Shown: positions 1 to 64,000 of the stretch, piece by piece
Position numbering within the stretch: the first letter of the stretch is position 1
How the letters are laid out: the number at the start of each line of letters is the position of its first letter
Assembly (NCBI GenBank): GCA_014804005.1
Contig: JAAVAP010000016.1
Span: 1-64,000, forward strand
Source: Treponema sp.
Lineage (GTDB): Bacteria; Spirochaetota; Spirochaetia; Treponematales; Treponemataceae
Length of the DNA: 64,000 bases
Reading direction: 5' to 3'
Position numbers and translations under genes: made by a program
The notes under the pieces: model-generated
Told to the model about the DNA's origin: nothing
Databases searched by the model: none
The model's input: the letters and a program-made list of their open reading frames with translations, nothing else

Positions 1-254
1 ACCTTGTCCATGTGCGCACGTGTGACCACCTTGACGGCTCCCGTTTCTGTCGCTTTAGACGTGAGCTGCGTCTGAATGTATTCCGACATATCCTGCGTCG
101 GCGCGGAAAACGCGAGGATGCAGAGAATCGCACCTTTTTCAAGCGGCGCAACCATATCCGCACCCACCGCGCTCAGAACGGAATCAAGATTTTCGCTAGC
201 AAAACAAGTCCACTGCCCAAGCGCAAGAAGAACAAGCGCAACGATTTTTTTCAT
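1..254 (-). CDS. CsgG/LpoB-like exported protein (3' part missing)
   Basis: A frame starts with ATG at 254 and is still open at the window edge, so only 84 codons are visible. MKKIVALVLLALG is a signal-peptide core. The following text, 'AILCILAFSAPTQDMSEY' and then 'VVTRAHMDK', matches the first strand-helix-strand unit of periplasmic CsgG/LpoB-type proteins, which are common in treponemes. It starts 2 nt after the stop of the DUF6261-like gene, so it is the second gene of that operon and should follow its poly-G control. The family call rests on this short N-terminal pattern only; the exported nature is firmer than the family. Confidence 0.6.
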   Translation of the reverse strand, partial: MKKIVALVLLALGQWTCFASENLDSVLSAVGADMVAPLEKGAILCILAFSAPTQDMSEYIQTQLTSKATETGAVKVVTRAHMDK

Positions 255-256
255 GC

Positions 257-979
257 CTACTCCTTCTTCCCCGCCGCCGTGCGCCGCGTTACGGTGTCGT
301 TGCTGCTCTTGATGTTGCCCGCCACCGCCGCAACGAACGCCGCGTAGCCGTCCATCGCCGCCACGATGTTCAAGTACGGCACGATATTGTCGTTGATGAG
401 CGACACGAGCGGCTTTTTGAGCGACGACGCGCTCTCGCCCTTGCCCGCCTTTGCCCTGACGTAGCCGTCATGCGCGGAAGTGAAGGCGTCCTGCGCCTCG
501 CGCAGGCTCGCCACCAGCTCCGCCACGCCCGAAAGCGCCTTGACCTGCGCGGCGACTTTCTCCGCTCCCAAATCCTCCAAAAGCGACTCCGTGAGCGCAG
601 TCTGATCAGCATAATTCCTGCTCGTCATTCCGCGCCCGTACTTTTCCAGCACCGCGCACACGTCGGCGGCCGCAGCCTTCACCTCCGCGAAAGGGCTTGC
701 CGTGTAGCCGCCCGCGAGCGTGAAAAGGTCGCGCGTCACAGCGTCTCGCTTGCCGTCCGCCTCGTCCAAGGTGGAGACCACCGCGTCCTGCCTGATCGCC
801 GTGGTGTTCCGCGCGCTCAAGTCCGCAAGCTGCGCGAACTGCGTTTTGAGCACCGAGTCCTTCGCCACCGCCGTCTCGCCGTCAGCGCAGGCGAGCTTGT
901 ACTCACGCTCCATCGCGTCCGAAAGCGCGTCAAGCTCCGTCACGCGAACGTTGTTGATAACCTTAGTTACTTTTGCCAT
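257..979 (-). CDS. DUF6261-like protein, locus 1
   Basis: A 240-residue helical protein without signal peptide or membrane segment. It shares with two other proteins in this window a pattern of 'TTAIRQD', 'ESLLEDLG' and 'GVAELV', and resembles the uncharacterised DUF6261 family known mainly from Bacteroidota. Function unknown. ATG is preceded by AAGGAG at good distance. The start codon lies inside the end of an upstream leader ORF, so initiation may be translationally coupled. The gene directly downstream encodes an exported CsgG/LpoB-like protein. The family name is from memory of its sequence pattern and should be tested by profile search; paralogy with the other two copies is visible by eye. 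Confidence 0.72.
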   Translation of the reverse strand: MAKVTKVINNVRVTELDALSDAMEREYKLACADGETAVAKDSVLKTQFAQLADLSARNTTAIRQDAVVSTLDEADGKRDAVTRDLFTLAGGYTASPFAEVKAAAADVCAVLEKYGRGMTSRNYADQTALTESLLEDLGAEKVAAQVKALSGVAELVASLREAQDAFTSAHDGYVRAKAGKGESASSLKKPLVSLINDNIVPYLNIVAAMDGYAAFVAAVAGNIKSSNDTVTRRTAAGKKE

Positions 980-1601
980 AAAAACTCCTTAATGTATTGA
1001 TTTTTGTTTGAACCGAATGAAAAAAGTTCTTTTGAAGCCCGAAACTGCGCCGAGAAAGCAACGAAAGAACTTTTGAAGTCCGAAAACACGCTGGGAAAGC
1101 GACAAAAGCACTTTTGAACGCAGAAACCGCACCGGGGAAGCAATAAAAGTACTTTTGAAAGCCAAAATTGCACAAGGGAAAGCACGAAAGTATTTTTGAA
1201 CGCTGAAATTGCGCAAGGGAAGCAACGAAAGTTCTTTTGAACGCTGAAAACACGCCAGGAAAGACGCAAAAGTGCTTTTGAAAGATAAAAACGTCTTGAA
1301 TAAAGACTGCGAGTTTTCGGAGAAAACTCGGTAAGCAGCGCGAGCGGGGTCTTGGGGTGCAACCCCAAGCCGTGCTGGGAAAGGGTGAGGGTTTGGGAGA
1401 GGGAAAACCCCGCTTCGGAAGTAGAGGGTTTCCCCTCTCCCAAGAACGGTTCCTCCGCTTCCAAGCGGAAAAAGAACGCATTGCGCGTCCTTCTATATGA
1501 GAATTGTGCTTTTTTGGAATTTCCTAGGTCGCCGTACCCCCCCCCGTAATTTTTCGAGCGATCGTTTTATTGTGTTCAAGTTGTGGGGAGATATGTATCA
1601 T
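967..1601 (-). CDS. Phase-variable leader ORF 1, presently OFF
   Basis: ATG at 1601 lies 7 nt after a -10 box. The frame enters a G9 tract at codon 19 (ACG GGG GGG GGT) and stops at TAG 1524-1526. With one extra G the frame is open for 211 codons, crosses the 41-bp repeat array and ends at TAA 967-969, 13 nt inside the DUF6261-like gene whose SD (AAGGAG) it contains. The 8-G frame stops quickly. The encoded protein is low-complexity and probably not under strong selection; the likely role is to carry ribosomes to the next start codon. The overlap and the frame are visible; coupling is inferred. Confidence 0.5.
1023..1309. repeat. 41-bp tandem repeat array, seven copies
   Basis: Units begin with AAAG at 1023, 1064, 1105, 1146, 1187, 1228 and 1269, each 41 bp, with the core 'CTTTTGAA' best conserved; the last copy is degenerate. 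Because 41 is not a multiple of three, copy-number changes would shift the leader frame. Yet all three reverse-strand frames through the array are open and end close to the DUF6261-like start (stops at 989, 967 and 963). Confidence 0.85.
1537..1545 (-). repeat. G9 homopolymer (phase-variation tract), locus 1
   Basis: Nine C on the + strand, nine G in the sense of the leader ORF. Followed by TACGGC in the reading direction. Ten or seven G would join the upstream start to the long leader frame. The same tract length occurs at three other places in this window. Confidence 0.85.
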
Positions 1602-1608
1602 GGGGAAT

Positions 1609-1638
1609 ATGCTAGCATGAAATGCCGCGAAATGTCAA
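1609..1638 (-). promoter_or_regulatory. Promoter of surface locus 1
   Basis: TTGACA (1638-1633), 18-bp spacer, TAGCAT (1614-1609). The -10 ends 7 nt before the leader ATG. The block TTGACATT ... TTTCATGCTA is shared with the promoter of locus 3, which supports both. Confidence 0.7.
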
Positions 1639-1719
1639 GCAAGGAAAATCACCATTCGGTCATTGAGCAGGTCGCGCAAGCGACCGTGTCGAACATGATC
1701 GCGCGGGAACGGAAGCCGC

Positions 1720-3084
1720 TCAAACGTATTCCTCGTCGCGGCCGAGCACGCGCAGGCTTCCGTTCTGCCAGGCGGCGCGAAGGCTTTCCAAAAAAGTCTT
1801 TGTAATCGCCTCGACATCGCGCTTTATCATCGGCTTTGACGCGCTTTCTTCTTCCAAAATCCTGTCACCGCGCCCCACGGAAACATTCGCGAAAATCTTT
1901 TTTCGGAACGCATCGTTTTTGTCCGCAATCAAAAATGCGATCTCCTTGTCGCTCATTCCGCGCAGTTTTTCCTGCAAAAAACGGTCGTCGCAATTCACAA
2001 CGTCGTCCGCCGTGAAAAGGCTTTTCTGCAAGTCCGCCTTGAGCGCGGGGTCGAAGCGTTCGAGGTCGTCGAGGATTTCCTTTTCCGCGCCCAAATCCAT
2101 CCGCTTCAAAATCTGGACGAGTGCGCCCTTTCCGTCAATGGCAAGAGAGTCGTCGGCGGGACGGGCGGAAACTTTTTTTCGAATCGTATTGTCAATCGCG
2201 GAAATCACTTCGGGCGAAATTTTCTGCATTTTCGCAAGGCGCAAAACGATTTCCTTTTTTTGCTCCGAATCCATCAAATTGATTATGGCGGCGGCTTTTT
2301 TCGGCTCAAGATGGCTGAGCACAATCGAAACGACTTGCGCGCTTTCTCCTTTCAAAATCGAAAGCACGTCTTCGGGCGATTTTTCTTTGAGGCAGGTAAA
2401 CGGATGCTCGACTTCGATTTTTTTTTCGACTCGCTCAAACAATTCCTGCGCCTTTCCCGCGCCGAACGCCTTTTCCAAAATGTCGAGCGCGGCGTCCTCG
2501 CCCACGGCTTCGACTTTTCTCTCCGCGAGCGAACGGAATTCCGAAAGAATTTCTTCGGCTTCGTCGCTCGGAACAGAGCGAATCGTCGCCAGCTGCGGAA
2601 TTATTTTTTCGATGTCTTCCTGCGGAAGGAATTTCAAAACTTCGGCCGCTTCGTCCGTGCCGATGAGCAAAAGGAATTTCGCGACACGCCTATGAACGCT
2701 GTCCTTTTCGCTCGAAGCCTCGCGCCCGACTTTCAAAAGTCCGCCGTTTTTTATCGCGGTGATGGCGGAATCAAGTTTTTCATCTGCGGCTTTTTGCGAA
2801 GGAATTTTTATGAAAGAATCTTGCGCATTTTCCTCAAAGAAACTTCGCGCGCCAGTGACAGGATTTTTTTCCGCGCGGGATTTTTCCAAAGATTTCTTTT
2901 CGTTTTCGCGCGGCGGATTTTTTTGCGAAGAATTTTGCGCCGCACCTTGCGAAGGATTTTGATTGAAATTGTTTTTCGCCAAATTAAACGGCGTGAAAAA
3001 AACTTCGCCTTGGGAATCTTGCGGCGTGTCGGCGGATTTTTTCGCGTTCGCATACGCCTTTAGACGGTAATCGTTTTCGTTCAT
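1720..3084 (-). CDS. fliG: Flagellar motor switch protein FliG (FliG1-type)
   Basis: FliG forms the rotor ring with FliM and FliN and touches MotA. The protein (454 aa from this ATG) has about 120 poorly conserved, charged, N/Q/S-rich residues before the FliG body; the body shows 'KFLLLIGTDEAAEVLKFL', 'VVSIVLSHLEPKKAAAII' and a C-terminal domain. It is longer than typical FliG (about 340 aa) because of that N-terminal tail. Spirochetes usually carry two FliG paralogues, and the atypical tail suggests the FliG1 type, which influences flagellar placement and assembly rather than torque. ATG 3084 is chosen over an upstream TTG because a promoter ends 6 nt before it. It is transcribed alone, away from other flagellar genes. 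Confidence 0.85.
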   Translation of the reverse strand: MNENDYRLKAYANAKKSADTPQDSQGEVFFTPFNLAKNNFNQNPSQGAAQNSSQKNPPRENEKKSLEKSRAEKNPVTGARSFFEENAQDSFIKIPSQKAADEKLDSAITAIKNGGLLKVGREASSEKDSVHRRVAKFLLLIGTDEAAEVLKFLPQEDIEKIIPQLATIRSVPSDEAEEILSEFRSLAERKVEAVGEDAALDILEKAFGAGKAQELFERVEKKIEVEHPFTCLKEKSPEDVLSILKGESAQVVSIVLSHLEPKKAAAIINLMDSEQKKEIVLRLAKMQKISPEVISAIDNTIRKKVSARPADDSLAIDGKGALVQILKRMDLGAEKEILDDLERFDPALKADLQKSLFTADDVVNCDDRFLQEKLRGMSDKEIAFLIADKNDAFRKKIFANVSVGRGDRILEEESASKPMIKRDVEAITKTFLESLRAAWQNGSLRVLGRDEEYV

Positions 3085-3090
3085 AAGAAC

Positions 3091-3119
3091 ATTGTAAAAC
3101 AAATCTCATTTATTTTCAA
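3091..3119 (-). promoter_or_regulatory. Leaderless-type promoter of fliG
   Basis: TTGAAA, 17-bp spacer, TACAAT, then 6 nt (GTTCTT) to the ATG. No Shine-Dalgarno sequence fits, so the mRNA would start at or next to the start codon. Confidence 0.65.
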
Positions 3120-3120
3120 C

Positions 3121-3159
3121 AAGGAAAAGGGGGTCTTGGGGGCAACGCTCCAAGACCCC
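3121..3159 (-). terminator. Intrinsic terminator after oadB
   Basis: On the reverse strand GGGGTCTTGG pairs with CCAAGACCCC, a perfect 10-bp stem, followed by TTTTCCTT. It sits between the oadB stop and the fliG promoter. Confidence 0.75.
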
Positions 3160-3185
3160 GATTTTGAAGAGAGAAGGATTTCTCC

Positions 3186-4643
3186 TTAATGTCCGTAAGT
3201 CGCGATGAATACGCCCGCCGCGATTGCCGTTCCGATTACGCCTGAGACATTCGGTCCCATAGCGTGCATCAAAATGAAATTCGAAGGATCGTATTCAAGC
3301 CCGACTTTGTTCGAAACGCGGGCAGCCATCGGCACCGCGCTCACGCCGGCAGAGCCGATAAGCGGATTGATTTTTTTCTTGAGGAAAAGGTTCATGAATT
3401 TCGCCATCAAAAGTCCGCCAGCGGTCGCCACGCAGAACGCGACGAGTCCGAGGATTATGATTCCGATCGACTTTCCGTTCATGATTTTTTCTGGAGTCAT
3501 TTGGCTTCCCACTCCGAGCGAAAGCAAAATCGAAACTATGTTCATCAGCTCGTTTTCCATCGTCTTTGAAAGCCGTTCGACCACGCCGCATTGCTTTACG
3601 AAATTTCCGAACGCCAGCATTCCGATGAGCGGAGCAGCAGGCGGCAAAAGCAAAATCGTGAGGAACAAAAGCAACATCGGGAACAAAATCTTTTCGGTCT
3701 TGCTCACGGGGCGCTGTTGCTCCATTTTGATTTTTCGTTCCTTTTCCGTGGTGAGCAGTTTCATAATCGGAGGCTGAATCATCGGAACAAGCGCCATGTA
3801 CGAATACGCCGCCACCGCGATGACCGCCATCATGTGCGAAGCGAGTTTTCCCGAAACGTAAATCGAAGTCGGACCGTCCGCACCGCCGATAATCGCGATT
3901 GCGCTCGCTTCCATCATATTGTAGTCAACGTTGATTCCCGGAATCAAGTTCATCAACGCCACGCCGAAAAGCGTGAAGAACACTCCGAACTGCGCGGCCC
4001 CTCCTAGCAAAGCCATTTTCGGATTTGCGATCAGCGGGCCGAAATCCGTCATCGCGCCGATTCCCATAAAAATCAGCATCGGGAAAAATTCGTTGCCAAC
4101 GCCCGCGCTGTAAATTATATGAAGCATTCCGTGAGGAGCGTCGCCCATTCCCGCGCCAGGAATGTTCACCAAAATCGTGCCGAATCCAATTGGAATCAAA
4201 AGAAGCGGCTCGAATCCTCGCCCCGCCCCGAGATAGACGATGAGAAATCCGATGGCGATCATAAGAAGTTTCTGCCAGCCGGGAACGATTATGTCGGCAA
4301 AAGGATCTTTTTTCATCGCCGCTTCTTCGGCTGCCTTTTCAGCTTTTTCCGCCGCCAATTCTTCCGCGCTTTCGGTGTGAATGATTTTGTAGATTCCGGT
4401 ATTGCGCCAAATGTTCTTGAGGAATTTTTCCACGGAAATTTCGGGAATGTTCTCCGAATTCTTTATGACGCGGTTCATTCCGCTTCCTGAAGAATAGACG
4501 GAAACATTCGCGCTTTCGCCGTTCACTTGCGCCTGAACGACGGGCTTCACGAAGAACGATACGACCATCGCCACCGCCATAATCAGGAATGTCGCCTTGA
4601 AAATTTTTGCTTTGTCGTTTGTCATTTCCATAAATTGCCTCAC
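3186..4643 (-). CDS. oadB: Oxaloacetate decarboxylase, beta subunit (Na+ pump)
   Basis: Membrane subunit that decarboxylates carboxybiotin and exports Na+. The core begins near residue 125 ([19 protein letters not shown]) and carries the family motifs '[16 protein letters not shown]' and '[14 protein letters not shown]', with about ten membrane segments. At 485 aa it is longer than usual: there is an extra N-terminal membrane segment (residues about 13-33) and a charged linker rich in E/A/K (about 88-110), an extension often seen in treponemal homologues. The start overlaps the oadA stop by 4 nt, indicating coupled translation. A methionine at codon 5 or 7 could also be the start. Last gene of the oadGAB operon. 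Confidence 0.9.
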
Positions 4644-6727
4644 TGAATCTGCGCGATGGCTTGACCCGCGTTTATCTGGCTTCCGGGAGTCGCAAGGAAA
4701 TGCACTTTTCCGGCCGAGCCAGCCTTGATTTCAAGTTCCATTTTCATAGACTCAATCATGATGATTGTGGTGTCCGCCCCGACCGAATCGCCTTCGTTCG
4801 CGACATAGCGAAGCAAAGTGCCGGCAACTGGCGCGTTCACATTTTTTCCGCCAGCGGCCGCAGATGCAGGAGTTGGAGTTGCCGGCGCGGAAGGCTTGGC
4901 ACTCGGCGCAGGAGCAGGCGCACTTGGCGCGGCAACGACTCCGCCCAAAGTGGCGAGAACTTGTCCCGCCTGAATTTGGCTTCCTGGCTGCACGACGAAA
5001 TTTATCGTTCCCGAATCAGGCGACTTCACCTCGAGTTCCATTTTCATCGATTCTATCATTATAACGGTGTCGCCTTTGTTCACCTTGCTTCCCGCGATCG
5101 CGACATGGCGAAGCAAAGTTCCAGCGACAGGCGCTTTGATTTCGATTCCGCCAGTAACTTGAACAGGAGCCGCGCTCGGCGCAACAGGCGCACTTCCCGC
5201 CGCCCCGAAACTTACATTGTAAGGCGTGCCGTTCACGGTAACGCTCATATTGTCCGAAGCAGCCGAAGTCGTCACATTGTATGAAGTGCCGTTCACGTTC
5301 ACAGTGTACGAGCCGCCCTTTCCACCCGCGCTTGGCGCAGAAGCGGCAGGCTTTGCGGCGAACGCTTCCTCGGCATTTACAGGACCTTTGGCGCGCTCGG
5401 CAAAGAATTTCGGAGCGACATTCGGGAACATCGCGTAAGTGAGCGCGTCTTCCTCGCTTCCGTCACCGCCGTTTTTCTTAGATTCTTCCATCATTTTTTC
5501 CCATTCAGGAGGAATATCATCGGCGGGGCGACCTGTCACAACTTTGTCCATTTTGTTCTGTTCAAGGGCGACTTTCACGAGATCCGCATTCGCATCCGTG
5601 GGAAGTTTTCCGAAACGTCCCGTAATCAAGTTGCGGAAATCCTGAGTCATCGTCTTGTAGCGACCCATGAGAACGTTCATCACCGCCTGAGTTCCGACGA
5701 TTTGGCTTGTCGGCGTGACAAGCGGAACATAGCCCGCATCTTTGTGAACGCGCGGCAATTCCGCCAAAACCTCGTCCATTTTGTCGGCGGCGTTCTGCTG
5801 CTTGAGCTGGCTTTCCAAATTGGAAAGCATTCCGCCTGGAACTTGCGAAAGAAGGATTCGCGTGTCCGCTCCAAGGAACGAAGATTCAAGAGAAGAATAA
5901 TGCTTTCGAATCTCGCGGAAATACGCCGAGATTTCGAGCAACGCCTTCGTGTCAAGCCCTGTGTCGTATTGAGTGCCTTTGAGCATTTCGACTACGGTTT
6001 CGGTTGGACTGTGGCTCGTTCCCATGGACATTGAAGAAATCGCCGTGTCCAAAATGTCCGCGCCGGCTTCCGCGGCCTTGAGTTCCGCCGCGACGGAAAG
6101 TCCAGTCGTAGAGTGAGTGTGGATTTCAATCGGCAAATCCACGACCGCCTTGATCGCCTTGACCATTTCGTATGCGTCAAAAGGTTTGAGCAAGCCCGAC
6201 ATGTCCTTGATGCAGATTGAATCCGCGCCGAATTCGGCATAAGTCTTGGCAAGTTCGGCGTATTTTTCAACGGTGTGGAACGGAGTTACGGCGTAGGAAA
6301 TCGCCATCTGGACATGCTTGCCAGTTTTTTTGGCGGCTTTTGTAGCGCGCTCCAAATTGCGCGGATCGTTGCAAGCGTCGAAGATTCGGAAAACATCGAT
6401 TCCGTTTCTGCCCGCCGCTTCGACGAATTTGTCAACAACATCGTCAGCATAATGGCGGTAGCCCAAAAGATTCTGTCCGCGCAAGAGCATCATGATTTTC
6501 GTGTTGGGAAGAGCGGCGTGAAGCTTTCGAAGGCGTTCCCACGGATCTTCGTTCAAAAAGCGGATGCACGAATCGAACGTAGCCCCGCCCCAGCCTTCCA
6601 CGGCCCAATAGCCGATTTTGTCCATCATCGGACAGGCAGGAAGCATATCCGCCGTAGTCATGCGAGTTGCGTGAAGCGACTGGTGCGCGTCACGAATGGC
6701 AAGCTCTGAAATGTTGATCTTTGACAT
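4640..6727 (-). CDS. oadA: Oxaloacetate decarboxylase, alpha subunit, two biotinyl domains
   Basis: Carboxyltransferase moving CO2 from oxaloacetate to biotin. The N-terminal HMGL-like TIM barrel starts '[18 protein letters not shown]' and holds metal and catalytic motifs ([15 protein letters not shown]), followed by the conserved C-terminal carboxylase region to about residue 430. Unusually it ends in two tandem biotinyl domains, each with '[11 protein letters not shown]'; the acceptor lysines are near residues 562 and 662, separated by an Ala/Pro-rich linker. Most OadA proteins have one such domain. A short beta-rich segment with two copies of 'VNGTxYNV' precedes the first. ATG 6727 has GGAG upstream. 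Middle gene of oadGAB. Confidence 0.93.
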
Positions 6728-6873
6728 AATTCATTCTCCAAAAAATTTGCAAGGAAATCAGAATTTCCGAAAAAGAATTCCGCGCTTCAATCGAAACGCA
6801 AAAAAATCACAAGACGCGACGCGACTTGCCGGCAAAACTTCCGCACATTTTCGGCGGATTTTGCCTATAAAAA

Positions 6874-7131
6874 TTAAAGAACGTTTTTTTCGTGAAGCGC
6901 GGCGGCGATGGCTGCCACGACCGCGCCTTGGTCTGCGGCGGCAGGCGTTCCGACACTCGCCGCTTGCGGTGATGCAGGCTTCGGCTCTTCAATTTTGTCC
7001 GCGCCCACGGCGTGCAAAATCGCGTGAAGCAAATACATCGCCAAAATCATTATTATCAGAAAGCCGAAAACCACGCCCATTCCAAGCAACGTGAGGATTC
7101 CGCTCTGCCCGATCATTTCGGATATTGTCAT
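6874..7131 (-). CDS. oadG: Oxaloacetate decarboxylase, gamma subunit
   Basis: Small anchoring subunit (85 aa from this start) with one N-terminal membrane helix (GILTLLGMGVVFGFLIIMIL) and a flexible Ala/Pro-rich tail, as in OadG, which links alpha and beta subunits and often binds Zn. ATG 7131 is chosen because AGGAG lies 7 nt upstream; a longer frame to 7158 lacks one. First gene of the oadGAB operon, with a clear promoter about 100 bp upstream. Sequence conservation in this family is low, so the call relies strongly on position before oadA. Confidence 0.82.
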   Translation of the reverse strand: MTISEMIGQSGILTLLGMGVVFGFLIIMILAMYLLHAILHAVGADKIEEPKPASPQAASVGTPAAADQGAVVAAIAAALHEKNVL

Positions 7132-7149
7132 ATTTTCTCCTACTATAAT

Positions 7150-7188
7150 AAAAGCCAAAACGAAATTTCAACTTCGCCCTTGGCTTTT
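7150..7188 (-). promoter_or_regulatory. Leader hairpin of oadGAB
   Basis: A 9-bp stem (AAAAGCCAA/TTGGCTTTT) with the inner palindrome GAAATTTC lies in the untranslated leader and, on the transcript, is followed by an A/T-rich stretch just before the SD. It may be an attenuator or mRNA stabiliser; nothing else supports a specific role. Confidence 0.4.
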
Positions 7189-7233
7189 TAAGTGATTCGC
7201 GCATCGCACAACAGCGACCAAACGCCATTTATA

Positions 7234-7262
7234 ATAATATAACATAGTAGATTTTTTTTCAA
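7234..7262 (-). promoter_or_regulatory. Promoter of oadGAB
   Basis: TTGAAA (7262-7257), 17-bp spacer, TATTAT (7239-7234), about 100 bp before oadG. Between here and the relic at 7438 I see no gene, only A/T-rich DNA. Confidence 0.7.
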
Positions 7263-7437
7263 GGAAAATTTTCGCGGAATTTGATTTTTTTACCAAAAAA
7301 AGGAATTTCAACAAAATGATTGAACGCTTGCTGGCAAAATCAGCGCGGAGCGTTTCCACAACGACTGTTTATGATTTATAAATAATAACGCCCAAACTAT
7401 GTCGAACACGTGCGTTTTTACATGACAAACGTCTTTT

Positions 7438-7622
7438 CATTTATCCCACACACTCCAACTTTTGCCCCCGTCTTTCGCTTGTAAAGAACGGATTTTTTGT
7501 TGGATGAGATGCGGATGCAAGACCGCAACATCCTTCTTTATCGCGACAACTTCGTTGCACTGCGCCAAAAGCACGGCGAGCGAAAGCCCGACATAGCCCG
7601 TTCCTGCAACTGCGATTTTCAG
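7438..7622 (-). pseudogene. Relic of UDP-glucose/UDP-sugar dehydrogenase N-terminus
   Basis: The reverse strand reads 'KIAVAGTGYVGLSLAVLL' followed by 'AQCNEVVA', the NAD-binding Rossmann start of UDP-glucose 6-dehydrogenase. There is no ATG (the first codon is CTG, with a stop upstream), and after about 28 residues similarity to the family ends; the frame continues 'HPHLIQQKIRSLQAKDGG' and stops at TGA. Only about 7% of a normal gene remains. It is therefore a fragment left by recombination or deletion at the edge of the surface-protein locus, and suggests that a polysaccharide gene once stood here or a piece was copied in. Confidence 0.7.
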
Positions 7623-7667
7623 AGGGACGTTCTAGCACTATTCGCAGGAAAAATCAAGGGGCGACTG

Positions 7668-7733
7668 CGAGTTCCGCAAAGCGAAACTCGTAAGCAAATC
7701 TTTGATTTGCGATGCAAGGGACGTAAGCCTTGC
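7668..7733. repeat. Three consecutive small hairpins
   Basis: CGAGTT-CGC/GCG-AACTCG, then GCAAATC-TTT-GATTTGC, then GCAAGG/CCTTGC, joined by GTAA and GAT linkers. They follow the stop of the P-loop gene and may end transcription of locus 2, though no long T-run is present. The layout recurs in other gaps of this window. Confidence 0.6.
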
Positions 7734-7741
7734 GACACACA

Positions 7742-8305
7742 CTACAGGCGAGCAAGCGCAAAGTCGATTGCATACTTTACCTTGTCCGCGTTGTCGTCCC
7801 AGTATGGCTTAAGCGCATTGACTTTGTTGGGCACGTTCTGAATATTCTGATCCTCCAAATGCAGCACGAACGCATTATGGCTGAGGGCGGACGGCGCGAA
7901 GGGCGTGGGAATTGGCTTGGTCATTATGTTGGAAGTATAATACGCCTCGAGATTCTTTGTGTTGTTTCCGATTGCCTCGAGCAGCGCGAGCATGCGGCTC
8001 ATTTGGTCTTCGCCATCGTCCGTTTCACGGATTGTCGTAACAATGATGTCGGGCATTTTTGCGAGACTATCGAGGTACTTGGCGAACTCAAGCATGCAGC
8101 GGTCACCGTCCGACGCGGTGTTCACAACTATGTGCTTATTTTTTTTCTCATAATGCGTGATATGGTCTTCAGGGCACGCAACATTGCTTGTTGACTTCCT
8201 GTCGTGCAACTTAAATGTTCCGTTCTGGTCAAGCATGCCGTGCAACCTATTGCAGACGGCTGTCTTTCCTACACCTGGTTTTCCGCTTACAAGAATAAAT
8301 GTCAT
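7742..8305 (-). CDS. P-loop NTPase of unknown function
   Basis: A 187-aa soluble protein starting 'MTFILVSGKPGVGKTAVCNRL', a Walker A motif at residues 8-15 (GKPGVGKT). A likely Walker B strand is 'MPDIIVTTIRETDD'. The size and fold suggest a small kinase-like or AAA-type NTPase, but no family is recognised. ATG 8305 has AAGGAG 6 nt upstream; an in-frame upstream extension runs through a hairpin and is rejected. It is the last gene behind the Ig/LRR lipoprotein, separated by a 420-bp run of hairpins, and may be carried as cargo of the surface locus. Confidence 0.65.
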   Translation of the reverse strand: MTFILVSGKPGVGKTAVCNRLHGMLDQNGTFKLHDRKSTSNVACPEDHITHYEKKNKHIVVNTASDGDRCMLEFAKYLDSLAKMPDIIVTTIRETDDGEDQMSRMLALLEAIGNNTKNLEAYYTSNIMTKPIPTPFAPSALSHNAFVLHLEDQNIQNVPNKVNALKPYWDDNADKVKYAIDFALARL

Positions 8306-8640
8306 AATAGTACTCCTTGTAATGCGACATCCTAGAAAGTTGCAACTTTCGGGGATGTCGCATTCGTCCGCGGTAAGCAACTTGTTGCTCCGCGGACACT
8401 TGAATAAGACAGTTTTGTAAGAAACTGTCAGCTGAAAACTGACCCGCCATCTGAGCGGCAGTTTTCAGTACTCCTTTGCGCTTTACATCCGCCGATGATT
8501 GTTTGGTTGAAAACTGAGAAGACCGCTGTCTTCTCAGTTTGTATTCTTCACGCGCCGCTTTTGGTTTTGCGCGGGAAGTATGCTCCTTGCCAACGAGTTT
8601 TCAACGAAAACTTGCTGGCAGAGCGAAGCATAGGCAGCAC
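8306..8640. repeat. Run of six different inverted repeats
   Basis: Successive stems: AATGCGACATCC (8321-8332 with 8353-8364, inner GAAAGTTGCAACTTTC); GTCCGCGG (8366-8373 with 8390-8397, inner AGCAAC/GTTGCT); GACAGTTT (8408-8415/8422-8429); CTGAAAACTG (8432-8441/8459-8468); AAACTGAGAAGAC (8511-8523/8528-8540); and an imperfect GCCAACGAGTTTTC hairpin (8590-8619). Stems are unrelated to each other. SD-like AAGGAGTACT occurs twice on the reverse strand. The rest of the gap to 8729 shows nothing else. Confidence 0.8.
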
Positions 8641-8729
8641 AACGTACCGCCTGATTATTGCTTGGCAAATGCTATATCTTTGCCTGATAACCCGTTGTCA
8701 TTATGGATTCCACGTAGCCCCAATTCCGA

Positions 8730-11585
8730 CTATCTGCAGATTGGAATTGGAGTCAAATATGGCACCATTTTTTTTATATTATCCCATTCCGCCTTCGTGC
8801 CGATGTATCTCACGGTCGTGAGATTCTTGCACAACTTGAACGCCGCCTGCCCAATGCTCGTAACACTGCTGGGTATCCACAGGTTCGTTAGCCCTGTGCA
8901 CGAATAGAACGCATATTGGCCGATGCTCGTAACACCCTCGGGTATCGTCATGCTCGTTAAACCACTGCACCCATAGAACGCACTGTCCCCGATGCTCGTC
9001 ACACTGTCGGGTATCGTCACGCTAGTTAGGCCACTGCACAAAGAGAATGCACTTTCCCCGATGCTCGTAACACTGTTGGGTATCGTCACACTCGTGAGAC
9101 TTGTGCAATTAGAGAACACATCGCCCCCGATGCTTGTCACACTGCCAGGTATTGTCACGCTCCAAAGCTTGGAGCAATACGCGAACGTACCGTCCCCGAT
9201 ACTCGTAACACTGTTGGGTATCGTCACGCTAGTTAGACCACTACACAAAGAGAATGCCCTTTCCCCGATGCTCGTAACACTGTTGGGTATCGTCATGCTC
9301 GTTAGACCCTTGCACCCAGAGAACGCATACGCCCCGATGCTTGTCACGCTGTCGGGTATCGTTACTTTCGTTAGACCAGTACACGAACCGAACGCATTGG
9401 ACCCGATGCTCGTAACACTGTTGGGTATCGTCATGCTCGTTAGACCACTACACATAGAGAATGCATTATCCCCGATGCTCGTAACACTGTTGGGTATCGT
9501 CACGCCAGTTAGACCCCTGCACGAAGAGAACGCATTATAGCCGATTTTCGTCACGCCATCAGGTATGACAAGTTTTGCGGGGAGTTTATTTTTATCAACA
9601 CCTGTCACTGTCCTACCACTAATCGTTAGGTATTCGGGAATTTTTTCAACTTCAACGCCTATGTGTCCATCACTACAACGGATGCAAGTAATATCTACTT
9701 TGTCGCTTCCTTCGATTGCATTCCACTGCGCTTTCGTACCGCTGAATTCTATTTTCGTGAGACTCGTACAATCCTTGAACGCATCGCTTCCAATACTCTT
9801 CACACTTGCGGGTATCTCCACGCTATTGAGAGACGTGCACTTCTCGAACGCCCTGCTCCCGATACTAGTCACGCTGTTGGGTATAGTCATGCTCTTGATA
9901 CTCCAGCACTCAAAAAATGCCATTTCCCCGATGCTCGTCACTCTGTTGGGTATAGTCACGCCTGTGAGTTTATAACAAGCTCTGAATGCACTGTTTCCGA
10001 TACTCGTCACACTGTCAGGTATAGTCACGCCAGTGAGGCTCGTACAACCAGAGAACGCACCGTCCCCGATGCCCGTCACCCCATCAGGGATTACCACTGA
10101 CTTTTCATCCCCCATTGAATAATACTTTTTGAGTACGCCGTTTTCGTCTATAGTGCCGTATGTCATGGACGGATTTTTTCCGCATTCTGTACATTTTCCA
10201 TCTTTATAGGAATGGTTGTGCACAGTAACCTCGCACGTATCCGTCTTGCCGCCCGCACGCGCGGTGGCGGTGATTGTCGCCGTGCCTGCTTTGAGCGCCT
10301 TCACAGTGCCGTAGTCGTCCACCGTCGCAATTGTTTCATCGGAAGATGACCATATTACAGTCTTATCGTCCGCATCATCAGGCGTTACCTTCGCTCTCAC
10401 CTCTCCTTTCTCACCGCATGCGAGCTTTAGAGTTGTCTTGGTGAGCGTGATGCTCTCGATAGGTCTAGGATTCACGGTGACCTCGCATGTCGCCGTAAAA
10501 CCACCTTCCAGTGTGATGGCGATGATTGTCGCAGTGCCCGCCTTGCGCGCCGTAACTATGCCGTCCCCCCATGAATCCACATCCGCGACATCACGATCGG
10601 AGGTTCTCCAGTTCACCGCAGTGTAGTCCGCATTACTCGGCAGCACCGTCGCCGTTAATTTGAATTCCTCGTCGCGATTGAGCGTGAGCGTTTCATAGTC
10701 GAGCGTGATGCCCTCCACTGGAACACTTATCCGCTCTACGATTACTTCACACTCCGCCTTTTTATTCCCTGCATATGCGGTAATTGTCGCAGTGCCTTCT
10801 TCATGTGCTGTCACAGTGCCGTCAGAGTCCACAGTCGCTATCCAATAATTGGAAGTACCCCATCCCACAGTCTTGTCAATCGCGTCATCAGGGTGTACTG
10901 TCGCCACAAGCGTTCCAGTACTACCAGGCGCGAGCATGAGCGTTTCCGTATTTAGCGTGACGCTTTCCACTGCACCTGGGAGATCCGGCTGCTCCACGTA
11001 TTCCTCATTCACGTAGACCGTGCAAGATGCTGTAACGTCGCCTACTTGAGCGGTTATGATTGCCGTGCCTTCCGTAACCGCTGTAATCATGCCATAATCA
11101 TCCACCGTCGCGACTCCAGTATCGGAAGATGTCCATGTTACGGCTTTGCTGTCAGCGTTCTCAGGGTGCACCGTTACAGTCAGTATTCGCGACTCGTTAC
11201 GTCTGAGCCAAAGGGTCGTTTCGGAGAGCGTGATGTTTTGCACCATCGGCGGTTTCACGGTAACTGTGCAAGTCGCCATTTTGTCGCCCGCCTGTGCGGT
11301 GATGGTTGCCGTTCCCTCATAGTATTCAGATGCAGTAATCGTGCCATCCCAAATCACTCCCACAACATCTACGTCGGATGATGACCATGTTACATACCTG
11401 TTGTCAGCGTTCAATGGCAGTACAGTCGCAGTCAGCGTTCTCGTCTCGCCGGGCTCTAGCGTGAGCGATGTTTCATTGAGCGTGACGCTTTGCACCGCGA
11501 TGGGTTCTGGCTCTGAGACGACCTTGCACCCTGCGAGCGCGATTGCGAATGCCGCAAGCGCGGCTACAATCCATATCTTTTTCAT
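8730..11585 (-). CDS. Surface lipoprotein, five Ig-like (BIG2) domains plus BspA LRRs
   Basis: 951 aa. Signal peptide with lipobox LAGC (Cys about residue 20). Five Big_2 Ig-like domains follow (about residues 32-455), each ending in a 'GTATITA...TCTVTV'-type strand pair. A short 'HNHSYKDGKCTECGK' segment leads to two blocks of BspA/TpLRR (LRR_5) repeats of about 23 residues, consensus 'VTIPNSVTSIGxxAFxxC', split by 'GTKAQWNAIEGSDKVDI'. Such proteins are exported adhesins or substrate binders in treponemes; the ligand is unknown. The SD AAGGAGG lies in a 30-bp stretch also found before the DUF6261-like gene upstream. Co-transcription with that gene places it under the poly-G switch of locus 2. 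Confidence 0.9.
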   Translation of the reverse strand: MKKIWIVAALAAFAIALAGCKVVSEPEPIAVQSVTLNETSLTLEPGETRTLTATVLPLNADNRYVTWSSSDVDVVGVIWDGTITASEYYEGTATITAQAGDKMATCTVTVKPPMVQNITLSETTLWLRRNESRILTVTVHPENADSKAVTWTSSDTGVATVDDYGMITAVTEGTAIITAQVGDVTASCTVYVNEEYVEQPDLPGAVESVTLNTETLMLAPGSTGTLVATVHPDDAIDKTVGWGTSNYWIATVDSDGTVTAHEEGTATITAYAGNKKAECEVIVERISVPVEGITLDYETLTLNRDEEFKLTATVLPSNADYTAVNWRTSDRDVADVDSWGDGIVTARKAGTATIIAITLEGGFTATCEVTVNPRPIESITLTKTTLKLACGEKGEVRAKVTPDDADDKTVIWSSSDETIATVDDYGTVKALKAGTATITATARAGGKTDTCEVTVHNHSYKDGKCTECGKNPSMTYGTIDENGVLKKYYSMGDEKSVVIPDGVTGIGDGAFSGCTSLTGVTIPDSVTSIGNSAFRACYKLTGVTIPNRVTSIGEMAFFECWSIKSMTIPNSVTSIGSRAFEKCTSLNSVEIPASVKSIGSDAFKDCTSLTKIEFSGTKAQWNAIEGSDKVDITCIRCSDGHIGVEVEKIPEYLTISGRTVTGVDKNKLPAKLVIPDGVTKIGYNAFSSCRGLTGVTIPNSVTSIGDNAFSMCSGLTSMTIPNSVTSIGSNAFGSCTGLTKVTIPDSVTSIGAYAFSGCKGLTSMTIPNSVTSIGERAFSLCSGLTSVTIPNSVTSIGDGTFAYCSKLWSVTIPGSVTSIGGDVFSNCTSLTSVTIPNSVTSIGESAFSLCSGLTSVTIPDSVTSIGDSAFYGCSGLTSMTIPEGVTSIGQYAFYSCTGLTNLWIPSSVTSIGQAAFKLCKNLTTVRYIGTKAEWDNIKKMVPYLTPIPICR

Positions 11586-11664
11586 AAGTCCTCCTTGTTG
11601 CCATTTGCAGGCGATTTATTTTTTTACTACTCCGCCACATCATCGCAGTACTATGCACTGCGTA

Positions 11665-12393
11665 TTACTCTGCCACGTCCACAGATGTCGCGGACTTTTT
11701 CTTTCCGCCCAAGACTTCTTGCCTAAAATGCGCTATTTCCGTATTCGCATAGTCGATGAACGCGGCGTAATCCGCCTCGCCCTCAAGCAATGCATGCGCG
11801 TTCACATGAAGCACGAGCACTTTGTACGCCTCGTCGCTCGCCGTGCGAGCCGCTTTCAATGCGCCGGCGGTTTTTGCCGAACGCTCGTCCGTGCGCTGCC
11901 CCGTAAGAGAGCGCACTTCCTCGTTCGCGACTTTGAGCTTTTCCACGAACGTCGAAAGCGAGAGCACCTTCACCTGCTCGGCGAATTTGCCCTCCAAGTC
12001 TTGGATAAAGTTCACGAGCAAGCCGGTTTCTTTGTCCAACTGCGCCTGCACGTCGATTTTGTAGTCCTTGATGTGCTGATTGAGCACCTTCGCCGCCTCC
12101 GCCATTTCCTCCATGGGGAAATTCGTGTAGCCTGCGACGGCTTTCTTGTAGCCGGCATACAATTGGTCGCGAAGCCTGTCTGCCGCCACGATTTTGTCGG
12201 TGGTGAGGCTTTTCGCGCTGATTTTGAGGTTCTCGTCCTCCGCCGTCACCGCAGAACGAAGCGCGGCGACCTGCGCCTTGCACTTCTCCGCCACAGCCGT
12301 GTCCTTTTCCGCGCGCTCCGCCATGTTCGAGACGAACAGGAAGTGCGCCGCGTTGTTCATGCTTGTGAGCGGAAGTGTCTGGATTTCTTTCAT
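11665..12393 (-). CDS. DUF6261-like protein, locus 2
   Basis: 242 aa, helical, no signal peptide. Features 'AAHFLFVSNMAE' near the start and 'AADRLRDQLYAGYKKAV' in the middle, patterns I associate with DUF6261 proteins of Bacteroidota. It is the most typical member of the three copies in the window and more distant from copies 1 and 3 than those are from each other. Function unknown. ATG overlaps the stop of the leader ORF as ATGA, and AAGGAG lies in the leader's last codons. The next gene is the Ig/LRR lipoprotein, 79 bp downstream, so this protein is a candidate accessory or regulator for that surface protein. Confidence 0.72.
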   Translation of the reverse strand: MKEIQTLPLTSMNNAAHFLFVSNMAERAEKDTAVAEKCKAQVAALRSAVTAEDENLKISAKSLTTDKIVAADRLRDQLYAGYKKAVAGYTNFPMEEMAEAAKVLNQHIKDYKIDVQAQLDKETGLLVNFIQDLEGKFAEQVKVLSLSTFVEKLKVANEEVRSLTGQRTDERSAKTAGALKAARTASDEAYKVLVLHVNAHALLEGEADYAAFIDYANTEIAHFRQEVLGGKKKSATSVDVAE

Positions 12394-13060
12394 AAAAACT
12401 CCTTGTTGCCCTTTACAGGCGATTTATTTTCTTGCCCTTCAGATTCGTGCTTGTGAGAATCCGCGAAGCTGTCAGAGGTCTCGGAAAGTATGTTGTTAGT
12501 TGCTGTGGACACGTCGGAGACCTCGGATTGTGCTTTGTCGAATGCTGTGGACACGTCAGAGGTCTCGGATTGCATTTTGTCGGTCGCTGTGGACGTGTCA
12601 GAGGTCTCGGATTGTACTTTGTTGAACGCTGTGATGCTGTCGGAGGTCTCGGATGGTATTCTGTTAAACGCTGTGAAGCCGTCGGAGGCCTCGGATTGCA
12701 TTTTGTTAATCACTGATAAGGAATTTTGCGCACCAAATTTGTATTTGTCGAGTAGCGAGAGATTATCAATTGTGATTTTGCGGGGTCTTGGGGCGAAAAT
12801 AACACGAGTTTTTGAGGTTTTCTTAAATGCCCTCGCGAGTTTTCGAAGAAAACTCGGTAGCAAACCGCAGGTTTGCGTAAAAAAGGACGCGCAATGCGAA
12901 ATTATATCCGCATTGCGCGTCCTTTTATAAGAGAATCGTCCTTTTCCGGAAAAACTTAGGTCGTTATACCCCCCCCCGTACTCGCGGAGAATATTCTACC
13001 CATGCAAAGCGGCGAGAATTGCGCGATTGAGAAGCAAGTTTTGGTGAAACGCCTAGGCAT
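12390..13060 (-). CDS. Phase-variable leader ORF 2, presently OFF
   Basis: ATG 13060 has AGGAAG 6 nt upstream and a promoter above it. The frame meets the G9 tract at codon 28 and stops as 'GGGITT' plus TAA. One more G (10 or 7) opens 223 codons through a 36-residue stretch, then 14-residue repeats of the type 'FNKVQSETSDxxTA' from the 42-bp array, ending TGA that overlaps the DUF6261-like ATG (ATGA). Here the repeat unit is a multiple of three, so the peptide repeat is regular and Ser/Thr/Asp-rich; a real secreted or structural product cannot be excluded. Coupled re-initiation is the favoured role. Confidence 0.5.
12480..12720. repeat. 42-bp tandem repeat array, six copies
   Basis: CTCGG anchors fall at 12480, 12522, 12564, 12606, 12648 and 12690, exactly 42 bp apart. 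The unit holds 'GAGGTCTCGGATTG'. The array lies in the leader of DUF6261-like gene 2; arrays with unrelated sequence but the same period stand in the leaders of the other two copies. Confidence 0.9.
12879..12926 (-). terminator. Attenuator-like terminator in leader 2
   Basis: Perfect 18-bp inverted repeat (12881-12898 with 12909-12926; core GGACGCGCAATGCG), 10-nt loop, and six T on the reverse strand directly after the stem. It lies about 45 nt downstream of the G9 tract and far upstream of the gene, so it would stop transcription unless ribosomes disrupt it. In the ON frame it is translated. Confidence 0.7.
12969..12977 (-). repeat. G9 homopolymer (phase-variation tract), locus 2
   Basis: Nine G in the reading direction, followed by TATAAC exactly as at locus 4. 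Inside codon 28 onward of leader ORF 2. Ten or seven G would open the long frame. Confidence 0.85.
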
Positions 13061-13088
13061 AATCATCTTCCTGTTTTCAGATAAAAAC

Positions 13089-13117
13089 ATTCTATTGCAA
13101 TTCCGGATATTTGTCAA
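13089..13117 (-). promoter_or_regulatory. Promoter of surface locus 2
   Basis: TTGACA (13117-13112), 17-bp spacer, TAGAAT (13094-13089). About 29 nt before the SD-preceded leader ATG at 13060. Confidence 0.7.
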
Positions 13118-13229
13118 TTGAAATAATTTGCGCACGGAATTGAATTTTTCATGGGTGGCAATGTGGCTCGCGATTAATGCCATCGCAATATATATAGTAT
13201 GGAAAAACTATTTTCAGGAGGAAAACTTG

Positions 13230-13268
13230 ATGACAAAACGAGCGAAATCTTTTAGAATGAAACAATGA
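13230..13268 (+). CDS. 12-codon ORF coupled to recO
   Basis: ATG follows a strong SD (AGGAGG, 7 nt spacing) and encodes MTKRAKSFRMKQ; its TGA overlaps the recO ATG. recO itself has no SD, so this mini-ORF may deliver ribosomes to it. Too short to recognise; it could be a true leader peptide or a chance ORF. Confidence 0.4.
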   Translation: MTKRAKSFRMKQ

Positions 13269-14077
13269 CCCGAAACGTTTCAAAGAGCGCGCTGGTGATT
13301 TCCGTGCGGGCGACCGCGCAAGACAATCGTTCGGTGTGCGTTCTCACGAAAGACGGAATCGAATTCTCCACGCTTTTCGGCGGCCCAAAAAGCAGGCTTT
13401 CCGGCGCGGTGAGTCCGTGGAATTCGGGAACGATGTATTTTTACAACAATGCCGAAAAAGCCTCGTCGAAAATCACAGATTTCGACGTGAAAAAATATCA
13501 TCCCACTTTCCGCGAAAACCTTTTCAAAAGTTTCGCCGCGGCGTTGGCGGGCGAAATCGCCGTAAAGTCGAAATGCGCGGGCAACGGCAAGGCGACATTT
13601 TTTTTGCTTAACGGCTTTTTGGACGGAATGGACTTGTGCGACGAAAACGCGGCTCGGCTCGGGCTTTTGCGCTTTTTGTGGCGATATTTGGATTTGCTCG
13701 GAGTCCGTCCCGAAACGAAAAGCTGCGCGCTTTGCTCGAAAGAATTCGCCTTTTCCCCGGCGAGAAATCCCGCTGGAAATTCTTTCGAAAACGTGATACA
13801 ATATGAAAGTCAAGGCGGCGTCGTTTTTTCGCCCGAGCAAGGCGGATTTTTGTGCGAGGACTGCGCTTGCGCGAAATCCGAGCAAGGCTTTGAGCGGCTT
13901 TCGCCAGCGTCGCTTTTTTATCTTGACGCGGCGGGCGGCGAAAACCTTGCGGCGGCGCGAAACGCGTCGCTTTCAAAAGGCGACCACGACGCATTAAAAG
14001 CCTTTTTGTTCCGAATGACAGAAAACGCTTTGGGGCAAAGGCTAAAAACACTTTCCACTGGGAGAGGAATTTTATGA
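13265..14077 (+). CDS. recO: DNA repair protein RecO
   Basis: RecO loads RecA on SSB-coated single strands in the RecFOR pathway. The 270-aa protein has an N-terminal OB-like part ('ALVISVRATAQDNRSV') and a C-terminal helical domain with a zinc site, 'CALCSKEF' and 'CEDCAC', typical of RecO. Start ATG overlaps the stop of a 12-codon ORF; the stop overlaps the start of the next gene (pdp) by 4 nt, so recO-pdp are co-translated. RecO is poorly conserved and the assignment rests on size, zinc site and the N-terminal pattern. Confidence 0.8.
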   Translation: MTRNVSKSALVISVRATAQDNRSVCVLTKDGIEFSTLFGGPKSRLSGAVSPWNSGTMYFYNNAEKASSKITDFDVKKYHPTFRENLFKSFAAALAGEIAVKSKCAGNGKATFFLLNGFLDGMDLCDENAARLGLLRFLWRYLDLLGVRPETKSCALCSKEFAFSPARNPAGNSFENVIQYESQGGVVFSPEQGGFLCEDCACAKSEQGFERLSPASLFYLDAAGGENLAAARNASLSKGDHDALKAFLFRMTENALGQRLKTLSTGRGIL

Positions 14078-15438
14078 GAGCAGTTGACATAATAATGAAA
14101 AAACGAGGGAATTTCGCGCTTTCTTCGGACGGAAGCAAAAGCGTAGCGACGGACACAAGACTTTCCGCAGAAGAAATAAAATTTTTGGTGCAAGGCTATG
14201 TCGCAGGAACTATTCCCGAATATCAAATCTCGGCGTTCTTGATGGCGGTCTATTTCAACGGAATGACTTTCGAAGAAACGAGCGCGCTCACGGAATGCAT
14301 GCTAAATTCCGGCGAAAAAATCGAACTTCACGGCGAGCAATTCAAATCCCTCGGACTGCGCGGACCTTTCGTGGACAAGCATTCAACGGGCGGTGTCGGC
14401 GACAAAATCTCGCTTCCGCTCGCTCCAATCGTGGCAGCATGCGGCGTTCAAATCCCGATGATGAGCGGACGCGCGCTCGGGCACACTGGCGGAACTTTGG
14501 ACAAGCTAGAATCGATTTCAGGATATCGCACGGGGCTTTCGTCGGACGAATTTCGAAAACTCATCGCGAAGAACGGCTACGCGATGACTGGCCAAACGGA
14601 AAAAATCGTTCCTGCCGACCGCCTTCTCTACGCGCTCCGTGACGTAACTGGAACGGTGGAATCCGTTCCGCTGATTACGGCGAGCATTCTTTCCAAAAAA
14701 GTGGCGGAAGGAAGCGACGCGCTTGTTTTCGACGTGAAGTGCGGAAGCGGCGCGTTCATGAAAAGCGAGGTGGCGGCGACCGAACTTGCAGAAAGTCTCG
14801 TTAAAACCGCCCAAGCGATGGGCAAAAAAGCCGCCGCGTTCATCACGGACATGGATTCGCCTTTGGGCCGCAAAATCGGAAATTTCCTTGAAATCGAGGA
14901 GACTTTGGATTGCCTGAAAGGAAAAGGGCCTTCGGACGTGATGGATTTGACATACGCGCTCGCCTCGCAAATGCTGATTTTCGGCGAAAAGGCTTCTTCC
15001 AAAGAAGACGCTTTGGAAAAATGCCGCAAAGCCGTGGAAAGCGGCGCGGCTTTGCAAAGATTCCTGGACAATGTGGAAAGTCAGGGTGGCGATGCGCAAA
15101 AAATGCTTTCGGACTATTCAACGCGCCGAAGCCGATTCAAGACGGAAATCTTCGCGCAGCAGGACGGCTTCGTCAAAATCGACGCTTACAAAACAGGGCT
15201 TTCGGGCGTATATCTCGGCGTGGGCCGCAACAAGACCACGGACAAAGTTTGCGCCGAAGCAGGAATCATCTTGCACGCGAAAACCGGCGACGCAGTAAAA
15301 AAAGGCGAGCGGCTCATGGAAATTTTCGGCAAGGACGAAGAATGCCTTTTGCCCGCGAAAAAGATTCTCGAAGAAGCCGTTTCGTATTCGGACGAAAAAA
15401 TCACGCGCCCGCCGCTGATTTTAAAGGAAATAATTTAA
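14074..15438 (+). CDS. pdp: Pyrimidine-nucleoside / thymidine phosphorylase
   Basis: Phosphorolysis of uridine or thymidine to base and (deoxy)ribose-1-phosphate in nucleoside salvage. 454 aa, full length. Motifs: 'MRAVDIIMKKR' start, phosphate-binding 'DKHSTGGVGDKISL', signature 'SGRALGHTGGTLDKLESI', and the C-terminal PYNP domain ('AQQDGFVKIDAYKTG'). Known substrate-deciding residues cannot be judged by eye, so deoA would be an alternative name. Follows recO with a 4-nt overlap and precedes recJ by 18 nt, forming a three-gene unit. Confidence 0.9.
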   Translation: MRAVDIIMKKRGNFALSSDGSKSVATDTRLSAEEIKFLVQGYVAGTIPEYQISAFLMAVYFNGMTFEETSALTECMLNSGEKIELHGEQFKSLGLRGPFVDKHSTGGVGDKISLPLAPIVAACGVQIPMMSGRALGHTGGTLDKLESISGYRTGLSSDEFRKLIAKNGYAMTGQTEKIVPADRLLYALRDVTGTVESVPLITASILSKKVAEGSDALVFDVKCGSGAFMKSEVAATELAESLVKTAQAMGKKAAAFITDMDSPLGRKIGNFLEIEETLDCLKGKGPSDVMDLTYALASQMLIFGEKASSKEDALEKCRKAVESGAALQRFLDNVESQGGDAQKMLSDYSTRRSRFKTEIFAQQDGFVKIDAYKTGLSGVYLGVGRNKTTDKVCAEAGIILHAKTGDAVKKGERLMEIFGKDEECLLPAKKILEEAVSYSDEKITRPPLILKEII

Positions 15439-15456
15439 TCCGCGCGGAGACTTTCT

Positions 15457-17646
15457 ATGAAAAATTGGAACAAAAAGGAATTGTCGCCCGAAAGCGTAAA
15501 GTCGCTTTGCAAAAAATATTCGCTTGACGCGCTTTCCGCATCGATTTTGATGAGGCGCGGAATCACCGAAGGGCGCGACTTGATGTGGTTTTTGGAAGAC
15601 GACGCGCGTTTTTTGCACAGCCCGTTCGAATTCGCGCAAATGGAAGACGCGGTGGACAGGATTTTGGCGGCGAAGGAAGAAGGCGAAAAAGTCCTGATTT
15701 TCGGCGATCGCGACGTGGACGGCGTTACAGCCACCACGGTGCTTTTCCAGCAGCTCGAGCGAATGGGCATCGACGTTTCGTGGAAACTTCCTTCGGGCGA
15801 CGACGCATACGGAATTACAATGGAAGCGGTGGACGAGTTCGCAAAAAATTTCGGAACGCTTTTGATTTCCGTGGACTGCGGAATTTCCTGCGTCGATGAA
15901 ATCGCGCACGCGAACGAACTCGGAATCAGCACCATAATAACAGACCATCACAATCCGCCGGAAAACCTTCCTTGCGCCGAAATAATTTTGAACCCGAAGT
16001 GCGCCGATTCAGGATATCCTTTCGCAGAAATCTCAGGATGCGCCGTGGCGTTCAAACTGGCGCAGGCGTTGCGCTTTTCACAGACTGAATTGTACAAGGA
16101 AGACATCTGCCTTTTGAATGCGCGGACTGAAAAAAATTCCAGCGGCGAAAAAACCGTAATCGAATGCGTCAAAGTGCGGAATCTTGTGCGCGTGAAAAAT
16201 TTCGTCTTGGAAATCGAAGAAAACGATTCCGCGCAAAGCGTGCAAAAAAAGAGCGCGGCGTTCTTCGACTTTTTGAAAGGCGAGCAGATTTTCGTTTGGG
16301 ACGCGGAAAAAAATCGCGCCGCGCTCAAAAGCATTTTCACAAGCGCGATTGAATTCAATCTATTTGACATTCGCCCCGAATGCGCGAAAATCATTCCGCA
16401 AATTTCGGCTTCCTCGCTTGAACAAATTCAACACGCTTCAAAAATCGCGCGCTACGAAAACGGCACTACGGAACTCGACGCGCTTTTCAATATTTTCGTT
16501 ACATACTTGGAAAGAAAAATCGCGGCGACTTTTCCGTCGCACATTTCTTGCGACGAATGCGACTTGCAGCTCGTAATGCTTTCGGCTTTGAGCGACATAA
16601 TGCCGCTTAAAAACGAAAACCGAATTTTCGCGCGGCGCGGGCTAGCATCGCTCAACTCTGGCAAGGCGCGGCAAGGGCTTGCGCAGATTTTGGCGCGGCA
16701 AGGACTTTTGGGAAAGACAATAACTTCCACAGATTTGGCATGGAACGTAACGCCGATTTTGAACGCAAGCGGAAGGCTCGGAATGCCTGAAATTTCATTG
16801 CAACTTTTTCTCGAAAAGGACGCGAAAAAAACCGACGAAATCGCATCCAAACTTTTCGAAATGAACGAAGAGAGAAAAAAGCTTGTTGACGCGGCGACGG
16901 ATTTTTTGGGCGCACGGCCTGAAAAATCGCTCGACAAATTCGGCGGAAAAATCTGCTTCGTGAGCGAAGAAAAAATAAATCGCGGCGTGCTCGGCCTCAT
17001 TGCGACAAAACTTTTGCGGCGCACGGGCGTTCCTTCAATCGTGATCACGAAAGTCTCGGCCAACCACGAGGACGGCGCGGAAGATTTTTACATCGGCTCA
17101 ATGCGTTCGGACGAAAAAATTTGCTGCACGGATTTCCTCGACAAATTCGGCGACATTTATTTGAACCATGGCGGACACGCGGCGGCGGCAGGCTTTTCGA
17201 TTTCGGAAAAAAACTACGAATTGTTCTTGCAAAAAATTCATTCTGTCGTGGAGGCTACGAATTTCAACGCGGATTCCAACGACGAAATCCAAATCGACGC
17301 GGAACTTCCGCCGCAGCACCTCACAAGCGACTTGATGAAAATGATCGACAATTTCGAGCCTTATGGAAACGAATGCCGTGAATTTGTTTTTTTGACAAAA
17401 GCCGCAAAAATCGTCGCGGCGCAAATCATAGGAAAAACCGAGCCTGCGCATTTGAAACTCACGCTTGAAATCGGCGCGAACAAATGGCCCGCGCTTTGGT
17501 GGGGAGCGGCGGAAAAATTGAACGCGCCTTTCAGAGTCGGCGACAAAATCGACGTTCTTTACAACTACGAGCGCAACACTTTCAACGGCGTGGAAGGTCG
17601 CAAGCTCGTAATCGTGGACGCGAAACAAAATTTTAACGCTGATTAA
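15457..17646 (+). CDS. recJ: Single-strand DNA exonuclease RecJ
   Basis: 5'-3' ssDNA exonuclease of repair and recombination. DHH motifs: 'FGDRDVDGVTATTVLF', 'SVDCGISC', 'TDHHNPPE'; DHHA1 signature 'GGHAAAAGFSIS' near residue 570. At 729 aa it is longer than many RecJ because about 150 residues (roughly 200-350) are inserted between the DHH motifs and the later conserved core, as in other spirochete RecJ. SD is weak (GGAG at 9 nt). It ends 60 bp before a dispersed 130-bp repeat. Confidence 0.92.
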   Translation: MKNWNKKELSPESVKSLCKKYSLDALSASILMRRGITEGRDLMWFLEDDARFLHSPFEFAQMEDAVDRILAAKEEGEKVLIFGDRDVDGVTATTVLFQQLERMGIDVSWKLPSGDDAYGITMEAVDEFAKNFGTLLISVDCGISCVDEIAHANELGISTIITDHHNPPENLPCAEIILNPKCADSGYPFAEISGCAVAFKLAQALRFSQTELYKEDICLLNARTEKNSSGEKTVIECVKVRNLVRVKNFVLEIEENDSAQSVQKKSAAFFDFLKGEQIFVWDAEKNRAALKSIFTSAIEFNLFDIRPECAKIIPQISASSLEQIQHASKIARYENGTTELDALFNIFVTYLERKIAATFPSHISCDECDLQLVMLSALSDIMPLKNENRIFARRGLASLNSGKARQGLAQILARQGLLGKTITSTDLAWNVTPILNASGRLGMPEISLQLFLEKDAKKTDEIASKLFEMNEERKKLVDAATDFLGARPEKSLDKFGGKICFVSEEKINRGVLGLIATKLLRRTGVPSIVITKVSANHEDGAEDFYIGSMRSDEKICCTDFLDKFGDIYLNHGGHAAAAGFSISEKNYELFLQKIHSVVEATNFNADSNDEIQIDAELPPQHLTSDLMKMIDNFEPYGNECREFVFLTKAAKIVAAQIIGKTEPAHLKLTLEIGANKWPALWWGAAEKLNAPFRVGDKIDVLYNYERNTFNGVEGRKLVIVDAKQNFNAD

Positions 17647-17712
17647 AAGTGCGAAATTCCTACAGAATTGCGCGCTAATTTCAACGCGAATTTTTTACGA
17701 TAATAAATTTAT

Positions 17713-17842
17713 AGGCACCTCGAAAAACTTGCTTTTGGCAATTTTTTCGAATGTGCCGACGAGTTTTTCGTCGCTATAATAGCGCGACGAAAAACATCGC
17801 ATTTTCAAAGTTACCTCTAAAAACTGAAGTTTTTAGAAGTTC
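17713..17842. repeat. 130-bp dispersed repeat, copy 1 (three hairpins)
   Basis: Nearly identical to copy 2 at 18854. Hairpin 1: GGCAC...CGAAAAA pairs with TTTTTTCGA...GTGCC; hairpin 2: GTTTTTCGTCGC pairs with GCGACGAAAAAC around TATAATAGC; hairpin 3: CTCTAAAAACT pairs with AGTTTTTAGA (one mismatch at the base). It lies between recJ and the M23 peptidase gene. No coding role is evident. Confidence 0.85.
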
Positions 17843-17862
17843 CATTAATGGAGATTTTCAAA

Positions 17863-18849
17863 ATGAAAAAACAGTTCATCTGCCTTGCGGCATTCATTTT
17901 TGCGATTGCGATTTGCCATGCGAAAAACGCGAAGCTTTCGCAAAACGCCGTCAACATCAATATCGACTACAACGACAAAGTTTTCCCAGGCGACGCGGTT
18001 TTCATCCGCATTCAGTTTGAGAATGCCAAAAACAGAAAGAAAAACCTGAGCATTTCCTCCGCGTCCGCCGAAATCACGGACGAAAAAAAATCCGTGGCGG
18101 CATGCAATTTCTACGCGCTCGGTGCGAAAAAAACTTCCGCCGAATTTTTGGCAGGACTTCCGATTTCGTCATGGGCAGAAAACGGAGAACGCCAAATCAA
18201 AATAAAATACAACGTGCAGGACGAGGGCGAAAACGAAATCTCGCTTCCGCTTGAAATCGAAAAAAAAGAATTCGAAAGCGGCGTGATAAAATTGACAAAG
18301 GAAATGTCCGCAATCAGTTCCGACACAAGTCCCGAAAAAGTGGAGCAGTCGAAAAAACTCAATGCGATAATCAATTCGACAAATTCCGAAAATGTTTTCA
18401 ATCTGAAAAAGTTCATTCTGCCTGTAACTTCAAGGCGACGAACGACACAGTTTGCCGAAAGAATCATCTACAAATATCCGAGCGGAAAGGAAAGCACGAC
18501 GGTGCATGCAGGAATCGACTTCGGTCTGCCAAAACCGCCTTCAAGCGGACCTCAGCCGCACATGGAAATCGTCGCGCCGGCCGACGGAAAAATTGTGATG
18601 GCTGAAAATCGAATCGCCACGGGCTGGACTGTAATCATCGAACATTTGCCAGGACTTTACAGCATGTACTATCACATGAGCGAGCTGAAAGTCAAGGCGG
18701 GGCAAATGGTAAAGCAAGGCGAATTGCTCGGACTTTCCGGTGCGACAGGCTTTGCGAACGGCGAGCATTTGCATTGGGAAATGCGGCTCAATTCCATGAT
18801 TGTGAATCCTGACTTTTTCATGAACGATTTTGCGTTCACCGAAAACTAA
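17863..18849 (+). CDS. M23 family zinc metallopeptidase, exported
   Basis: Cell-wall-type endopeptidase. Signal peptide MKKQFICLAAFIFAIAICHA; a beta-rich middle domain without recognised family (about 25-175); C-terminal LytM/M23 domain with 'VHAGIDFGLP' and 'GEHLHWEMR', giving the HxxxD and HxH zinc ligands, so it should be active. ATG 17863 is chosen: it begins the signal peptide and has GGAG 10 nt upstream; an ATG 15 nt earlier is in frame. The gene is bracketed by two same-orientation copies of a 130-bp hairpin repeat. The substrate is likely peptidoglycan peptide bridges; not determinable from sequence. Confidence 0.88.
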   Translation: MKKQFICLAAFIFAIAICHAKNAKLSQNAVNINIDYNDKVFPGDAVFIRIQFENAKNRKKNLSISSASAEITDEKKSVAACNFYALGAKKTSAEFLAGLPISSWAENGERQIKIKYNVQDEGENEISLPLEIEKKEFESGVIKLTKEMSAISSDTSPEKVEQSKKLNAIINSTNSENVFNLKKFILPVTSRRRTTQFAERIIYKYPSGKESTTVHAGIDFGLPKPPSSGPQPHMEIVAPADGKIVMAENRIATGWTVIIEHLPGLYSMYYHMSELKVKAGQMVKQGELLGLSGATGFANGEHLHWEMRLNSMIVNPDFFMNDFAFTEN

Positions 18850-18853
18850 TTCA

Positions 18854-18983
18854 AGGCACCTCGAAAAACTTGCTTTTGGCAATTTTTTCGAATGTGCCGA
18901 CGAGTTATTCGTCGCTATAATAGCGCGACGAATAACATCGCATTTTCAAAGTTACCTCTAAAAACTGAAGTTTTTAGAGGTTC
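18854..18983. repeat. 130-bp dispersed repeat, copy 2 (three hairpins)
   Basis: Same orientation as copy 1. In hairpin 2 a T in the left arm is replaced by A and the paired A in the right arm by T (GTTATTCGTCGC / GCGACGAATAAC), a compensatory change. Hairpin 3 is perfect here. The element fills the gap between the convergent M23 and ligA genes and runs up to the ligA stop. Confidence 0.85.
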
Positions 18984-20958
18984 ACTTCAACATCGCCAAA
19001 AACTCTTCTTCATTGATAATCGGGATTCCAAATTTTGCGGCTTTGGCGTTTTTGCCCGAGCCGCTTTTTGTGTCGTTCGTAACCAAAAAGCTCAAATCTT
19101 TTGTAACCGAAGATTTTACTGCGCCGCCCGATTTTTTTACGAGAGATTCAGCCTCAGCGCGTTTCATCGTGGAAAGTTCGCCTGTAAAGCAAAAACTTTT
19201 TCCTGCGAGCGCGCCGCCGGCCGCCGCTTCGATGACGATGATTTTCTTTTCGACGAGCGAGCGCATTTCTTCCGAATTTTCAGAAACTCCCGCGACGAAA
19301 TTTTCCGCAGAAATTTCCGCAAAGCCGTAGATTTTTTCGATGTCCTCGGAATTTGCCGAAAGAATTTTTTCGAGCGTATCGTAGCCGCCGTCCACGATTT
19401 TTTGCACCATCACTTCGCCAATTCCTTCGATGTCGAATCCTGCCACAAATTGCGCAAGCGAAAGGCGCGAATGCGACTTTATCGAAGCAAGCACTTTTTT
19501 TGCGGCAAGCGATTCTTTTTTTTCTGCGATGCTTTTTTCATCGAGAAAAAAAGGCGAGAGAATTTCTTCGGTCAAATCGTAAATACTCGAAATCGAATTT
19601 ATTTTCTTCGCGGCAAAAAGTTCATTCACGGTCGCGTCTCCCAAATCGCGAATGTCGGCGCATTCAATCCATTTGAAAATTTGATGGAGAATTCGCTTGG
19701 GACAATTTTTATTCGGACAATAAAGACGCGCGGGAGTATCCGAAAGAGCCGTTCCGCAAGACGTGCATTTTTTCGGAAATTCGATTTCCTTTTGCGCAGC
19801 ATCTTCGCCGTTTTTTTCCGAAGAAAGATTTTCTTTTACAACGCGCTCGATTTTTGGAATGATTTCCCCGCGCTTTACGACGACGACATGGCTTCCGATT
19901 TTCACGCCGAGTTTGCGAAGCGTTTCAGGATTCGCAAGGCTCGCGCGGCGGACGGTCGTGCCGGCAAGTTCCACAGGATCGAAAATCGCTACTGGCGTGT
20001 ACGTCGCGCCCGATTCGCTCCACTCCACTTCCCTGACGACAGAAACCGCTTCTTCAAGCGAAAACTTGAACGCGATTTGTCGCTCGGGGCGCGCGCGGCT
20101 CGCATCGGCAAAATCAATCGCGCGTTCTTTTACCACAAGCCCGTCGATGTCGTATTCAAGCGAGGCGCGTTTTTCCATGATTTCGGCGCGGTAGTTCACG
20201 ACATCTTCGGGATTTTTCGCGATGTAAAGCGGCACGGTCGTAAAACCGTTTTTCACAAGCCATTCGATTTTTTCTTCCTCGTCGGAAAAAGGATTTTTCC
20301 CGTCGGTCGAAAGCGCGTCGTAACAAATAAGCTCGAGGTGCTCCGCCCCCTCCCCGTCCTTCCGCTTCATCAAGCCGTTCGCGGCATTGCGACAGTTCGC
20401 CTTGTCGGAAAAAAATTTTTTATGAGTCGAATGCGTCATTATGACTTCGCCGCGCACGCCGCCCGTAAAAGAAGATGAATTTTCGCCTTTGAGAATTTGA
20501 AGAACGCCGCGCATTTTTTTCGCGTTCACCGTTATGTCATCGCCAATCATTCCGTCGCCACGAGTTACGGCACGAACGAGATTTCCGTTTTCATATTGCA
20601 ATTCAAGCGATGCGCCGTCAAGTTTGTATTCCACCAAATATTCGTCGTAAGAATGCTTTTTCGCCCAGGCAAAAAATTGCTCGGGATCGGCGGCCTTTTC
20701 CTGGCTTCCCATCGGCATCACATGACGCGCCTTCGGAAAGTTTCCTGAATCCGCGCCGACTTTTTTCAAAACCGGATTTTGCGGATCAAGCGATTTCAAT
20801 TCGTCCCAAAGCGCATCGAATTCCGCGTCGCTGATTTCCGCCTCGCCGTTATAATATGAATCCTGATATTTTTTTATGAGACGCGCGAGCTCCTTCACGC
20901 GAACGGATTTTTCGCTTTTTTTTGAAGCCGCGTCAACATCGAACAAATCAGCCATCAT
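18982..20958 (-). CDS. ligA: NAD-dependent DNA ligase
   Basis: Seals nicks using NAD+. 658 aa, normal length. Adenylation lysine in 'EYKLDG' (Lys112), OB fold, four-cysteine zinc finger ('[10 protein letters not shown]' and 'CPNKNCPKR'), helix-hairpin-helix region, and a C-terminal BRCT domain ('[15 protein letters not shown]'). The start ATGATG overlaps the trmB stop, so it is the distal gene of a unit that also holds the hypothetical protein at 22304-23467, the lipoprotein and trmB. Confidence 0.95.
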
Positions 20959-21662
20959 TCGTCCTCGACTTTTTCAAAATACAGTTCACGGATTTCGCGT
21001 CCAGCCTCGAGAGCCTTGCGCTCGAATTTCGTTTGGGGTCGCCAAGACTGGTGCGGAGCGAATCCTTCGAATTTATTTTTCAAACCGCGCGTCGCCGAAA
21101 GCTCTTCTAGAGCGCTCTGCGCATATTCTTCCCAATCCGTCGCCATGTAAAGAAATCCGCCCTGACACAATTTTTGCGCGAGAAGTTCCGTGCGCGGACG
21201 CTGAACGAGACGGCGCTTGTGGTGCTTTTTTTTCGGCCAAGGATCAGGAAAAAAAATGTGAAAGCCATTCACGGAATTTTCGCCAATCATATTTTTCAAA
21301 ACGTCGAGCGCGTCGTGCTCAATCAAAAACAAATTCTTCAAATCATTCGCGCGGATTTCGCCGAGCACGCGCCCCACGCCCGGACGATGCACTTCAATGC
21401 CGAGATAATTTACGTTCGGATTTGCCTTCGCGATTTCGACGGTGGCCGCGCCCATCCCGAAACCAATCTCCACGACAATCGGATTCGTGTTTCCGAAAAT
21501 GTCCACGAAGTTCAAAAGTTTTTCCTCGTAAGGAATGCACCAAATGTGCTCGAGTTCGTTGTAGTCGCGTTGCTGCGCGCCCGTCATTCGGCCAGCCCGC
21601 AAGACATAAGTTTTTATCGTGCGGTAAAAATTTTCGCCAGCGGAAAATTCTTCACTGCCCAT
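20955..21662 (-). CDS. trmB: tRNA (guanine-N7)-methyltransferase
   Basis: Makes m7G46 in tRNA using SAM. 235 aa from this ATG. SAM motif 'VVEIGFGMG', and the TrmB signature '[19 protein letters not shown]'. ATG 21662 overlaps the stop of the upstream lipoprotein gene by 11 nt and has a purine-rich AAGGAAGGGG upstream; a TTG 36 nt earlier in the same frame is a weaker alternative. Stop overlaps the ligA start. Confidence 0.93.
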
Positions 21663-22302
21663 TTTCGTCCACCCCTTCCTTGAAAATTTTCGGTCCAAGG
21701 CAAATCACATTCTGCGACTGATAAATATGTCGCAAAAATTTCGAATCTTTTATTTCGTGAAAAATTTTTTCATCGCTTTGATTTTTTTTGTTTTCGTCAA
21801 AATGCAAAAGTTCGCCAATTTCAGAATAGACTGCAATTCGCTCGCTCCATTTTCCGCCGGAAAAATTTTCGGACAAAAATTCGCCAAACAAATTTTCATC
21901 GTAGTCAACAAAAAAATTTCCCTGCGCGGAATTTCCCGCCGCATCGACGCATTCAAATGAATATTCTCCGCGAGGAAATTTTTCAAGATTTGGAGGTGGC
22001 GACAAATGCATGTGTCCAGCCCAAGACTTTTCGCGCGACTGGAACAAAACAGGATTCTCGATTTTCCAAAAATATTCGCCGTGACTCGCCGAAACATTTT
22101 CCACGCGCCGCACGTTCGAAACAACGGCGACGAACACGCTCAATCTCTGTGCTGGATTTTTTTCGTCCTCAAAGTCGAACACGATGTTCGCCTGAGCTTC
22201 AGGCGCGTCAATCTTGTCTTCCGCGCACGAAAAAAGCGCGATGCAAAAAAAGAAAATTGAAAGCGAGATAAAATTGAATTTTTCAGGCGGCGGCTTTTCC
22301 AT
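21652..22302 (-). CDS. Hypothetical lipoprotein
   Basis: 216 aa. Signal peptide ending in lipobox ALFSC (Cys about residue 26), so anchored in a membrane. The mature part is beta-rich in its first half ('[11 protein letters not shown]', '[13 protein letters not shown]'), suggesting an Ig-like fold, then charged helices. No family recognised. It begins right after the stop of the upstream hypothetical gene (TAG adjacent to ATG) and overlaps trmB, so translation of the three is coupled. Confidence 0.75.
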
Positions 22303-22303
22303 A

Positions 22304-23467
22304 CTAAAAGTTGAAAGTCAGCGTTATGACTATAAGGTCGTTCGAAGAAAATTGGTTTACGAGGGAATCGAACTTGACATTGACTTTTTTGCAAGCGTCT
22401 TCAAGATACGAAAGATAGTACATTCCCAAATCCGTTCCTTCTTCTCCGCTCGGTATGTCGCGGTAGAAATCCACGAGCGACTTTTTGTTCGCCTTAGCAT
22501 TCGACGCGGAATCCACGGTAGATTTGATTTCCTGAAATTCGTCGGATCTGTTGTAGAGCGTGATTTGAAGCCTTCCCTGCTTTCCAATCGAAGTGGAACT
22601 TCCGCCCAATTTCCACGAAATGAAAACGAGCTGATGTTTTGCTTCAAGCGCGCGCACGATTTTCATTCGCGTTTCGGGATCGAGAATGAGCATGTTCAAG
22701 TCATCACGACCGGGGAACATTTTTTTGGCTTCCTTCGTGATATTTGTATTTTCGCTGTTCAAAGCAAGTTCCATAACCATCGTGGAAATGTAATCCGCCA
22801 CGCGCGCCTTGTCCATATAACGAGAAAGGATTTTTCGCGTCTGGCTCACGATCTCGCTGAAATTCTCATCTTTATGGAACAAAACCAAAATGTGCCAGTT
22901 GAGAAGACTCAGACGGTTCATGAATTTTTCGCTCATCAAAAGATAAACATTTTTTTCTTCCGTGGAATATTCCTTGTTGGTCATCACGCTTTTCCAAATC
23001 GGGTTCAAAATCGTCTTTCGGATTTGGTCAATCAAAACGTTCTTTCCCGAAAGTTCCGCGCGAAGCTGTTTGTCGGAAATGTGAGTTTTTTCGTCAATCA
23101 AATTTCCAGCATGCTTACGGTTGTGAACTCGAACGCAATTCGTGTCGATGAGACCTTTGAAAATTTCCTTGTCGAATTGCTTGTACATTACGGAGTAGAC
23201 TGTCAATTTGCAAAGATCCATTATTTCCTGCCGCTTTGAGCCGAATTCCGACATCGAAATTTCCAGCTTGGAAATGTAGTCGATCAAAATCATATTCTGA
23301 ATCGACTGCGGCGAAAATTGGTTCAACACGATTCCGTATTCCTCGGTGTTGTCGGCCATTTTTATTCTGAGAAGCTTTTTTTTGTGGCTGATGAAATTTG
23401 AAGTGCCTCCTTCGGTAAGTATAACCTTGAGCGGCAGTTCAAGCATAAATTTTTTCCCGGCAGACAT
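22304..23467 (-). CDS. Hypothetical protein, possible GHKL-like fold
   Basis: 387 aa, soluble, no signal peptide. Not recognised. The C-terminal third loosely follows the order of histidine-kinase-like ATPase boxes: 'ADYISTMVMELALNSEN' where an N box would be and 'EEGTDLGMYYLSYLE' where the G box (GTGxGL) would be, but key residues are missing, so ATP binding is doubtful. First gene of the unit with lipoprotein, trmB and ligA. GGAG lies about 11 nt before ATG. The GHKL idea is inference; a structure prediction would decide. Confidence 0.55.
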   Translation of the reverse strand: MSAGKKFMLELPLKVILTEGGTSNFISHKKKLLRIKMADNTEEYGIVLNQFSPQSIQNMILIDYISKLEISMSEFGSKRQEIMDLCKLTVYSVMYKQFDKEIFKGLIDTNCVRVHNRKHAGNLIDEKTHISDKQLRAELSGKNVLIDQIRKTILNPIWKSVMTNKEYSTEEKNVYLLMSEKFMNRLSLLNWHILVLFHKDENFSEIVSQTRKILSRYMDKARVADYISTMVMELALNSENTNITKEAKKMFPGRDDLNMLILDPETRMKIVRALEAKHQLVFISWKLGGSSTSIGKQGRLQITLYNRSDEFQEIKSTVDSASNAKANKKSLVDFYRDIPSGEEGTDLGMYYLSYLEDACKKVNVKFDSLVNQFSSNDLIVITLTFNF

Positions 23468-23511
23468 TCTATGTTTTACTCCGTAATAAAAAAAAGTAAC
23501 CCCTACTAAAT

Positions 23512-23540
23512 ATTATCGCACAAAACCCTTGAAAAGTAAA
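23512..23540 (-). promoter_or_regulatory. Promoter of the 23467 gene unit
   Basis: TTTACT (23540-23535), 17-bp spacer, GATAAT (23517-23512). It overlaps physically with the divergent promoter at 23529-23557. Confidence 0.5.
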
Positions 23541-23557
23541 GTAATAAATTGTATCTT
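23529..23557 (+). promoter_or_regulatory. Leaderless-type promoter of the 23563 gene
   Basis: TTGAAA, 17-bp spacer, TATCTT, then 5 nt to ATG 23563. No SD. Overlaps the divergent promoter, so the two transcripts may exclude each other. Confidence 0.6.
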
Positions 23558-23562
23558 ATTTT

Positions 23563-25608
23563 ATGGTGAAAAGGAATTGTTTTTTTATGGCCGCACTTTT
23601 ATCGTTTTTCTCAATACGGACGTATTGCGTTTTTTCGCAAGAAAATTCTTCCGCCGCAACTCACCGAACAATCGCGAATATTGAATATTCGGGCGCGGAA
23701 CTTTCCGACAATGTTTTTGCAAAACTTGAATCGCGAGCGCAGAAAAAAAACGGCGCGAAAATTTCCGTGGAAAAAATTCCGCTCACCACTGCCGCGTTCG
23801 AAAAATTTCCGTACAATGTCCTGATTGGATTTCCGCAAAAGTCCGAAGAAAACCTCTCGCACAAAACATTCATCGTCGCCGCGACGCAAGAAGATTTTAT
23901 CAAGCACGAAGATTTCTTTTCCGAGCTGCTTGAATTCGCCACGGATGGAAAATTCAGTTTCGACTTGGATTTCGTTTTTACGGCCAGCGATTTTCGAAAC
24001 ATTTCCGGAAACGAAAGGACTATGGGCACAGAAGTTTTTTGCAGAGGCATCGAAGGCACGCAAGAAACGCACGCGCTTGTGCTTGACTTTTCGCGCACGA
24101 AAAAAAATTTCGTAACGCCGGGAAGCGCGCGCGATGTTTCGCCTTTATATCTTGTGCGCGCGCTTTGTTCCGAACTCGACAAGAATTCCGTCAAATACGA
24201 CATTTTCGGCGAAGCATATCTTTCACTTTTCAGACTCGGCATTCTGAAAGACGAGGCGCGGCTCGCGGCGTTCTTGTCGCGCGAAATTCCCGCCGTGATG
24301 CTGAACATGATTTCCGAAAAAAACAATCGTAGCGCGGAATTAAAATCGATTGAAAATTTCTTATCGCAAATTGATTTTCCCGCAAACGTAAAATGGAGCC
24401 GCCATTACATTCCGCTGAAATTTTTCCAAAAGCGAATCTGGATTACAGAAAGGCAAATTCTTGTCGCGCTCATGGCGTTCACGGCACTGTGTCTGCTTAT
24501 TTTGAGCGACTTTGGATTTTTGTTCAGGAAGCACAGCCGCAGGCTTGCCAAGATAAAATCAAGCGCGCTCAAGTCGAACTATTTGATTTTCCTGACAATG
24601 GCGTTTTTGGCAGCTTCGCTTTTCGCGGGACAAACAATAGCAAGCGCGTTGCAAAAGGCAGGCGCGAGAAATCTCCTGTTCTTGTTTGCGTTCAAATTGT
24701 TGACGCCGTTTTTCATCGTGTCCGCGCTTTATCCAATCGAAATTCGTCTGCACAAAAACATCACGCCCTACACTTATGAATATATTTTGAGCACGAGCGC
24801 GCTTCTCAACATCTTTATTTTTTCCACGATTGACATCTCGCTGTTTTTTTTGTTTTCGCTTGAATACATAATTCTCATGATTTCGCGAACGGCAAAAAAC
24901 ACGGCGTTTCTTTATTTTTTCATGGCGCTTTTTTTTCTGCCGTTCGTTCCGCCGCTCTATTCGATTTTGATTTATTCCGACGCGCGAAAAATTTCCAATC
25001 TGATTTTCTGCAATCTCGCCAACAACATAATTTTGAGTTTCGCGCTCGTTCCGCTGAGCCTGCTTTGGCTTCGCGTTCTTGCAAGGCTGAATTTCATGGC
25101 CGAATCCAAAAGGAGGCTTTTCGCATTCTATGCGATGGCATCCGCCGCGACGCTCGCAGGAATCGTGGCAATTTCCTCGCTCGCCATTTTCGCCACGAAC
25201 AGAATTTTTTTCAATGATGTCGAACAAAACCGCCCGTTCGCGCGCGTGGAAGATTCTGTCGGAAATGCTTCGGTCTCGATTTTCGATTCGGAATATTATG
25301 GCGGAAAAATTCGCAGCATTGAAATTTCTTCGAAAAAAATTCCGGAACGCTATTCGATTTTCGTTCAAGATGAAAATGAAAATCCTTTTTACTTTTCGAT
25401 TTATGAAATTTCACACGAAAATGGGCGCGCGGAATTTTTGCTGCCGGAAAATCCTCCGCAGAATTTGACGGTAGCATACACGCCGAATTCTTCGGACAAT
25501 TCAATCATCACGGTTGAAGCGTATTTTTTTAACGGCGACTCGAATCGCGCCCAAAAGGAAGTGTTTTCATTCGAAGCAAAGGACGGCGAAATAAGGAAAG
25601 CGCAATGA
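23563..25608 (+). CDS. Large membrane protein of unknown function
   Basis: 681 aa. Signal sequence (residues about 8-25), a 270-residue extracytoplasmic domain, one membrane segment (about 303-322), then seven or eight further segments (about 345-560) and a C-terminal extracytoplasmic beta-rich domain of about 110 residues. The first domain contains 'HALVLDFSRTKKNF', reminiscent of membrane-anchored M28-like or GPAA1-like proteins, but no metal site is seen. Stop overlaps the dinB start by 4 nt. Start codon follows a leaderless promoter. No function is proposed. Confidence 0.7.
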   Translation: MVKRNCFFMAALLSFFSIRTYCVFSQENSSAATHRTIANIEYSGAELSDNVFAKLESRAQKKNGAKISVEKIPLTTAAFEKFPYNVLIGFPQKSEENLSHKTFIVAATQEDFIKHEDFFSELLEFATDGKFSFDLDFVFTASDFRNISGNERTMGTEVFCRGIEGTQETHALVLDFSRTKKNFVTPGSARDVSPLYLVRALCSELDKNSVKYDIFGEAYLSLFRLGILKDEARLAAFLSREIPAVMLNMISEKNNRSAELKSIENFLSQIDFPANVKWSRHYIPLKFFQKRIWITERQILVALMAFTALCLLILSDFGFLFRKHSRRLAKIKSSALKSNYLIFLTMAFLAASLFAGQTIASALQKAGARNLLFLFAFKLLTPFFIVSALYPIEIRLHKNITPYTYEYILSTSALLNIFIFSTIDISLFFLFSLEYIILMISRTAKNTAFLYFFMALFFLPFVPPLYSILIYSDARKISNLIFCNLANNIILSFALVPLSLLWLRVLARLNFMAESKRRLFAFYAMASAATLAGIVAISSLAIFATNRIFFNDVEQNRPFARVEDSVGNASVSIFDSEYYGGKIRSIEISSKKIPERYSIFVQDENENPFYFSIYEISHENGRAEFLLPENPPQNLTVAYTPNSSDNSIITVEAYFFNGDSNRAQKEVFSFEAKDGEIRKAQ

Positions 25609-26813
25609 ATTTCGAAGGAACGAAATGTTTTTTTCACGTTGACCTCGACGCGTTCTTCGCATCGGTGGAACAGCTGCTTCATCCGCAATGGCACGGAAAG
25701 CCGGTCGTGGTGGGCGGCGTTCCCGGCGACAGGCGGGCGGTCGTTTCCACCGCGAGTTACGAAGCGAGAAAATTCGGCATTCATTCGGCGATGCCGCTTG
25801 CGCGCGCCGTGGAACTTTGTCCGAACGCGATTTTCGTTCGAGGCGACCACAAGACTTACGGCGAGTTTTCCGAAAAAGTGATGCGAATATTTTCGGATTT
25901 TTCTCCCGACGTAAAGCAGATTTCAATCGACGAAGCATTTTTGGACATGAGCGGAACGACGCGGCTTTTCGGCAATCCTGTCGAGACGGCGAAAAAATTG
26001 CAGGAAAAAGTTTTCGAAAAAACGAATCTCACAGTTTCGATCGGAGTCGCCACTTCGAACTATGTCGCGAAAATCGCAAGCGGACTGCAAAAGCCAAAAG
26101 GCCTTACGGCCGTGCTTCCGGGCGAAGAAGAAAATTTCATGCTGAAATTGCCGCTCGAAAAAGTTTGGGGAATCGGCGCGAAAACTTTGGCGCATCTCAA
26201 GGAAGCGGGCTTCAATTCCACGTGCGACATTTTAAAGCACAGCAAGAATTTGCTCTCAAGCATTTTCGGACAAGCGCAGGCTGAATTTTTATACAACGCC
26301 GTGCGCGGCATCGACCCGCCAGGATTTTTGGAAGAAGCGAAGTCGCATTCGGCAGGAATCGAAACAACTTACGACTACGACCTTTCGAATTTGGATGTAA
26401 TCGAAGGCGCGCTCTTGGAACTCTCCGAGCAACTTATGTTCCGACTTTTGCGGCACAACATCACAGGAAAAACTTTGTGCGTGAAAATTCGCTACGACGA
26501 TTTTACGACGGTGAGCGCACGCGAAACTTCCTCGCAAAACATCACGAGCGTTGACGACCTTTTCAGCCGCGCGAAAAACATCTTCCGAAAAAAATACGAG
26601 ACTGGGCGCGGAATCAGACTTTTGGGAATCACAGTCGGAAAAACTCAGGACGCGGACAGCGAAACGCAAAACGAGCTTTTCGATTTTGGCGAAAAGAAAA
26701 AACGCGCCGTGGAAAAATCGATTTTAAAATTGGAACAAAAAAATCCGCAAATAAAGATTCACAAGGCGCGGCTTCTTTCAAACGAAAAAGATTTGCAAAA
26801 ATCCGAAAATTAA
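25605..26813 (+). CDS. dinB: DNA polymerase IV (Y family)
   Basis: Error-prone translesion polymerase. 402 aa. Catalytic carboxylates in 'FHVDLDAFFASVE' and 'SIDEAFLDMSGT'; finger and thumb region 'GVATSNYVAKIASGLQKPKG'; little-finger domain to about residue 345. The C-terminus ends in a Lys-rich tail without an obvious clamp-binding QLxLF motif; 'ELFDFGEKKK' near residue 365 may serve. Translationally coupled to the membrane-protein gene upstream. No LexA-type operator seen. Confidence 0.93.
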   Translation: MNFEGTKCFFHVDLDAFFASVEQLLHPQWHGKPVVVGGVPGDRRAVVSTASYEARKFGIHSAMPLARAVELCPNAIFVRGDHKTYGEFSEKVMRIFSDFSPDVKQISIDEAFLDMSGTTRLFGNPVETAKKLQEKVFEKTNLTVSIGVATSNYVAKIASGLQKPKGLTAVLPGEEENFMLKLPLEKVWGIGAKTLAHLKEAGFNSTCDILKHSKNLLSSIFGQAQAEFLYNAVRGIDPPGFLEEAKSHSAGIETTYDYDLSNLDVIEGALLELSEQLMFRLLRHNITGKTLCVKIRYDDFTTVSARETSSQNITSVDDLFSRAKNIFRKKYETGRGIRLLGITVGKTQDADSETQNELFDFGEKKKRAVEKSILKLEQKNPQIKIHKARLLSNEKDLQKSEN

Positions 26814-26965
26814 AATAATCGTGATTTCCGCTCGCTAGCGCGACGGCAAAAAATAAAATTGCCGAGATTTTCCTTGCTGAACAAAAATTTTCGCATCCGC
26901 TGGGGCTAGCGGCTGCACCGTTCCGCTTCCGCAAGGGGCTTCAAAAAAAATCATTCGAGCGGAGC

Positions 26966-27014
26966 GATAATCGCATGACTTGCCTTGCGATTATCGGTAG
27001 CAGCCGAAGGCTGC
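26966..27014. repeat. Linked hairpin pair between convergent genes
   Basis: GATAATCGCA/TGCGATTATC, linker GGTA, then GCAGCC-GAA-GGCTGC. The gap from dinB to the NHL gene holds no gene; it also carries a weaker GGCAAAA/TTGCC fold near 26850. Probably ends both convergent transcripts. Confidence 0.6.
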
Positions 27015-27044
27015 GTACAAAATACTTTGATCCGCAAACAAAAT

Positions 27045-29135
27045 TTATTCAAGCGGAGCAAAGTATCCTATCTCGTCGCGGCCGCTTCGGTTCATAATGT
27101 ACGTCTCCACTTCCACTGGCAAAAACGCGCGCCCCATGTCGGTTTGCAACGCAGATTCGTAGCTGAACTGATACATTCCGTTCGGCACTGCGAGCAAGTC
27201 GCCGATTACGCCACCCAAGCCTTCAGGACGGAAAACGTAATAACATTTTCCAAAAGTGTTTTTGCAAATGTAGTCAAATTCTTCGGCGGGCGCGCCCTGC
27301 TCAAGCTGCACGATGCTGAACGATATGCGATTGTTGTTCAAATATGAAGCGAGGTCGGAAAGTCCGTAGCGCGAAAACGCGCCTTGCACAAAAACTCCGT
27401 CGGTCAAAAAAATCACCGCGCGTTTTGGCTCTGAATTTATCAGATTGTTCGCCGCCATTCTGAGCGCGAGGTCGAACGAACAAACCTTGCTTTCGGGAGA
27501 TTTGAGCGCGGTGTAGGAAAAATTCGCAAGTCCGCTCGGCGCGCCTTCATATTCCAAAACAGGAATTTCTCCGCTTGAAATGAGCGTAATTTTTCCAACG
27601 CCTTGCATCGCGCCGGCAAGCTCGCGCATGGCATGATTCAAAGTTTCGCCGTAAACCGAACAATCCACGTTGCGGTCGATGATTATCGCGACATCCTCAC
27701 TCGTGTTTGCGGAAGCCGCACCTTCAAAGCGCAAATTCGAAACAGCGCGGCGACCTTCGCTGACATAAAAATTTTCCGCACGAAGCCCCATCACGGGCTG
27801 CCGCATTCGATTTTGCACGTTCACTTCAATTACGACTTTGGGAAAATGCTCCGCGTTCACGCGCGAAATTTCCACATAAAGTCCGCCGAGCAATTCCGTC
27901 ATCTTCGACATTATGTAGATTTCGCTGTTCTTGAAATCGCTCGCCAAAATGTTTCCATTGAAATCGGGAAGCGCACAAGTGATTCTTGCGGGCGCGTTGC
28001 CCGTGAAAGCGTTTTCAAAAACCGCGCCAGTTCCCAAGTCAATCGAAAAAATCCGGTTTCGGTCGGAAACGATAATGAAATCTTTGTCCGCGGAAAATTT
28101 CAAAGCCTCGGGAAAAGAAAAAGTTTGCTCTGGAACGAGAACGCCTTCGTAGTTTCCGCTCAAGTCGAATTCGTAGACCGCGCCGCGAACGCAGTCGGCG
28201 ACAAAAACGCGGCCGTCTTTTATTGCAATGCCCGTAGGTCCTTTCAGCCCCGCAAAATCCTCGGTGCGCCGTCCAAAATCAAAGATGCCGTTTCCGTCCT
28301 TGTCAAAAACCACCACGCGCGAATTCCCGAAATCCGTAACATAAATATTTCCGAGCGAATCCTGCGCCAAATATTGCGGCCCAACAAATTGCCCGACTCC
28401 CCTTCCCTTCTCGCCGATATATTTTTCGAAAAATCCCGATTCGTTTAAAACCGCAATTCTATCGCCCGCGCTCTCGCTCACCAAAAGCTTTCCGTCAAAA
28501 GAACGAATAATGTCAAGCGGACGGTCAAATCCATTGAACGGTCCTGTCACGCGGCGAACAACATTTCCATTTATGTCGAGAAGGACAAGCTCGTTGCTTG
28601 CGTAGGCGGAGACCCAAATCGTTCCGTCGTGATTTGCGAGCACGGAAGCAGGCGAAGCGAACACTTGGTATTTTCCGTTTTCCGTCGAATTCGTTCCGGC
28701 ATAACTTCCAGTTTCCGTATAACGCGGCGAGATTTCCGAGGCGGCGTTCACGCGGCGTTCGCGGACAACTTCGATTTTGTTTTCCAAAAGAATTCCGCCG
28801 TAGCCCGTATCATGCGCGAACTGCCATTGCTCCAACGCAGTGCCTTCAAGTCCCGCGCGGAAGTAGGATTTTCCGAGCCAATCCAAAATCAGATTTTCGT
28901 CGGGCAAATACGAAAGCGCCTTTTCAAACTGCAATATCGCGTCATTGAACTGGCCGCGATAATACGACTGCACGCCGCGACGAAATTCCTCTTCGGCGAA
29001 TCCAGCCTCCGCGCTGCGCTTGCGCGAAGTCGTGTTCGCAGAATCCTCGAACAAATTTTCAGCTCGCTGCGCGTTGATCGCGTTTTGCGAAAATGCTAGA
29101 AAAATCACAAGCAAAAAAACGAACGACTTTTTCAT
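27045..29135 (-). CDS. Exported TPR / NHL-repeat / VWA-like protein
   Basis: 696 aa. Signal peptide to about residue 22 (INAQ). One TPR pair (about 48-115: 'GVQSYYRGQFNDAILQFEKA'), then an NHL-type six-bladed propeller (about 160-400, blades such as 'DSLGNIYVTDFGNSRVVVF'), then a region like a von Willebrand A domain (about 470-640: 'DVAIIIDRNVD', 'KRAVIFLTDGV'). The MIDAS-like first motif is DxNxD, slightly off the usual DxSxS. A scaffold or binding protein in the periplasm or at the surface is likely. Start overlaps the stop of the TPR gene upstream, so the two are a pair. Confidence 0.8.
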   Translation of the reverse strand: MKKSFVFLLVIFLAFSQNAINAQRAENLFEDSANTTSRKRSAEAGFAEEEFRRGVQSYYRGQFNDAILQFEKALSYLPDENLILDWLGKSYFRAGLEGTALEQWQFAHDTGYGGILLENKIEVVRERRVNAASEISPRYTETGSYAGTNSTENGKYQVFASPASVLANHDGTIWVSAYASNELVLLDINGNVVRRVTGPFNGFDRPLDIIRSFDGKLLVSESAGDRIAVLNESGFFEKYIGEKGRGVGQFVGPQYLAQDSLGNIYVTDFGNSRVVVFDKDGNGIFDFGRRTEDFAGLKGPTGIAIKDGRVFVADCVRGAVYEFDLSGNYEGVLVPEQTFSFPEALKFSADKDFIIVSDRNRIFSIDLGTGAVFENAFTGNAPARITCALPDFNGNILASDFKNSEIYIMSKMTELLGGLYVEISRVNAEHFPKVVIEVNVQNRMRQPVMGLRAENFYVSEGRRAVSNLRFEGAASANTSEDVAIIIDRNVDCSVYGETLNHAMRELAGAMQGVGKITLISSGEIPVLEYEGAPSGLANFSYTALKSPESKVCSFDLALRMAANNLINSEPKRAVIFLTDGVFVQGAFSRYGLSDLASYLNNNRISFSIVQLEQGAPAEEFDYICKNTFGKCYYVFRPEGLGGVIGDLLAVPNGMYQFSYESALQTDMGRAFLPVEVETYIMNRSGRDEIGYFAPLE

Positions 29136-29815
29136 CCCTGCGCCACAGCCTTTTCGAGCAAATCGACATGTTTTTTAATGATTTCGCTTTCAGGAAGCAA
29201 TTTTTCAGCCTCGAACAAATATTTTCGCGACTCGTCAAAAAGCCCAAGCTTGAAATAAACCCAGCCCAGCGAATCAAGGCACGCCGGATTTTTCGGCGCA
29301 TTCGAAACGGCCTTCTTGCAATAACTGAGCGCGAGCGACAAGTCGCGATTTTCCTCGGCGAGCACATAGCCCATTCCGTTCAAAGCCGTAACATTGTCCG
29401 TGTCCTTTTCAAGCGAACGCGAATAAAAGTCTAGGCAAGTTTCGATGTCCTGATTTTCCCAATGAAGATACGCGAGAGAAGAAAGCACGTTCGCGGTGTT
29501 GTAGCCGGTTTCCAAAAGTTTGTTCAGTTCGAAATCCGCCAAACGCTTTCGCCCGCTTTTCACATAAATTATCGCGAGAATGTAGCGGCACTGCAAAATG
29601 CGGTCGTAGTCGCTGCCGTTCGTCACCACTTGTTCCAAATACAAAAGCGCGTCGTCGTATCTTTCAAGCCGCGCGTAGCAGAGCCCGATGTAGTATGCCA
29701 AATCCATTCCGTCAACTTTCGCGCTTTCGGAAATCGAAAGGAAAAATGCCAACGCGTCGCCATATTCTTTTTTGGCGTAAAGCGCGATTCCTTCTGACAA
29801 AATCGAATTCCCCAT
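29132..29815 (-). CDS. Tetratricopeptide-repeat protein
   Basis: 227 aa, no signal peptide, made of about six TPR units (for example 'LAYYIGLCYARLERYDDALLYL', read here in two halves, and 'CLDSLGWVYFKLGLFDESRKYLF'-type end repeats). TPRs mediate protein contacts; the partner is probably the NHL/VWA protein encoded next, with which it overlaps by 4 nt. SD GGGTGG precedes ATG. Own promoter upstream. Confidence 0.8.
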   Translation of the reverse strand: MGNSILSEGIALYAKKEYGDALAFFLSISESAKVDGMDLAYYIGLCYARLERYDDALLYLEQVVTNGSDYDRILQCRYILAIIYVKSGRKRLADFELNKLLETGYNTANVLSSLAYLHWENQDIETCLDFYSRSLEKDTDNVTALNGMGYVLAEENRDLSLALSYCKKAVSNAPKNPACLDSLGWVYFKLGLFDESRKYLFEAEKLLPESEIIKKHVDLLEKAVAQG

Positions 29816-29832
29816 AAATCCACCCTAAATAT

Positions 29833-29861
29833 AGAATAAAATATTAATCGCAGATTGTCAA
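29833..29861 (-). promoter_or_regulatory. Promoter of the TPR-NHL pair
   Basis: TTGACA (29861-29856), 17-bp spacer, TATTCT (29838-29833), directly behind the surE stop. Confidence 0.65.
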
Positions 29862-30659
29862 TCAGAAATTGAAAATAATTGAATCCATCTCGCCCGCGTC
29901 TAATTGTTCGGCAAGAACGCGAGTCACGGAAACTGCGCCTTCGCAAAGCGCGTCGTAGTCCGAAAATTTCCGCGAAGAAGAAATCACTTTTCCGCCTGAA
30001 AATTTCCGCTCGAAAATTCCGTCGGCTTTCGGCAAAAAAGTTATCTTGTCGTTGGCATATTCGCGGAACGAAATTCCAGAAAATCGCGCCGTTTTGTACG
30101 GCTCTTCCTGCGAAAGCCCGTTCACGTTGATGAAGCAGCACGGATTTTCAGGCATTGACATTCCGTCCGCCACCACGCACATTTTCGCGAAATTCTCAAG
30201 GTTTTTCGCGGCGAAATCCGCCATCGCAGAATAAAAATATTTTTCGCACGGAGAGAACGGCTCGCCGTCGTGCTCTTCGACCATCACGCTCAGCGCGACC
30301 GCAGGGGTTCCCATAAAAACCGCCTGACGCGCCGCGCCGCAAGTTCCTGAATAAACTATGTCGATTCCGATGTTAGGGCCTTGATTTATTCCCGAAAGGA
30401 CGAGATCGATTTTTGGAAAAACGCCGCTTTTGAGCGCGGACATCACGCAGTCGGCGGGCGTTCCAGAACAAGTGTATTCGCTTTCGCTGATTTTCCGCAC
30501 TTCCACGCCGCTTCCCAAATTGATGCAATGGCTCGCTCCGCTGCGATTTTCGGAAGGCGCGAAAACCATCACGTTGTGACCGTCCAAAAGAAGCCGCCTT
30601 TTGAGAGCGTTTATTCCCGGCGCAAAAAATCCGTCGTCATTAGTCAAAAGCAAATTCAT
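29862..30659 (-). CDS. surE: 5'/3'-nucleotidase SurE
   Basis: Metal-dependent phosphatase acting on nucleoside monophosphates, linked to survival under stress. 265 aa. Metal ligands in 'MNLLLTNDDGFFAPG' (Asp-Asp), 'SGINQGPNIGIDIVYSGT' (Asn). Start ATG follows AAAGG. Lies 42 bp behind the galactokinase-like gene and is probably read from the same promoter. Confidence 0.93.
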   Translation of the reverse strand: MNLLLTNDDGFFAPGINALKRRLLLDGHNVMVFAPSENRSGASHCINLGSGVEVRKISESEYTCSGTPADCVMSALKSGVFPKIDLVLSGINQGPNIGIDIVYSGTCGAARQAVFMGTPAVALSVMVEEHDGEPFSPCEKYFYSAMADFAAKNLENFAKMCVVADGMSMPENPCCFINVNGLSQEEPYKTARFSGISFREYANDKITFLPKADGIFERKFSGGKVISSSRKFSDYDALCEGAVSVTRVLAEQLDAGEMDSIIFNF

Positions 30660-30701
30660 AAAACAAAACCTTTAGTCGTAAATTTCAATTGGCGTTCAAT
30701 T

Positions 30702-31901
30702 TCAATTGATGCGCACAGAATGCGCGCCTTTCGCGCCTTTCACTTCAAACGTAATCGGCTCGAATCCGAAAATGCGCTCGTAGCCCGAAAGATTTTTTTT
30801 GTACGTTTCGACATCGCCATTCCTGACGAACGCGTAGACACATCTGCCGAAACCTTTTCCGACGATGCGCCCACAAGTCACGGGTTCGCGGATGTCCTGC
30901 AAATTCGGCTCAAGCTCGCCGACGCGCTTTAGAATCCAGTCAATTTCAGGGCAAGACACATTGAGATTTTCGCGGAGCATGGCGTGGCTTTTGTTCACCG
31001 CGCGCGCGAATTTTGTGAATTTTCCTTTTTTTATTCCGTCCACTGCGTCCAAAATGCAGCCGTGCTCATAAATTATGTACAAAAGTTTTCTCCGCATGTC
31101 CTCGCTCACCACGGAAAGTTCTTCGTTCATTTCGGTCGGATTTGTATTGTAGACCCAGCCGCCCAAAACGCCGCGTTTTCTGTCCTTGAGGTCGCCGAGC
31201 AAAAGCGCGTTTTCCATTTCGCGCACAGTTTCCTCTTCCCAAATTCTTTGCCGAGGCACACGGGCGTCGGTGAGAAGAATTTTGTAGCCGTCAAAATCAA
31301 ACGGAACTTTTTCATAAGACTGCTTTGAATAATCAGTGAGGACGAACGAGCCCGGCTCCGAATAAAGCGCGACGAAATTGTCGGCTATGAGATTGTCAAC
31401 TTTGAGAAAATTCCTTGCGGCCATTTCCAAAACTTGCAAAAACCGCGCGTCGGGGCAATTCAGGCGCAAAGCCTTTTTCACGGCGAGCGCGCATCCAACT
31501 TTTATCGCGGAATTGATGCCGAATCCGGCAGAAGGAGGCGTTTCCGTGTAAATCGTGAAATTCATTCCGCCGAGTTTGAATCCCATCGCAAGATAAGACT
31601 GAATTATCGCCTTGAGAGAATTCGCCCAGCGATCTTCTTTTTTTTGCTTTATGTTCGAAATGTCGGATTTTCGCCTTTCGTCAAGCTGCACGAAAAAAAA
31701 TTTCAGCGAACTGTCTTCGCGAAGTGAAAGCGCGACATAGACATTCATGTTCACTGCCAGAGAAAGGGTTTTGTCTTTGAAAAACCAACAAGAATGCTCG
31801 CCCATTATGTGAATGCGACCCGGCGTGGAAATTACGGTTTTGGGAAGTTCGCCGTATTCCCTTTTGTGCGCCTCGCAAATATTTTTCACCATACTTTCCA
31901 T
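30702..31901 (-). CDS. Galactokinase-like GHMP kinase
   Basis: 399 aa. GHMP sugar kinase: substrate motif 'STPGRIHIMGEHSCWFFKD' resembles the galactokinase signature GRVNLIGEHTDY, with GEH kept and TDY replaced by SCW; ATP-loop 'TPPSAGFGINSAIKVG' (usually PxGxGLSSS); C-terminal 'CGRIVGKGFGRCVYAF' (GxGxGGC-type). The altered sugar-binding motif makes the true substrate uncertain. ATG 31901 has AAGG upstream; an ATG 9 nt inside is possible. Divergent from lnt across 45 bp. Confidence 0.75.
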   Translation of the reverse strand: MESMVKNICEAHKREYGELPKTVISTPGRIHIMGEHSCWFFKDKTLSLAVNMNVYVALSLREDSSLKFFFVQLDERRKSDISNIKQKKEDRWANSLKAIIQSYLAMGFKLGGMNFTIYTETPPSAGFGINSAIKVGCALAVKKALRLNCPDARFLQVLEMAARNFLKVDNLIADNFVALYSEPGSFVLTDYSKQSYEKVPFDFDGYKILLTDARVPRQRIWEEETVREMENALLLGDLKDRKRGVLGGWVYNTNPTEMNEELSVVSEDMRRKLLYIIYEHGCILDAVDGIKKGKFTKFARAVNKSHAMLRENLNVSCPEIDWILKRVGELEPNLQDIREPVTCGRIVGKGFGRCVYAFVRNGDVETYKKNLSGYERIFGFEPITFEVKGAKGAHSVRIN

Positions 31902-31909
31902 AACAAACC

Positions 31910-31938
31910 TTGATTTTTCATTCAAAACACAATAGAAT
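31910..31938 (+). promoter_or_regulatory. Leaderless-type promoter of lnt
   Basis: TTGATT, 17-bp spacer, TAGAAT, then 8 nt to the lnt ATG; no SD. Confidence 0.55.
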
Positions 31939-31946
31939 ATTATACC

Positions 31947-33674
31947 ATGATTGGCGGATTTTTTCAAGTTTTTTGTTCGTTTTTTTCGGGAATCTTGACG
32001 ACGCTTGCAATTCCGAACGAAATATTTCATTTTGGCTCGGTAGTTTTCGGGATGACGGCATTGATTCCGCTTTACATCGCCGCAAAAAGGGCGAAATCGT
32101 ACAAAAACGCGGCTGGAATTTTCGCGCTCGACGCGCTCGTGACGCACATTTTTTCGAGTTTCTGGCTTGCGAATTTCAAGGATTTCGCGGTTTTCACGCT
32201 GGGCGCGTCCGCGCTCGGAACGGCATGCATCGAAGCGATGGCGGGCTGTATTTTTTTCGCGCCGTTCGGAAATCCCGCAGGATTCGTGCAAAAAGAAATT
32301 CACCTTAAAAAATTTCAGCTTAAATTTTCCTGCGATTTTTCATCGCCAGAATTCAGAGTGTTTTGGTTTGCCTGCGTACGCGTCGTCTACGAATGGGCGA
32401 AATCCACAGGATTTTTGGCGTATCCTTGGGGAACGCTTTCGATGAGCGCGTTCAATGCAAAAACATTGATGCAAAGCGCGGACATTTTCGGCGTTTACGG
32501 AATCACTTTTTTGTTCGCGTTCATTTCGGGAACGCTTGCGGAAAGCGTTATTTCGTTCGGCAAAAAAAAATGTGGCGCAAAAATCTCTGGCCTTCAAAAA
32601 TGCGCTTTCGCGCTGCTCGCAGGCTTTCTTTTGTACGGCGCATTCCGACTTTGCCAAAGCCGCCCAATTTTGAAAACGCTGAACGCCGTGCTCGTCCAGC
32701 AAAACCGCGATCCATGGGCTTTGCGGAACGACGACAATGCAATTAAGATTTCGATGGAACTTTCCCAAAAAGGAATCGACGAATTTTCGAAGCGCGGAAA
32801 AAAGGCCGACATCGTGGTTTGGAGCGAAGCCGTCCTGCGCCATTCCTTTCCCGAATCCTACGTCCGCTACGCGCTGCGCCCCGAGGAAGAGCCGCTCATA
32901 AGTTTCATACGCCGCGCGCAAATTCCGTTTTTGATTGGCGGTTCGTATACGCTCGACGAGGAAAAAGACCAATCGGCAAACGCCGCGCTTATGTTCGACC
33001 GAGACGGATTTTTCAGAGGCTTCTACGGAAAGACGCATCTTGTTCCGTTTGCCGAAGTGATTCCGGGAATCGAAATTCCAATCGTAAAAAAAATGATGAG
33101 CCGCGTCGTGGGAATTTCAAACGGCTGGACTCCGGGCGATGAATTCGTTTTGTTCGACATTGAAATCTCTTCAAAAGAAAAAAAGCCTTTTCCGTCGTTC
33201 AGCATTGTCAATTTGGAAGAGCCGATTTCGAGCCAAGAAAAAACCGCGCGCGCGAGGCTTGCCACGCCGATTTGCTTTGAGGACGCATTTCCCGACATCT
33301 GCGGGCCATTCCACAAAATGGGCGCGGAAGTTTTTATGAACATCACCGACGATTCTTGGTCAAAAACTGAATCCGCAGAATACCAGCATTTCGTGGTGGC
33401 GGCGTTCCGCGCGATCGAATACCGCACTACCCTCGTGCGTTCCACAAATTCAGGATTCACCGCAGTGGTGGACTCCGCCGGCAACATCGTTCAATCCGCG
33501 CCGCTTTTCGAGGAAGCGTATCTGTGCGCCGAAATCCCGATTTACCAATGGCGCGAAACGGTGCATTCACGCTACACGAATTGGTTCGTGCATTTGATTT
33601 TGATTTTCATGGCGGCAACGCTTTTTATCGTGGCAAGCGAAAATTTTTCGCAATTGAAAAATTTTAAAGAATAA
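31947..33674 (+). CDS. lnt: Apolipoprotein N-acyltransferase
   Basis: Last step of lipoprotein maturation: N-acylates the lipid-modified cysteine in the cytoplasmic membrane. 575 aa. Six or seven N-terminal membrane segments, a carbon-nitrogen hydrolase domain (about 235-530), and a C-terminal membrane anchor. Catalytic triad visible: Glu in 'VVWSEAVLRH', Lys in 'GKTHLVPFAEVIPG', Cys in 'ATPICFEDAFPD'. Fits the many lipoproteins in this window. Transcribed from a leaderless-type promoter and followed 16 bp later by the flavin reductase gene. Confidence 0.92.
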   Translation: MIGGFFQVFCSFFSGILTTLAIPNEIFHFGSVVFGMTALIPLYIAAKRAKSYKNAAGIFALDALVTHIFSSFWLANFKDFAVFTLGASALGTACIEAMAGCIFFAPFGNPAGFVQKEIHLKKFQLKFSCDFSSPEFRVFWFACVRVVYEWAKSTGFLAYPWGTLSMSAFNAKTLMQSADIFGVYGITFLFAFISGTLAESVISFGKKKCGAKISGLQKCAFALLAGFLLYGAFRLCQSRPILKTLNAVLVQQNRDPWALRNDDNAIKISMELSQKGIDEFSKRGKKADIVVWSEAVLRHSFPESYVRYALRPEEEPLISFIRRAQIPFLIGGSYTLDEEKDQSANAALMFDRDGFFRGFYGKTHLVPFAEVIPGIEIPIVKKMMSRVVGISNGWTPGDEFVLFDIEISSKEKKPFPSFSIVNLEEPISSQEKTARARLATPICFEDAFPDICGPFHKMGAEVFMNITDDSWSKTESAEYQHFVVAAFRAIEYRTTLVRSTNSGFTAVVDSAGNIVQSAPLFEEAYLCAEIPIYQWRETVHSRYTNWFVHLILIFMAATLFIVASENFSQLKNFKE

Positions 33675-33690
33675 ATTTCGGAGGCTCTAA

Positions 33691-34251
33691 ATGAGAAAGA
33701 ATTTCGGAAGTAAAACTTGGCTTTTCCCAATGCCAGTTTTAATCATCGGCACTTATGGCGAGGACGGAACGCCCGATGCAATGAACGCGGCTTGGGGCGG
33801 AATCGGCGACGACAATCAGATTTTCGCATGCCTAAGTCCCGAGCACAAGACAGTGAAAAACATTCTCGCAAAAAAAGCGTTTACCGTGAGCGTTGCGGAC
33901 GCGGCGCACGTGGTGGAATGCGACTATGTGGGAATCGCAAGCGGAAACGACACTCCCGACAAAATCCAAAAATCAGGATTGCACGCGGTAAAAGCGCCGA
34001 ACGTGGACGCGCCGTATTTTGAGGAACTGGCATTCGCACTCGAATGCACGCTGATTTCCTACGACGAAAAATCCTGCCATCTTTTCGGGAAAATCGTAAA
34101 CGCGAGCATTGACGAAAGAATTCTCACCGACGGAAAAATCGACGTGAAGAAACTCAAGCCGATTACGTTCGACTGCGTTTCGCACGACTACATCGCGCTT
34201 GGCGAAACGGTCGGAAAGGCGTTCAGCGACGGTCTTAAATTAAAATCGTAG
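33691..34251 (+). CDS. Flavin reductase-like / flavoredoxin protein
   Basis: 186 aa, FMN-binding split-barrel family. Typical features: 'PMPVLIIGTYGEDGTPDAM' then 'NAAWGGI', and 'CLSPEHKT'. Such proteins bind FMN and pass electrons from NAD(P)H or reduced partners; in anaerobes they are often flavoredoxins. SD GGAGG precedes ATG by 7 nt. Follows lnt closely and probably shares its transcript. Confidence 0.85.
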   Translation: MRKNFGSKTWLFPMPVLIIGTYGEDGTPDAMNAAWGGIGDDNQIFACLSPEHKTVKNILAKKAFTVSVADAAHVVECDYVGIASGNDTPDKIQKSGLHAVKAPNVDAPYFEELAFALECTLISYDEKSCHLFGKIVNASIDERILTDGKIDVKKLKPITFDCVSHDYIALGETVGKAFSDGLKLKS

Positions 34252-34274
34252 CATTGGACATTCACCGCGCAAAA

Positions 34275-34325
34275 AAGCCCTCGCAAGCCAAAGAAATTCA
34301 TTTTCGCAAAACTTGCGGCGGGCTT
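34275..34325 (+). terminator. Possible terminator stem behind flavin reductase
   Basis: AAGCCC-T-CGCAAG pairs with CTTGCG-GC-GGGCTT with a 24-nt loop. No clear T-run follows, so it may only protect the 3' end. Confidence 0.4.
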
Positions 34326-34384
34326 TGCGAAAATGTTTTCGAATTTTCATTCAATTTTTTCCGTGCGGTATTTTTCCCAAACGA

Positions 34385-34413
34385 TTGACACGCAAAAAAA
34401 AATCTGCTATAAT
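34385..34413 (+). promoter_or_regulatory. Consensus promoter of rpoZ-miaA
   Basis: Perfect TTGACA, 17-bp spacer, perfect TATAAT; the strongest promoter in the window. Confidence 0.85.
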
Positions 34414-34441
34414 TTTTTCACTCAAAATACAGGAGAACAAA

Positions 34442-34639
34442 ATGATTTTTCCTTTGGACCAGCTTGTAAAATTCAGCGGCAATATTTACGAAATAACCGT
34501 TGCGGCAAATCGCCGCGCTTTCCAAATGTCAATGGTTGGCGATCCGCTCATTGAAGAAAACCACGACAAAGTTGTCTCGCTCGCGGCAATGCAGCTTTTC
34601 AAAAAAGAAGTTACCTACCGCATCGAAAACAATCAGTGA
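34442..34639 (+). CDS. rpoZ: RNA polymerase omega subunit-like protein
   Basis: 65 aa. 'MIFPLDQLVKFSGNIYEITV' then 'AANRRAF' and 'KVVSLAAMQLFKKEVTYRIE' follow the omega pattern (start motif, conserved (A)xxRA, and a helix near the end), in the short form typical of treponemes. Omega assists assembly of RNA polymerase. SD AGGAG 8 nt before ATG. Overlaps miaA by 4 nt. A perfect promoter fits a core gene. Assigned at moderate confidence because the family is short and variable. Confidence 0.75.
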   Translation: MIFPLDQLVKFSGNIYEITVAANRRAFQMSMVGDPLIEENHDKVVSLAAMQLFKKEVTYRIENNQ

Positions 34640-35673
34640 GCAAGATTCCTGTTCTCGTGATTTTCGCGCCCACGGCAACGGGCAAAACCGAATTGCTTTT
34701 CAGGCTTTTCGGAAAATGCCAAAATCGCGAGAAAAGTGAACCTGAATTTTCCCCGCCACAAATTCCCAACACAAAAATCATCAGCGCGGATTCAATGCAA
34801 GTCTATCGCGGAATGGACATCTGCACGGCAAAGCCAACGGCAGAAGAACGCCGCCGCCTCGAGCATTTTCTTTTGGACATAAAAAATCCCGACGAGCAAT
34901 TTTCCGTCGCGGAATTCGTAGAACGGGCGGACGCGCTTTGCGAGCAACTTTTTTCGCAGGGAATTCTTCCCGTCGTATGCGGAGGCACGGGTTTCTACAT
35001 TCGCTCGTTTTTGCTGGGACTTCCAAAGACTCCCGAAGGCGATGAAAAAATCCGCGAGTGTCTTCATTCACAGGCGGAAGAATTTGGAAGCGAAAAAATG
35101 TGGCAAAGACTTTTTTCGCTCGACATGCAAAGCGCGCAAAAAATAAATCCCAATGACACCTACAGGATTTTGCGCGCGCTGGAAATTTATGAAATTACGG
35201 GAAAGCCGCGCACGGAATTTTTGGGCGAACAAGTTCCGCGAGAAAAATACAATTTCACCACGTTGATTCTCGAACGCGACCGCGCTGACTTGTACAATAG
35301 AATTGATTTGCGCGTGGAAAAAATGTTCGCCGACGGATTGGAATCCGAAGTGAAATCTCTAGCGCAAAAATATCCGCCCGACGCGCCCGGAATGAAAGCA
35401 ATCGGATGCCATGAATTTTTCGACTGCCCGTCCGAAACTTCTTCCGAAGAAATCAAATCGCGGATAAAGCGCGACAGCAAAAAATATGCGAAAAAGCAAT
35501 GTTTTTTCATGCGCGGAATTCCCAGCGCGGAAATTTTCCATATTCCGCAAGATGAAGATTCAGCAAAAAGCGTCTACGCCCAAATCGCCCAAAGAGCTGC
35601 CGCCGCTGCCGCCGTGGTCAAAAGCGTGAACGGCGCGCCGAGTTTGAGCCAGCCGCCGAAGTTCATCGGATAG
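34636..35673 (+). CDS. miaA: tRNA dimethylallyltransferase
   Basis: Adds the dimethylallyl group to A37 of tRNAs reading UNN codons. 345 aa. Walker A 'FAPTATGKTEL', 'ISADSMQVYRGMDICTAKP', and 'GGTGFYIRSFLLGLP' are family motifs. The last 35 residues (Ala-rich 'AAAAAAVVKSV' and beyond) lie antisense to the conserved end of the permease gene and lack family character; the functional protein may end near residue 310. Translationally coupled to rpoZ. Confidence 0.92.
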   Translation: MSKIPVLVIFAPTATGKTELLFRLFGKCQNREKSEPEFSPPQIPNTKIISADSMQVYRGMDICTAKPTAEERRRLEHFLLDIKNPDEQFSVAEFVERADALCEQLFSQGILPVVCGGTGFYIRSFLLGLPKTPEGDEKIRECLHSQAEEFGSEKMWQRLFSLDMQSAQKINPNDTYRILRALEIYEITGKPRTEFLGEQVPREKYNFTTLILERDRADLYNRIDLRVEKMFADGLESEVKSLAQKYPPDAPGMKAIGCHEFFDCPSETSSEEIKSRIKRDSKKYAKKQCFFMRGIPSAEIFHIPQDEDSAKSVYAQIAQRAAAAAAVVKSVNGAPSLSQPPKFIG

Positions 35674-36884
35674 CCTTCTTTTTTGAGAATGCCCATCGCG
35701 GCGACATTCGCGGACGCGCCATAGGGCGTGAGGTTTCCGCCAAGACACGAGCCAATCAAAAGCGCGAACATAAAAAGCTCGCCGCTCGCGCCGATCGAAC
35801 GCGCAAGCGAATCCGCCACGGGAAGCATCACGATTATGTACGGCACATTGTCGATGAAGCCCGAAAGAATTATCGAGACGAGCAGAATCAGCATAAAGCC
35901 TGCGAAGCGACTTCCGCCAATCACGCCGCGCAAAAATTGCGCGAAATCAAAAAGCAAGCCCGATTCGCTCAACGAGCCGACGACGACGAAAATTCCGATC
36001 AAGAAAAAAATCGTCTCCCAATCCAGTTCGCGAATCATTTTCCAAGCCTCGCCGCACGATTTTTTTTGCGCCGCCACAAACCACACGATTCCTGCCGCTC
36101 CGAGAAAAAAAACGAACGCGCCCGAAAAAAACGGCAAGTCGATTTTCAAAAACGAAATCGCGGCAAGTCCGAAAATCATAGTCAAAAGCAGCGCGGCGGG
36201 GAACGCCGAAACAATCTCGGTTTTTTCCGCGCGGATTTTTTCCTTTTCATTTCGGAAAAACAAATAAAAGAAAACGCAGCCGACGACAAGCCCGATTTGA
36301 ATGAAAAAGAAAATCGAAATTTTTCCGTCATGCACGAAAAAGTCGTTGAACGTATAGCCCGCGTAACTTGCGAAAATCATCGAAGGCGGATCGCCCACGA
36401 GCGTCGCAGTTCCTTCGAGGTTCGACATCACGGCAAGCCCAAGCAAAAAATTCGTCGGATTCAATTTGAGCTTTTTGCAAAGCGCGAGCGCGATCGGCGC
36501 CATCACCAAAACCGTGGCGACATTTTCCACGAAAATCGAAATTATTCCGGTCATCGCCAAAATCAGCACAATTGCGATTCCGGTGCTCGGAGATTTTTCT
36601 ATGATTGAATCCGCGATTCTCGAAGGAACTTTCGAATAGATGAAAAGCGCGGCGATCGCCATGCTTCCCACATAAATCAAAAGGACGTTCCAATTCACAA
36701 GCGAAGAAAGCGCGTGCAAAAAAGCGTCCGCGCGGCGCGTTCCAAAAAAAATCGTGCCTGGAAAAACCGTGCCCAAAACAAGCAGCAGGACAGCCGCCGC
36801 ACTTGTGAACAAAACTTTTTTATCTTGAAAAGCGATCACCAAAACGTACATCAAAACCGCAACGCCAAGCACAAAATATTTCAT
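35574..36884 (-). CDS. SLC13/ArsB-like permease
   Basis: 436 aa, about eleven membrane segments. Conserved ion-transporter repeats: 'VENVATVLVMAPIALALCKK' and 'GFIDNVPYIIVMLPVADSLA', plus 'EGTATLVGDPPSMIFASYAG' as in the ArsB/NhaD/CitM superfamily. Substrate unknown; sodium-coupled organic acid or Na+/H+ exchange are candidates. ATG follows a leaderless-type promoter at 6 nt. The 3' end overlaps that of miaA by 100 bp on the opposite strand. Confidence 0.85.
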   Translation of the reverse strand: MKYFVLGVAVLMYVLVIAFQDKKVLFTSAAAVLLLVLGTVFPGTIFFGTRRADAFLHALSSLVNWNVLLIYVGSMAIAALFIYSKVPSRIADSIIEKSPSTGIAIVLILAMTGIISIFVENVATVLVMAPIALALCKKLKLNPTNFLLGLAVMSNLEGTATLVGDPPSMIFASYAGYTFNDFFVHDGKISIFFFIQIGLVVGCVFFYLFFRNEKEKIRAEKTEIVSAFPAALLLTMIFGLAAISFLKIDLPFFSGAFVFFLGAAGIVWFVAAQKKSCGEAWKMIRELDWETIFFLIGIFVVVGSLSESGLLFDFAQFLRGVIGGSRFAGFMLILLVSIILSGFIDNVPYIIVMLPVADSLARSIGASGELFMFALLIGSCLGGNLTPYGASANVAAMGILKKEGYPMNFGGWLKLGAPFTLLTTAAAAAALWAIWA

Positions 36885-36890
36885 AATTTC

Positions 36891-36919
36891 ATTTTATGGC
36901 AACGCGAATTTTTTTGCAA
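36891..36919 (-). promoter_or_regulatory. Leaderless-type promoter of the permease
   Basis: TTGCAA, 17-bp spacer, TAAAAT, then 6 nt (GAAATT) to ATG; no SD. Confidence 0.6.
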
Positions 36920-36998
36920 GGGGATTTCGCCACAAATAATTTAAAAAGGCTTCGTCAGAACGAATTCTGTCCTGCGCAATGCGTTTGCAATTTCCCTA

Positions 36999-37027
36999 TT
37001 GAAATTCGCGCGAAAAAAATCTATAAT
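36999..37027 (+). promoter_or_regulatory. Promoter of the GH16 gene
   Basis: TTGAAA, 17-bp spacer, TATAAT; transcript leader about 75 nt with SD AGGAG. Confidence 0.75.
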
Positions 37028-37108
37028 TATAGAATAATATTTGAAAACCGAAGAATGACGAAATTCGCGAAAACATCAATTTTGCGATTAGCATTTTCAG
37101 GAGTTTGT

Positions 37109-38479
37109 ATGAAGATTAAAATGAAAAAAATTGGAAAAATCGCGGCGGTTTTGGTCGCGCTTTCGGTTTTGGCGTTCGCTTCGTGCGGAACAAAAAATCC
37201 AGAAATTTCGGCGGAAATTCCGGGCTGGGATTTGGTTTTCCAAGATGAATTCGACGAGTTCAACGCGGAAAATTGGTCGTACCAAAATTGGGAGCCTGGC
37301 ACCGTGAACGCCGAACTTCAAAAATACACGGATTCGCCGGAAAATGTCTACGTCAAAAACGGCGCGCTCGTGATTCAGGCTTTGAAAGATGAAGGCGGAC
37401 GCTACAAATACACTTCGGGCAGGCTGATTTCGTTCCAAAAAAAGGAATTCAAATACGGCCGCTTTGAGGCGCGAATCAAAGTTCCTTCGGGACGCGGCTT
37501 TTTGCCAGCGTTTTGGCTTATGGGAAACGAAAGCGGCTACGGGCAATGGCCTCGCTGCGGCGAAATCGACATAATGGAAGTGATGGGGCACGACACGAAA
37601 ACGCTCTACACGACGATTCACTACGGAAGCGACATTTCGCGCGACGCGCGGCAAGGACAGGGCGTCACTTCGGGCGAAACGGATTTCGCGAAAGATTTTC
37701 ATGTCTACGCATGCGAATGGGATCCCGGCGAAATTCGATTTTATGTTGACGATTCGCTCGTCCACACGGAAAACCGATGGTACACGGCGCGCTCGTTCAA
37801 TGGAAAAAGGCAGCCCTACCCCGCGCCTTTCGACAAGAAAATGTACATCATTTTGAATTTGGCGGTGGGCGGAAGCTGGGTGGGAAATCCCGACGAAAGC
37901 ACGAAATTCGGAAAAAACGCGCGGATGCTCGTGGACTACGTTCGCGTCTACCAAAGGCAGGGCGGCTACGACGAAATGGAAGCAAATTGCGTGGAGCCGG
38001 AAGCGGCGTTCAATCCGAAGCGTTCGGAAGACGGAAACATCATTTTGGACATTTCCGAAAAGAATTTCGGAAACGGCGCGGGGCAATGGCGTTACCTGCA
38101 AACCCAAGGCGGAAACGGAGACGCTTCAATAAAGGGCGGCGCGATTTGCGTGGAAACGAAAAACGCGGGCAGCGTGGATTATTCATTGCAAATAGTCCAA
38201 GGCGAAATTCCTCTCCGCAAAGGAAGCGAGTACACATTCTCGTTTGACGCGCGGGCGGACGAAGCGCGAAAAATCAGCGCGGCGCTCAAAGAGCAAGTCG
38301 CGTGGAAGGCGTTTTTCCAGCAAACCGTGAATTTGACGACGGAAAATCAACATTTCAAATACACGTTCACGGTGAACGGCGACAGCGACGACAACGCGCG
38401 GCTGGAATTCAATTTCGGCGCGTTCGGAAGCACGGCGAACGTTTACATCGAAAATGTAAAATTGACGAAGAACGATTAA
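37109..38479 (+). CDS. GH16 endo-beta-glucanase lipoprotein with CBM
   Basis: 456 aa. Signal peptide and lipobox (LAFASC, Cys about residue 24). GH16 catalytic domain (about 35-285) with the E-x-D-x-x-E core in 'GEIDIMEVMGHD'; 'ELQKYTDSPENVYVKNGALV' and 'RFEARIKVPSGRGFLPAFWL' are laminarinase-like, suggesting beta-1,3 or mixed-linkage glucan as substrate. C-terminal domain (about 310-456) looks like a CBM4/9-type carbohydrate-binding module. A surface-anchored enzyme fits a gut or rumen lifestyle with plant or fungal glucans. ATG with AGGAG 7 nt upstream. Confidence 0.92.
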   Translation: MKIKMKKIGKIAAVLVALSVLAFASCGTKNPEISAEIPGWDLVFQDEFDEFNAENWSYQNWEPGTVNAELQKYTDSPENVYVKNGALVIQALKDEGGRYKYTSGRLISFQKKEFKYGRFEARIKVPSGRGFLPAFWLMGNESGYGQWPRCGEIDIMEVMGHDTKTLYTTIHYGSDISRDARQGQGVTSGETDFAKDFHVYACEWDPGEIRFYVDDSLVHTENRWYTARSFNGKRQPYPAPFDKKMYIILNLAVGGSWVGNPDESTKFGKNARMLVDYVRVYQRQGGYDEMEANCVEPEAAFNPKRSEDGNIILDISEKNFGNGAGQWRYLQTQGGNGDASIKGGAICVETKNAGSVDYSLQIVQGEIPLRKGSEYTFSFDARADEARKISAALKEQVAWKAFFQQTVNLTTENQHFKYTFTVNGDSDDNARLEFNFGAFGSTANVYIENVKLTKND

Positions 38480-38500
38480 AAGGCTGCAAAAAAATCCTTC

Positions 38501-38523
38501 GGCTTGGGGTTGCGCCCCAAGCC
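38501..38523. terminator. Terminator hairpin between convergent genes
   Basis: GGCTTGGGG-TTGCG-CCCCAAGCC, 9-bp perfect stem, followed by the palindrome CCCTGCGCAGGG. An A-run before it serves as T-run for the reverse transcript ending at 38540. Confidence 0.65.
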
Positions 38524-38539
38524 CCTGCGCAGGGCTTGC

Positions 38540-39109
38540 TCACAACTCCATGTACGGCTTGCTTTCTTTCAGCACGCGGTAGATGTCGGCAAGGGAGCGG
38601 CTCAAGCCCTTTGCGCTTCGCGGCACACGCTCGTCGCAGGATATGTCCGTAAAGAGAACGCCGCTCTCATTCACCGCACTGCCCATGAGATACAGAAGCC
38701 GCACGATGTCCGCCTCGCGACTGGTGAAGTCGCGGCGCACACGCCTTTTGCCGATGAAAGGCGAGCGGGCGCACAGGTCAAGCTGATAGTAGAACTGCGC
38801 CAAAAGCCGCCGCTGGTAGTGCAGGCACAGTTCGGGGGATTTTACGCGGATTTCTTTTATGTCCTCTTTGAAACGCCGTTCGTATTCCTTTTTTATGTTC
38901 TTCACGTCGCAGTTACAGTCAACCGCGAAGAACTCCACGATCCCCTGCACGGCAATCCCAAAGTCGTAGCTACGGTAGTCCGACATGAGCGAGGAATAGG
39001 ACTGCTCCCACATGATACGCTTGGGAATGAACCATGCAATAACGCAACTGGCAAAGGCAAGTATGGCTTGAATTATGCCAATCATTTTCTCACACTCCAT
39101 AATAATCAC
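38540..39109 (-). CDS. Hypothetical membrane-anchored protein
   Basis: 189 aa. One N-terminal membrane helix (IIQAILAFASCVIAWFI), then a soluble, Arg/Glu-rich, mostly helical domain ('LLAQFYYQLDLCARSP', 'DIVRLLYLMGSAVNES'). No family recognised. Its ATG overlaps the stop of the small membrane protein upstream (TGATG), and a later ATG at 39085 has a GGAG. Third cargo gene of surface locus 3 behind the LRR protein. Function unknown. Confidence 0.6.
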   Translation of the reverse strand: MIIMECEKMIGIIQAILAFASCVIAWFIPKRIMWEQSYSSLMSDYRSYDFGIAVQGIVEFFAVDCNCDVKNIKKEYERRFKEDIKEIRVKSPELCLHYQRRLLAQFYYQLDLCARSPFIGKRRVRRDFTSREADIVRLLYLMGSAVNESGVLFTDISCDERVPRSAKGLSRSLADIYRVLKESKPYMEL

Positions 39110-39498
39110 AAGTCCGCCAGCGTATCGCAGTATTTTTTGATGAGGTCTCTTTGATTTGTAATTCCTTCTTTCACCAAATCTCTAAGCTCCAGGTCTTTAA
39201 GAGATTGCAGATAGTCATTGTCTATATCTTTATTGATGATTTCTTTAAGAAATTCCATCTTTGCATACGGCTTTAATGCTTTTGCGGTAAAAACTAGCGT
39301 TATACTTGTTACTGATAAAAATATAACAACTTTTATAATACACTTCACAAATTTGCATACTTTAATATTTTCAAAAATCCCACACTTACAGCATAAAACT
39401 ATTGTTGCAATTCCCACCAAAAAGGAGAACGCAAGTATTGAGATTATTAGTCTCCAAAAAGGAAACGATATCTGTTTTTTCACTGATTTATCACCCAT
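39106..39498 (-). CDS. Hypothetical small membrane protein
   Basis: 130 aa with two membrane helices (about 13-35 and 50-70) and a cytoplasmic-type helical tail. Rich in Lys/Ile; A/T-rich codon use ('NKDIDNDYLQSLKDLELRD') differs from its G/C-rich neighbours, suggesting separate acquisition. No family recognised. Translationally coupled to the next gene, so the two probably act together. Follows the LRR gene by 99 bp that hold two nested hairpins. Confidence 0.6.
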   Translation of the reverse strand: MGDKSVKKQISFPFWRLIISILAFSFLVGIATIVLCCKCGIFENIKVCKFVKCIIKVVIFLSVTSITLVFTAKALKPYAKMEFLKEIINKDIDNDYLQSLKDLELRDLVKEGITNQRDLIKKYCDTLADL

Positions 39499-39544
39499 CT
39501 CATTTAATCCTTAAACTTTTACATGAACGCCGCGCGAAGCGGCG

Positions 39545-39586
39545 CGTATGTTATTCCGCACCGTGTTTGACGCGGAAAAACATACG
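39545..39586. terminator. Nested hairpin behind the LRR gene
   Basis: CGTATGTT/AACATACG enclosing TCCGC/GCGGA, preceded by GCCGC/GCGGC. Lies between the LRR gene and the A/T-rich pair; may separate their expression. No T-run of note. Confidence 0.45.
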
Positions 39587-39597
39587 AATTTTGCCTG

Positions 39598-41451
39598 TTA
39601 TTTTACGACGACTACGCCGTCCGAGCACAGGACAACGAAACTGCCTATTTTTTGGTTTAATATATTCCCTTTTGAGATTGCTTCCCACTGCGCCTTTGTG
39701 CCGTCATACTGAATCTTGAGGTTGGGACACCCTACGAACGCGGTAGGACCGATGTGCGTCACGCTGCGTGGAAGAACCACGTTCACAAGCGATTTGCATC
39801 TACCGAACACGGATCCATAAATCTCCTTCACACCGCGCGAAATAGTCACATTCTTGAGCGACGTGCAATCAAGGAACGCTAAATCGCTGATTGTCGCCAC
39901 GCTTCCCGGAATGGTCACGTTTACAAGTGATGTGCAACCCTCGAACATGTTATCGCCAATAACCCGTGCACCATCGGCAATCGTAACGTTCGTAAGCGAT
40001 GTACAATCTTTGAACGCCCACGAACCAATTTCTTCCACACTTTTTGGAATGGTCACGCTCTTTAATGCCGTGCAGCCATAGAACGCATTGGCGTCGATAT
40101 CCGTCACGCTATCGGGAATTGTAACGCTCGCGAGCGCCGTGCACCCAAGAAACGCGCGCTCGCCGATTTTCGTTACGCCGCTTGGAATGCTCACGCTCTT
40201 GAGCGACGCGCAACCATTGAATGCACTGGCTTCGATTGCTGTCACGCCCTCGGGAATAGATATGCTCACAATCGCCGCGCAATTATAGAATGCCGCTACA
40301 CCAATTTTCGTCACGGTTTTGGGAATGCTCACGCTCTTGAGCGAAGTGCAGCCACTGAACACATCGCTGCTTATTTCCGTCACGCCCTCTTCAATGACTA
40401 CACGCTCAAGATATGTGCAACCAGAGAATGCACCACTAGAGTATGAAACATTTCCGCCGATTTTCTTCACGCTGCCAGGAATCGTCACGCTCTCTATGTC
40501 AAGACAGTCCTTGAACGCCCTCTCGCAGATTTCCGTCACATCATCGGGAATTACGACGTTTGCTGGAACTTTGCCGGTATACCCTGTCACTTTCGTGCCT
40601 TCCATTACAAGGTACGATGTGTCGGGAACTTCTATGTAGCCATCATTGCATCGGATGTTTATCGCTATCTTGCCACCTCTTTTGATAGCATGCCACTGCG
40701 CCATCGTGCCTTTGAACTGTATTTCCTTGAGCGACATGCATTCCTTGAACGCATCGCTGCCAATTGCCGTTACGCTGTCTGAAATAGTAACGCTCACAAG
40801 CGACGTGCAACCGCCGAACGCACCGTAACCAATTTCCGTCACGCTGTTTGGAATAACAACACTCGCAAGCGACGCGCACCCATTGAACGCATTCCAGCCG
40901 ATTGCCGTCACGCTTGCAGGAATCGTCACACTCGCAAGAGACGTGCACCCATTGAATGCGCTGTAGCCGATTGCCGTCACGCCGTCGGGAATGACTAGGT
41001 TTGCGGGAACGGAGCCAATATGTCCCGTCACTTCCGTGCCGTCCATTTTGAGGTATTCGGGAACTTCCTTTACACCGATGTAGCCGTCGCTACATTGGAC
41101 ACACGAAACCTTTATCCCGTCGCTTCCTTGGATTGCCTTCCACTGCGCCGTAGTGCCTTTGAATTGTATTTCCTTTAGAGACGTACAGTAATTGAACGCA
41201 CTGCCGCTAATGCTCGTCACGCTCGCGGGAATGGTCACGCTCGCAAGTGACGAGCAGCCACTGAACGCATTCCAGCCGATTGCCGTCACACCATCGGGGA
41301 TTACGAGTTCTGCGGGCAATTTTTTCTGATTTTTCACGCCCGTCACCATCGTTCCGTCCATAATAAGATATGGAGGAAATTTCGCCTTTTGCGCAAACGC
41401 CGCCATCGCAAATACCATTGTCGCAAGCGCGGCAAGCCATGTCTTTTTCAT
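39598..41451 (-). CDS. Exported BspA-type leucine-rich-repeat protein
   Basis: 617 aa. Signal peptide MKKTWLAALATMVFAMAAFA without lipobox. Nearly the whole mature part is LRR_5/TpLRR repeats of about 23 residues ('SVTIPxSVTxIGxxAFxGC') in three blocks, each closed by a 'GTKAQWxAIxGSD' cap and reopened by 'YLxMDGTxVTGxxxxVPANLVIPDGV'. Such proteins act as adhesins or binders. ATG 41451 is chosen for the signal peptide and AAGGAG 7 nt upstream. Second gene of surface locus 3 behind DUF6261-like gene 3. The 192-bp gap to that gene has a CGACAGGCTC/GAGCCTGTCG hairpin. Confidence 0.9.
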   Translation of the reverse strand: MKKTWLAALATMVFAMAAFAQKAKFPPYLIMDGTMVTGVKNQKKLPAELVIPDGVTAIGWNAFSGCSSLASVTIPASVTSISGSAFNYCTSLKEIQFKGTTAQWKAIQGSDGIKVSCVQCSDGYIGVKEVPEYLKMDGTEVTGHIGSVPANLVIPDGVTAIGYSAFNGCTSLASVTIPASVTAIGWNAFNGCASLASVVIPNSVTEIGYGAFGGCTSLVSVTISDSVTAIGSDAFKECMSLKEIQFKGTMAQWHAIKRGGKIAINIRCNDGYIEVPDTSYLVMEGTKVTGYTGKVPANVVIPDDVTEICERAFKDCLDIESVTIPGSVKKIGGNVSYSSGAFSGCTYLERVVIEEGVTEISSDVFSGCTSLKSVSIPKTVTKIGVAAFYNCAAIVSISIPEGVTAIEASAFNGCASLKSVSIPSGVTKIGERAFLGCTALASVTIPDSVTDIDANAFYGCTALKSVTIPKSVEEIGSWAFKDCTSLTNVTIADGARVIGDNMFEGCTSLVNVTIPGSVATISDLAFLDCTSLKNVTISRGVKEIYGSVFGRCKSLVNVVLPRSVTHIGPTAFVGCPNLKIQYDGTKAQWEAISKGNILNQKIGSFVVLCSDGVVVVK

Positions 41452-41644
41452 TGTTTTTCTCCTTGTATGAAAAAGTTGTTTTTTCCGCAGGGCAAATCCC
41501 TGCATCTCAGCCCTTTTTGGCTGTTTACCGAATCCTTGCGGTGATTTCGACAGGCTCAATCACCGTGTGTTTGCCACCGTTCGGTCACCGAGCCTGTCGA
41601 GGCGACCGCCTATTCTTCCGCGTTGTCCATTGAAGCAATATTAA

Positions 41645-42352
41645 CTATTCATTATTAACTATAAAATCCTCCTTCTTTCCGCTCACGGCGCGGCGTTCTG
41701 CGGCATTGTTCGCGCGGACGATTTCCGCCTCCACCTTCGCGGCGAAATCCTTGTACGCATCCGAGACACCCACCGCGCTCAGATACGGCACGATTTTCAA
41801 ATTAACCAAAGAAGTCAGTTCCTTTTTTACCTGCGACGCGCTCTCGCTCCGTGCACCCTTTGCCGCCACGAAATCATCGTTCGCCGCGTTGAATTCGTCC
41901 TGCGCCTTGCGGAGCGCGGCCGCGAGTTCCGCCACGCCCTCAAGCAGCTTCGTCTCCGCCTCAAGCGCGCCCAGGTCCTCCAGCAGGCTTTCGATGAGCG
42001 AAGATTCCGAAGCGTAGGTTTCGTTCACGATTTTCTTTCCGTACTTGGAGAACACCGCGTCCAGCTTCTGCGCCGCCGCCTTCTTTTCCGCCACGGGAAT
42101 CGCCGTGTAGCCTTGGATCAGCGTGCCAAGGTCGCGCACGGCGGCATCCCGCGCAGCATCCTTTTCGTCAAGCCGAGAGCTGACCGTGTCCTGCCGAATC
42201 GCGGTCGTAAGCCGCGCGCTCAAAGCCTCAAGCTCGGCAAACGCGCCCGAAAGGAAATCGTCCTTCAGCCCCGCCGCCTTGAAAAGCCGCACGAGAGCGT
42301 CGCTCGCCGAATCCGTCTCCGTAACGCGAAGCCTAGAAGAAAGTTTTGTCAT
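41645..42352 (-). CDS. DUF6261-like protein, locus 3
   Basis: 235 aa, helical, close to copy 1: both have 'TTAIRQD', 'ARDAAVRDLGTLIQGYTA'-type and 'ESLLEDLGA' blocks and a 'VSGKKE' or 'AAGKKE' end. ATG 42352 is chosen: GGAGG lies 7 nt upstream, and a longer frame is not preceded by a signal. The ATG overlaps the stop of leader ORF 3 (ATGA). First full gene of the locus, followed by the LRR protein. Function unknown. Confidence 0.72.
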   Translation of the reverse strand: MTKLSSRLRVTETDSASDALVRLFKAAGLKDDFLSGAFAELEALSARLTTAIRQDTVSSRLDEKDAARDAAVRDLGTLIQGYTAIPVAEKKAAAQKLDAVFSKYGKKIVNETYASESSLIESLLEDLGALEAETKLLEGVAELAAALRKAQDEFNAANDDFVAAKGARSESASQVKKELTSLVNLKIVPYLSAVGVSDAYKDFAAKVEAEIVRANNAAERRAVSGKKEDFIVNNE

Positions 42353-42902
42353 ACACACCTCCGTGTTTTGTCGCGCCAAAACGCGCGTTTTTGTTTGTGA
42401 AATCCAATGCAAGCCTCATTTTGCGTGAAAATCGGCTTTTGCATTCTGACAACAGCACCAAATTCCGAGTGGAAGCACTTTTGCACGTTGACAATGCGCC
42501 CAAATTCCGTGTAGAAGCACTTTTGCACTTTGACAATGCCCCGAAATTCCGTGTAGAAGTCCTTTTGCACGCTGACAACGCCCCCAAATTCCGTGTGGAC
42601 GGCTTTTGCAGTCCGACAACGACCCCAAATTCCGTGTGGAAAGCCTTTTGCATTCCGACAATGCCCCGAAATTCCGTGAATTCCTAGGTTTGCTTTAAAA
42701 AAATTGAGGAAATTCGTTGCGGCTTCTTTGCAAAAGCCTAGATGGGCATAAAAAAGGCGCGATGCGAGCCGAATGCGGCAAGCCTTTTCGCGCCTATGAA
42801 GTGAAATTCGACGTGAGAAAAAATTACGGGGTTGCTTTACCCCCCCCCATACCTTTTTTGAGCAAACAGTGTAGTGTTTTCAGTTCGCGCCATGTGTGTC
42901 AT
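42349..42902 (-). CDS. Phase-variable leader ORF 3, presently OFF
   Basis: ATG 42902 lies 7 nt after the -10 box. Eighteen codons lead to GGG GGG GGG and an immediate TAA. One more G turns TAA into GTA AAG and opens 184 codons, across the hairpin and the 42-bp array, to a TGA that overlaps the DUF6261-like ATG. I translated this frame fully and found no stop. The other frame stops within a few codons. As in the other leaders, the peptide has no recognised family. This is the clearest case because a stop codon directly abuts the tract. Confidence 0.52.
42418..42680. repeat. 42-bp tandem repeat array, six copies
   Basis: AAATTCC anchors at 42460, 42502, 42544, 42586, 42627 and 42669 (periods 42, 42, 42, 41, 42), with a degenerate copy before them. 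Unit core 'AAATTCCGTGTAGAAG' and 'CTTTTGCAC'. A single 41-bp step shows that indels occur in the array. Confidence 0.9.
42750..42794 (-). terminator. Attenuator-like terminator in leader 3
   Basis: GGCGCGA pairs with TCGCGCC (inner GCCG/CGGC stem) and six T follow on the reverse strand. It lies about 45 nt downstream of the G9 tract, the same place as the terminator in leader 2. Confidence 0.65.
42840..42848 (-). repeat. G9 homopolymer (phase-variation tract), locus 3
   Basis: Nine G in the sense of leader ORF 3, followed by TAAAGC. In frame the tract is three glycine codons and then TAA; ten G gives read-through. Confidence 0.85.
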
Positions 42903-42909
42903 CGTGGAA

Positions 42910-42939
42910 ATAGTAGCATGAAAAACCCTTCAATGTCAA
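42910..42939 (-). promoter_or_regulatory. Promoter of surface locus 3
   Basis: TTGACA (42939-42934), 18-bp spacer, TACTAT (42915-42910). Shares TTGACATT and TTTCATGCTA with the locus 1 promoter. Back to back with the glmS promoter, -35 boxes 16 bp apart. Confidence 0.7.
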
Positions 42940-42955
42940 CCGTGTCGCATTGGGC

Positions 42956-42984
42956 TTGATATTCACGCGGAAAAAAAGTATACT
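42956..42984 (+). promoter_or_regulatory. Promoter of glmS
   Basis: TTGATA, 17-bp spacer, TATACT. The 57-nt leader has an SD (AGGAG) and no space for a glmS ribozyme. Confidence 0.7.
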
Positions 42985-43041
42985 TTGATGGAATTCACAA
43001 GTTTCAAACTTTTTGAATTCTACTAATTTTAGGAGAAAACT

Positions 43042-44883
43042 ATGTGTGGAATTGTTGGATATGTCGGAAATGAACTTGCCACGCCGATTTTGATTGACTC
43101 GCTCAAAAAGCTCGAGTATCGCGGATATGATTCGGCGGGAATTGCCGTGCTCGACGGCGAAAACATAATCGTGCGAAAGGCGAAAGGCGCGCTCAAAGTC
43201 TTGCAGGAGCGAATCGCGAACGAGACAATAAAAGGCTCGATCGGAATCGGGCACACAAGATGGGCGACGCACGGAGAGCCGAGCGATTTGAACGCGCATC
43301 CGCAGACGAACGTTTCGGGAACGATCGCCGTCGTCCACAACGGAATCATTGAAAACCATTCGCAGCTCAAGCAATGGCTTCAAAGTCAAGGCACTGTTTT
43401 CAAAAGCCAGACCGACACCGAAGTCGTGGCGCATCTCATCAATTTTTTCTATTCGCAAACGAACGACATTTTTTCCGCAGTGATTGACGCGCTTGCAAAA
43501 GTCACAGGCTCGTACAGCCTCGCAGTTTTGTGCAAGAATTTTCCAGACAGAATAATCGTCGCGCGGAAGGAAAGCCCTCTCGTCGTGGGTTTGGGCAAAG
43601 GCGAGAATTTCATCGCGAGCGACGTTCCGGCATTGCTTTCGCACACGCGCGAAGTTTACTTTTTGGAAGACAAGGAAATCGCCGTGGTCTACGCCGATCA
43701 CGTTGACCTTTTTTCCACCGAAGGCGAACGCCATATCCGCGAGCCTTATCATGTGGAATGGGACGCATCATCGGCGGAAAAAGAAGGATACGCACATTTC
43801 ATGCTCAAGGAAATTCATGAGCAGCCAAAGGCGATTTTGGACACAATGCGGCCTCGTCTCGTAAAGGCAGGCGAAAAGCCGACCGACATAAAATTCGAAG
43901 AGCTCAAAGAAAACATCGATTGGAAGAACATCGGAAGAATCGTCATCACCGCCTGCGGCACGGCTTCTTACGCGGGACAAGTGGCGAAATACGCTTTCGA
44001 AAAATTCGCGCGGCTTTCCACCGAAGTTGACATCGCGTCCGAATACCGCTACCGAAATCCAATCATGAACGCGAACGACCTTTTCATCGTCATAAGCCAG
44101 TCGGGAGAAACCGCCGACACGCTCGCGGCTTTGCGCCTTGCGAAAAAAGCAGGCGCGAAAATCATCGCCATCACGAACTGCGTCGGCTCTTCGGTTTCGC
44201 GCGAGGCGGACTATGTGATTTACACCTGGGCGGGCGCGGAAATTTCCGTGGCTTCCACAAAGGCGTACACGGCGCAATTGGTCTGCCTTTATTTGCTCGC
44301 GCTCAAGGCGGGCGCAGAGCGCAAAACGATTTCGCAAAGCGAATACGAAAGCGCGCTTTTGGAATTTGAAAGCGTTCCTCAAAAAATCGAGGAAATCCTG
44401 AAGAATGAAGGCATCGTGCAAAAGCTCGCCTCGCAGAATTTCAACAAAGCAAGCGTATTCTACATCGGGCGCAGGTTTGACAGCGCGTCGTGCCTTGAAG
44501 CCGCGCTCAAATTGAAAGAAGTGAGCTACATGCACAGCGAGGCTTTTGCCGCAGGCGAACTCAAGCACGGTCCAATCGCGCTCATCGACAAAAGTTCGCT
44601 TGTAATCGCAATCGCGTCCGACGCAGAACTTTACGAAAAAATCCACTCGAACATTGAGCAGGTAAAGTCGCGCGGAGCGCAGACGCTCGTAATCACGCAG
44701 GACGATTCGGGATATTTTTCCGACACTTCCGACGACACGATCGCGATTCCGAAAATCAGCGCGGATTTCGCTCCGCTCCTCACTGTGATTCCGGTGCAAC
44801 TTTTCGCGTATTATTGCGCGGTGCTTCGTGGAAACGATCCGGACAAGCCGCGCAATTTGGCAAAGTCCGTTACGGTGGAATAA
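43042..44883 (+). CDS. glmS: Glutamine-fructose-6-phosphate aminotransferase
   Basis: Makes glucosamine-6-phosphate from fructose-6-phosphate and glutamine, first step of amino-sugar and peptidoglycan synthesis. 613 aa, full length. Catalytic Cys2 in 'MCGIVGYVG'; glutaminase domain to about 220; two SIS domains (about 290-420 and 465-600) with 'ISQSGETADTLAALRLAKK' and C-terminal 'DPDKPRNLAKSVTVE' ending in the usual VTVE. SD AGGAG. Next gene is glnA, which supplies the amide donor. Confidence 0.97.
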   Translation: MCGIVGYVGNELATPILIDSLKKLEYRGYDSAGIAVLDGENIIVRKAKGALKVLQERIANETIKGSIGIGHTRWATHGEPSDLNAHPQTNVSGTIAVVHNGIIENHSQLKQWLQSQGTVFKSQTDTEVVAHLINFFYSQTNDIFSAVIDALAKVTGSYSLAVLCKNFPDRIIVARKESPLVVGLGKGENFIASDVPALLSHTREVYFLEDKEIAVVYADHVDLFSTEGERHIREPYHVEWDASSAEKEGYAHFMLKEIHEQPKAILDTMRPRLVKAGEKPTDIKFEELKENIDWKNIGRIVITACGTASYAGQVAKYAFEKFARLSTEVDIASEYRYRNPIMNANDLFIVISQSGETADTLAALRLAKKAGAKIIAITNCVGSSVSREADYVIYTWAGAEISVASTKAYTAQLVCLYLLALKAGAERKTISQSEYESALLEFESVPQKIEEILKNEGIVQKLASQNFNKASVFYIGRRFDSASCLEAALKLKEVSYMHSEAFAAGELKHGPIALIDKSSLVIAIASDAELYEKIHSNIEQVKSRGAQTLVITQDDSGYFSDTSDDTIAIPKISADFAPLLTVIPVQLFAYYCAVLRGNDPDKPRNLAKSVTVE

Positions 44884-44956
44884 AGACGCGCGAAAATTTT
44901 GCGACAATGCGATATTGATAAAGCGGCATATTGATTTTTTATCGATTGGGGGAAAT

Positions 44957-46213
44957 GTGTACACAAAAAGCGAAGTATTGCAATATGTTTCAGAAAACGG
45001 CGTGAAATTCATAAAGCTGTTTTTTTCCGACATTTTCGGAAATGTGAAAAGCATCTCGATTCAACCGCGCGAACTTGAACGCGCTTTCGAAAGCGGCATT
45101 TCGTTCGACGCAAGCGCGGTGGCAGGATTTTTGAATGTAAGCACGAGCGACTTGTTTTTGATTCCCGACCCCGCGACGCTTTCCGTTTTGCCGTGGCGAC
45201 CTCAGCAAGGAAAAGTCGTCCGCCTTTTTTGCACAATTCGCTATCCGGACGGACGGCCGTTCGAAGGCGACATGCGAATGCTTTTGAGCAGAATCGACGA
45301 CGAGGCGAGAAATTCTGGCTACGAAATCAAGGCCGGAATCGAAAGCGAATTCTATCTGTTCAAACTGGACGCGGACGGAAATCCAACGAAAATTCCGCTC
45401 GACAACGCGGGCTATTGCGACCTCGCGCCCAAGGACAAGGGCGAAAACGTTCGCCGACAAATTTGCATTTATCTCGAGCAGATGGGAATCCAGCCCGAAA
45501 TGTCGCACCACGAAGCAGGCCCCGGCCAACAAGAAGTCGTGTTCCGCTACAGCAGCGTCTGCGCCGCCGCCGACAATCTCGCCACATACAAAACAATCGT
45601 GAGCACGGTGGCCGCCGCCAATGGACTTTACGCTTCGTTCGCGCCAAAGCCGCTCGAAGGCTGGCACGGAAACGGACTTCACTTGAGCATTTCGATTTCG
45701 AAAGGCGGCAAGAACATTTTTTGCGGAGATGAACTTTGCGAGGATGCAAAAAATTTCATCGCGGGAATTTTGTTCCACGCGGAGGAAATCACGCTTTTCA
45801 CGAATCCGCTGAAATCTTCATACAAGCGTCTCGGCGAATTCGAAGCGCCGGAATACATTTCGTGGAGCCGCCAAAATCGAAGCCAGCTCATTCGCCTGCC
45901 CGCCGCCGCGACCGACGAGCTTTGCCGAATCGAACTGCGCTCGCCCGATTCCAGCTGCAACCAATATCTCGCGCTCGCGCTCGCCGTAAAAGCGGGCTTC
46001 GACGGCATCAAGAAAAAGCTCGCCTTGTGTCCCGCCGTGAATCTCGACTTATACAAAGCCGATTGCGAGGAAACGAAGGGCTTGAAAAAATTGCCGAAAA
46101 ATTTTGACGACGCAAAAAAATTCGCGCTGCAAAGCGAATTCATAAAATCGATTTTGCCGAAAGTGACGCTCGACGCATTCGAGAATTTCGACGGAAATTC
46201 GGAAGAAATTTAA
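44957..46213 (+). CDS. glnA: Glutamine synthetase
   Basis: ATP-dependent amidation of glutamate. 418 aa from a GTG start. Motifs: 'GIESEFYLF' (metal site), 'SHHEAGPGQQEVVFRY', 'WHGNGLHLSIS', and 'NRSQLIRLPAA'. No adenylylation loop typical of GlnA1-beta is evident. GTG 44957 is chosen because GGGGG lies 4 nt upstream and homology starts there; the frame upstream overlaps glmS and has no signal. The gene is followed 5 bp later by an ANTAR-domain regulator, an arrangement that suggests RNA-level control of nitrogen assimilation. Confidence 0.92.
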   Translation: MYTKSEVLQYVSENGVKFIKLFFSDIFGNVKSISIQPRELERAFESGISFDASAVAGFLNVSTSDLFLIPDPATLSVLPWRPQQGKVVRLFCTIRYPDGRPFEGDMRMLLSRIDDEARNSGYEIKAGIESEFYLFKLDADGNPTKIPLDNAGYCDLAPKDKGENVRRQICIYLEQMGIQPEMSHHEAGPGQQEVVFRYSSVCAAADNLATYKTIVSTVAAANGLYASFAPKPLEGWHGNGLHLSISISKGGKNIFCGDELCEDAKNFIAGILFHAEEITLFTNPLKSSYKRLGEFEAPEYISWSRQNRSQLIRLPAAATDELCRIELRSPDSSCNQYLALALAVKAGFDGIKKKLALCPAVNLDLYKADCEETKGLKKLPKNFDDAKKFALQSEFIKSILPKVTLDAFENFDGNSEEI

Positions 46214-46218
46214 AATCC

Positions 46219-46788
46219 ATGGACAGCGTTCTCATAGTTTCAAACACAAGCACGACTCTTCAAATAATTTCAAGTTTGCTCGGCTCTCAAAAATTTTCGC
46301 GCGTTTCCACAATTCAAAACGGAGCGCAGGCAAGGCGCGATTTGCTGGACGCGCAATACGATCTCATCATCATCGACACTCCCCTCCCCGACGAACTCGG
46401 AGACGACCTCGCCTTGCATGCCGCAGAATCCACCGACGCAGGAATCATCTTAATTGTGAGTTCCGAAATTTTGGACGACGTAAACGCGAATGTCGAGGAC
46501 GCGGGAGTTTTCGTTTTGCCAAAACCAATCAGCCCCGAATTTTTTTATCAGGCCGCGAAGCTTCTCACAGCAAGCAGAAAGCGCGTGATGCGCCTTGAGG
46601 ACGAAAACAAAAAATTGCAGCAAAAAATTTCCGAAGTGCGAATCGTCGATCGCGCAAAATGCATTTTGATTCAGCACTTGGAAATGACGGAGCGGCAGGC
46701 GCACCACTACATCGAAAAGCAGTCGATGGATTTGCGCCAAAGCCGAATCGTTACGGCGCAGAACATTCTAAAAACTTACGATTTGTAA
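46219..46788 (+). CDS. ANTAR-domain antiterminator, receiver-like N-terminus
   Basis: 189 aa. N-terminal response-regulator-like domain (1-120) with phospho-acceptor-like Asp in 'YDLIIIDTPLPDE' and Lys in 'VFVLPKPISPEFF'; a coiled-coil linker 'RKRVMRLEDENKKLQQKISE'; C-terminal ANTAR domain ('AKCILIQHLEMTERQAHHYI', then 'QSMDLRQSR'). ANTAR proteins bind paired hexaloop stem-loops in nascent RNA and prevent termination, often of nitrogen genes. Next to glnA, the likely regulon includes glnA or other nitrogen genes. Same transcript as glnA (5-bp gap). Confidence 0.88.
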   Translation: MDSVLIVSNTSTTLQIISSLLGSQKFSRVSTIQNGAQARRDLLDAQYDLIIIDTPLPDELGDDLALHAAESTDAGIILIVSSEILDDVNANVEDAGVFVLPKPISPEFFYQAAKLLTASRKRVMRLEDENKKLQQKISEVRIVDRAKCILIQHLEMTERQAHHYIEKQSMDLRQSRIVTAQNILKTYDL

Positions 46789-46950
46789 TTCATCCGCGCT
46801 ACTGAAGGTTGCGTAAAAAACTGCGCAATTTTTTCATGCAAAAATCACGATTTACTTCAAAGTCAAATTTTATCATTCCGAATTTTTCCCGAATTCCGCT
46901 CGTAAAAATTTTCATAAATCAATCATAATATTTTGCCGAAAATTTATATT

Positions 46951-47577
46951 ATGAAAAGAAAAATTTATTTTATCACGGTGTGCGCTTTTTTCGCGGCATT
47001 TTTTTCGTGCAAAACGAGTCAGCAGGAAATTGCGGAAGCTCCGACCATCGAAAATCCGGACGGCGTGAAAACTTATGTCAACACTGGCGTGAACAACGCG
47101 ACGGGAAACATTTCCACCGTGCTCGTTTTCAACAAGATAATCGAAGTCACGGGAATTCATCCGGCGAGCCGCGAGCGTTTTGCCTTGAGCGAAAAAAATT
47201 ACAAGTACAATCCTGTTACGACGGAACTTGAAATCACGATGCCGAGCGACGTTCCATACAAACTTCGCGACTTGAGCTTTCACATCGTGGGCTTCGCGGC
47301 GGATCCCGGAATTTTCGTGCTTTCGGGAATAGATTCCAAGCGCGACGAAATCAGCGTCGCAATCGCCGGAAAAAAAGCCGTAGAAGGAAAAGATTTCGCC
47401 TACGACAAATCGGCGCGGCGCATAACAAGCCTCGTTCCGCTCAACGTGGATTCGGATTCGTTTCAAATCTGCTGGGCGACAAAAAACGGCAGCGTGAATT
47501 TTTCGAACGACACGCAAAAGTTCCGCGAGCAATATCAGAAAATCTACGCAGAATGGGCGGCATCCGTGCGCCTATAA
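46951..47577 (+). CDS. Hypothetical lipoprotein
   Basis: 208 aa. Signal peptide with lipobox FFSC (Cys about residue 20). Two beta-rich parts; 'GVNNATGNISTVLVFNKIIE' and 'ITMPSDVPYKLRDLSFHIVG' have no family I recognise. Charged tail 'FREQYQKIYAEWAASVR'. ATG 46951 begins the signal peptide; no SD is visible and TATATT lies directly before it. Convergent with the phosphatase gene, 8 bp apart. Confidence 0.7.
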   Translation: MKRKIYFITVCAFFAAFFSCKTSQQEIAEAPTIENPDGVKTYVNTGVNNATGNISTVLVFNKIIEVTGIHPASRERFALSEKNYKYNPVTTELEITMPSDVPYKLRDLSFHIVGFAADPGIFVLSGIDSKRDEISVAIAGKKAVEGKDFAYDKSARRITSLVPLNVDSDSFQICWATKNGSVNFSNDTQKFREQYQKIYAEWAASVRL

Positions 47578-47585
47578 TTCGCGCT

Positions 47586-48053
47586 TCATTGAATGTCCAA
47601 AGCAGACTTTAGTTTTTCCAAAAGCGCGCGGCAGCCCAAATCGATGTCATCGTAAGTTTCGTCGAAATTTCCAGTGTACCATGGATCTGCGATGTCGCGC
47701 GAAAGCCCTGCGAATTCCAAAAGCAAATGTATTTTTTCATGCACCTCGGCTTGCAAAATGCGGCGCATGTAATACAAGTTTTCCGAATCCATCGCCAAAA
47801 TCAAATCGTAACGCTCGCCGTCTGCGGCGGTGAGTTTTCGCGCGATATGCTCGTCAAAAGGGATTCCCATTTGCGAAAGTTTCGCGCGAGTTCCGCGATG
47901 CATTCCGCATCCGATTGCGTCATTGTTCGCTGCGGCAGAATCCACTTGGATTTTTCCTTCCAAGCCAGCATTCTTAACGAGATTTTTCATTACGAATTCC
48001 GCCATCGGCGAACGGCAAATGTTTCCGTGGCAAACAAAAAGAATTTTTTTCAT
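47586..48053 (-). CDS. Low-molecular-weight protein-tyrosine phosphatase
   Basis: 155 aa. P-loop 'VCHGNICRSPMAEFV' (C-x5-R-S) at residues 7-17 and the general acid in 'DPWYTGNFDETYDDI'. Complete and probably active. It overlaps the stop side of the GGDEF-EAL gene (ATG overlaps its end by 4 nt), so the two are a unit. Targets in bacteria are often tyrosine kinases of polysaccharide export, none of which is in this window. Confidence 0.9.
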   Translation of the reverse strand: MKKILFVCHGNICRSPMAEFVMKNLVKNAGLEGKIQVDSAAANNDAIGCGMHRGTRAKLSQMGIPFDEHIARKLTAADGERYDLILAMDSENLYYMRRILQAEVHEKIHLLLEFAGLSRDIADPWYTGNFDETYDDIDLGCRALLEKLKSALDIQ

Positions 48054-50443
48054 AAGTAAATTTTCTCGAACATCGAAATTTCGATGGGCTTTGAAAAATA
48101 ATATCCTTGGAACAAGTCGCAGCCATAAGTGGAAAGCAGCTCCACTTGCTCCTTGTATTCAATTCCCTTGGCGACAATTTTCGTTCCCAAACTGTGCGCC
48201 ATCGTAACGAACTGCTTCATTATGATGTAGGCGTTTCGAGGAGTGCGCGTGTTTGACAAAAATTCCATGTCGAATTTCAAGATTTCAATATCGCAGTCGC
48301 GCAACATTTTGAGCGAAGAATATCCCACGCCAAAATCTCCTATTTCAATCACGAATCCAAGTTTTCGAAGTTTTTCGACGAGCATCATCTGCCGTTCCAA
48401 ATTCATCATCATTATAGTTTCGGTGATTTCAATGTGCAGATTTTTCGGATTGATGTCGTATTCCTTGAAAAGGTCGCTGAATTCTTGATTGATGTCCATC
48501 AAATAAAAATCGCGCGGAGAAAGATTCACGGAAATGTAGAAATCGTCATGACCTTCGGATTTCCATTCGGCGAGTTTTTTAAAAACCAAATTCCAAACAT
48601 GCCTGTCAACCTTCGCAATCATTCCGTTCTTTTCAAAAATCGGAATAAATTCCGCAGGCGAAATCAAGCCTTCGTCGGGATGCTCCCAGCGAATCAGAGC
48701 CTCCGCGCCCACCGCCTTTCCGTCCTGCGTGAACTGCGGCTGCAAATAAATTTTTATCTGCTCGGTGGAAATAGCCTCGGAAAGTCCATGCATCAATTTC
48801 TGCTCGCGCAACGCCGTGTCGCGCAATGCGCTGTCATACCAAGCGACATGTTTTTCGTACTGCCCTTTTATCGTTCCAATCGCGGCGAACGCCCTGTCGC
48901 ACATCAACGAAATATGCATGTCCAAATCTTCGACTTCGTAAACGCCGAAATAGCAAATCGGCATGGCGACAAGATTGACTGAATATCTCAAAATCTGATC
49001 CGTAGTGTCGATCAAATATTTCAGGTCGAGACGCTCCTTCGGCATCAGCAGCGCGAAGCGGTCATTGTCAATCCGGCCGTAAACTTCGCCCGCGACCGAC
49101 TTTTCCTGCAAGTTGAGCGCGAACAATTTCAGAATCTTGTTGCCTTCCGTAATTCCGTAGATTTCATTTATAAGCTTGAAGTTGCCGATGTCGGAACAAA
49201 TTATGTAATATTTTTTATCCGGATTCGTTTCCAGCATGAGCGCGGCTTTTTCGTAAAAAGATTCCTTGTTGTAAATTCCAGTAAGCAAATCGTGCGTATT
49301 GCGGAAACGTTGGCTTTTTTCGCGCATATTTTCTTTGGTGACATCGATGAAAAGAAAATAGCTTCCGACGAATTCTTGCTTCGCGTTTTTCAAATGCGAA
49401 AACGACTGCCTGTAAAACGCGCTCTTCCCGCCGAATTCTCCGCTGACGGTCCGCTCAAAGGGCGCACATTCCGAAAGCCGCTTTTTTTCCGCAAATTCCG
49501 CGACGACAAAACGCAGGAAATTTTCCATGTTTTGATTCGATTTTATGTCGTAGATTTTTTTGATGTAGTCGTTCATGAAAATGCATTTGTCTTCGTTGTC
49601 AAAAATCAGCATTCCGTTGTTCATATTTTGAATCACGCGGACAATCGATTCGTGCCATAAATATTTAGGAATGAAGTTGAACGAAAAATGATAAATCAGA
49701 ACGCAGAAAAGTCCGTAAAGAACCACCGAAAAATCCACAGGAATTTCAAAAAGGACATAGAAAGAATTCACGAGAACGATGACGGCGATGAAAATTACAA
49801 GCCCAAAATATTTCGTCTTGTAGAAGCTCGGCACAAGCACGGCTTTGTGCACAAGTCCAACGAACGTCAGAAAAACAATGATGTATGAAAGCGAAAGGTG
49901 GATGTCATACGGAAAATTCGGAATTATCCTGTAGTAGACATCCGGCGCGAAAAATCCGCCTTCCGAATAAAACGACTCCACCGAAAAAATCGCATGCGAA
50001 AAAATGTTCGGCACGAACTGCGCGATGTCCGCCACGACAAGCAAGAAAATCGCGAGCATCATTTTTTCAAACCAAGTCGTCCGCTGCTTCTTCTTTTGAA
50101 AGAACGCCGCCAAATCGTAGCGAAAAAAAACATAGAAAGCCTCGTACCATCTGCGCGAAGCGGACGCGTTCGGAAAAGCGTATTCCACGCTGAAATACAA
50201 AAGCAAAAACAAAAGTATGTCGATGAAACAAAAATACCATGAAAAGAAAATCATCGCCATGAATTCAGACGTGACATGCGTGATGAAAATGTTCGGGAAC
50301 ACCGTAAAAAATCCGACAACGAGCAAGTCGAAAATTTTCTGCGAAAGCGCGAGGTTTTCGTTCTTTGCATAAAAGATTCTGAAAATCGTAAGCGCTATCA
50401 AAATTTCTGTGAAAATCAGAATCAATGTGTAACAAAGCTTCAT
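48050..50443 (-). CDS. Membrane GGDEF-EAL protein, both sites degenerate
   Basis: 797 aa. About eight membrane segments (1-270), a PAS-like sensor (about 280-385, 'NGMLIFDNEDKCIFMNDYI'), GGDEF domain (about 390-545) and EAL domain (about 555-797). GGDEF has lost its signature ('GRIDNDRFALL'). EAL keeps EALIRW, the Asn of 'SVNLSPRDF', 'EITE', the Lys of 'LKFD' and 'QGYYFSKP', but DDFG is 'GDFG' and the EGVE motif is 'KGIE'. It probably binds c-di-GMP without making or degrading it; the loss of two catalytic positions is seen, the receptor role inferred. Leaderless-type promoter. Confidence 0.88.
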   Translation of the reverse strand: MKLCYTLILIFTEILIALTIFRIFYAKNENLALSQKIFDLLVVGFFTVFPNIFITHVTSEFMAMIFFSWYFCFIDILLFLLLYFSVEYAFPNASASRRWYEAFYVFFRYDLAAFFQKKKQRTTWFEKMMLAIFLLVVADIAQFVPNIFSHAIFSVESFYSEGGFFAPDVYYRIIPNFPYDIHLSLSYIIVFLTFVGLVHKAVLVPSFYKTKYFGLVIFIAVIVLVNSFYVLFEIPVDFSVVLYGLFCVLIYHFSFNFIPKYLWHESIVRVIQNMNNGMLIFDNEDKCIFMNDYIKKIYDIKSNQNMENFLRFVVAEFAEKKRLSECAPFERTVSGEFGGKSAFYRQSFSHLKNAKQEFVGSYFLFIDVTKENMREKSQRFRNTHDLLTGIYNKESFYEKAALMLETNPDKKYYIICSDIGNFKLINEIYGITEGNKILKLFALNLQEKSVAGEVYGRIDNDRFALLMPKERLDLKYLIDTTDQILRYSVNLVAMPICYFGVYEVEDLDMHISLMCDRAFAAIGTIKGQYEKHVAWYDSALRDTALREQKLMHGLSEAISTEQIKIYLQPQFTQDGKAVGAEALIRWEHPDEGLISPAEFIPIFEKNGMIAKVDRHVWNLVFKKLAEWKSEGHDDFYISVNLSPRDFYLMDINQEFSDLFKEYDINPKNLHIEITETIMMMNLERQMMLVEKLRKLGFVIEIGDFGVGYSSLKMLRDCDIEILKFDMEFLSNTRTPRNAYIIMKQFVTMAHSLGTKIVAKGIEYKEQVELLSTYGCDLFQGYYFSKPIEISMFEKIYL

Positions 50444-50449
50444 TTGGAT

Positions 50450-50478
50450 ATTGTATCACGACTTGGGAATTTTTGCAA
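50450..50478 (-). promoter_or_regulatory. Leaderless-type promoter of the GGDEF-EAL gene
   Basis: TTGCAA, 17-bp spacer, TACAAT, then 6 nt (ATCCAA) to ATG; no SD. The rest of the gap to 50709 holds GCAAGCC-TTT-GGCTTGC (50511-50527) and a smaller CCGC/GCGG hairpin, no gene. Confidence 0.6.
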
Positions 50479-50709
50479 CTCAAGTTTTTTTGCGCCCTGC
50501 GCATACGTTCGCAAGCCTTTGGCTTGCATCCGTTTGCATGAATGGAAATTATTTAACTCGCCGCTTTCGCGGCTTGCGCATCCATTTACAAATCGATTCA
50601 TATATTATATTATGGAAACGCGAGTCGGACTTGCGCTAAAATGAAAATCGGAAACGGATTTTGTTGAAATGAGAAAGTTTGAAAACCTGAATTTCAAGGA
50701 GAAAATCTT

Positions 50710-51138
50710 ATGAACATACGCAAAGCCGAAACAAACGACGCGCCTGCGATTTGCAGGATTTGCACAAATGATTTAGGCTACGAATGCAGCGACGAGTTTG
50801 TTTTAAACCGCCTGAAAAATATCGACGAAAGCCGCGAGGCGGTGTTTGTCGCCGAAATCGAAGGCGCGGTCGCAGGCTTTGTCCACGCGGAAAAATACGA
50901 GCTGCTTTACTTTGAGCCGATGATAAACATACTTGGCTTGGCAGTTTCCTCCGAGCGCAGAAGGCGTGGGCTTGGCAAGGCGTTGATTTCCCGCGCGGAA
51001 AGTTGGGGGAAAGAACTTGGCATAAATATCGTGCGCCTGAATTCGGGACATTCCCGAAAGGAAGCGCATGATTTTTACAGGGCGACGGGATTTGATGACG
51101 AAAAATTGCAGATGCGGTTTATTAAGAATTTGGATTGA
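50710..51138 (+). CDS. GNAT-family N-acetyltransferase
   Basis: 142 aa, single GNAT domain. Acetyl-CoA loop 'SSERRRRGLGKALI' (R/Q-x-x-G-x-G/A) at about residues 78-91; 'NSGHSRKEAHDFYRATGFD' is typical of the aminoglycoside/ribosomal-type subgroup. The substrate cannot be inferred. SD AAGGAG lies 9 nt before ATG. Confidence 0.87.
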   Translation: MNIRKAETNDAPAICRICTNDLGYECSDEFVLNRLKNIDESREAVFVAEIEGAVAGFVHAEKYELLYFEPMINILGLAVSSERRRRGLGKALISRAESWGKELGINIVRLNSGHSRKEAHDFYRATGFDDEKLQMRFIKNLD

Positions 51139-51205
51139 AACTTTGGCGCGAGCGCGGGCAAAAACAGTTGTAAAACTGATTTCGACTTTTTCCATTGCCA
51201 CGAAA

Positions 51206-51234
51206 TTGACCGCGCGTTAAATTCAAGCTATAAT
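51206..51234 (+). promoter_or_regulatory. Promoter of the YjbR-like gene
   Basis: TTGACC, 17-bp spacer, TATAAT; leader about 25 nt with SD GGAG. Confidence 0.7.
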
Positions 51235-51265
51235 TGCATCAACAAATCTGATTTGGAGCAAAATT

Positions 51266-51928
51266 ATGTTTGAAGATATATTCATAAAGAAAAAAGTGCA
51301 ATCCAAAAAATTGTCGGATTATGGCTTTGTCGCAAAAGACGGAAAATGGACATTCGAAACCAAAATAATGAACGGAACTTTCCGCCTTTATGTCTTTGTC
51401 GCGGAAAACGGAAACGTGGAAACCGATTTGATTGAGATTGAAAACGGCGAACATTACGTGCTATACAAGACAAACGCTTCGGGAACTTTCGTCGGAGAAA
51501 TTCGGACGGAAATCGAAGCCGCGCTTGCAAACATCGCGAATGCCTGTTATGAGCCGTCCGTGTTCAAGGCAGGTCAGGCGCAAATGGCGATAGAATTTGT
51601 GCGCGAAAAATATGGCGACGAGCTTGAATTTTTGTGGAAGAAATTTGACGACAACGCAGTATGGAGAAGAAAGGACAGCCAGAAATGGTATGCCGCGATT
51701 CTGACAGTAAACGGACGAAAGCTCGGGCTAGACACCGACAAAACCGTGGAAATCATTGACTTGCGAATGAAGGTCGAAGACAGGGATTTCATTTTGTCGA
51801 GAGAACATTATTATCCCGGCTGGCACATGAACAAAAAAAGTTGGTATACGATTGTCCTTGACGGCGGCATTTCAGACGAAGAAATAAAACTGCGAATAAC
51901 AGAAAGCTATGAATTGGCGAAGAAATAA
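51266..51928 (+). CDS. MmcQ/YjbR-family protein with N-terminal extension
   Basis: 220 aa. The C-terminal 110 residues match the MmcQ/YjbR fold ('KYGDELEFLWKKFDDNAV', 'YPGWHMNKKSWYTIVLDGGI' closely resembles the family end). The N-terminal 95 residues ('IKKKVQSKKLSDYGFVAKDG') form an extra domain often fused in treponemal and clostridial members. YjbR has a CyaY-like DNA-binding fold; no biochemical role is established. Own promoter. Confidence 0.82.
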   Translation: MFEDIFIKKKVQSKKLSDYGFVAKDGKWTFETKIMNGTFRLYVFVAENGNVETDLIEIENGEHYVLYKTNASGTFVGEIRTEIEAALANIANACYEPSVFKAGQAQMAIEFVREKYGDELEFLWKKFDDNAVWRRKDSQKWYAAILTVNGRKLGLDTDKTVEIIDLRMKVEDRDFILSREHYYPGWHMNKKSWYTIVLDGGISDEEIKLRITESYELAKK

Positions 51929-51943
51929 TAAAAAGGGGGATAT

Positions 51944-52054
51944 ATGAAGTTTGACAATCACGACGAACGCATAAAATATTATGAATTGCTGCCCGAACGC
52001 AATCTCGACGCGCTCCATTCTTTTGAGCCAGCGACAATCGAGGAAATCATGTAG
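51944..52054 (+). CDS. 36-codon ORF, possibly truncated gene
   Basis: ATG follows GGGGG at 6 nt and encodes 36 residues, 'MKFDNHDERIKYYELLPERN' onward, ending '...TIEEIM'. The stop TAG is the first base triplet of the repeat motif GTAGAAAATCTA that opens the periodic array. The N-terminal text looks like a genuine protein start rather than random DNA, so the gene may have been cut by the array. No family is recognised. Confidence 0.45.
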   Translation: MKFDNHDERIKYYELLPERNLDALHSFEPATIEEIM

Positions 52055-52342
52055 AAAATCTACTTTCTTGCTTTTTCCTGTGGGAGCGAGATAGATTTTC
52101 TACTTTCTTGCCGCAGAATGTTTGGACGAAGTAGAAAATATATCTGCCTGCCGACGCGAGTTCCGAGCAAAGTAGAAAATCTACATCCTTGCTTTTTCCT
52201 GTGGGAGCGAGATAGATTTTCTACTTTCTTGCCGCAGAATGTTTGGGCAAAGTAGAAAATCTATCGACGCGCCCCCGCGTTCGGGAGCAAACGAGAAAAT
52301 CTATCTGCCCGTCTTTCGCGCGGGCAAGGTAGAAAATATATC
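52051..52342. repeat. Periodic array of 12-bp motif at about 40-bp spacing
   Basis: GTAGAAAATCTA (or its complement TAGATTTTCTAC) occurs at about 52051(+), 52092(-), 52131(+), 52172(+), 52213(-), 52252(+), 52292(+, GAGAAAATCTA) and 52329(+). Steps are 37-41 bp. A 121-bp block is duplicated in tandem (52051 and 52172). The G/C-rich spacers differ and several hold small hairpins, e.g. GCCCG/CGGGC. Downstream to 52455 there is only a short frame without a recognisable product. Confidence 0.85.
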
Positions 52343-52455
52343 AGAGTGGGGCGAACGCATCGCAGGGATTTATCACGCTTACAAGTTTTTGCTTGCTCGC
52401 GCGGCACGCATTTTCATTCGCTTCGCTTAAAAGACAGAGAAAACGGGAGGAACGA

Positions 52456-52989
52456 ATGAACACAATCGAAGCAATAAATTGCAGGCGCAGTTATCGCGGA
52501 AAATACAAATCGCTGCCCGTGCCACGGGAAGACTTGACGAAAATCATGCAGGCAGGGCTAGCCGCGCCATCGGGCTGCAACAAGCAGACCACAAGCCTCA
52601 TAGCGGTTGACGACCCTGCCATTTTGGAAAAACTGCGCAGCGTCATCAATCCCCCTGCTGGCGAAACTGCGCCCGCCATGATTTGCGTTCTCACGCAGAG
52701 AATAAATGCGTATCGCGACAAATGTTTCGCCGTTCAGGATTATTCGGCGGCAATAGAAAACATGCTGCTCGCCGCAATCGAGCTGGGATATCAAAACTGC
52801 TGGTACGAAGGGCACATCACGGACGAGGACAGGATCGGCTATAAAATGGCGCAAATCTTGGGAGTGCCGGATGAATACGAATTGGTGTGTTTTTTGCCGA
52901 TAGGAATTGCGGAAGCAAATCCCGCGATTCCGAAGAAAAAGCCGTTCGGCGAACGCGCGTTCTTCAATTCATTTCCGAAAACAAAATGA
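52456..52989 (+). CDS. Nitroreductase-family protein
   Basis: 177 aa, FMN-dependent nitroreductase fold. 'AINCRRSYRGKYKSLPVPRE' and 'AGLAAPSGCNKQTTSLIAV' are the FMN-binding start of the family (RRSxRxF, APSxxNxQ); 'AAIELGYQNCWYEG' is the later conserved helix (A..GLGSCW-type). Members reduce nitro or quinone compounds or flavins; the substrate is unknown. ATG has GGGAGG 5 nt upstream; an upstream frame extension comes from the repeat region and is rejected. Confidence 0.87.
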   Translation: MNTIEAINCRRSYRGKYKSLPVPREDLTKIMQAGLAAPSGCNKQTTSLIAVDDPAILEKLRSVINPPAGETAPAMICVLTQRINAYRDKCFAVQDYSAAIENMLLAAIELGYQNCWYEGHITDEDRIGYKMAQILGVPDEYELVCFLPIGIAEANPAIPKKKPFGERAFFNSFPKTK

Positions 52990-53001
52990 CAGCATTCAAT
53001 T

Positions 53002-53766
53002 TTAATTTCCTGCTCTCCACTCGGCGAGCTGCCTTTCCATCAAATCATGGGCTTCGTCCAAAATCGCAACTTGCTCTTCCTTCGTGAGCGCGGGCGGATA
53101 GATTTTCAGGACTTTGGCATGGTAGTTCACTTTGTCCATGTTTTCCATAATGTGGCGCAGGTCGTTTATTTTGTAGCCTTCGTCCACGACGCACACGGCA
53201 ATCGGAAGTTTCGTGGAATCGGCGATGCGGCGGAATCCCGCGCTGTAGAATTTCCCAAGCCCGCCGTCCTTGCTGCGGGTTCCTTCGGGAAAAATCACGG
53301 GAATCCATTTGTTCTCGAGGCAACGCTTCGCAAAAGAATCGATTCGGCGCATGACGAGTCCCGCGCGCCCATTTCTCGGAATGAAGCAATGTCCTTGCGA
53401 TTTGAGCATCGGGGAAACGAGCGGAACATTCCGGCTCAGCGAATCTTTCGCAACGAAACGGATTTCGCGCCCGCGAAAAAAAGTGAAGTAGACCGGAATG
53501 TCCAAAAGGCTTTGGTGATTCGAAAGAATTATGAACTGTTCGGGCAGAGCGTCTTTGTTTTCCTGAAAGAAAGTCAGGCGGAATTTTTTGTACGTCCCGA
53601 GAATCGCGAAAATTCTCGTTACAAGAACATTGATTACATAGTCCGAAATCTTCAAGCACATCTTGTGCGAAAACGGATAGAACAATTCCATCGCAAGCGA
53701 CACAGGAATCAAAATCCCGACAAGCACAAGGAGTATAATTACATTGCCCAAACCAGTGAAAAACAT
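53002..53766 (-). CDS. plsC: 1-acyl-sn-glycerol-3-phosphate acyltransferase
   Basis: Makes phosphatidic acid from lysophosphatidic acid. 254 aa. N-terminal membrane helix (GNVIILLVLVGILIPVSLA); acyltransferase motif NHxxxxD as 'LSNHQSLLDIPVYF', 'FIPRNGRAG', and 'VIFPEGTRSKDGG'. ATG 53766 lies 7 nt after a -10 box and has no SD; a TTG upstream in frame lies within the promoter and is rejected. Confidence 0.9.
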   Translation of the reverse strand: MFFTGLGNVIILLVLVGILIPVSLAMELFYPFSHKMCLKISDYVINVLVTRIFAILGTYKKFRLTFFQENKDALPEQFIILSNHQSLLDIPVYFTFFRGREIRFVAKDSLSRNVPLVSPMLKSQGHCFIPRNGRAGLVMRRIDSFAKRCLENKWIPVIFPEGTRSKDGGLGKFYSAGFRRIADSTKLPIAVCVVDEGYKINDLRHIMENMDKVNYHAKVLKIYPPALTKEEQVAILDEAHDLMERQLAEWRAGN

Positions 53767-53773
53767 TTTATGA

Positions 53774-53802
53774 ATTGTAACTTTTTTTTGGCAAATAGTC
53801 AA
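53774..53802 (-). promoter_or_regulatory. Leaderless-type promoter of plsC
   Basis: TTGACT, 17-bp spacer, TACAAT, then 7 nt (TCATAAA) to ATG; no SD. Confidence 0.65.
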
Positions 53803-53907
53803 CAATGAAAATGCGGCGCAATTTCAAAGCCGCGCGACTTTTCAAAAATTAGCGCGGAAGATTCGCGGGAAACTGCGAAACATCGCCCGCCATTCTCCGC
53901 GCCGAAA

Positions 53908-55545
53908 TTACAAGCGGATTTTCTTTCCGCTTCCTTTGTAGAATTCCTTGCGCATTTCGGCTATCTGCTTGTCGGCGCGGTAGTCGTCGAACGGCATCAT
54001 TCTGTCGATCACGCCGCGCGGAGTGATTTCCACGATTCGGTTTGCGATGGACTGGATGAACTCGTGGTCGTGGCTAGTAAAAAGCACGACGCCGGGGAAG
54101 CTCACCAAGGCTTCGTTTAAACTTTGAATCGCCTCCAAATCAAGGTGATTCGTGGGATCGTCCAAAATCAAAACGTTCGCGCCGGAAAGCATCATTCGCG
54201 AAAGCATGCATCGAACCTTTTCGCCTCCGCTCAAAACGCGCACGCTTTTCAAAGATTCGTCGCCGGAAAAAAGCATCCGTCCTAAAAATCCGCGCACGTA
54301 CGCATCGTTTTGGTCGGGAGAATATTGCTTGAGCCATTCGGTGATGTTGTAGCTGTTTTCGAAGAACGCGGAATTGTCGCGCGGCAAGTACGAGAATTTC
54401 GCAGTCTGCCCCCAAAAATATTCGCCCGAATCCGCTTTCCTTTGTCCCGCGATTATGTCGAACAGCGCGGAAATCGAATTGTGCTCGATTCCGACGAAAG
54501 CCACTTTGTCCGTGCGATTCACGACGAGCGAAAAATTGTCCAGAAGTTTTTCGCCGTCCTCGCAAAGGCAAAGCGACTTCGTTTCAAGCACGTTGTTGCC
54601 GATGGCGCGTTCGGGACGAAAATTGACGTAAGGAAATTTGCGGCTCGTAACCGGAAGTTCCTCAAGTTCCAAAGTTTCGAGAACTTTTTTGCGGCTCGTG
54701 GCTTGGCGGCTTTTCGCCGCGTTCGACGCGAAACGCTGGATGAATTCCTTGAGGTCGGCGATTTTTTCCTCGCGCTTTTTCGCTTGGTCTTTCGCCTGCC
54801 GCTGCATGATTTGGCTCATCTGATACCAAAAGTCATAGTTGCCGGTAAACTGGCTTATCTTGCCGTAGTCGATGTCGCAGATGTAAGTGCAGACCGAATT
54901 CAAAAAGTGGCGGTCGTGGCTCACGACGATGACGATGTTCGGGAATTCCATCAGGAATTCTTCAAGCCACGCGATTGATTCCAAGTCAAGTCCGTTCGTC
55001 GGCTCGTCCAAAAGCAAGATGTCGGGATTTCCGAAAAGCGCCTGCGCGAGCAAGACGCGAACCTTTTGGCTTTCGTCAAGTTCCGACATCATCTTGTCGT
55101 GGAATTCCTCTTCCAGCCCGAGACCTGAAAGCATCTGCTCGATTTGGTTTTCCGCTTCCCAGCCGCCCATCTCGCTGAACTCGCCTTCAAGTTCCGCGGC
55201 GCGGTTTCCGTCCTCTTCGCTGAAATCTTCTTTCTCGTAAATCGACTCGCGCGCCTTCGCCACTTCGTAAAGTTTGGGAAAGCCGAACATCACGGCATCT
55301 TTCACCGAGTACGAATCGAACGCGAAGTGATCCTGCTTGAGCACGGCCATCCGCTCGCCCGAGCCAATCGCAATCGTTCCCGAATCGTGCTCCTGTTCGC
55401 CCGAAAGCACTTTGAGGAACGTGGATTTTCCGGCTCCGTTTGCGCCGATGATTCCGTAGCAATTGCCCGGAGTGAATTTCAAATTCACGTCCTTGAAAAG
55501 AGGCTTTTCGCTGAACTTTAAACTAACGTCTGAAACCGTAATCAA
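53908..55545 (-). CDS. ABC-F family ATPase
   Basis: 545 aa, two ABC domains without membrane part, joined by a charged linker (about 240-310, 'RQAKDQAKKREEKIADLKEF'). Walker A 'GIIGANGAGKSTFLKVL'; first signature 'LDESQKVRVLLAQALF'; Walker B 'DILLLDEPTNGLDLESI' with the catalytic Glu; second site has 'LSGGEKVRCMLSRMML' and 'LILDDPTNHLDLEAI' but its Walker A is degenerate ('VAFVGIEHNSISALF'). Resembles the YbiT/YkpA group that acts on translating ribosomes. Start codon is TTG, with GGAG 7 nt upstream. The one degenerate ATP site is typical for this subgroup. Confidence 0.9.
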   Translation of the reverse strand: MITVSDVSLKFSEKPLFKDVNLKFTPGNCYGIIGANGAGKSTFLKVLSGEQEHDSGTIAIGSGERMAVLKQDHFAFDSYSVKDAVMFGFPKLYEVAKARESIYEKEDFSEEDGNRAAELEGEFSEMGGWEAENQIEQMLSGLGLEEEFHDKMMSELDESQKVRVLLAQALFGNPDILLLDEPTNGLDLESIAWLEEFLMEFPNIVIVVSHDRHFLNSVCTYICDIDYGKISQFTGNYDFWYQMSQIMQRQAKDQAKKREEKIADLKEFIQRFASNAAKSRQATSRKKVLETLELEELPVTSRKFPYVNFRPERAIGNNVLETKSLCLCEDGEKLLDNFSLVVNRTDKVAFVGIEHNSISALFDIIAGQRKADSGEYFWGQTAKFSYLPRDNSAFFENSYNITEWLKQYSPDQNDAYVRGFLGRMLFSGDESLKSVRVLSGGEKVRCMLSRMMLSGANVLILDDPTNHLDLEAIQSLNEALVSFPGVVLFTSHDHEFIQSIANRIVEITPRGVIDRMMPFDDYRADKQIAEMRKEFYKGSGKKIRL

Positions 55546-55624
55546 TTTTTAACTCCAAAAATGAAAAGATTGCGCGAAAAAAACTGCCGCGAAAAATTGA
55601 ATTTAAATTCGAACTTCGCAAAGG

Positions 55625-55664
55625 AAAACTCGCATTCGCAGAAATTCCGCGCGATGCGAGTTTT
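55625..55664 (-). terminator. Terminator after the alanine symporter gene
   Basis: AAAACTCGCAT pairs with ATGCGAGTTTT (11-bp perfect stem), followed by TTTCC on the reverse strand; sits between the symporter stop and the ABC-F gene. Confidence 0.65.
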
Positions 55665-55671
55665 GTGCGAA

Positions 55672-57156
55672 TCAGTCTATCGGCTCGATCATATCCAAGT
55701 GCGGATATTTTTTGAAATACTCGTCGGTCATTTTCGCGACCACGCCGCTCAAAGCGATGAGCGAAACGATGTTCGGCAAGGCCATAAGCGCATTCGTGAT
55801 GTCCGCGATTGTCCAAACCGCGCTCAACGTGAGATAAGGTCCAATGAAAATCGCGACGATGTACAAAATTCTGTAGACCATGACGATTGACATTTTTCCG
55901 CCGGCAAGATATTCGATCGAACGTTCGGCATAATAATCCCATCCCAAAATCGTCGTGAACGCGAAGAACGCAAGGCACACCATTATGATGACGCGGACGA
56001 AAAGTTCAAGTCCCGCGCTCTGCCCGAACACGTTCGCAAAAAGCGTGACGAACGCCGCAGTGGAAAGGTCGCCGCCCGAAAGCATCGCGCCGCCTGAAAT
56101 GAAATTGCTTCCCCAATCGCCGCCGGGCACAAGTCCCGCGATGACGATCGAAAGTCCCGTAATCGTACAAATCACGATCGTGTCGATGAAAGTTCCAGTC
56201 ATCGAAACCAATCCCTGCGCCACAGGCTCTTCCACCTGCGCAGCCGAAGCCGCGATCGGAGCGGAGCCGAGGCCTGCCTCGTTTGAGAAAATTCCTCGAG
56301 CGATTCCCTTTTGCATCGCGACTACAAGCGCGCCGAGAACGCCGCCGCCAATCGCGCGCGCACCGAAAGCATCGCGGAAGATTTCCTGGAACGCCTCGGT
56401 GACATGGCTCAAATTGAACATTATGACGAACGCACCGACAAGAAGATACAACGCCGCCATAAAAGGCACGATGAACGTCGCGACTTTCGAAATGCGCTTG
56501 ATTCCGCCGATGATTACGAGAGCCGCGAAAAGCGTTATGAACGCGCCTGCAATCACCACCGCCCATGAAATTCCGTTTCCGCCAATCGTGATGGCGACGT
56601 TCGCATTGTTCGGATCGAACACGCCTTTGACGGCGTTCGTGATTCCGTTAATCTGCGTCATAGTTCCTATTCCCAAAAGTCCTGCGAGCATCGCGAACAC
56701 GGCGAAAAGCACAGCAAGCCATTTCCATTTTTTGCCCATGCCTTTTTCGATAGTATAGAAAGGTCCGCCCAAAATGTGCCCGTCCGCGCTCACTTGGCGG
56801 AAATTCACCGCGAGCATGCATTCGGCGTATTTCGTCGCCATTCCCAAAAGAGCGGCAAGCCACATCCAAAAAAGCGCGCCAGGTCCGCCTGCCGCAATCG
56901 CCGTGGCAACGCCGACAATGTTTCCAGTTCCGATTGTCGCGGAAAGTGCCGTGCACAACGCACCGAAGCTCGAAACCTCGCCCTTCTCTCCCGAAGGCTT
57001 TTGCATGATCGATTTGAGCGCGCGCGCCAATTTTTTGAACTGAACGCCCTTCGTGCGGACAGTAAGCAAAATTCCCGTTCCCAAAATGAGGACAATCAAA
57101 ATCGGCCCCCAAACCACGTCATCGATTTTTCCCAAAATCGCTTCAAACTTTTCCAT
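55672..57156 (-). CDS. Sodium:alanine/glycine symporter (AGCS family)
   Basis: 494 aa, about eleven membrane segments. Family marks: 'GILLTVRTKGVQFKKL', 'ALSATIGTGNIVGVATAI', 'NEAGLGSAPIAASAAQ'. Imports alanine or glycine with Na+, using the gradient that the decarboxylase OadGAB can build. ATG is preceded by AGGAGT. Five different hairpins occupy its 5' leader region. Confidence 0.93.
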   Translation of the reverse strand: MEKFEAILGKIDDVVWGPILIVLILGTGILLTVRTKGVQFKKLARALKSIMQKPSGEKGEVSSFGALCTALSATIGTGNIVGVATAIAAGGPGALFWMWLAALLGMATKYAECMLAVNFRQVSADGHILGGPFYTIEKGMGKKWKWLAVLFAVFAMLAGLLGIGTMTQINGITNAVKGVFDPNNANVAITIGGNGISWAVVIAGAFITLFAALVIIGGIKRISKVATFIVPFMAALYLLVGAFVIMFNLSHVTEAFQEIFRDAFGARAIGGGVLGALVVAMQKGIARGIFSNEAGLGSAPIAASAAQVEEPVAQGLVSMTGTFIDTIVICTITGLSIVIAGLVPGGDWGSNFISGGAMLSGGDLSTAAFVTLFANVFGQSAGLELFVRVIIMVCLAFFAFTTILGWDYYAERSIEYLAGGKMSIVMVYRILYIVAIFIGPYLTLSAVWTIADITNALMALPNIVSLIALSGVVAKMTDEYFKKYPHLDMIEPID

Positions 57157-57167
57157 TGTAACTCCTA

Positions 57168-57344
57168 TAAAAAGTCAAGAAGAAAGTTTCAACTTTCGAT
57201 TGACTTTTTACGCACATTCGCAACGCAGTGAGAATGTGCATTAAATATGCAAGTTTCCAACGGAAACTTGACATGATAAAAGTGCTGCTCCATTTGTGCG
57301 GCACTTTTATCATAACTCCTATTAAAAAGCAAAGCCCGCTTTGC
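57168..57344. repeat. Row of five hairpins before the symporter gene
   Basis: TAAAAAGTCAA/TTGACTTTTTA (inner GAAAGTTTCAACTTTC); GCACATTC/GAATGTGC; CAAGTTTCC/GGAAACTTG; GATAAAAGTGC/GCACTTTTATC; GCAAAG/CTTTGC. The inner palindrome of the first equals that of the first hairpin before the P-loop gene (one base differs). An SD-preceded ORF of 55 codons, reverse strand 57310-57143, runs through them. Confidence 0.8.
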
Positions 57345-57386
57345 TGCAAGATTTGCTTCTTCGCAAAACAGGCCTTCAATGACAAA

Positions 57387-57415
57387 AGAATATCACAAAC
57401 GCAAAAAAAGTTCAA
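57387..57415 (-). promoter_or_regulatory. Promoter of the symporter gene
   Basis: TTGAAC (57415-57410), 17-bp spacer, TATTCT (57392-57387); transcript would carry the hairpin row in a leader of about 220 nt. Confidence 0.65.
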
Positions 57416-57515
57416 TAGTATATCAACAACATTTCCGCCGGCTACAATGCTCCGCATTTCCGCTTTTCAATTCGTTAAGAAAGCAAGAAATTTTCTTAAT
57501 CACATTTTTTTTCAC

Positions 57516-57544
57516 TTGTATAAATACTTTTTTTGCACTAGAAT
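57516..57544 (+). promoter_or_regulatory. Promoter of the phase-variable lipoprotein
   Basis: TTGTAT, 17-bp spacer, TAGAAT, 49 nt before ATG; strong SD AGGAGG. Confidence 0.65.
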
Positions 57545-57593
57545 AGTCGCACAAAACTTCGTCCGCATTTTGTACGAAAAAAGGAGGTAAATC

Positions 57594-59413
57594 ATGCGGT
57601 TTGAAATGAAAAAATTTTTAAGTTTGCCGATGGCAATTCTTTTGCTTGTCGGCTGTTCCAGCGGAGATATGGGGGGGGGTATAACACTTCCGTAACATTC
57701 CATTCAAATGCGCCGAATGGCACTGTCGCAAACGGAACAATGAAGTCGCAAGCCTTTACTGCAGGGCAACCATTCACGCTTGCGAAAAACGAGTTTTCGA
57801 TTGAAGGATATACGTTCCGTGGCTGGACGGATTCCCCATCGAAAGAAGAGCCGCTATACGCGGATGAGCAGGAAATCACACTTTCCGACAACATCGAGCT
57901 TTATGCAGTATGGCAAAAAACCGAAATCCCGCCAGATGAAGAAAAGAAATTCACCGTAACATTCTATGCAAATGCGCCAGATGGCACTGTCGCAAACGGA
58001 ACAGTGCCGCCGCAAACCTTTACTGAAGGGCTGGCGTTTGCGCTTGCGAAAAACGAGTTTTCGATTGAAGGATACACGTTCCGTGGCTGGACGGAGAACG
58101 CTTCGGCGACAGAAGTGACATACGCGGATGGACAGGAAATCACGCTTTCCGAAAACATCGCGCTTTATGCCGTGTGGGAAAAAGACGGAACTCCGCCGAA
58201 AGATGAAAACACACACACCGTTACGTTCATAGCAAATGCGCCACAAGGCTTCACGGCTCAAGGCTCGATGCCACCGCAGTCATCCGAAGTCTCATGGCTT
58301 ACGCTCAAGGAAAACGCATTTTCAGTGCCGCAGCACATCTTCAAAGGCTGGGCAACAGACGCTTCTTCAAAAGAAGTGGCATACGAAGATGAGGCGGAAC
58401 TTTTCAATTTTACCGACGATATTGTATTGTACGCAGTGTGGGAATATTGGCTTTCTGTCGATGAAGATGGCAACATCATCGTACAACAGGTAGACGATAT
58501 ACCGTCCGATGTCGTTATCCCCGAGGGTATTACGACGATAGGAGAGACAATTTATTTGGGAGGAACTTTTACCGACATCTTTGAGAATTTCACGACATTG
58601 ACAATTCCTTCTACATTGAAGAATATAAATACGATGTATGCCTTTACCAACATGAAGGCAGGGTTCTGGCCTCTTCCCATCCTTGGAATTGACAAACGCA
58701 CGAAAGTGCTCCCATTCAAATTCATTGTAGACGAAAACAATCCGTACTTCAAGACAAACGATAGCGGCAACATGCTCCTTTCAAAGGACGGAAATGAATT
58801 GTACTTCGTGACGAATTCATCGTCCGACTACACAATTCCTTCGACAGTACGGAACATAAAGGCAGGCGCATTTATCGGCGCGGACATACAAAGCATAAAC
58901 TTGGACGGCGTTACGCTGGAAGCCAACTGCACCTTCCAAAACTGCACGAAACTCACGAGCGTCGTGCTGAAAAATATCACAAAAACCGATGGTAGTGATA
59001 TTGATCCGTCTCAAATGTTTTCTAATTGCATTGCCTTGGAAAGCGCGGACTTGAGCGGTTGTGACATTGAAAGAATGTTAAATACGTTCTCAAACTGCAC
59101 TAACCTCACAGAAGTAAAACTTCCTGAAACGTTGGAAAAGATGGACGCCACATTTGACGGATGCACGAGTCTCACTAAATTCGCAATTCCTGCCAGCGTA
59201 ACATATTTTACTTCGAATTTAGGAACAGGGAACGGAAGGAGCGTAAGCATTACATATCCCAAAACAGTTGAAGACTACAAGAAGATAAGAAATGATGATT
59301 CTGGCAATTCTTTTTTGTCAAACGCATTCGGCGAAAACGTGAATGTAACTGTCACATGCTCAGACGGAAAAGTCATTTACACAGCTGGCAGTGACGAAAT
59401 CAAAGTGGAATAA
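57594..59413 (+). CDS. Phase-variable InlB/LRR surface lipoprotein, presently OFF
   Basis: ATG 57594 follows AGGAGG and encodes a signal peptide with lipobox LLVGC (Cys 21). At codon 26 it enters G9 and stops 7 codons later as 'GGGITLP' plus TAA 57693-57695. One more G gives 606 codons in one frame, joining the signal peptide to three InlB_B (Listeria-Bacteroides) repeats ('EGYTFRGWT', 'ENIALYAVW'), of which the first starts right after the tract ('TSVTFHSNAPNGTVANGT'), and then BspA-like LRRs to the end. So the gene is intact apart from one base and is best read as switched off, not dead. An internal ATG at 57740 exists but would lack export. Confidence 0.85.
57671..57679 (+). repeat. G9 homopolymer (phase-variation tract), locus 4
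   Basis: Lies between lipobox and first InlB repeat, followed by TATAAC as at locus 2. Ten or seven G restore the frame; eight gives GTA TAA. Confidence 0.9.
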
Positions 59414-59432
59414 AATTAGATATCGATTCCAC

Positions 59433-59470
59433 AAAAAAAACCGCGCCCCGCAATCTTGCGGGGCGCGGTT
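59433..59470 (-). terminator. Strong terminator after pckG
   Basis: AACCGCGCCCCGC pairs with GCGGGGCGCGGTT (13-bp perfect stem, 6-nt loop), followed by eight T on the reverse strand. It can also end the forward lipoprotein transcript. Confidence 0.85.
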
Positions 59471-59476
59471 CGTGTC

Positions 59477-59536
59477 GCAACCTTACGGTTGCTTACCGAG
59501 TTTCGTAGGCAGTCCTTCAACTGCTACCGAAACTCG
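59477..59536. repeat. Two linked hairpins
   Basis: GCAACC-TTAC-GGTTGC then CGAGTTTCG/CGAAACTCG with inner GGCAGT/ACTGCT. Same modular style as other intergenic hairpins here. Confidence 0.55.
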
Positions 59537-59563
59537 CGGACACATTTCTACACATTCAGCCTT

Positions 59564-61411
59564 TTATTTGCTCAAACGCGCTTCCAAATCGTCGAGGCAC
59601 GCCGTCAATTCTTTTGGCAGGTGCGCGCCGAACTTCGGATAGTGGTTCTCGCGGATGTCCTTGCATTCCTTGAGCCAGCCTTCCTTGTCAACGGCAGTGA
59701 TTGCGGGAATCTGCGCCTTGTACACGTCGGCAAGCCCTTCGAGGTTGAGCGCGCCTTCTTTCGGCATGTAGCCAATCGGCGTGTCAACGAAGTTGTCCTT
59801 TCCGTCGCAGCGGTCGAAAATCCATGCGAGGACGCGGCTGTTGTCGCCGTAGCCCGGCCACATGAATCCGCCCGGCAAATCCTTGTTTTCGTCGTCCTTG
59901 CGGAACCAGTTCACATAGAAGATTTTGGGCAGCTTGTCCTGATCCGCCTTTGCGCCCACGTTGATCCAGTGCGCGAAGTAGTCGCCCATGTTGTAGCCGC
60001 AGAACGGTAGGATCGCGAACGGGTCGCGGCGGATTTTACCGACATCAGCGGCATTGATTGTAGAAGCCGCCGTGATTTCAGAGCCGACAATTGAGCCGAG
60101 GAACACGCCGTGATTCCAGTTGCGCGCCTGATGCACGAGCGGAACAGTAGACGGGCGGCGGCCGCCGAACAAAATCGCGGAAATCGGAACGCCTTTCGGG
60201 TCTTCCCATTCTTTCGCGATGCACGGACACTGCTTTGCAGGCGCGGTAAAGCGCGCGTTCGGGTGCGCCATCTCTTCGCCTTTCGGTGCTTTGTCCTTCG
60301 GCAATGCGTCGCGGGTCGCGCCTTTCCAGTCAACCAGTTTGCCTTTTGCCGGATAGCCGATTCCTTCCCACCACACGTCGCCGTCTTCCGTCAAGGCGCA
60401 GTTCGTGAAAATCGTGTTCTTTTCCGCAGAAATGAGCGCGTTCTTGTTTGATTCCGCCGACGTTCCCGGAGCAACGCCGAAGAAGCCCGCCTCGGGGTTG
60501 ATAGCGTACAAGCGTCCGTCGTCGCCGAATTTCATCCACGCGATGTCGTCGCCGACAGTCTCGACTTTCCAGCCCGGAATCGTCGGGATGAGCATGGCAA
60601 GGTTCGTCTTTCCGCACGCAGACGGGAACGCGCCCGTAACGTACTTGACTTCGCCCTGGGGATTCGTCAGTTTCAAAATGAGCATGTGCTCGGCGAGCCA
60701 GCCTTCCTCACGCGCGATGACGGAAGCGATGCGCAGCGCAAAGCATTTCTTGCCGAGGAGCGCGTTTCCGCCGTAGCCTGAGCCGTAAGACCAGATGAGA
60801 CGCTCTTCCGGGAAATGGGAGATGTACTTGTGCTCGACATCGGCGCACGGCCAAATGCCATTGTCACTTTCGCCGTTGTTGAGCGGCTTTCCGACAGAGT
60901 GAAGGCACGGAACGAAGTCGCCGTCAGTGCCGAGGTACTGCCACACCGCTTCGCCCGCGCGGGTCATGATGTCCATATTGAGGACGACATATTCGGAGTC
61001 GGTCAGCTCGATGCCGTATTTCGCAATCGGAGAGCCGAGCGGTCCCATGCAGAACGGAATCACGTACATCGTGCGTCCGTGCATGCAGCCCTTGTACAGG
61101 CCGCTCATCGTCGCCTTGAGTTCCTTGGGATCAATCCAGTGGTTCGTCGGACCGGCATCGTCTTCTTTTACCGAAGAAATGAACGTGCGGTTTTCCACGC
61201 GCGCCACGTCGGACGGAAGCGAGCGGAAAAGGAAGCTGTTCGGCTTTTTCGCAAGCGGAGTCGCAAGCCCTGCGTCCACGCACTTTTTCATCAGGCGGTC
61301 ATATTCGGCCGTCGATCCGTCGCAGACGTACACAGCGTCCGGCTCGCACATCTTGATACATTCTTCAACCCATGCTTTGATTTTCGCATGTTTGATGTCT
61401 TTAACTTCCAT
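59564..61411 (-). CDS. pckG: Phosphoenolpyruvate carboxykinase (GTP)
   Basis: Interconverts oxaloacetate and phosphoenolpyruvate with GDP/GTP. 615 aa, typical of the GTP type. P-loop '[13 protein letters not shown]' with the reactive Cys, '[20 protein letters not shown]'-like region and '[13 protein letters not shown]'. ATG 61411 has AGGAG 8 nt upstream. In fermenting anaerobes it often works toward oxaloacetate, feeding reductive succinate formation and the Na+-pumping decarboxylase encoded at 3186-7131. Confidence 0.95.
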
Positions 61412-61439
61412 AGTAAAAACTCCTAACAATAAAATTTTC

Positions 61440-61453
61440 GCGGAAATTTCCGC
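61440..61453. promoter_or_regulatory. 14-bp palindrome in pckG leader
   Basis: GCGGAAATTTCCGC, a perfect palindrome 17 bp downstream of the -10 box; the position suits a repressor operator. No known binding motif is recognised. Confidence 0.4.
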
Positions 61454-61469
61454 TAGTCGTTCAGTCTAA

Positions 61470-61498
61470 AATATAGCAAATTTCGCGAACAAAATCAA
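61470..61498 (-). promoter_or_regulatory. Promoter of pckG
   Basis: TTGATT (61498-61493), 17-bp spacer, TATATT (61475-61470). The remaining gap to 61708 shows a CGGGAG/CTCCCG hairpin near 61590 and no gene. Confidence 0.65.
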
Positions 61499-61708
61499 GA
61501 GAAAAAAGCAAAAAAATGAATTTGCTCTCCGATTTGGTTCGTGCGGAGCAATGGGAACGCGAATTTCGTCCAAAAACACTCAAAGCGAAGCCTCGGGAGT
61601 GCTCCCGAAGGCCAAAAATGCCCGAAGCGAAGCGACGGGAGCGCGGATTTTACCTGAAATCGCGCAAAGCTGCGCGCGGCGCGGCGACGGTCGCCTCAAT
61701 TCAAATTG

Positions 61709-61737
61709 TTGAATGTTTTTGCGTTTTTCGCTATAAT
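61709..61737 (+). promoter_or_regulatory. Leaderless-type promoter of the M18 peptidase gene
   Basis: TTGAAT, 17-bp spacer, TATAAT, then 7 nt (TCAAACC) to ATG; no SD. Confidence 0.7.
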
Positions 61738-61744
61738 TCAAACC

Positions 61745-63136
61745 ATGGAAAACAAAAACGCTTGGGAAAAATACGACGACAAAAAATCTGTGATGGACTT
61801 CGCGGAGGAATACCGCGAATTTATTTCCGCCAACAAGACGGAGCGCGAGTGCATCGAATATTTCAAGGCGCGCGCGGAAAAGAACGGATTCGTTTCGATT
61901 GAGGAAGCGAGAAAGTCCGGGAAGAAATTGCGCGCGGGCGACAAGGTTTACGTGTGCGCGATGGAAAAGATTCTCGCGCTCTTCCAAATCGGAAGCGGCG
62001 ACTTGCAGGAAGGAATGAACATTCTCGGAGCGCACGTCGATTCGCCGCGCCTCGACATCAAGCAGAATCCGCTCTACGAAAGCGAAAGCCTTGCGTTCTT
62101 GGACACGCATTATTACGGCGGCATAAAAAAATATCAGTGGGTCACGACTCCGCTTTCGCTGCGCGGCGTTGTGGCGAAAAAGGACGGAAGCAAAGTCCGC
62201 GTTTCGATCGGTGACGGCGAAGGCGAGGCGGTTTTCGGCGTTTCGGATTTGCTCATCCACCTTTCCGCAGACCAGCTCGAAAAGCGCGCAAGCAAAGTCG
62301 TTGAGGGCGAGGCTTTGAACATTCTCGTGGGAAGCGTTCCGCTTAAGGCCGAGAAGGATTCAAAGGAAAAGAAAAATCCTGTAAAGGAAAACATCCTGAA
62401 AATCCTGAAAGAAAAATACGGCATGGACGAGGCGGACTTCGTTTCCGCAGAATTGGAAGCCGTGCCTGCGGGCGAGGCGAAAAACTACGGATTCGATTCG
62501 AGCATGATAATGGCTTATGGTCAGGACGACAGGGTTTGCGCATATCCTTCGTTCAGGGCGATCGAAAACCTGCCGCAGACCGAACGCACCGCGCTTTGCC
62601 TTTTGGTCGATAAAGAAGAAATCGGAAGCGTGGGCGCGACTGGAATGCATTCGCGGTTTTTCGAAAACGCCGTGGCGGAAGTATACGACTTGCTCGGCGG
62701 CTACAGCGAGCTGGGCTTGAGGCGATGCCTTGCGAACTCGCAGATGCTTTCAAGCGACGTGAGCGCGGCGTTCGACCCGAACTATCCCGAAGTGATGGAA
62801 AAGAACAATTGCTGCTACCTTTGCCGTGGAATCGCGCTGAACAAATTCACGGGCTCTCGCGGAAAAAGCGGAAGCAACGACGCGAACGCTGAATACATCG
62901 CGCGGATTCGAAAGATTTTCGACGATGCCGGAGTTTCGTTCCAGATGACGGAAATGGGAAAAGTGGACGCGGGCGGCGGCGGAACGATCGCCTACATCAT
63001 GGCGAACTACGGAATGAACGTCATCGATTCGGGCGTGGGCGTTTTGAACATGCATTCGCCGTGGGAAATCACTAGCAAGGTGGACATCTACGAATCGTTC
63101 AAAGGCTACCGCGCGTTCCTTGAAAGCAGGATTTAG
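61745..63136 (+). CDS. M18 family aminopeptidase
   Basis: 463 aa metallo-aminopeptidase of the M18 (aspartyl aminopeptidase-like) family, cytosolic, large oligomers. Metal ligands: His/Asp in 'GAHVDSPRLDIK', the Glu pair in 'LLVDKEEIGSVGATGMHSRF', Asp in 'AFDPNYPE', and the late His in 'VLNMHSPWEITSKVDIYE'. Complete. ATG 61745 is chosen as it follows the -10 box and starts homology. Peptide use fits an amino-acid-fermenting host. Confidence 0.93.
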   Translation: MENKNAWEKYDDKKSVMDFAEEYREFISANKTERECIEYFKARAEKNGFVSIEEARKSGKKLRAGDKVYVCAMEKILALFQIGSGDLQEGMNILGAHVDSPRLDIKQNPLYESESLAFLDTHYYGGIKKYQWVTTPLSLRGVVAKKDGSKVRVSIGDGEGEAVFGVSDLLIHLSADQLEKRASKVVEGEALNILVGSVPLKAEKDSKEKKNPVKENILKILKEKYGMDEADFVSAELEAVPAGEAKNYGFDSSMIMAYGQDDRVCAYPSFRAIENLPQTERTALCLLVDKEEIGSVGATGMHSRFFENAVAEVYDLLGGYSELGLRRCLANSQMLSSDVSAAFDPNYPEVMEKNNCCYLCRGIALNKFTGSRGKSGSNDANAEYIARIRKIFDDAGVSFQMTEMGKVDAGGGGTIAYIMANYGMNVIDSGVGVLNMHSPWEITSKVDIYESFKGYRAFLESRI

Positions 63137-63149
63137 AAAATCGCGCTGC

Positions 63150-63173
63150 GCCGCAAGCCGCATGGCTTGCGGC
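63150..63173. terminator. Hairpin between convergent M18 and LRR genes
   Basis: GCCGCAAGCC-GCAT-GGCTTGCGGC, 10-bp perfect stem, no clear T-run. Confidence 0.55.
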
Positions 63174-63203
63174 TTGCGCCTGTCGAAATGAATATTTTGG
63201 CGA

Positions 63204-64000
63204 CTATTTGCCGAACACGCCGTCCCTGCAGCGGACACTCGCCTGTTTCGGCACATCCGCCAATACCTTGAACTGCTCCCATTGGGCTTTTGTGCCGCCG
63301 TAGTGCACTTCCTCAAGCCTCGGGCAGTCCCAGAAAACGCCGGCACCAAGCTTTGCCATGCTGGAAGGAATCAAAACAGTCTTGAGCGAAGCGCAATTTT
63401 TGAACGCGCGCGCGCCCAATGTCGCAGCGCCTTCTTTTAGTTCTGCGCTCACAAGCGCGGAGCAATTCTCGAAAACGGAATCGCCAAGGCTCTTCACATT
63501 GCCGGGAATGACGATGCTTTTCAACGCCGTGCAACGGTAGAATGCCGCATCGATGATTGTGGTCACGCTCGAAGGAATATCAATGCGCTCAAGGGCAGTG
63601 CAGTCGGAAAACACCGCCTTGCCGAGCATCGTCACGCTGGAAGGAAGCGTGATGCTTTTTATCGCAGTGCAGCCTGCGAACGCCCCTTCGTAGAATTTTT
63701 GCACGCCATACTTGATGTCCACATTTGCAAGCGAACGGCAATCGCCAAAAGCGAAACCTCCGATTGAATTCACGCTGGAAGGAATCGTAATGCGAGTAAT
63801 CGCCGTTGCATTGAACGCCTCGCTGTCGATCGATGTCACGCCTTCCTCTATGTTGATATCCGTAATCCCCGTACAACCTGAGAACGCTCCGCGTCCGACT
63901 CTGCTCACGCTTGCGGGAATCGTAATGCGTTTAAGCGAAACGCATTCTTCGAACGCGTAGTCGCCGAGCCTCGTCAAGCCAGACGGAAGCACTACGGCGG
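63204..64000 (-). CDS. BspA-type LRR protein (5' part missing)
   Basis: The reverse frame is open at the right edge, so only the C-terminal 264 or so residues are seen. About ten LRR_5 repeats ('SVTTIIDAAFYRCTALKSIV'-like) end in the usual cap 'GGTKAQWEQFKVLADVPKQA' and a short tail. A GTG at 63992 is inside the repeat pattern and not a real start. By analogy with loci 2 and 3 a DUF6261-like gene and a poly-G leader may lie upstream, outside the window; that is a prediction. Confidence 0.88.
   Translation of the reverse strand, partial: AVVLPSGLTRLGDYAFEECVSLKRITIPASVSRVGRGAFSGCTGITDINIEEGVTSIDSEAFNATAITRITIPSSVNSIGGFAFGDCRSLANVDIKYGVQKFYEGAFAGCTAIKSITLPSSVTMLGKAVFSDCTALERIDIPSSVTTIIDAAFYRCTALKSIVIPGNVKSLGDSVFENCSALVSAELKEGAATLGARAFKNCASLKTVLIPSSMAKLGAGVFWDCPRLEEVHYGGTKAQWEQFKVLADVPKQASVRCRDGVFGK

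Follow-up and report, generated by a model that had tools for sequence, protein, structure and literature searches.

Leaders gated by poly-G or poly-C tracts ahead of DUF6261 genes in Treponema: candidate phase-variable transcription attenuators

Phase variation is usually described as the breakage of a gene or the tuning of a promoter. In the tpr genes of Treponema pallidum, poly-G lies between the promoter and the start and acts on transcription start. In siaD of Neisseria meningitidis, a frameshift at the tract is said, in a report attributed to Lavitola from 1999, to cause premature transcription termination inside the frame. The pyrBI leader of Escherichia coli responds reversibly to UTP-dependent pausing, and there a ribosome coupled to RNA polymerase prevents the terminator from forming.

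In a window of 64,000 nt from a Treponema sp. (contig JAAVAP010000016.1, positions 1 to 64,000), three leaders precede DUF6261 genes, and their layout suggests that they are probably phase-variable transcription attenuators set by the length of a G tract. As in pyrBI, the leader frame crosses a predicted intrinsic terminator and has its stop close to the first gene, and coupling between ribosome and polymerase would be used; whereas pyrBI responds to UTP-dependent pausing, these leaders would be set by a heritable property of the DNA, the length of a G or C tract. Tract and terminator of siaD lie in an enzyme gene, whereas here they lie in a dedicated leader. The tpr genes share with these loci the genus, the poly-G, the surface proteins and phase variation, but here the tract is placed inside the leader frame.

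The closest published case that we found is that of the pilus operons of Bifidobacterium breve, where continued translation depends on a G tract that follows a strong promoter and a start (PMC9187656). In that study downstream transcription is lost in the OFF state, which its authors read as polarity, dispersed rather than caused by a specific terminator. In both systems a G tract in a translated frame would switch an operon for surface structures. The upstream frame of B. breve is the N-terminal part of the pilin (PMC9187656), whereas the leader here apparently lies outside the product; the positioned hairpin of the G-type leaders and the number of loci (13) also set the present case apart. 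A search of open-access full text, a scope outside which most subscription papers lie, returned no description of an attenuator set by slippage.

All three leaders that a first-pass annotation had placed on the reverse strand, at 967–1601, 12390–13060 and 42349–42902, were present with frames as described there (below, W1, W2 and W3 denote leaders 1, 2 and 3 of the window and their loci, L-numbers other loci, G-numbers genomes of the genus and P-numbers public proteins). Each contains a tract of exactly nine G (1537–1545, 12969–12977 and 42840–42848), at which length the leader frames comprise 25, 34 and 21 codons from ATGs at 1601, 13060 and 42902, respectively. At tract length 10 the same frames extend to 211, 223 and 184 codons. 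The stop of leader 1 then ends at 967, 13 nt inside the DUF6261 ATG at 979, and those of leaders 2 and 3 end at 12390 and 42349, both as ATGA overlaps with DUF6261. A promoter had been proposed before each short frame, and a generic promoter scan indeed lists a promoter-like site at all three leaders. These sites, on the reverse strand like all features of the three loci, read TTGACA-18-TAGCAT with a TG before the −10 box for leader 1 (1609–1638), TTGACA-17-TAGAAT for leader 2 (13089–13117) and TTGACA-18-TACTAT, again with a TG before the −10 box, for leader 3 (42910–42939). In leaders 1 and 3 the −10 box is 7 nt from the ATG and leaderless mRNAs are predicted; leader 2 carries AGGAAG upstream of its ATG.

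The first-pass description of the leader parts holds, but it had overlooked terminator-like hairpins behind the tracts. Leader 1 has a short hairpin and T run at 1470–1494 (−11.2 kcal/mol, z −3.6) that is weaker than those of other loci. Leader 2 has an intrinsic-terminator-like hairpin followed by a T run at 12881–12926 (−34.9 kcal/mol, z −9.3), and leader 3 has one at 42755–42795 (−21.8 kcal/mol, z −3.7) that is unlike the hairpin of leader 2 in sequence but equal in position (+84). Tandem arrays occupy 1023–1282 in leader 1 (period about 41) and 12468–12709 and 42436–42678 in leaders 2 and 3 (period 42). The genes that follow, at 257–979, 11665–12393 and 41645–42352, had been correctly named as DUF6261: their profile matches to PF19775 have E-values of 1.2e-20, 1.6e-45 and 1.3e-18 and bit scores of 74.5, 155.2 and 67.8 against a curated cut-off of 27. 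Two nucleotides behind the first of them lies a gene start with a signal-peptide-like N-terminus (3–254) that is cut by the window edge. Behind the second is a likely surface lipoprotein with LRR_5 (BspA type) and Big_2 domains (8730–11585), and behind the third an LRR_5 (BspA type) protein with a signal-peptide-like N-terminus (39598–41451). The AlphaFold model of DUF6261 is all-helical (pLDDT 90.7); its best PDB match had an E-value of 0.087, and we therefore assign no function to DUF6261.

The genome (2.53 Mb in 31 contigs) contains 23 DUF6261 matches, which represent 22 genes because one gene was matched twice (C13:13622 and 13828). A tract of G9 or C9 lies 377–776 nt upstream of 13 of the 22 genes, as G9 at nine loci and as C9, on the sense strand, at four. 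The shared design noted at three loci recurs at 13 of 22 loci here and in other species, but its C-tract form (4/13) had been overlooked. With leader starts taken from the promoter and the Shine-Dalgarno position wherever these were visible, all 13 leader frames are open up to the tract, which begins 40–104 nt behind the leader start and inside the frame. A promoter poly-G switch of the tpr type does not match this placement. At 10 of the 13 loci the leader start is preceded by a promoter-like site that scores 10 or more matches out of 12; a clear promoter was not found for L062, L064 and L066. The start lies 6–7 nt behind the −10 box in W1, W3, L054, L055, L061, L069 and L070, and leaderless mRNAs are thus predicted. 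Each of the 13 gated DUF6261 starts has a Shine-Dalgarno-like sequence, by which the starts were partly chosen.

Among the nine other DUF6261 loci, L059 and L060 are identical and retain a G6 remnant, and L067 has a tract-free leader with TATAAT, 7 nt to the ATG and a frame open to an ATGA overlap. L065 is cut by a contig end and L072 contains many N, and a gate was not recognisable at L056, L063, L068 and L071. An LRR_5 or Big_2 protein is encoded within about 1 kb behind DUF6261 at nine of the 13 gated loci (W2, W3, L054, L055, L061, L062, L064, L066 and L070). The gene in this place has no Pfam match at L057 and L069, is DUF4062 at L058 and is cut by the window edge at W1. The surface-protein operon that had been proposed as the target of the switch fits nine of the 13 loci.

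At length 9, 12 of the 13 leader frames end 3–17 nt behind the tract, whereas at length 10 these 12 extend at least as far as the region of the DUF6261 start (−59 to +50), one of them as a fusion. The exception, L061, reaches the open frame at length 9 because its tract reads C9T. In all, the ON frames of this genome end between −59 and +107 around the DUF6261 start or are fused with it; in-frame fusion occurs only at L062 among the 13, and an ATGA overlap is found in five (W2, W3, L055, L057 and L064). In the stretch that begins at +100 and ends 60 nt short of the gene, no stop interrupts the length-10 frame at 12 of 13 loci, and 6 of the 26 alternative frames are equally free of stops (Fisher p 5e-5). 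When one locus per array family was used (10 families by our grouping), the combined p was 3e-8, with a factor of 3 for the choice of frame and with zero p-values taken as 0.0005, a value that is optimistic because the shuffles break the tandem repeats. The first-pass annotation had argued that such a coincidence of frames at three loci is very unlikely by chance. The ensemble supports this argument, but the W1 array has a stop in no frame beyond +100, so that W1 alone proves little. Arrays of relatives (L147, L149, L144 and L151) are likewise open in more than one frame, and L054, L057, L061, L064, L070 and W2 have numerous stops in one or both of the other frames. The case for openness rests on the ensemble, above all on these last six loci. 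As in a contingency locus, the homopolymer lies inside a frame, with one frame open and the others closed, except in L144 and L151, where two frames are open. The stops of the OFF frames fall at exactly +2 and +10 in 10 of 14 G-type loci, well before the hairpin.

A hairpin and a T run that begins at +83/84 lie behind the tract of most G-type loci. A terminator within +79 to +88 (ΔG ≤ −18, at least 5 T in 8) was detected in 11 of 14 G-type loci, against a background in which 68 of 141,063 positions in the 22 DUF6261 loci qualify, with several positions per terminator and the 11 loci included. The test was failed by L144, L134 and W1, the last having the short hairpin only, and none of eight C-type leaders (four from this genome and four from relatives) had a strong hairpin in this interval. 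The ON frame runs through the hairpin and the OFF frames stop ahead of it. The hairpins of leader 3 and L066 coincide in position but have stems of unrelated sequence. An alignment of ten related stems showed changes on both sides in 3 of 18 pairs, a number reached by 5 of 500 shuffles; 17 of 500 shuffles attained the covariation score of these stems, and three such pairs are also obtained when the structure is shifted by −2 columns. We regard the covariation as modest support for the hairpin. A generic terminator scan missed the hairpins of leaders 1 and 2 and the +84 hairpin of leader 3, and its counts were below those of shuffles in two regions and 3 versus 1.3 in the third. Direct folding shows the hairpins of all three leaders, and we suppose that the scan missed them because A-T pairs at the base of the stem absorb part of the T run. 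Compared with a pyrBI-type attenuator, a promoter-like site and a leader frame upstream of the operon were found at 10 of 13 loci, and an intrinsic terminator crossed by the leader frame in 11 of 14 G-type loci and not in the C-type loci.

The peptide encoded by the leaders shows little sign of selection. Differences between paralogous leaders were distributed over codon positions 1:2:3 as 88:102:99 (about 550 sites each), whereas those between DUF6261 genes were distributed as 69:36:260. The leader values come from seven hand-picked pairs with shared members, compared at in-phase positions with a local identity of at least 70%, and the DUF6261 values from five of these seven pairs. The gate itself gave 11:13:12 over seven sequences. 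Between array units the values were 34:34:28 in W2, 27:12:10 in W3 and 123:94:160 in L057, the last with a lean to the third position. There was no sign of frame-preserving gaps between paralogous leaders, where 8 of 22 gap lengths were multiples of three (8, 10 and 4 with remainders 0, 1 and 2; four pairs passed the identity filter, and alignments of repeats are unreliable). In addition, arrays of different loci encode unrelated peptides. The flat distribution, unlike that of DUF6261, suggests that openness rather than the peptide is kept, and the leader appears to be an open frame with no selected product, its peptide apparently functionless.

All 13 gates of this genome are at length 9. Among the tracts of the genome, counted without those that have N at a flank, 12 are exactly 8, 57 are 9, 7 are 10 and none is longer than 10. 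Variation among relatives had been proposed as a check, and it was found: lengths of 7, 9 and 10 occur among relatives, and 8 and 9 between near-identical copies. The gates with a leader start amount to 31 distinct ones; at the assembled length 29 of these are OFF and 2 are ON, which suggests a default-OFF repertoire. This set comprises the 13 gates and L123 of this genome, seven in Treponema MAG relatives and 10 in further members of the genus; it omits L134 (at a contig end), L161 (whose frame closes before the gene), L187 (whose start lies past the contig end), L177 and L179 (taken by their flanks as sequences of L155 and L143) and L180, L184, L186, L188 and L190. The ON fraction (2/31) is lower than random lengths would give, and because the gates are related no p-value is attached to the OFF excess. 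The window frames behind the tract were also searched in 5.8 billion proteins. Leader 2 had 27 protein matches, five of which (P0029, P0033, P0041, P0048 and P0052) appear to cross a tract of ten G, as judged at the protein level and assuming an uninterrupted tract with flanks as in leader 2. At this level P0040 and P0044 show Ile and then a nine-G tract, a pattern that would arise from a ten-G tract by mutation of its first G, and the N-terminus of P0033 is almost that of leader 2. None of the 28 protein matches of leader 1 covers the tract from an upstream start.

In Treponema MAGs, 7 of 13 DUF6261 loci have a tract in the right place (G9 at three loci, C9 at two, C7 and C10 at one each), and at the assembled length six of these are OFF and one is ON. 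The DUF6261 loci of G018 and G021 (L139–L142), where gene starts are approximate, have no tract of at least 7. Closure of the +1 frame by stops in homologous leaders would have spoken against the switch, but the frame stays open. A covariance model of gate and hairpin had matches in at least 5 of 118 and at least 5 of 200 Treponema genomes (strict filters, own genome included, with different sets of five). In G075, G084 and G101 the matches consist of a −10 box, 6–7 nt (by eye), an ATG, G9, a hairpin (−28.8 to −39.4, at +74 to +86) and a leader overlapping the next gene, whose start is passed by the leader frame in five of five loci, once as a fusion. Because the hairpin is part of the search model, its presence is no independent test; the predicted promoter, start and overlap are one. 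The three next genes that were scanned all encode HU-DNA_bdg and DUF4469, which by Pfam are unrelated to DUF6261. For two of these HU-type genes the following gene was also scanned, and it is LRR_5 at L165 and a Flg_new match below the cut-off at L163. The HU-type leaders are much shorter than the DUF6261 leaders, and their open length is 8/11 in L158, L160, L163 and L165 and 10 in L159, while all five sit at 9. Further copies occur in G180, where L178 and L185 have near-identical flanks but G9 and G8, respectively. In G123 (L161) a leader precedes a lipoprotein-like gene and its frame is not open up to that gene.

What can be read from the DNA is how the parts are ordered, which frames are open, where hairpins are predicted and that all of this recurs; from it we infer a sequence of slippage, transcription, termination and readthrough. 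The promoter would start a short reading frame that enters the G tract, and replication slippage would alter the length of the tract. In an OFF frame the ribosome would leave about 30 nt before the hairpin, so that the terminator would form and RNA polymerase would stop. In the ON frame a ribosome behind RNA polymerase would block formation of the hairpin and translate on to the downstream gene, and it would also shield the rest of the leader from Rho, which is encoded in this genome. At C-type loci, which have no positioned hairpin, Rho-dependent polarity would serve in place of the terminator, and Rho would add polarity in G-type leaders too. The ON state would switch on DUF6261 and the likely surface-protein gene that is often found behind it. 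Points against an attenuator are the C-type loci without a hairpin, the three G-type failures, the hairpins that the generic scan did not list, the modest covariation, the three loci with no clear promoter, the third-position lean of L057, the OFF excess and the gap lengths between paralogous leaders.

The first-pass annotation had proposed that slippage switches the delivery of ribosomes to the downstream gene. The tract does gate a frame that ends at this gene, and translational coupling with no transcription step, in which the tract would control the arrival of ribosomes at the DUF6261 start and their re-initiation there, would explain why ON frames end around that start or are fused with it and why ATGA overlaps are found at five gated loci and at the tract-free L067. 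However, the 13 gated starts have Shine-Dalgarno-like sites of their own and coupling would need no terminator at a fixed place, which makes this reading unlikely. Because the stop signal stands at a fixed distance behind the tract, control of transcription, by attenuation or polarity, is indicated, and translational coupling is at most an addition to it. The repeat-protein reading, in which the product of a phase-variable leader matters, draws on the long open frames, on tandem repeats of 42 nt that correspond to 14 codons and on the third-position lean inside the L057 array. Between leaders there is no third-position excess, the array peptides of different loci are unrelated and the HU-type leaders are much shorter, and we consider it the least probable of the alternatives.

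Two further explanations concern the tract length itself. If RNA polymerase or the ribosome slipped in a programmed manner at a fixed G9, a constant ON fraction would result with an invariant tract, and the predominance of length 9 in the genome and at all 13 gates agrees with this reading. It is nevertheless decidedly improbable, given the lengths of 7, 9 and 10 in relatives and of 8 and 9 in near-identical gates, the proteins that cross an inferred ten G, the ON-frame tracts that carry an interruption (C9T in L061 and L150, I-GGG in P0040 and P0044) and the ON lengths of 10 versus 8/11 in different species although all sit at 9. Alternatively, the true tracts could be 10 and all loci ON, the systematic shortening of homopolymers in assembly that the first-pass annotation wished to see excluded. 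Exactly one more base is needed at 12 of 13 loci and no tract in the genome exceeds 10; moreover, the B. breve study cautions that G-tract lengths in databases can differ from the real population and describes such discrepancies in that species (PMC9187656). On the other side, G9 is in frame inside eight further genes by our reading, and four of these are intact with clear Pfam domains (L095, L096, L130 and L137, with solute-binding, periplasmic-binding, glycosyltransferase-2 and hexapeptide-transferase domains). L116 and L118 carry an in-frame G10, and their likely paralogs L081, L087 and L135 have G9 and are OFF. In-frame G9 in intact conserved genes together with G10 in L116 and L118 makes a general loss of one G unlikely; G9 is also found in other assemblies, and in G101 and G084 the ON length at G9 gates is 8/11. 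We therefore regard an artefact as very unlikely, although the sample may contain populations with mixed tract lengths.

If the leaders are slippage-set attenuators, a dedicated leader converts tract length into operon-wide premature termination or readthrough and acts as a portable on/off module. On balance we lean towards a distinct class of phase variation, in which a modular, heritable attenuator that is OFF by default has been copied to a whole repertoire of operons for surface proteins and has come to precede two kinds of first gene that are not related to each other (DUF6261 and HU-DNA_bdg/DUF4469). The parts of such a module would be a promoter, a leaderless or short-leader start, a G or C tract, stops in the other frames, a terminator and an open frame free of product. 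With a default-OFF setting, each cell would show few surface proteins and rare slippage would reveal another. Some long ‘hypothetical’ repeat proteins predicted from Treponema sequences could then be explained as open leaders with no product, and the separate variation of many BspA-like proteins in uncultured spirochaetes would have a testable account.

A fourth G9 tract of the window, at 57671–57679 on the forward strand, lies just behind a lipobox-like LLVGC in a lipoprotein-like gene (ATG 57594) and is an in-gene tract rather than part of a leader. This gene is OFF at 9 and ON at 10. It had been claimed that all four tracts of the window are one G short of ON, and each of them is indeed closed at 9 and open at 10. 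An Rfam search of the window gave a single match, a TD-1 RNA at 57163–57281.

Among the lipoprotein-like paralogs of the same genome, the tract lies close to a signal-peptide-like start at L081, L087, L135, L116 and L118. The assembled tract lengths place these paralogs in opposite states: L081, L087 and L135 carry G9 and are OFF (frame closed), whereas L116 and L118 carry G10 and are ON (frame open). Near the fourth tract in the window, the G9 at 57671-57679 (forward strand) within a lipoprotein-like gene, a TD-1 RNA (Rfam RF03155) is located at 57163-57281 on the reverse strand.

When the flanks were read by eye, the G/C tracts at L080, L115, L075 and L131 were found between TTGACA-like and TATAAT-like boxes. 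By the same reading, the spacer between the promoter-like boxes is 16 nt at L080, where the tract is C9, and 17 nt at L115, where it is C10. Judged from sequence, these loci would represent a third kind of tract in this genome, one placed in the promoter spacer.

The DUF6261 loci L059 and L060 lie on separate contigs with identical upstream sequence, and are possibly an assembly duplicate. Single Ns are scattered within and around the DUF6261 genes at L058, L065, L070 and L072, as if reads from several paralogs had been merged. In G180, a genome of the genus, several matches to the gate-plus-hairpin covariance model are located at contig ends.

Tandem arrays of ~42 nt were seen by eye upstream of DUF6261 genes even at loci with no visible tract (L067, L071, L147, L149 and L153). 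The array may have a separate role; it could, for example, be what the DUF6261 protein targets.

One frame of leader 1, the G9-gated leader of DUF6261 gene 1, encodes GEGKPSTSEAGFSLSQTLTLSQHGLGLHPKTP at 1330-1450 (reverse strand), and this stretch recurs in many predicted proteins (P0001-P0028), several of them labelled Treponema. The coding stretch is an interspersed repeat, which may have displaced half of the usual terminator-like hairpin.
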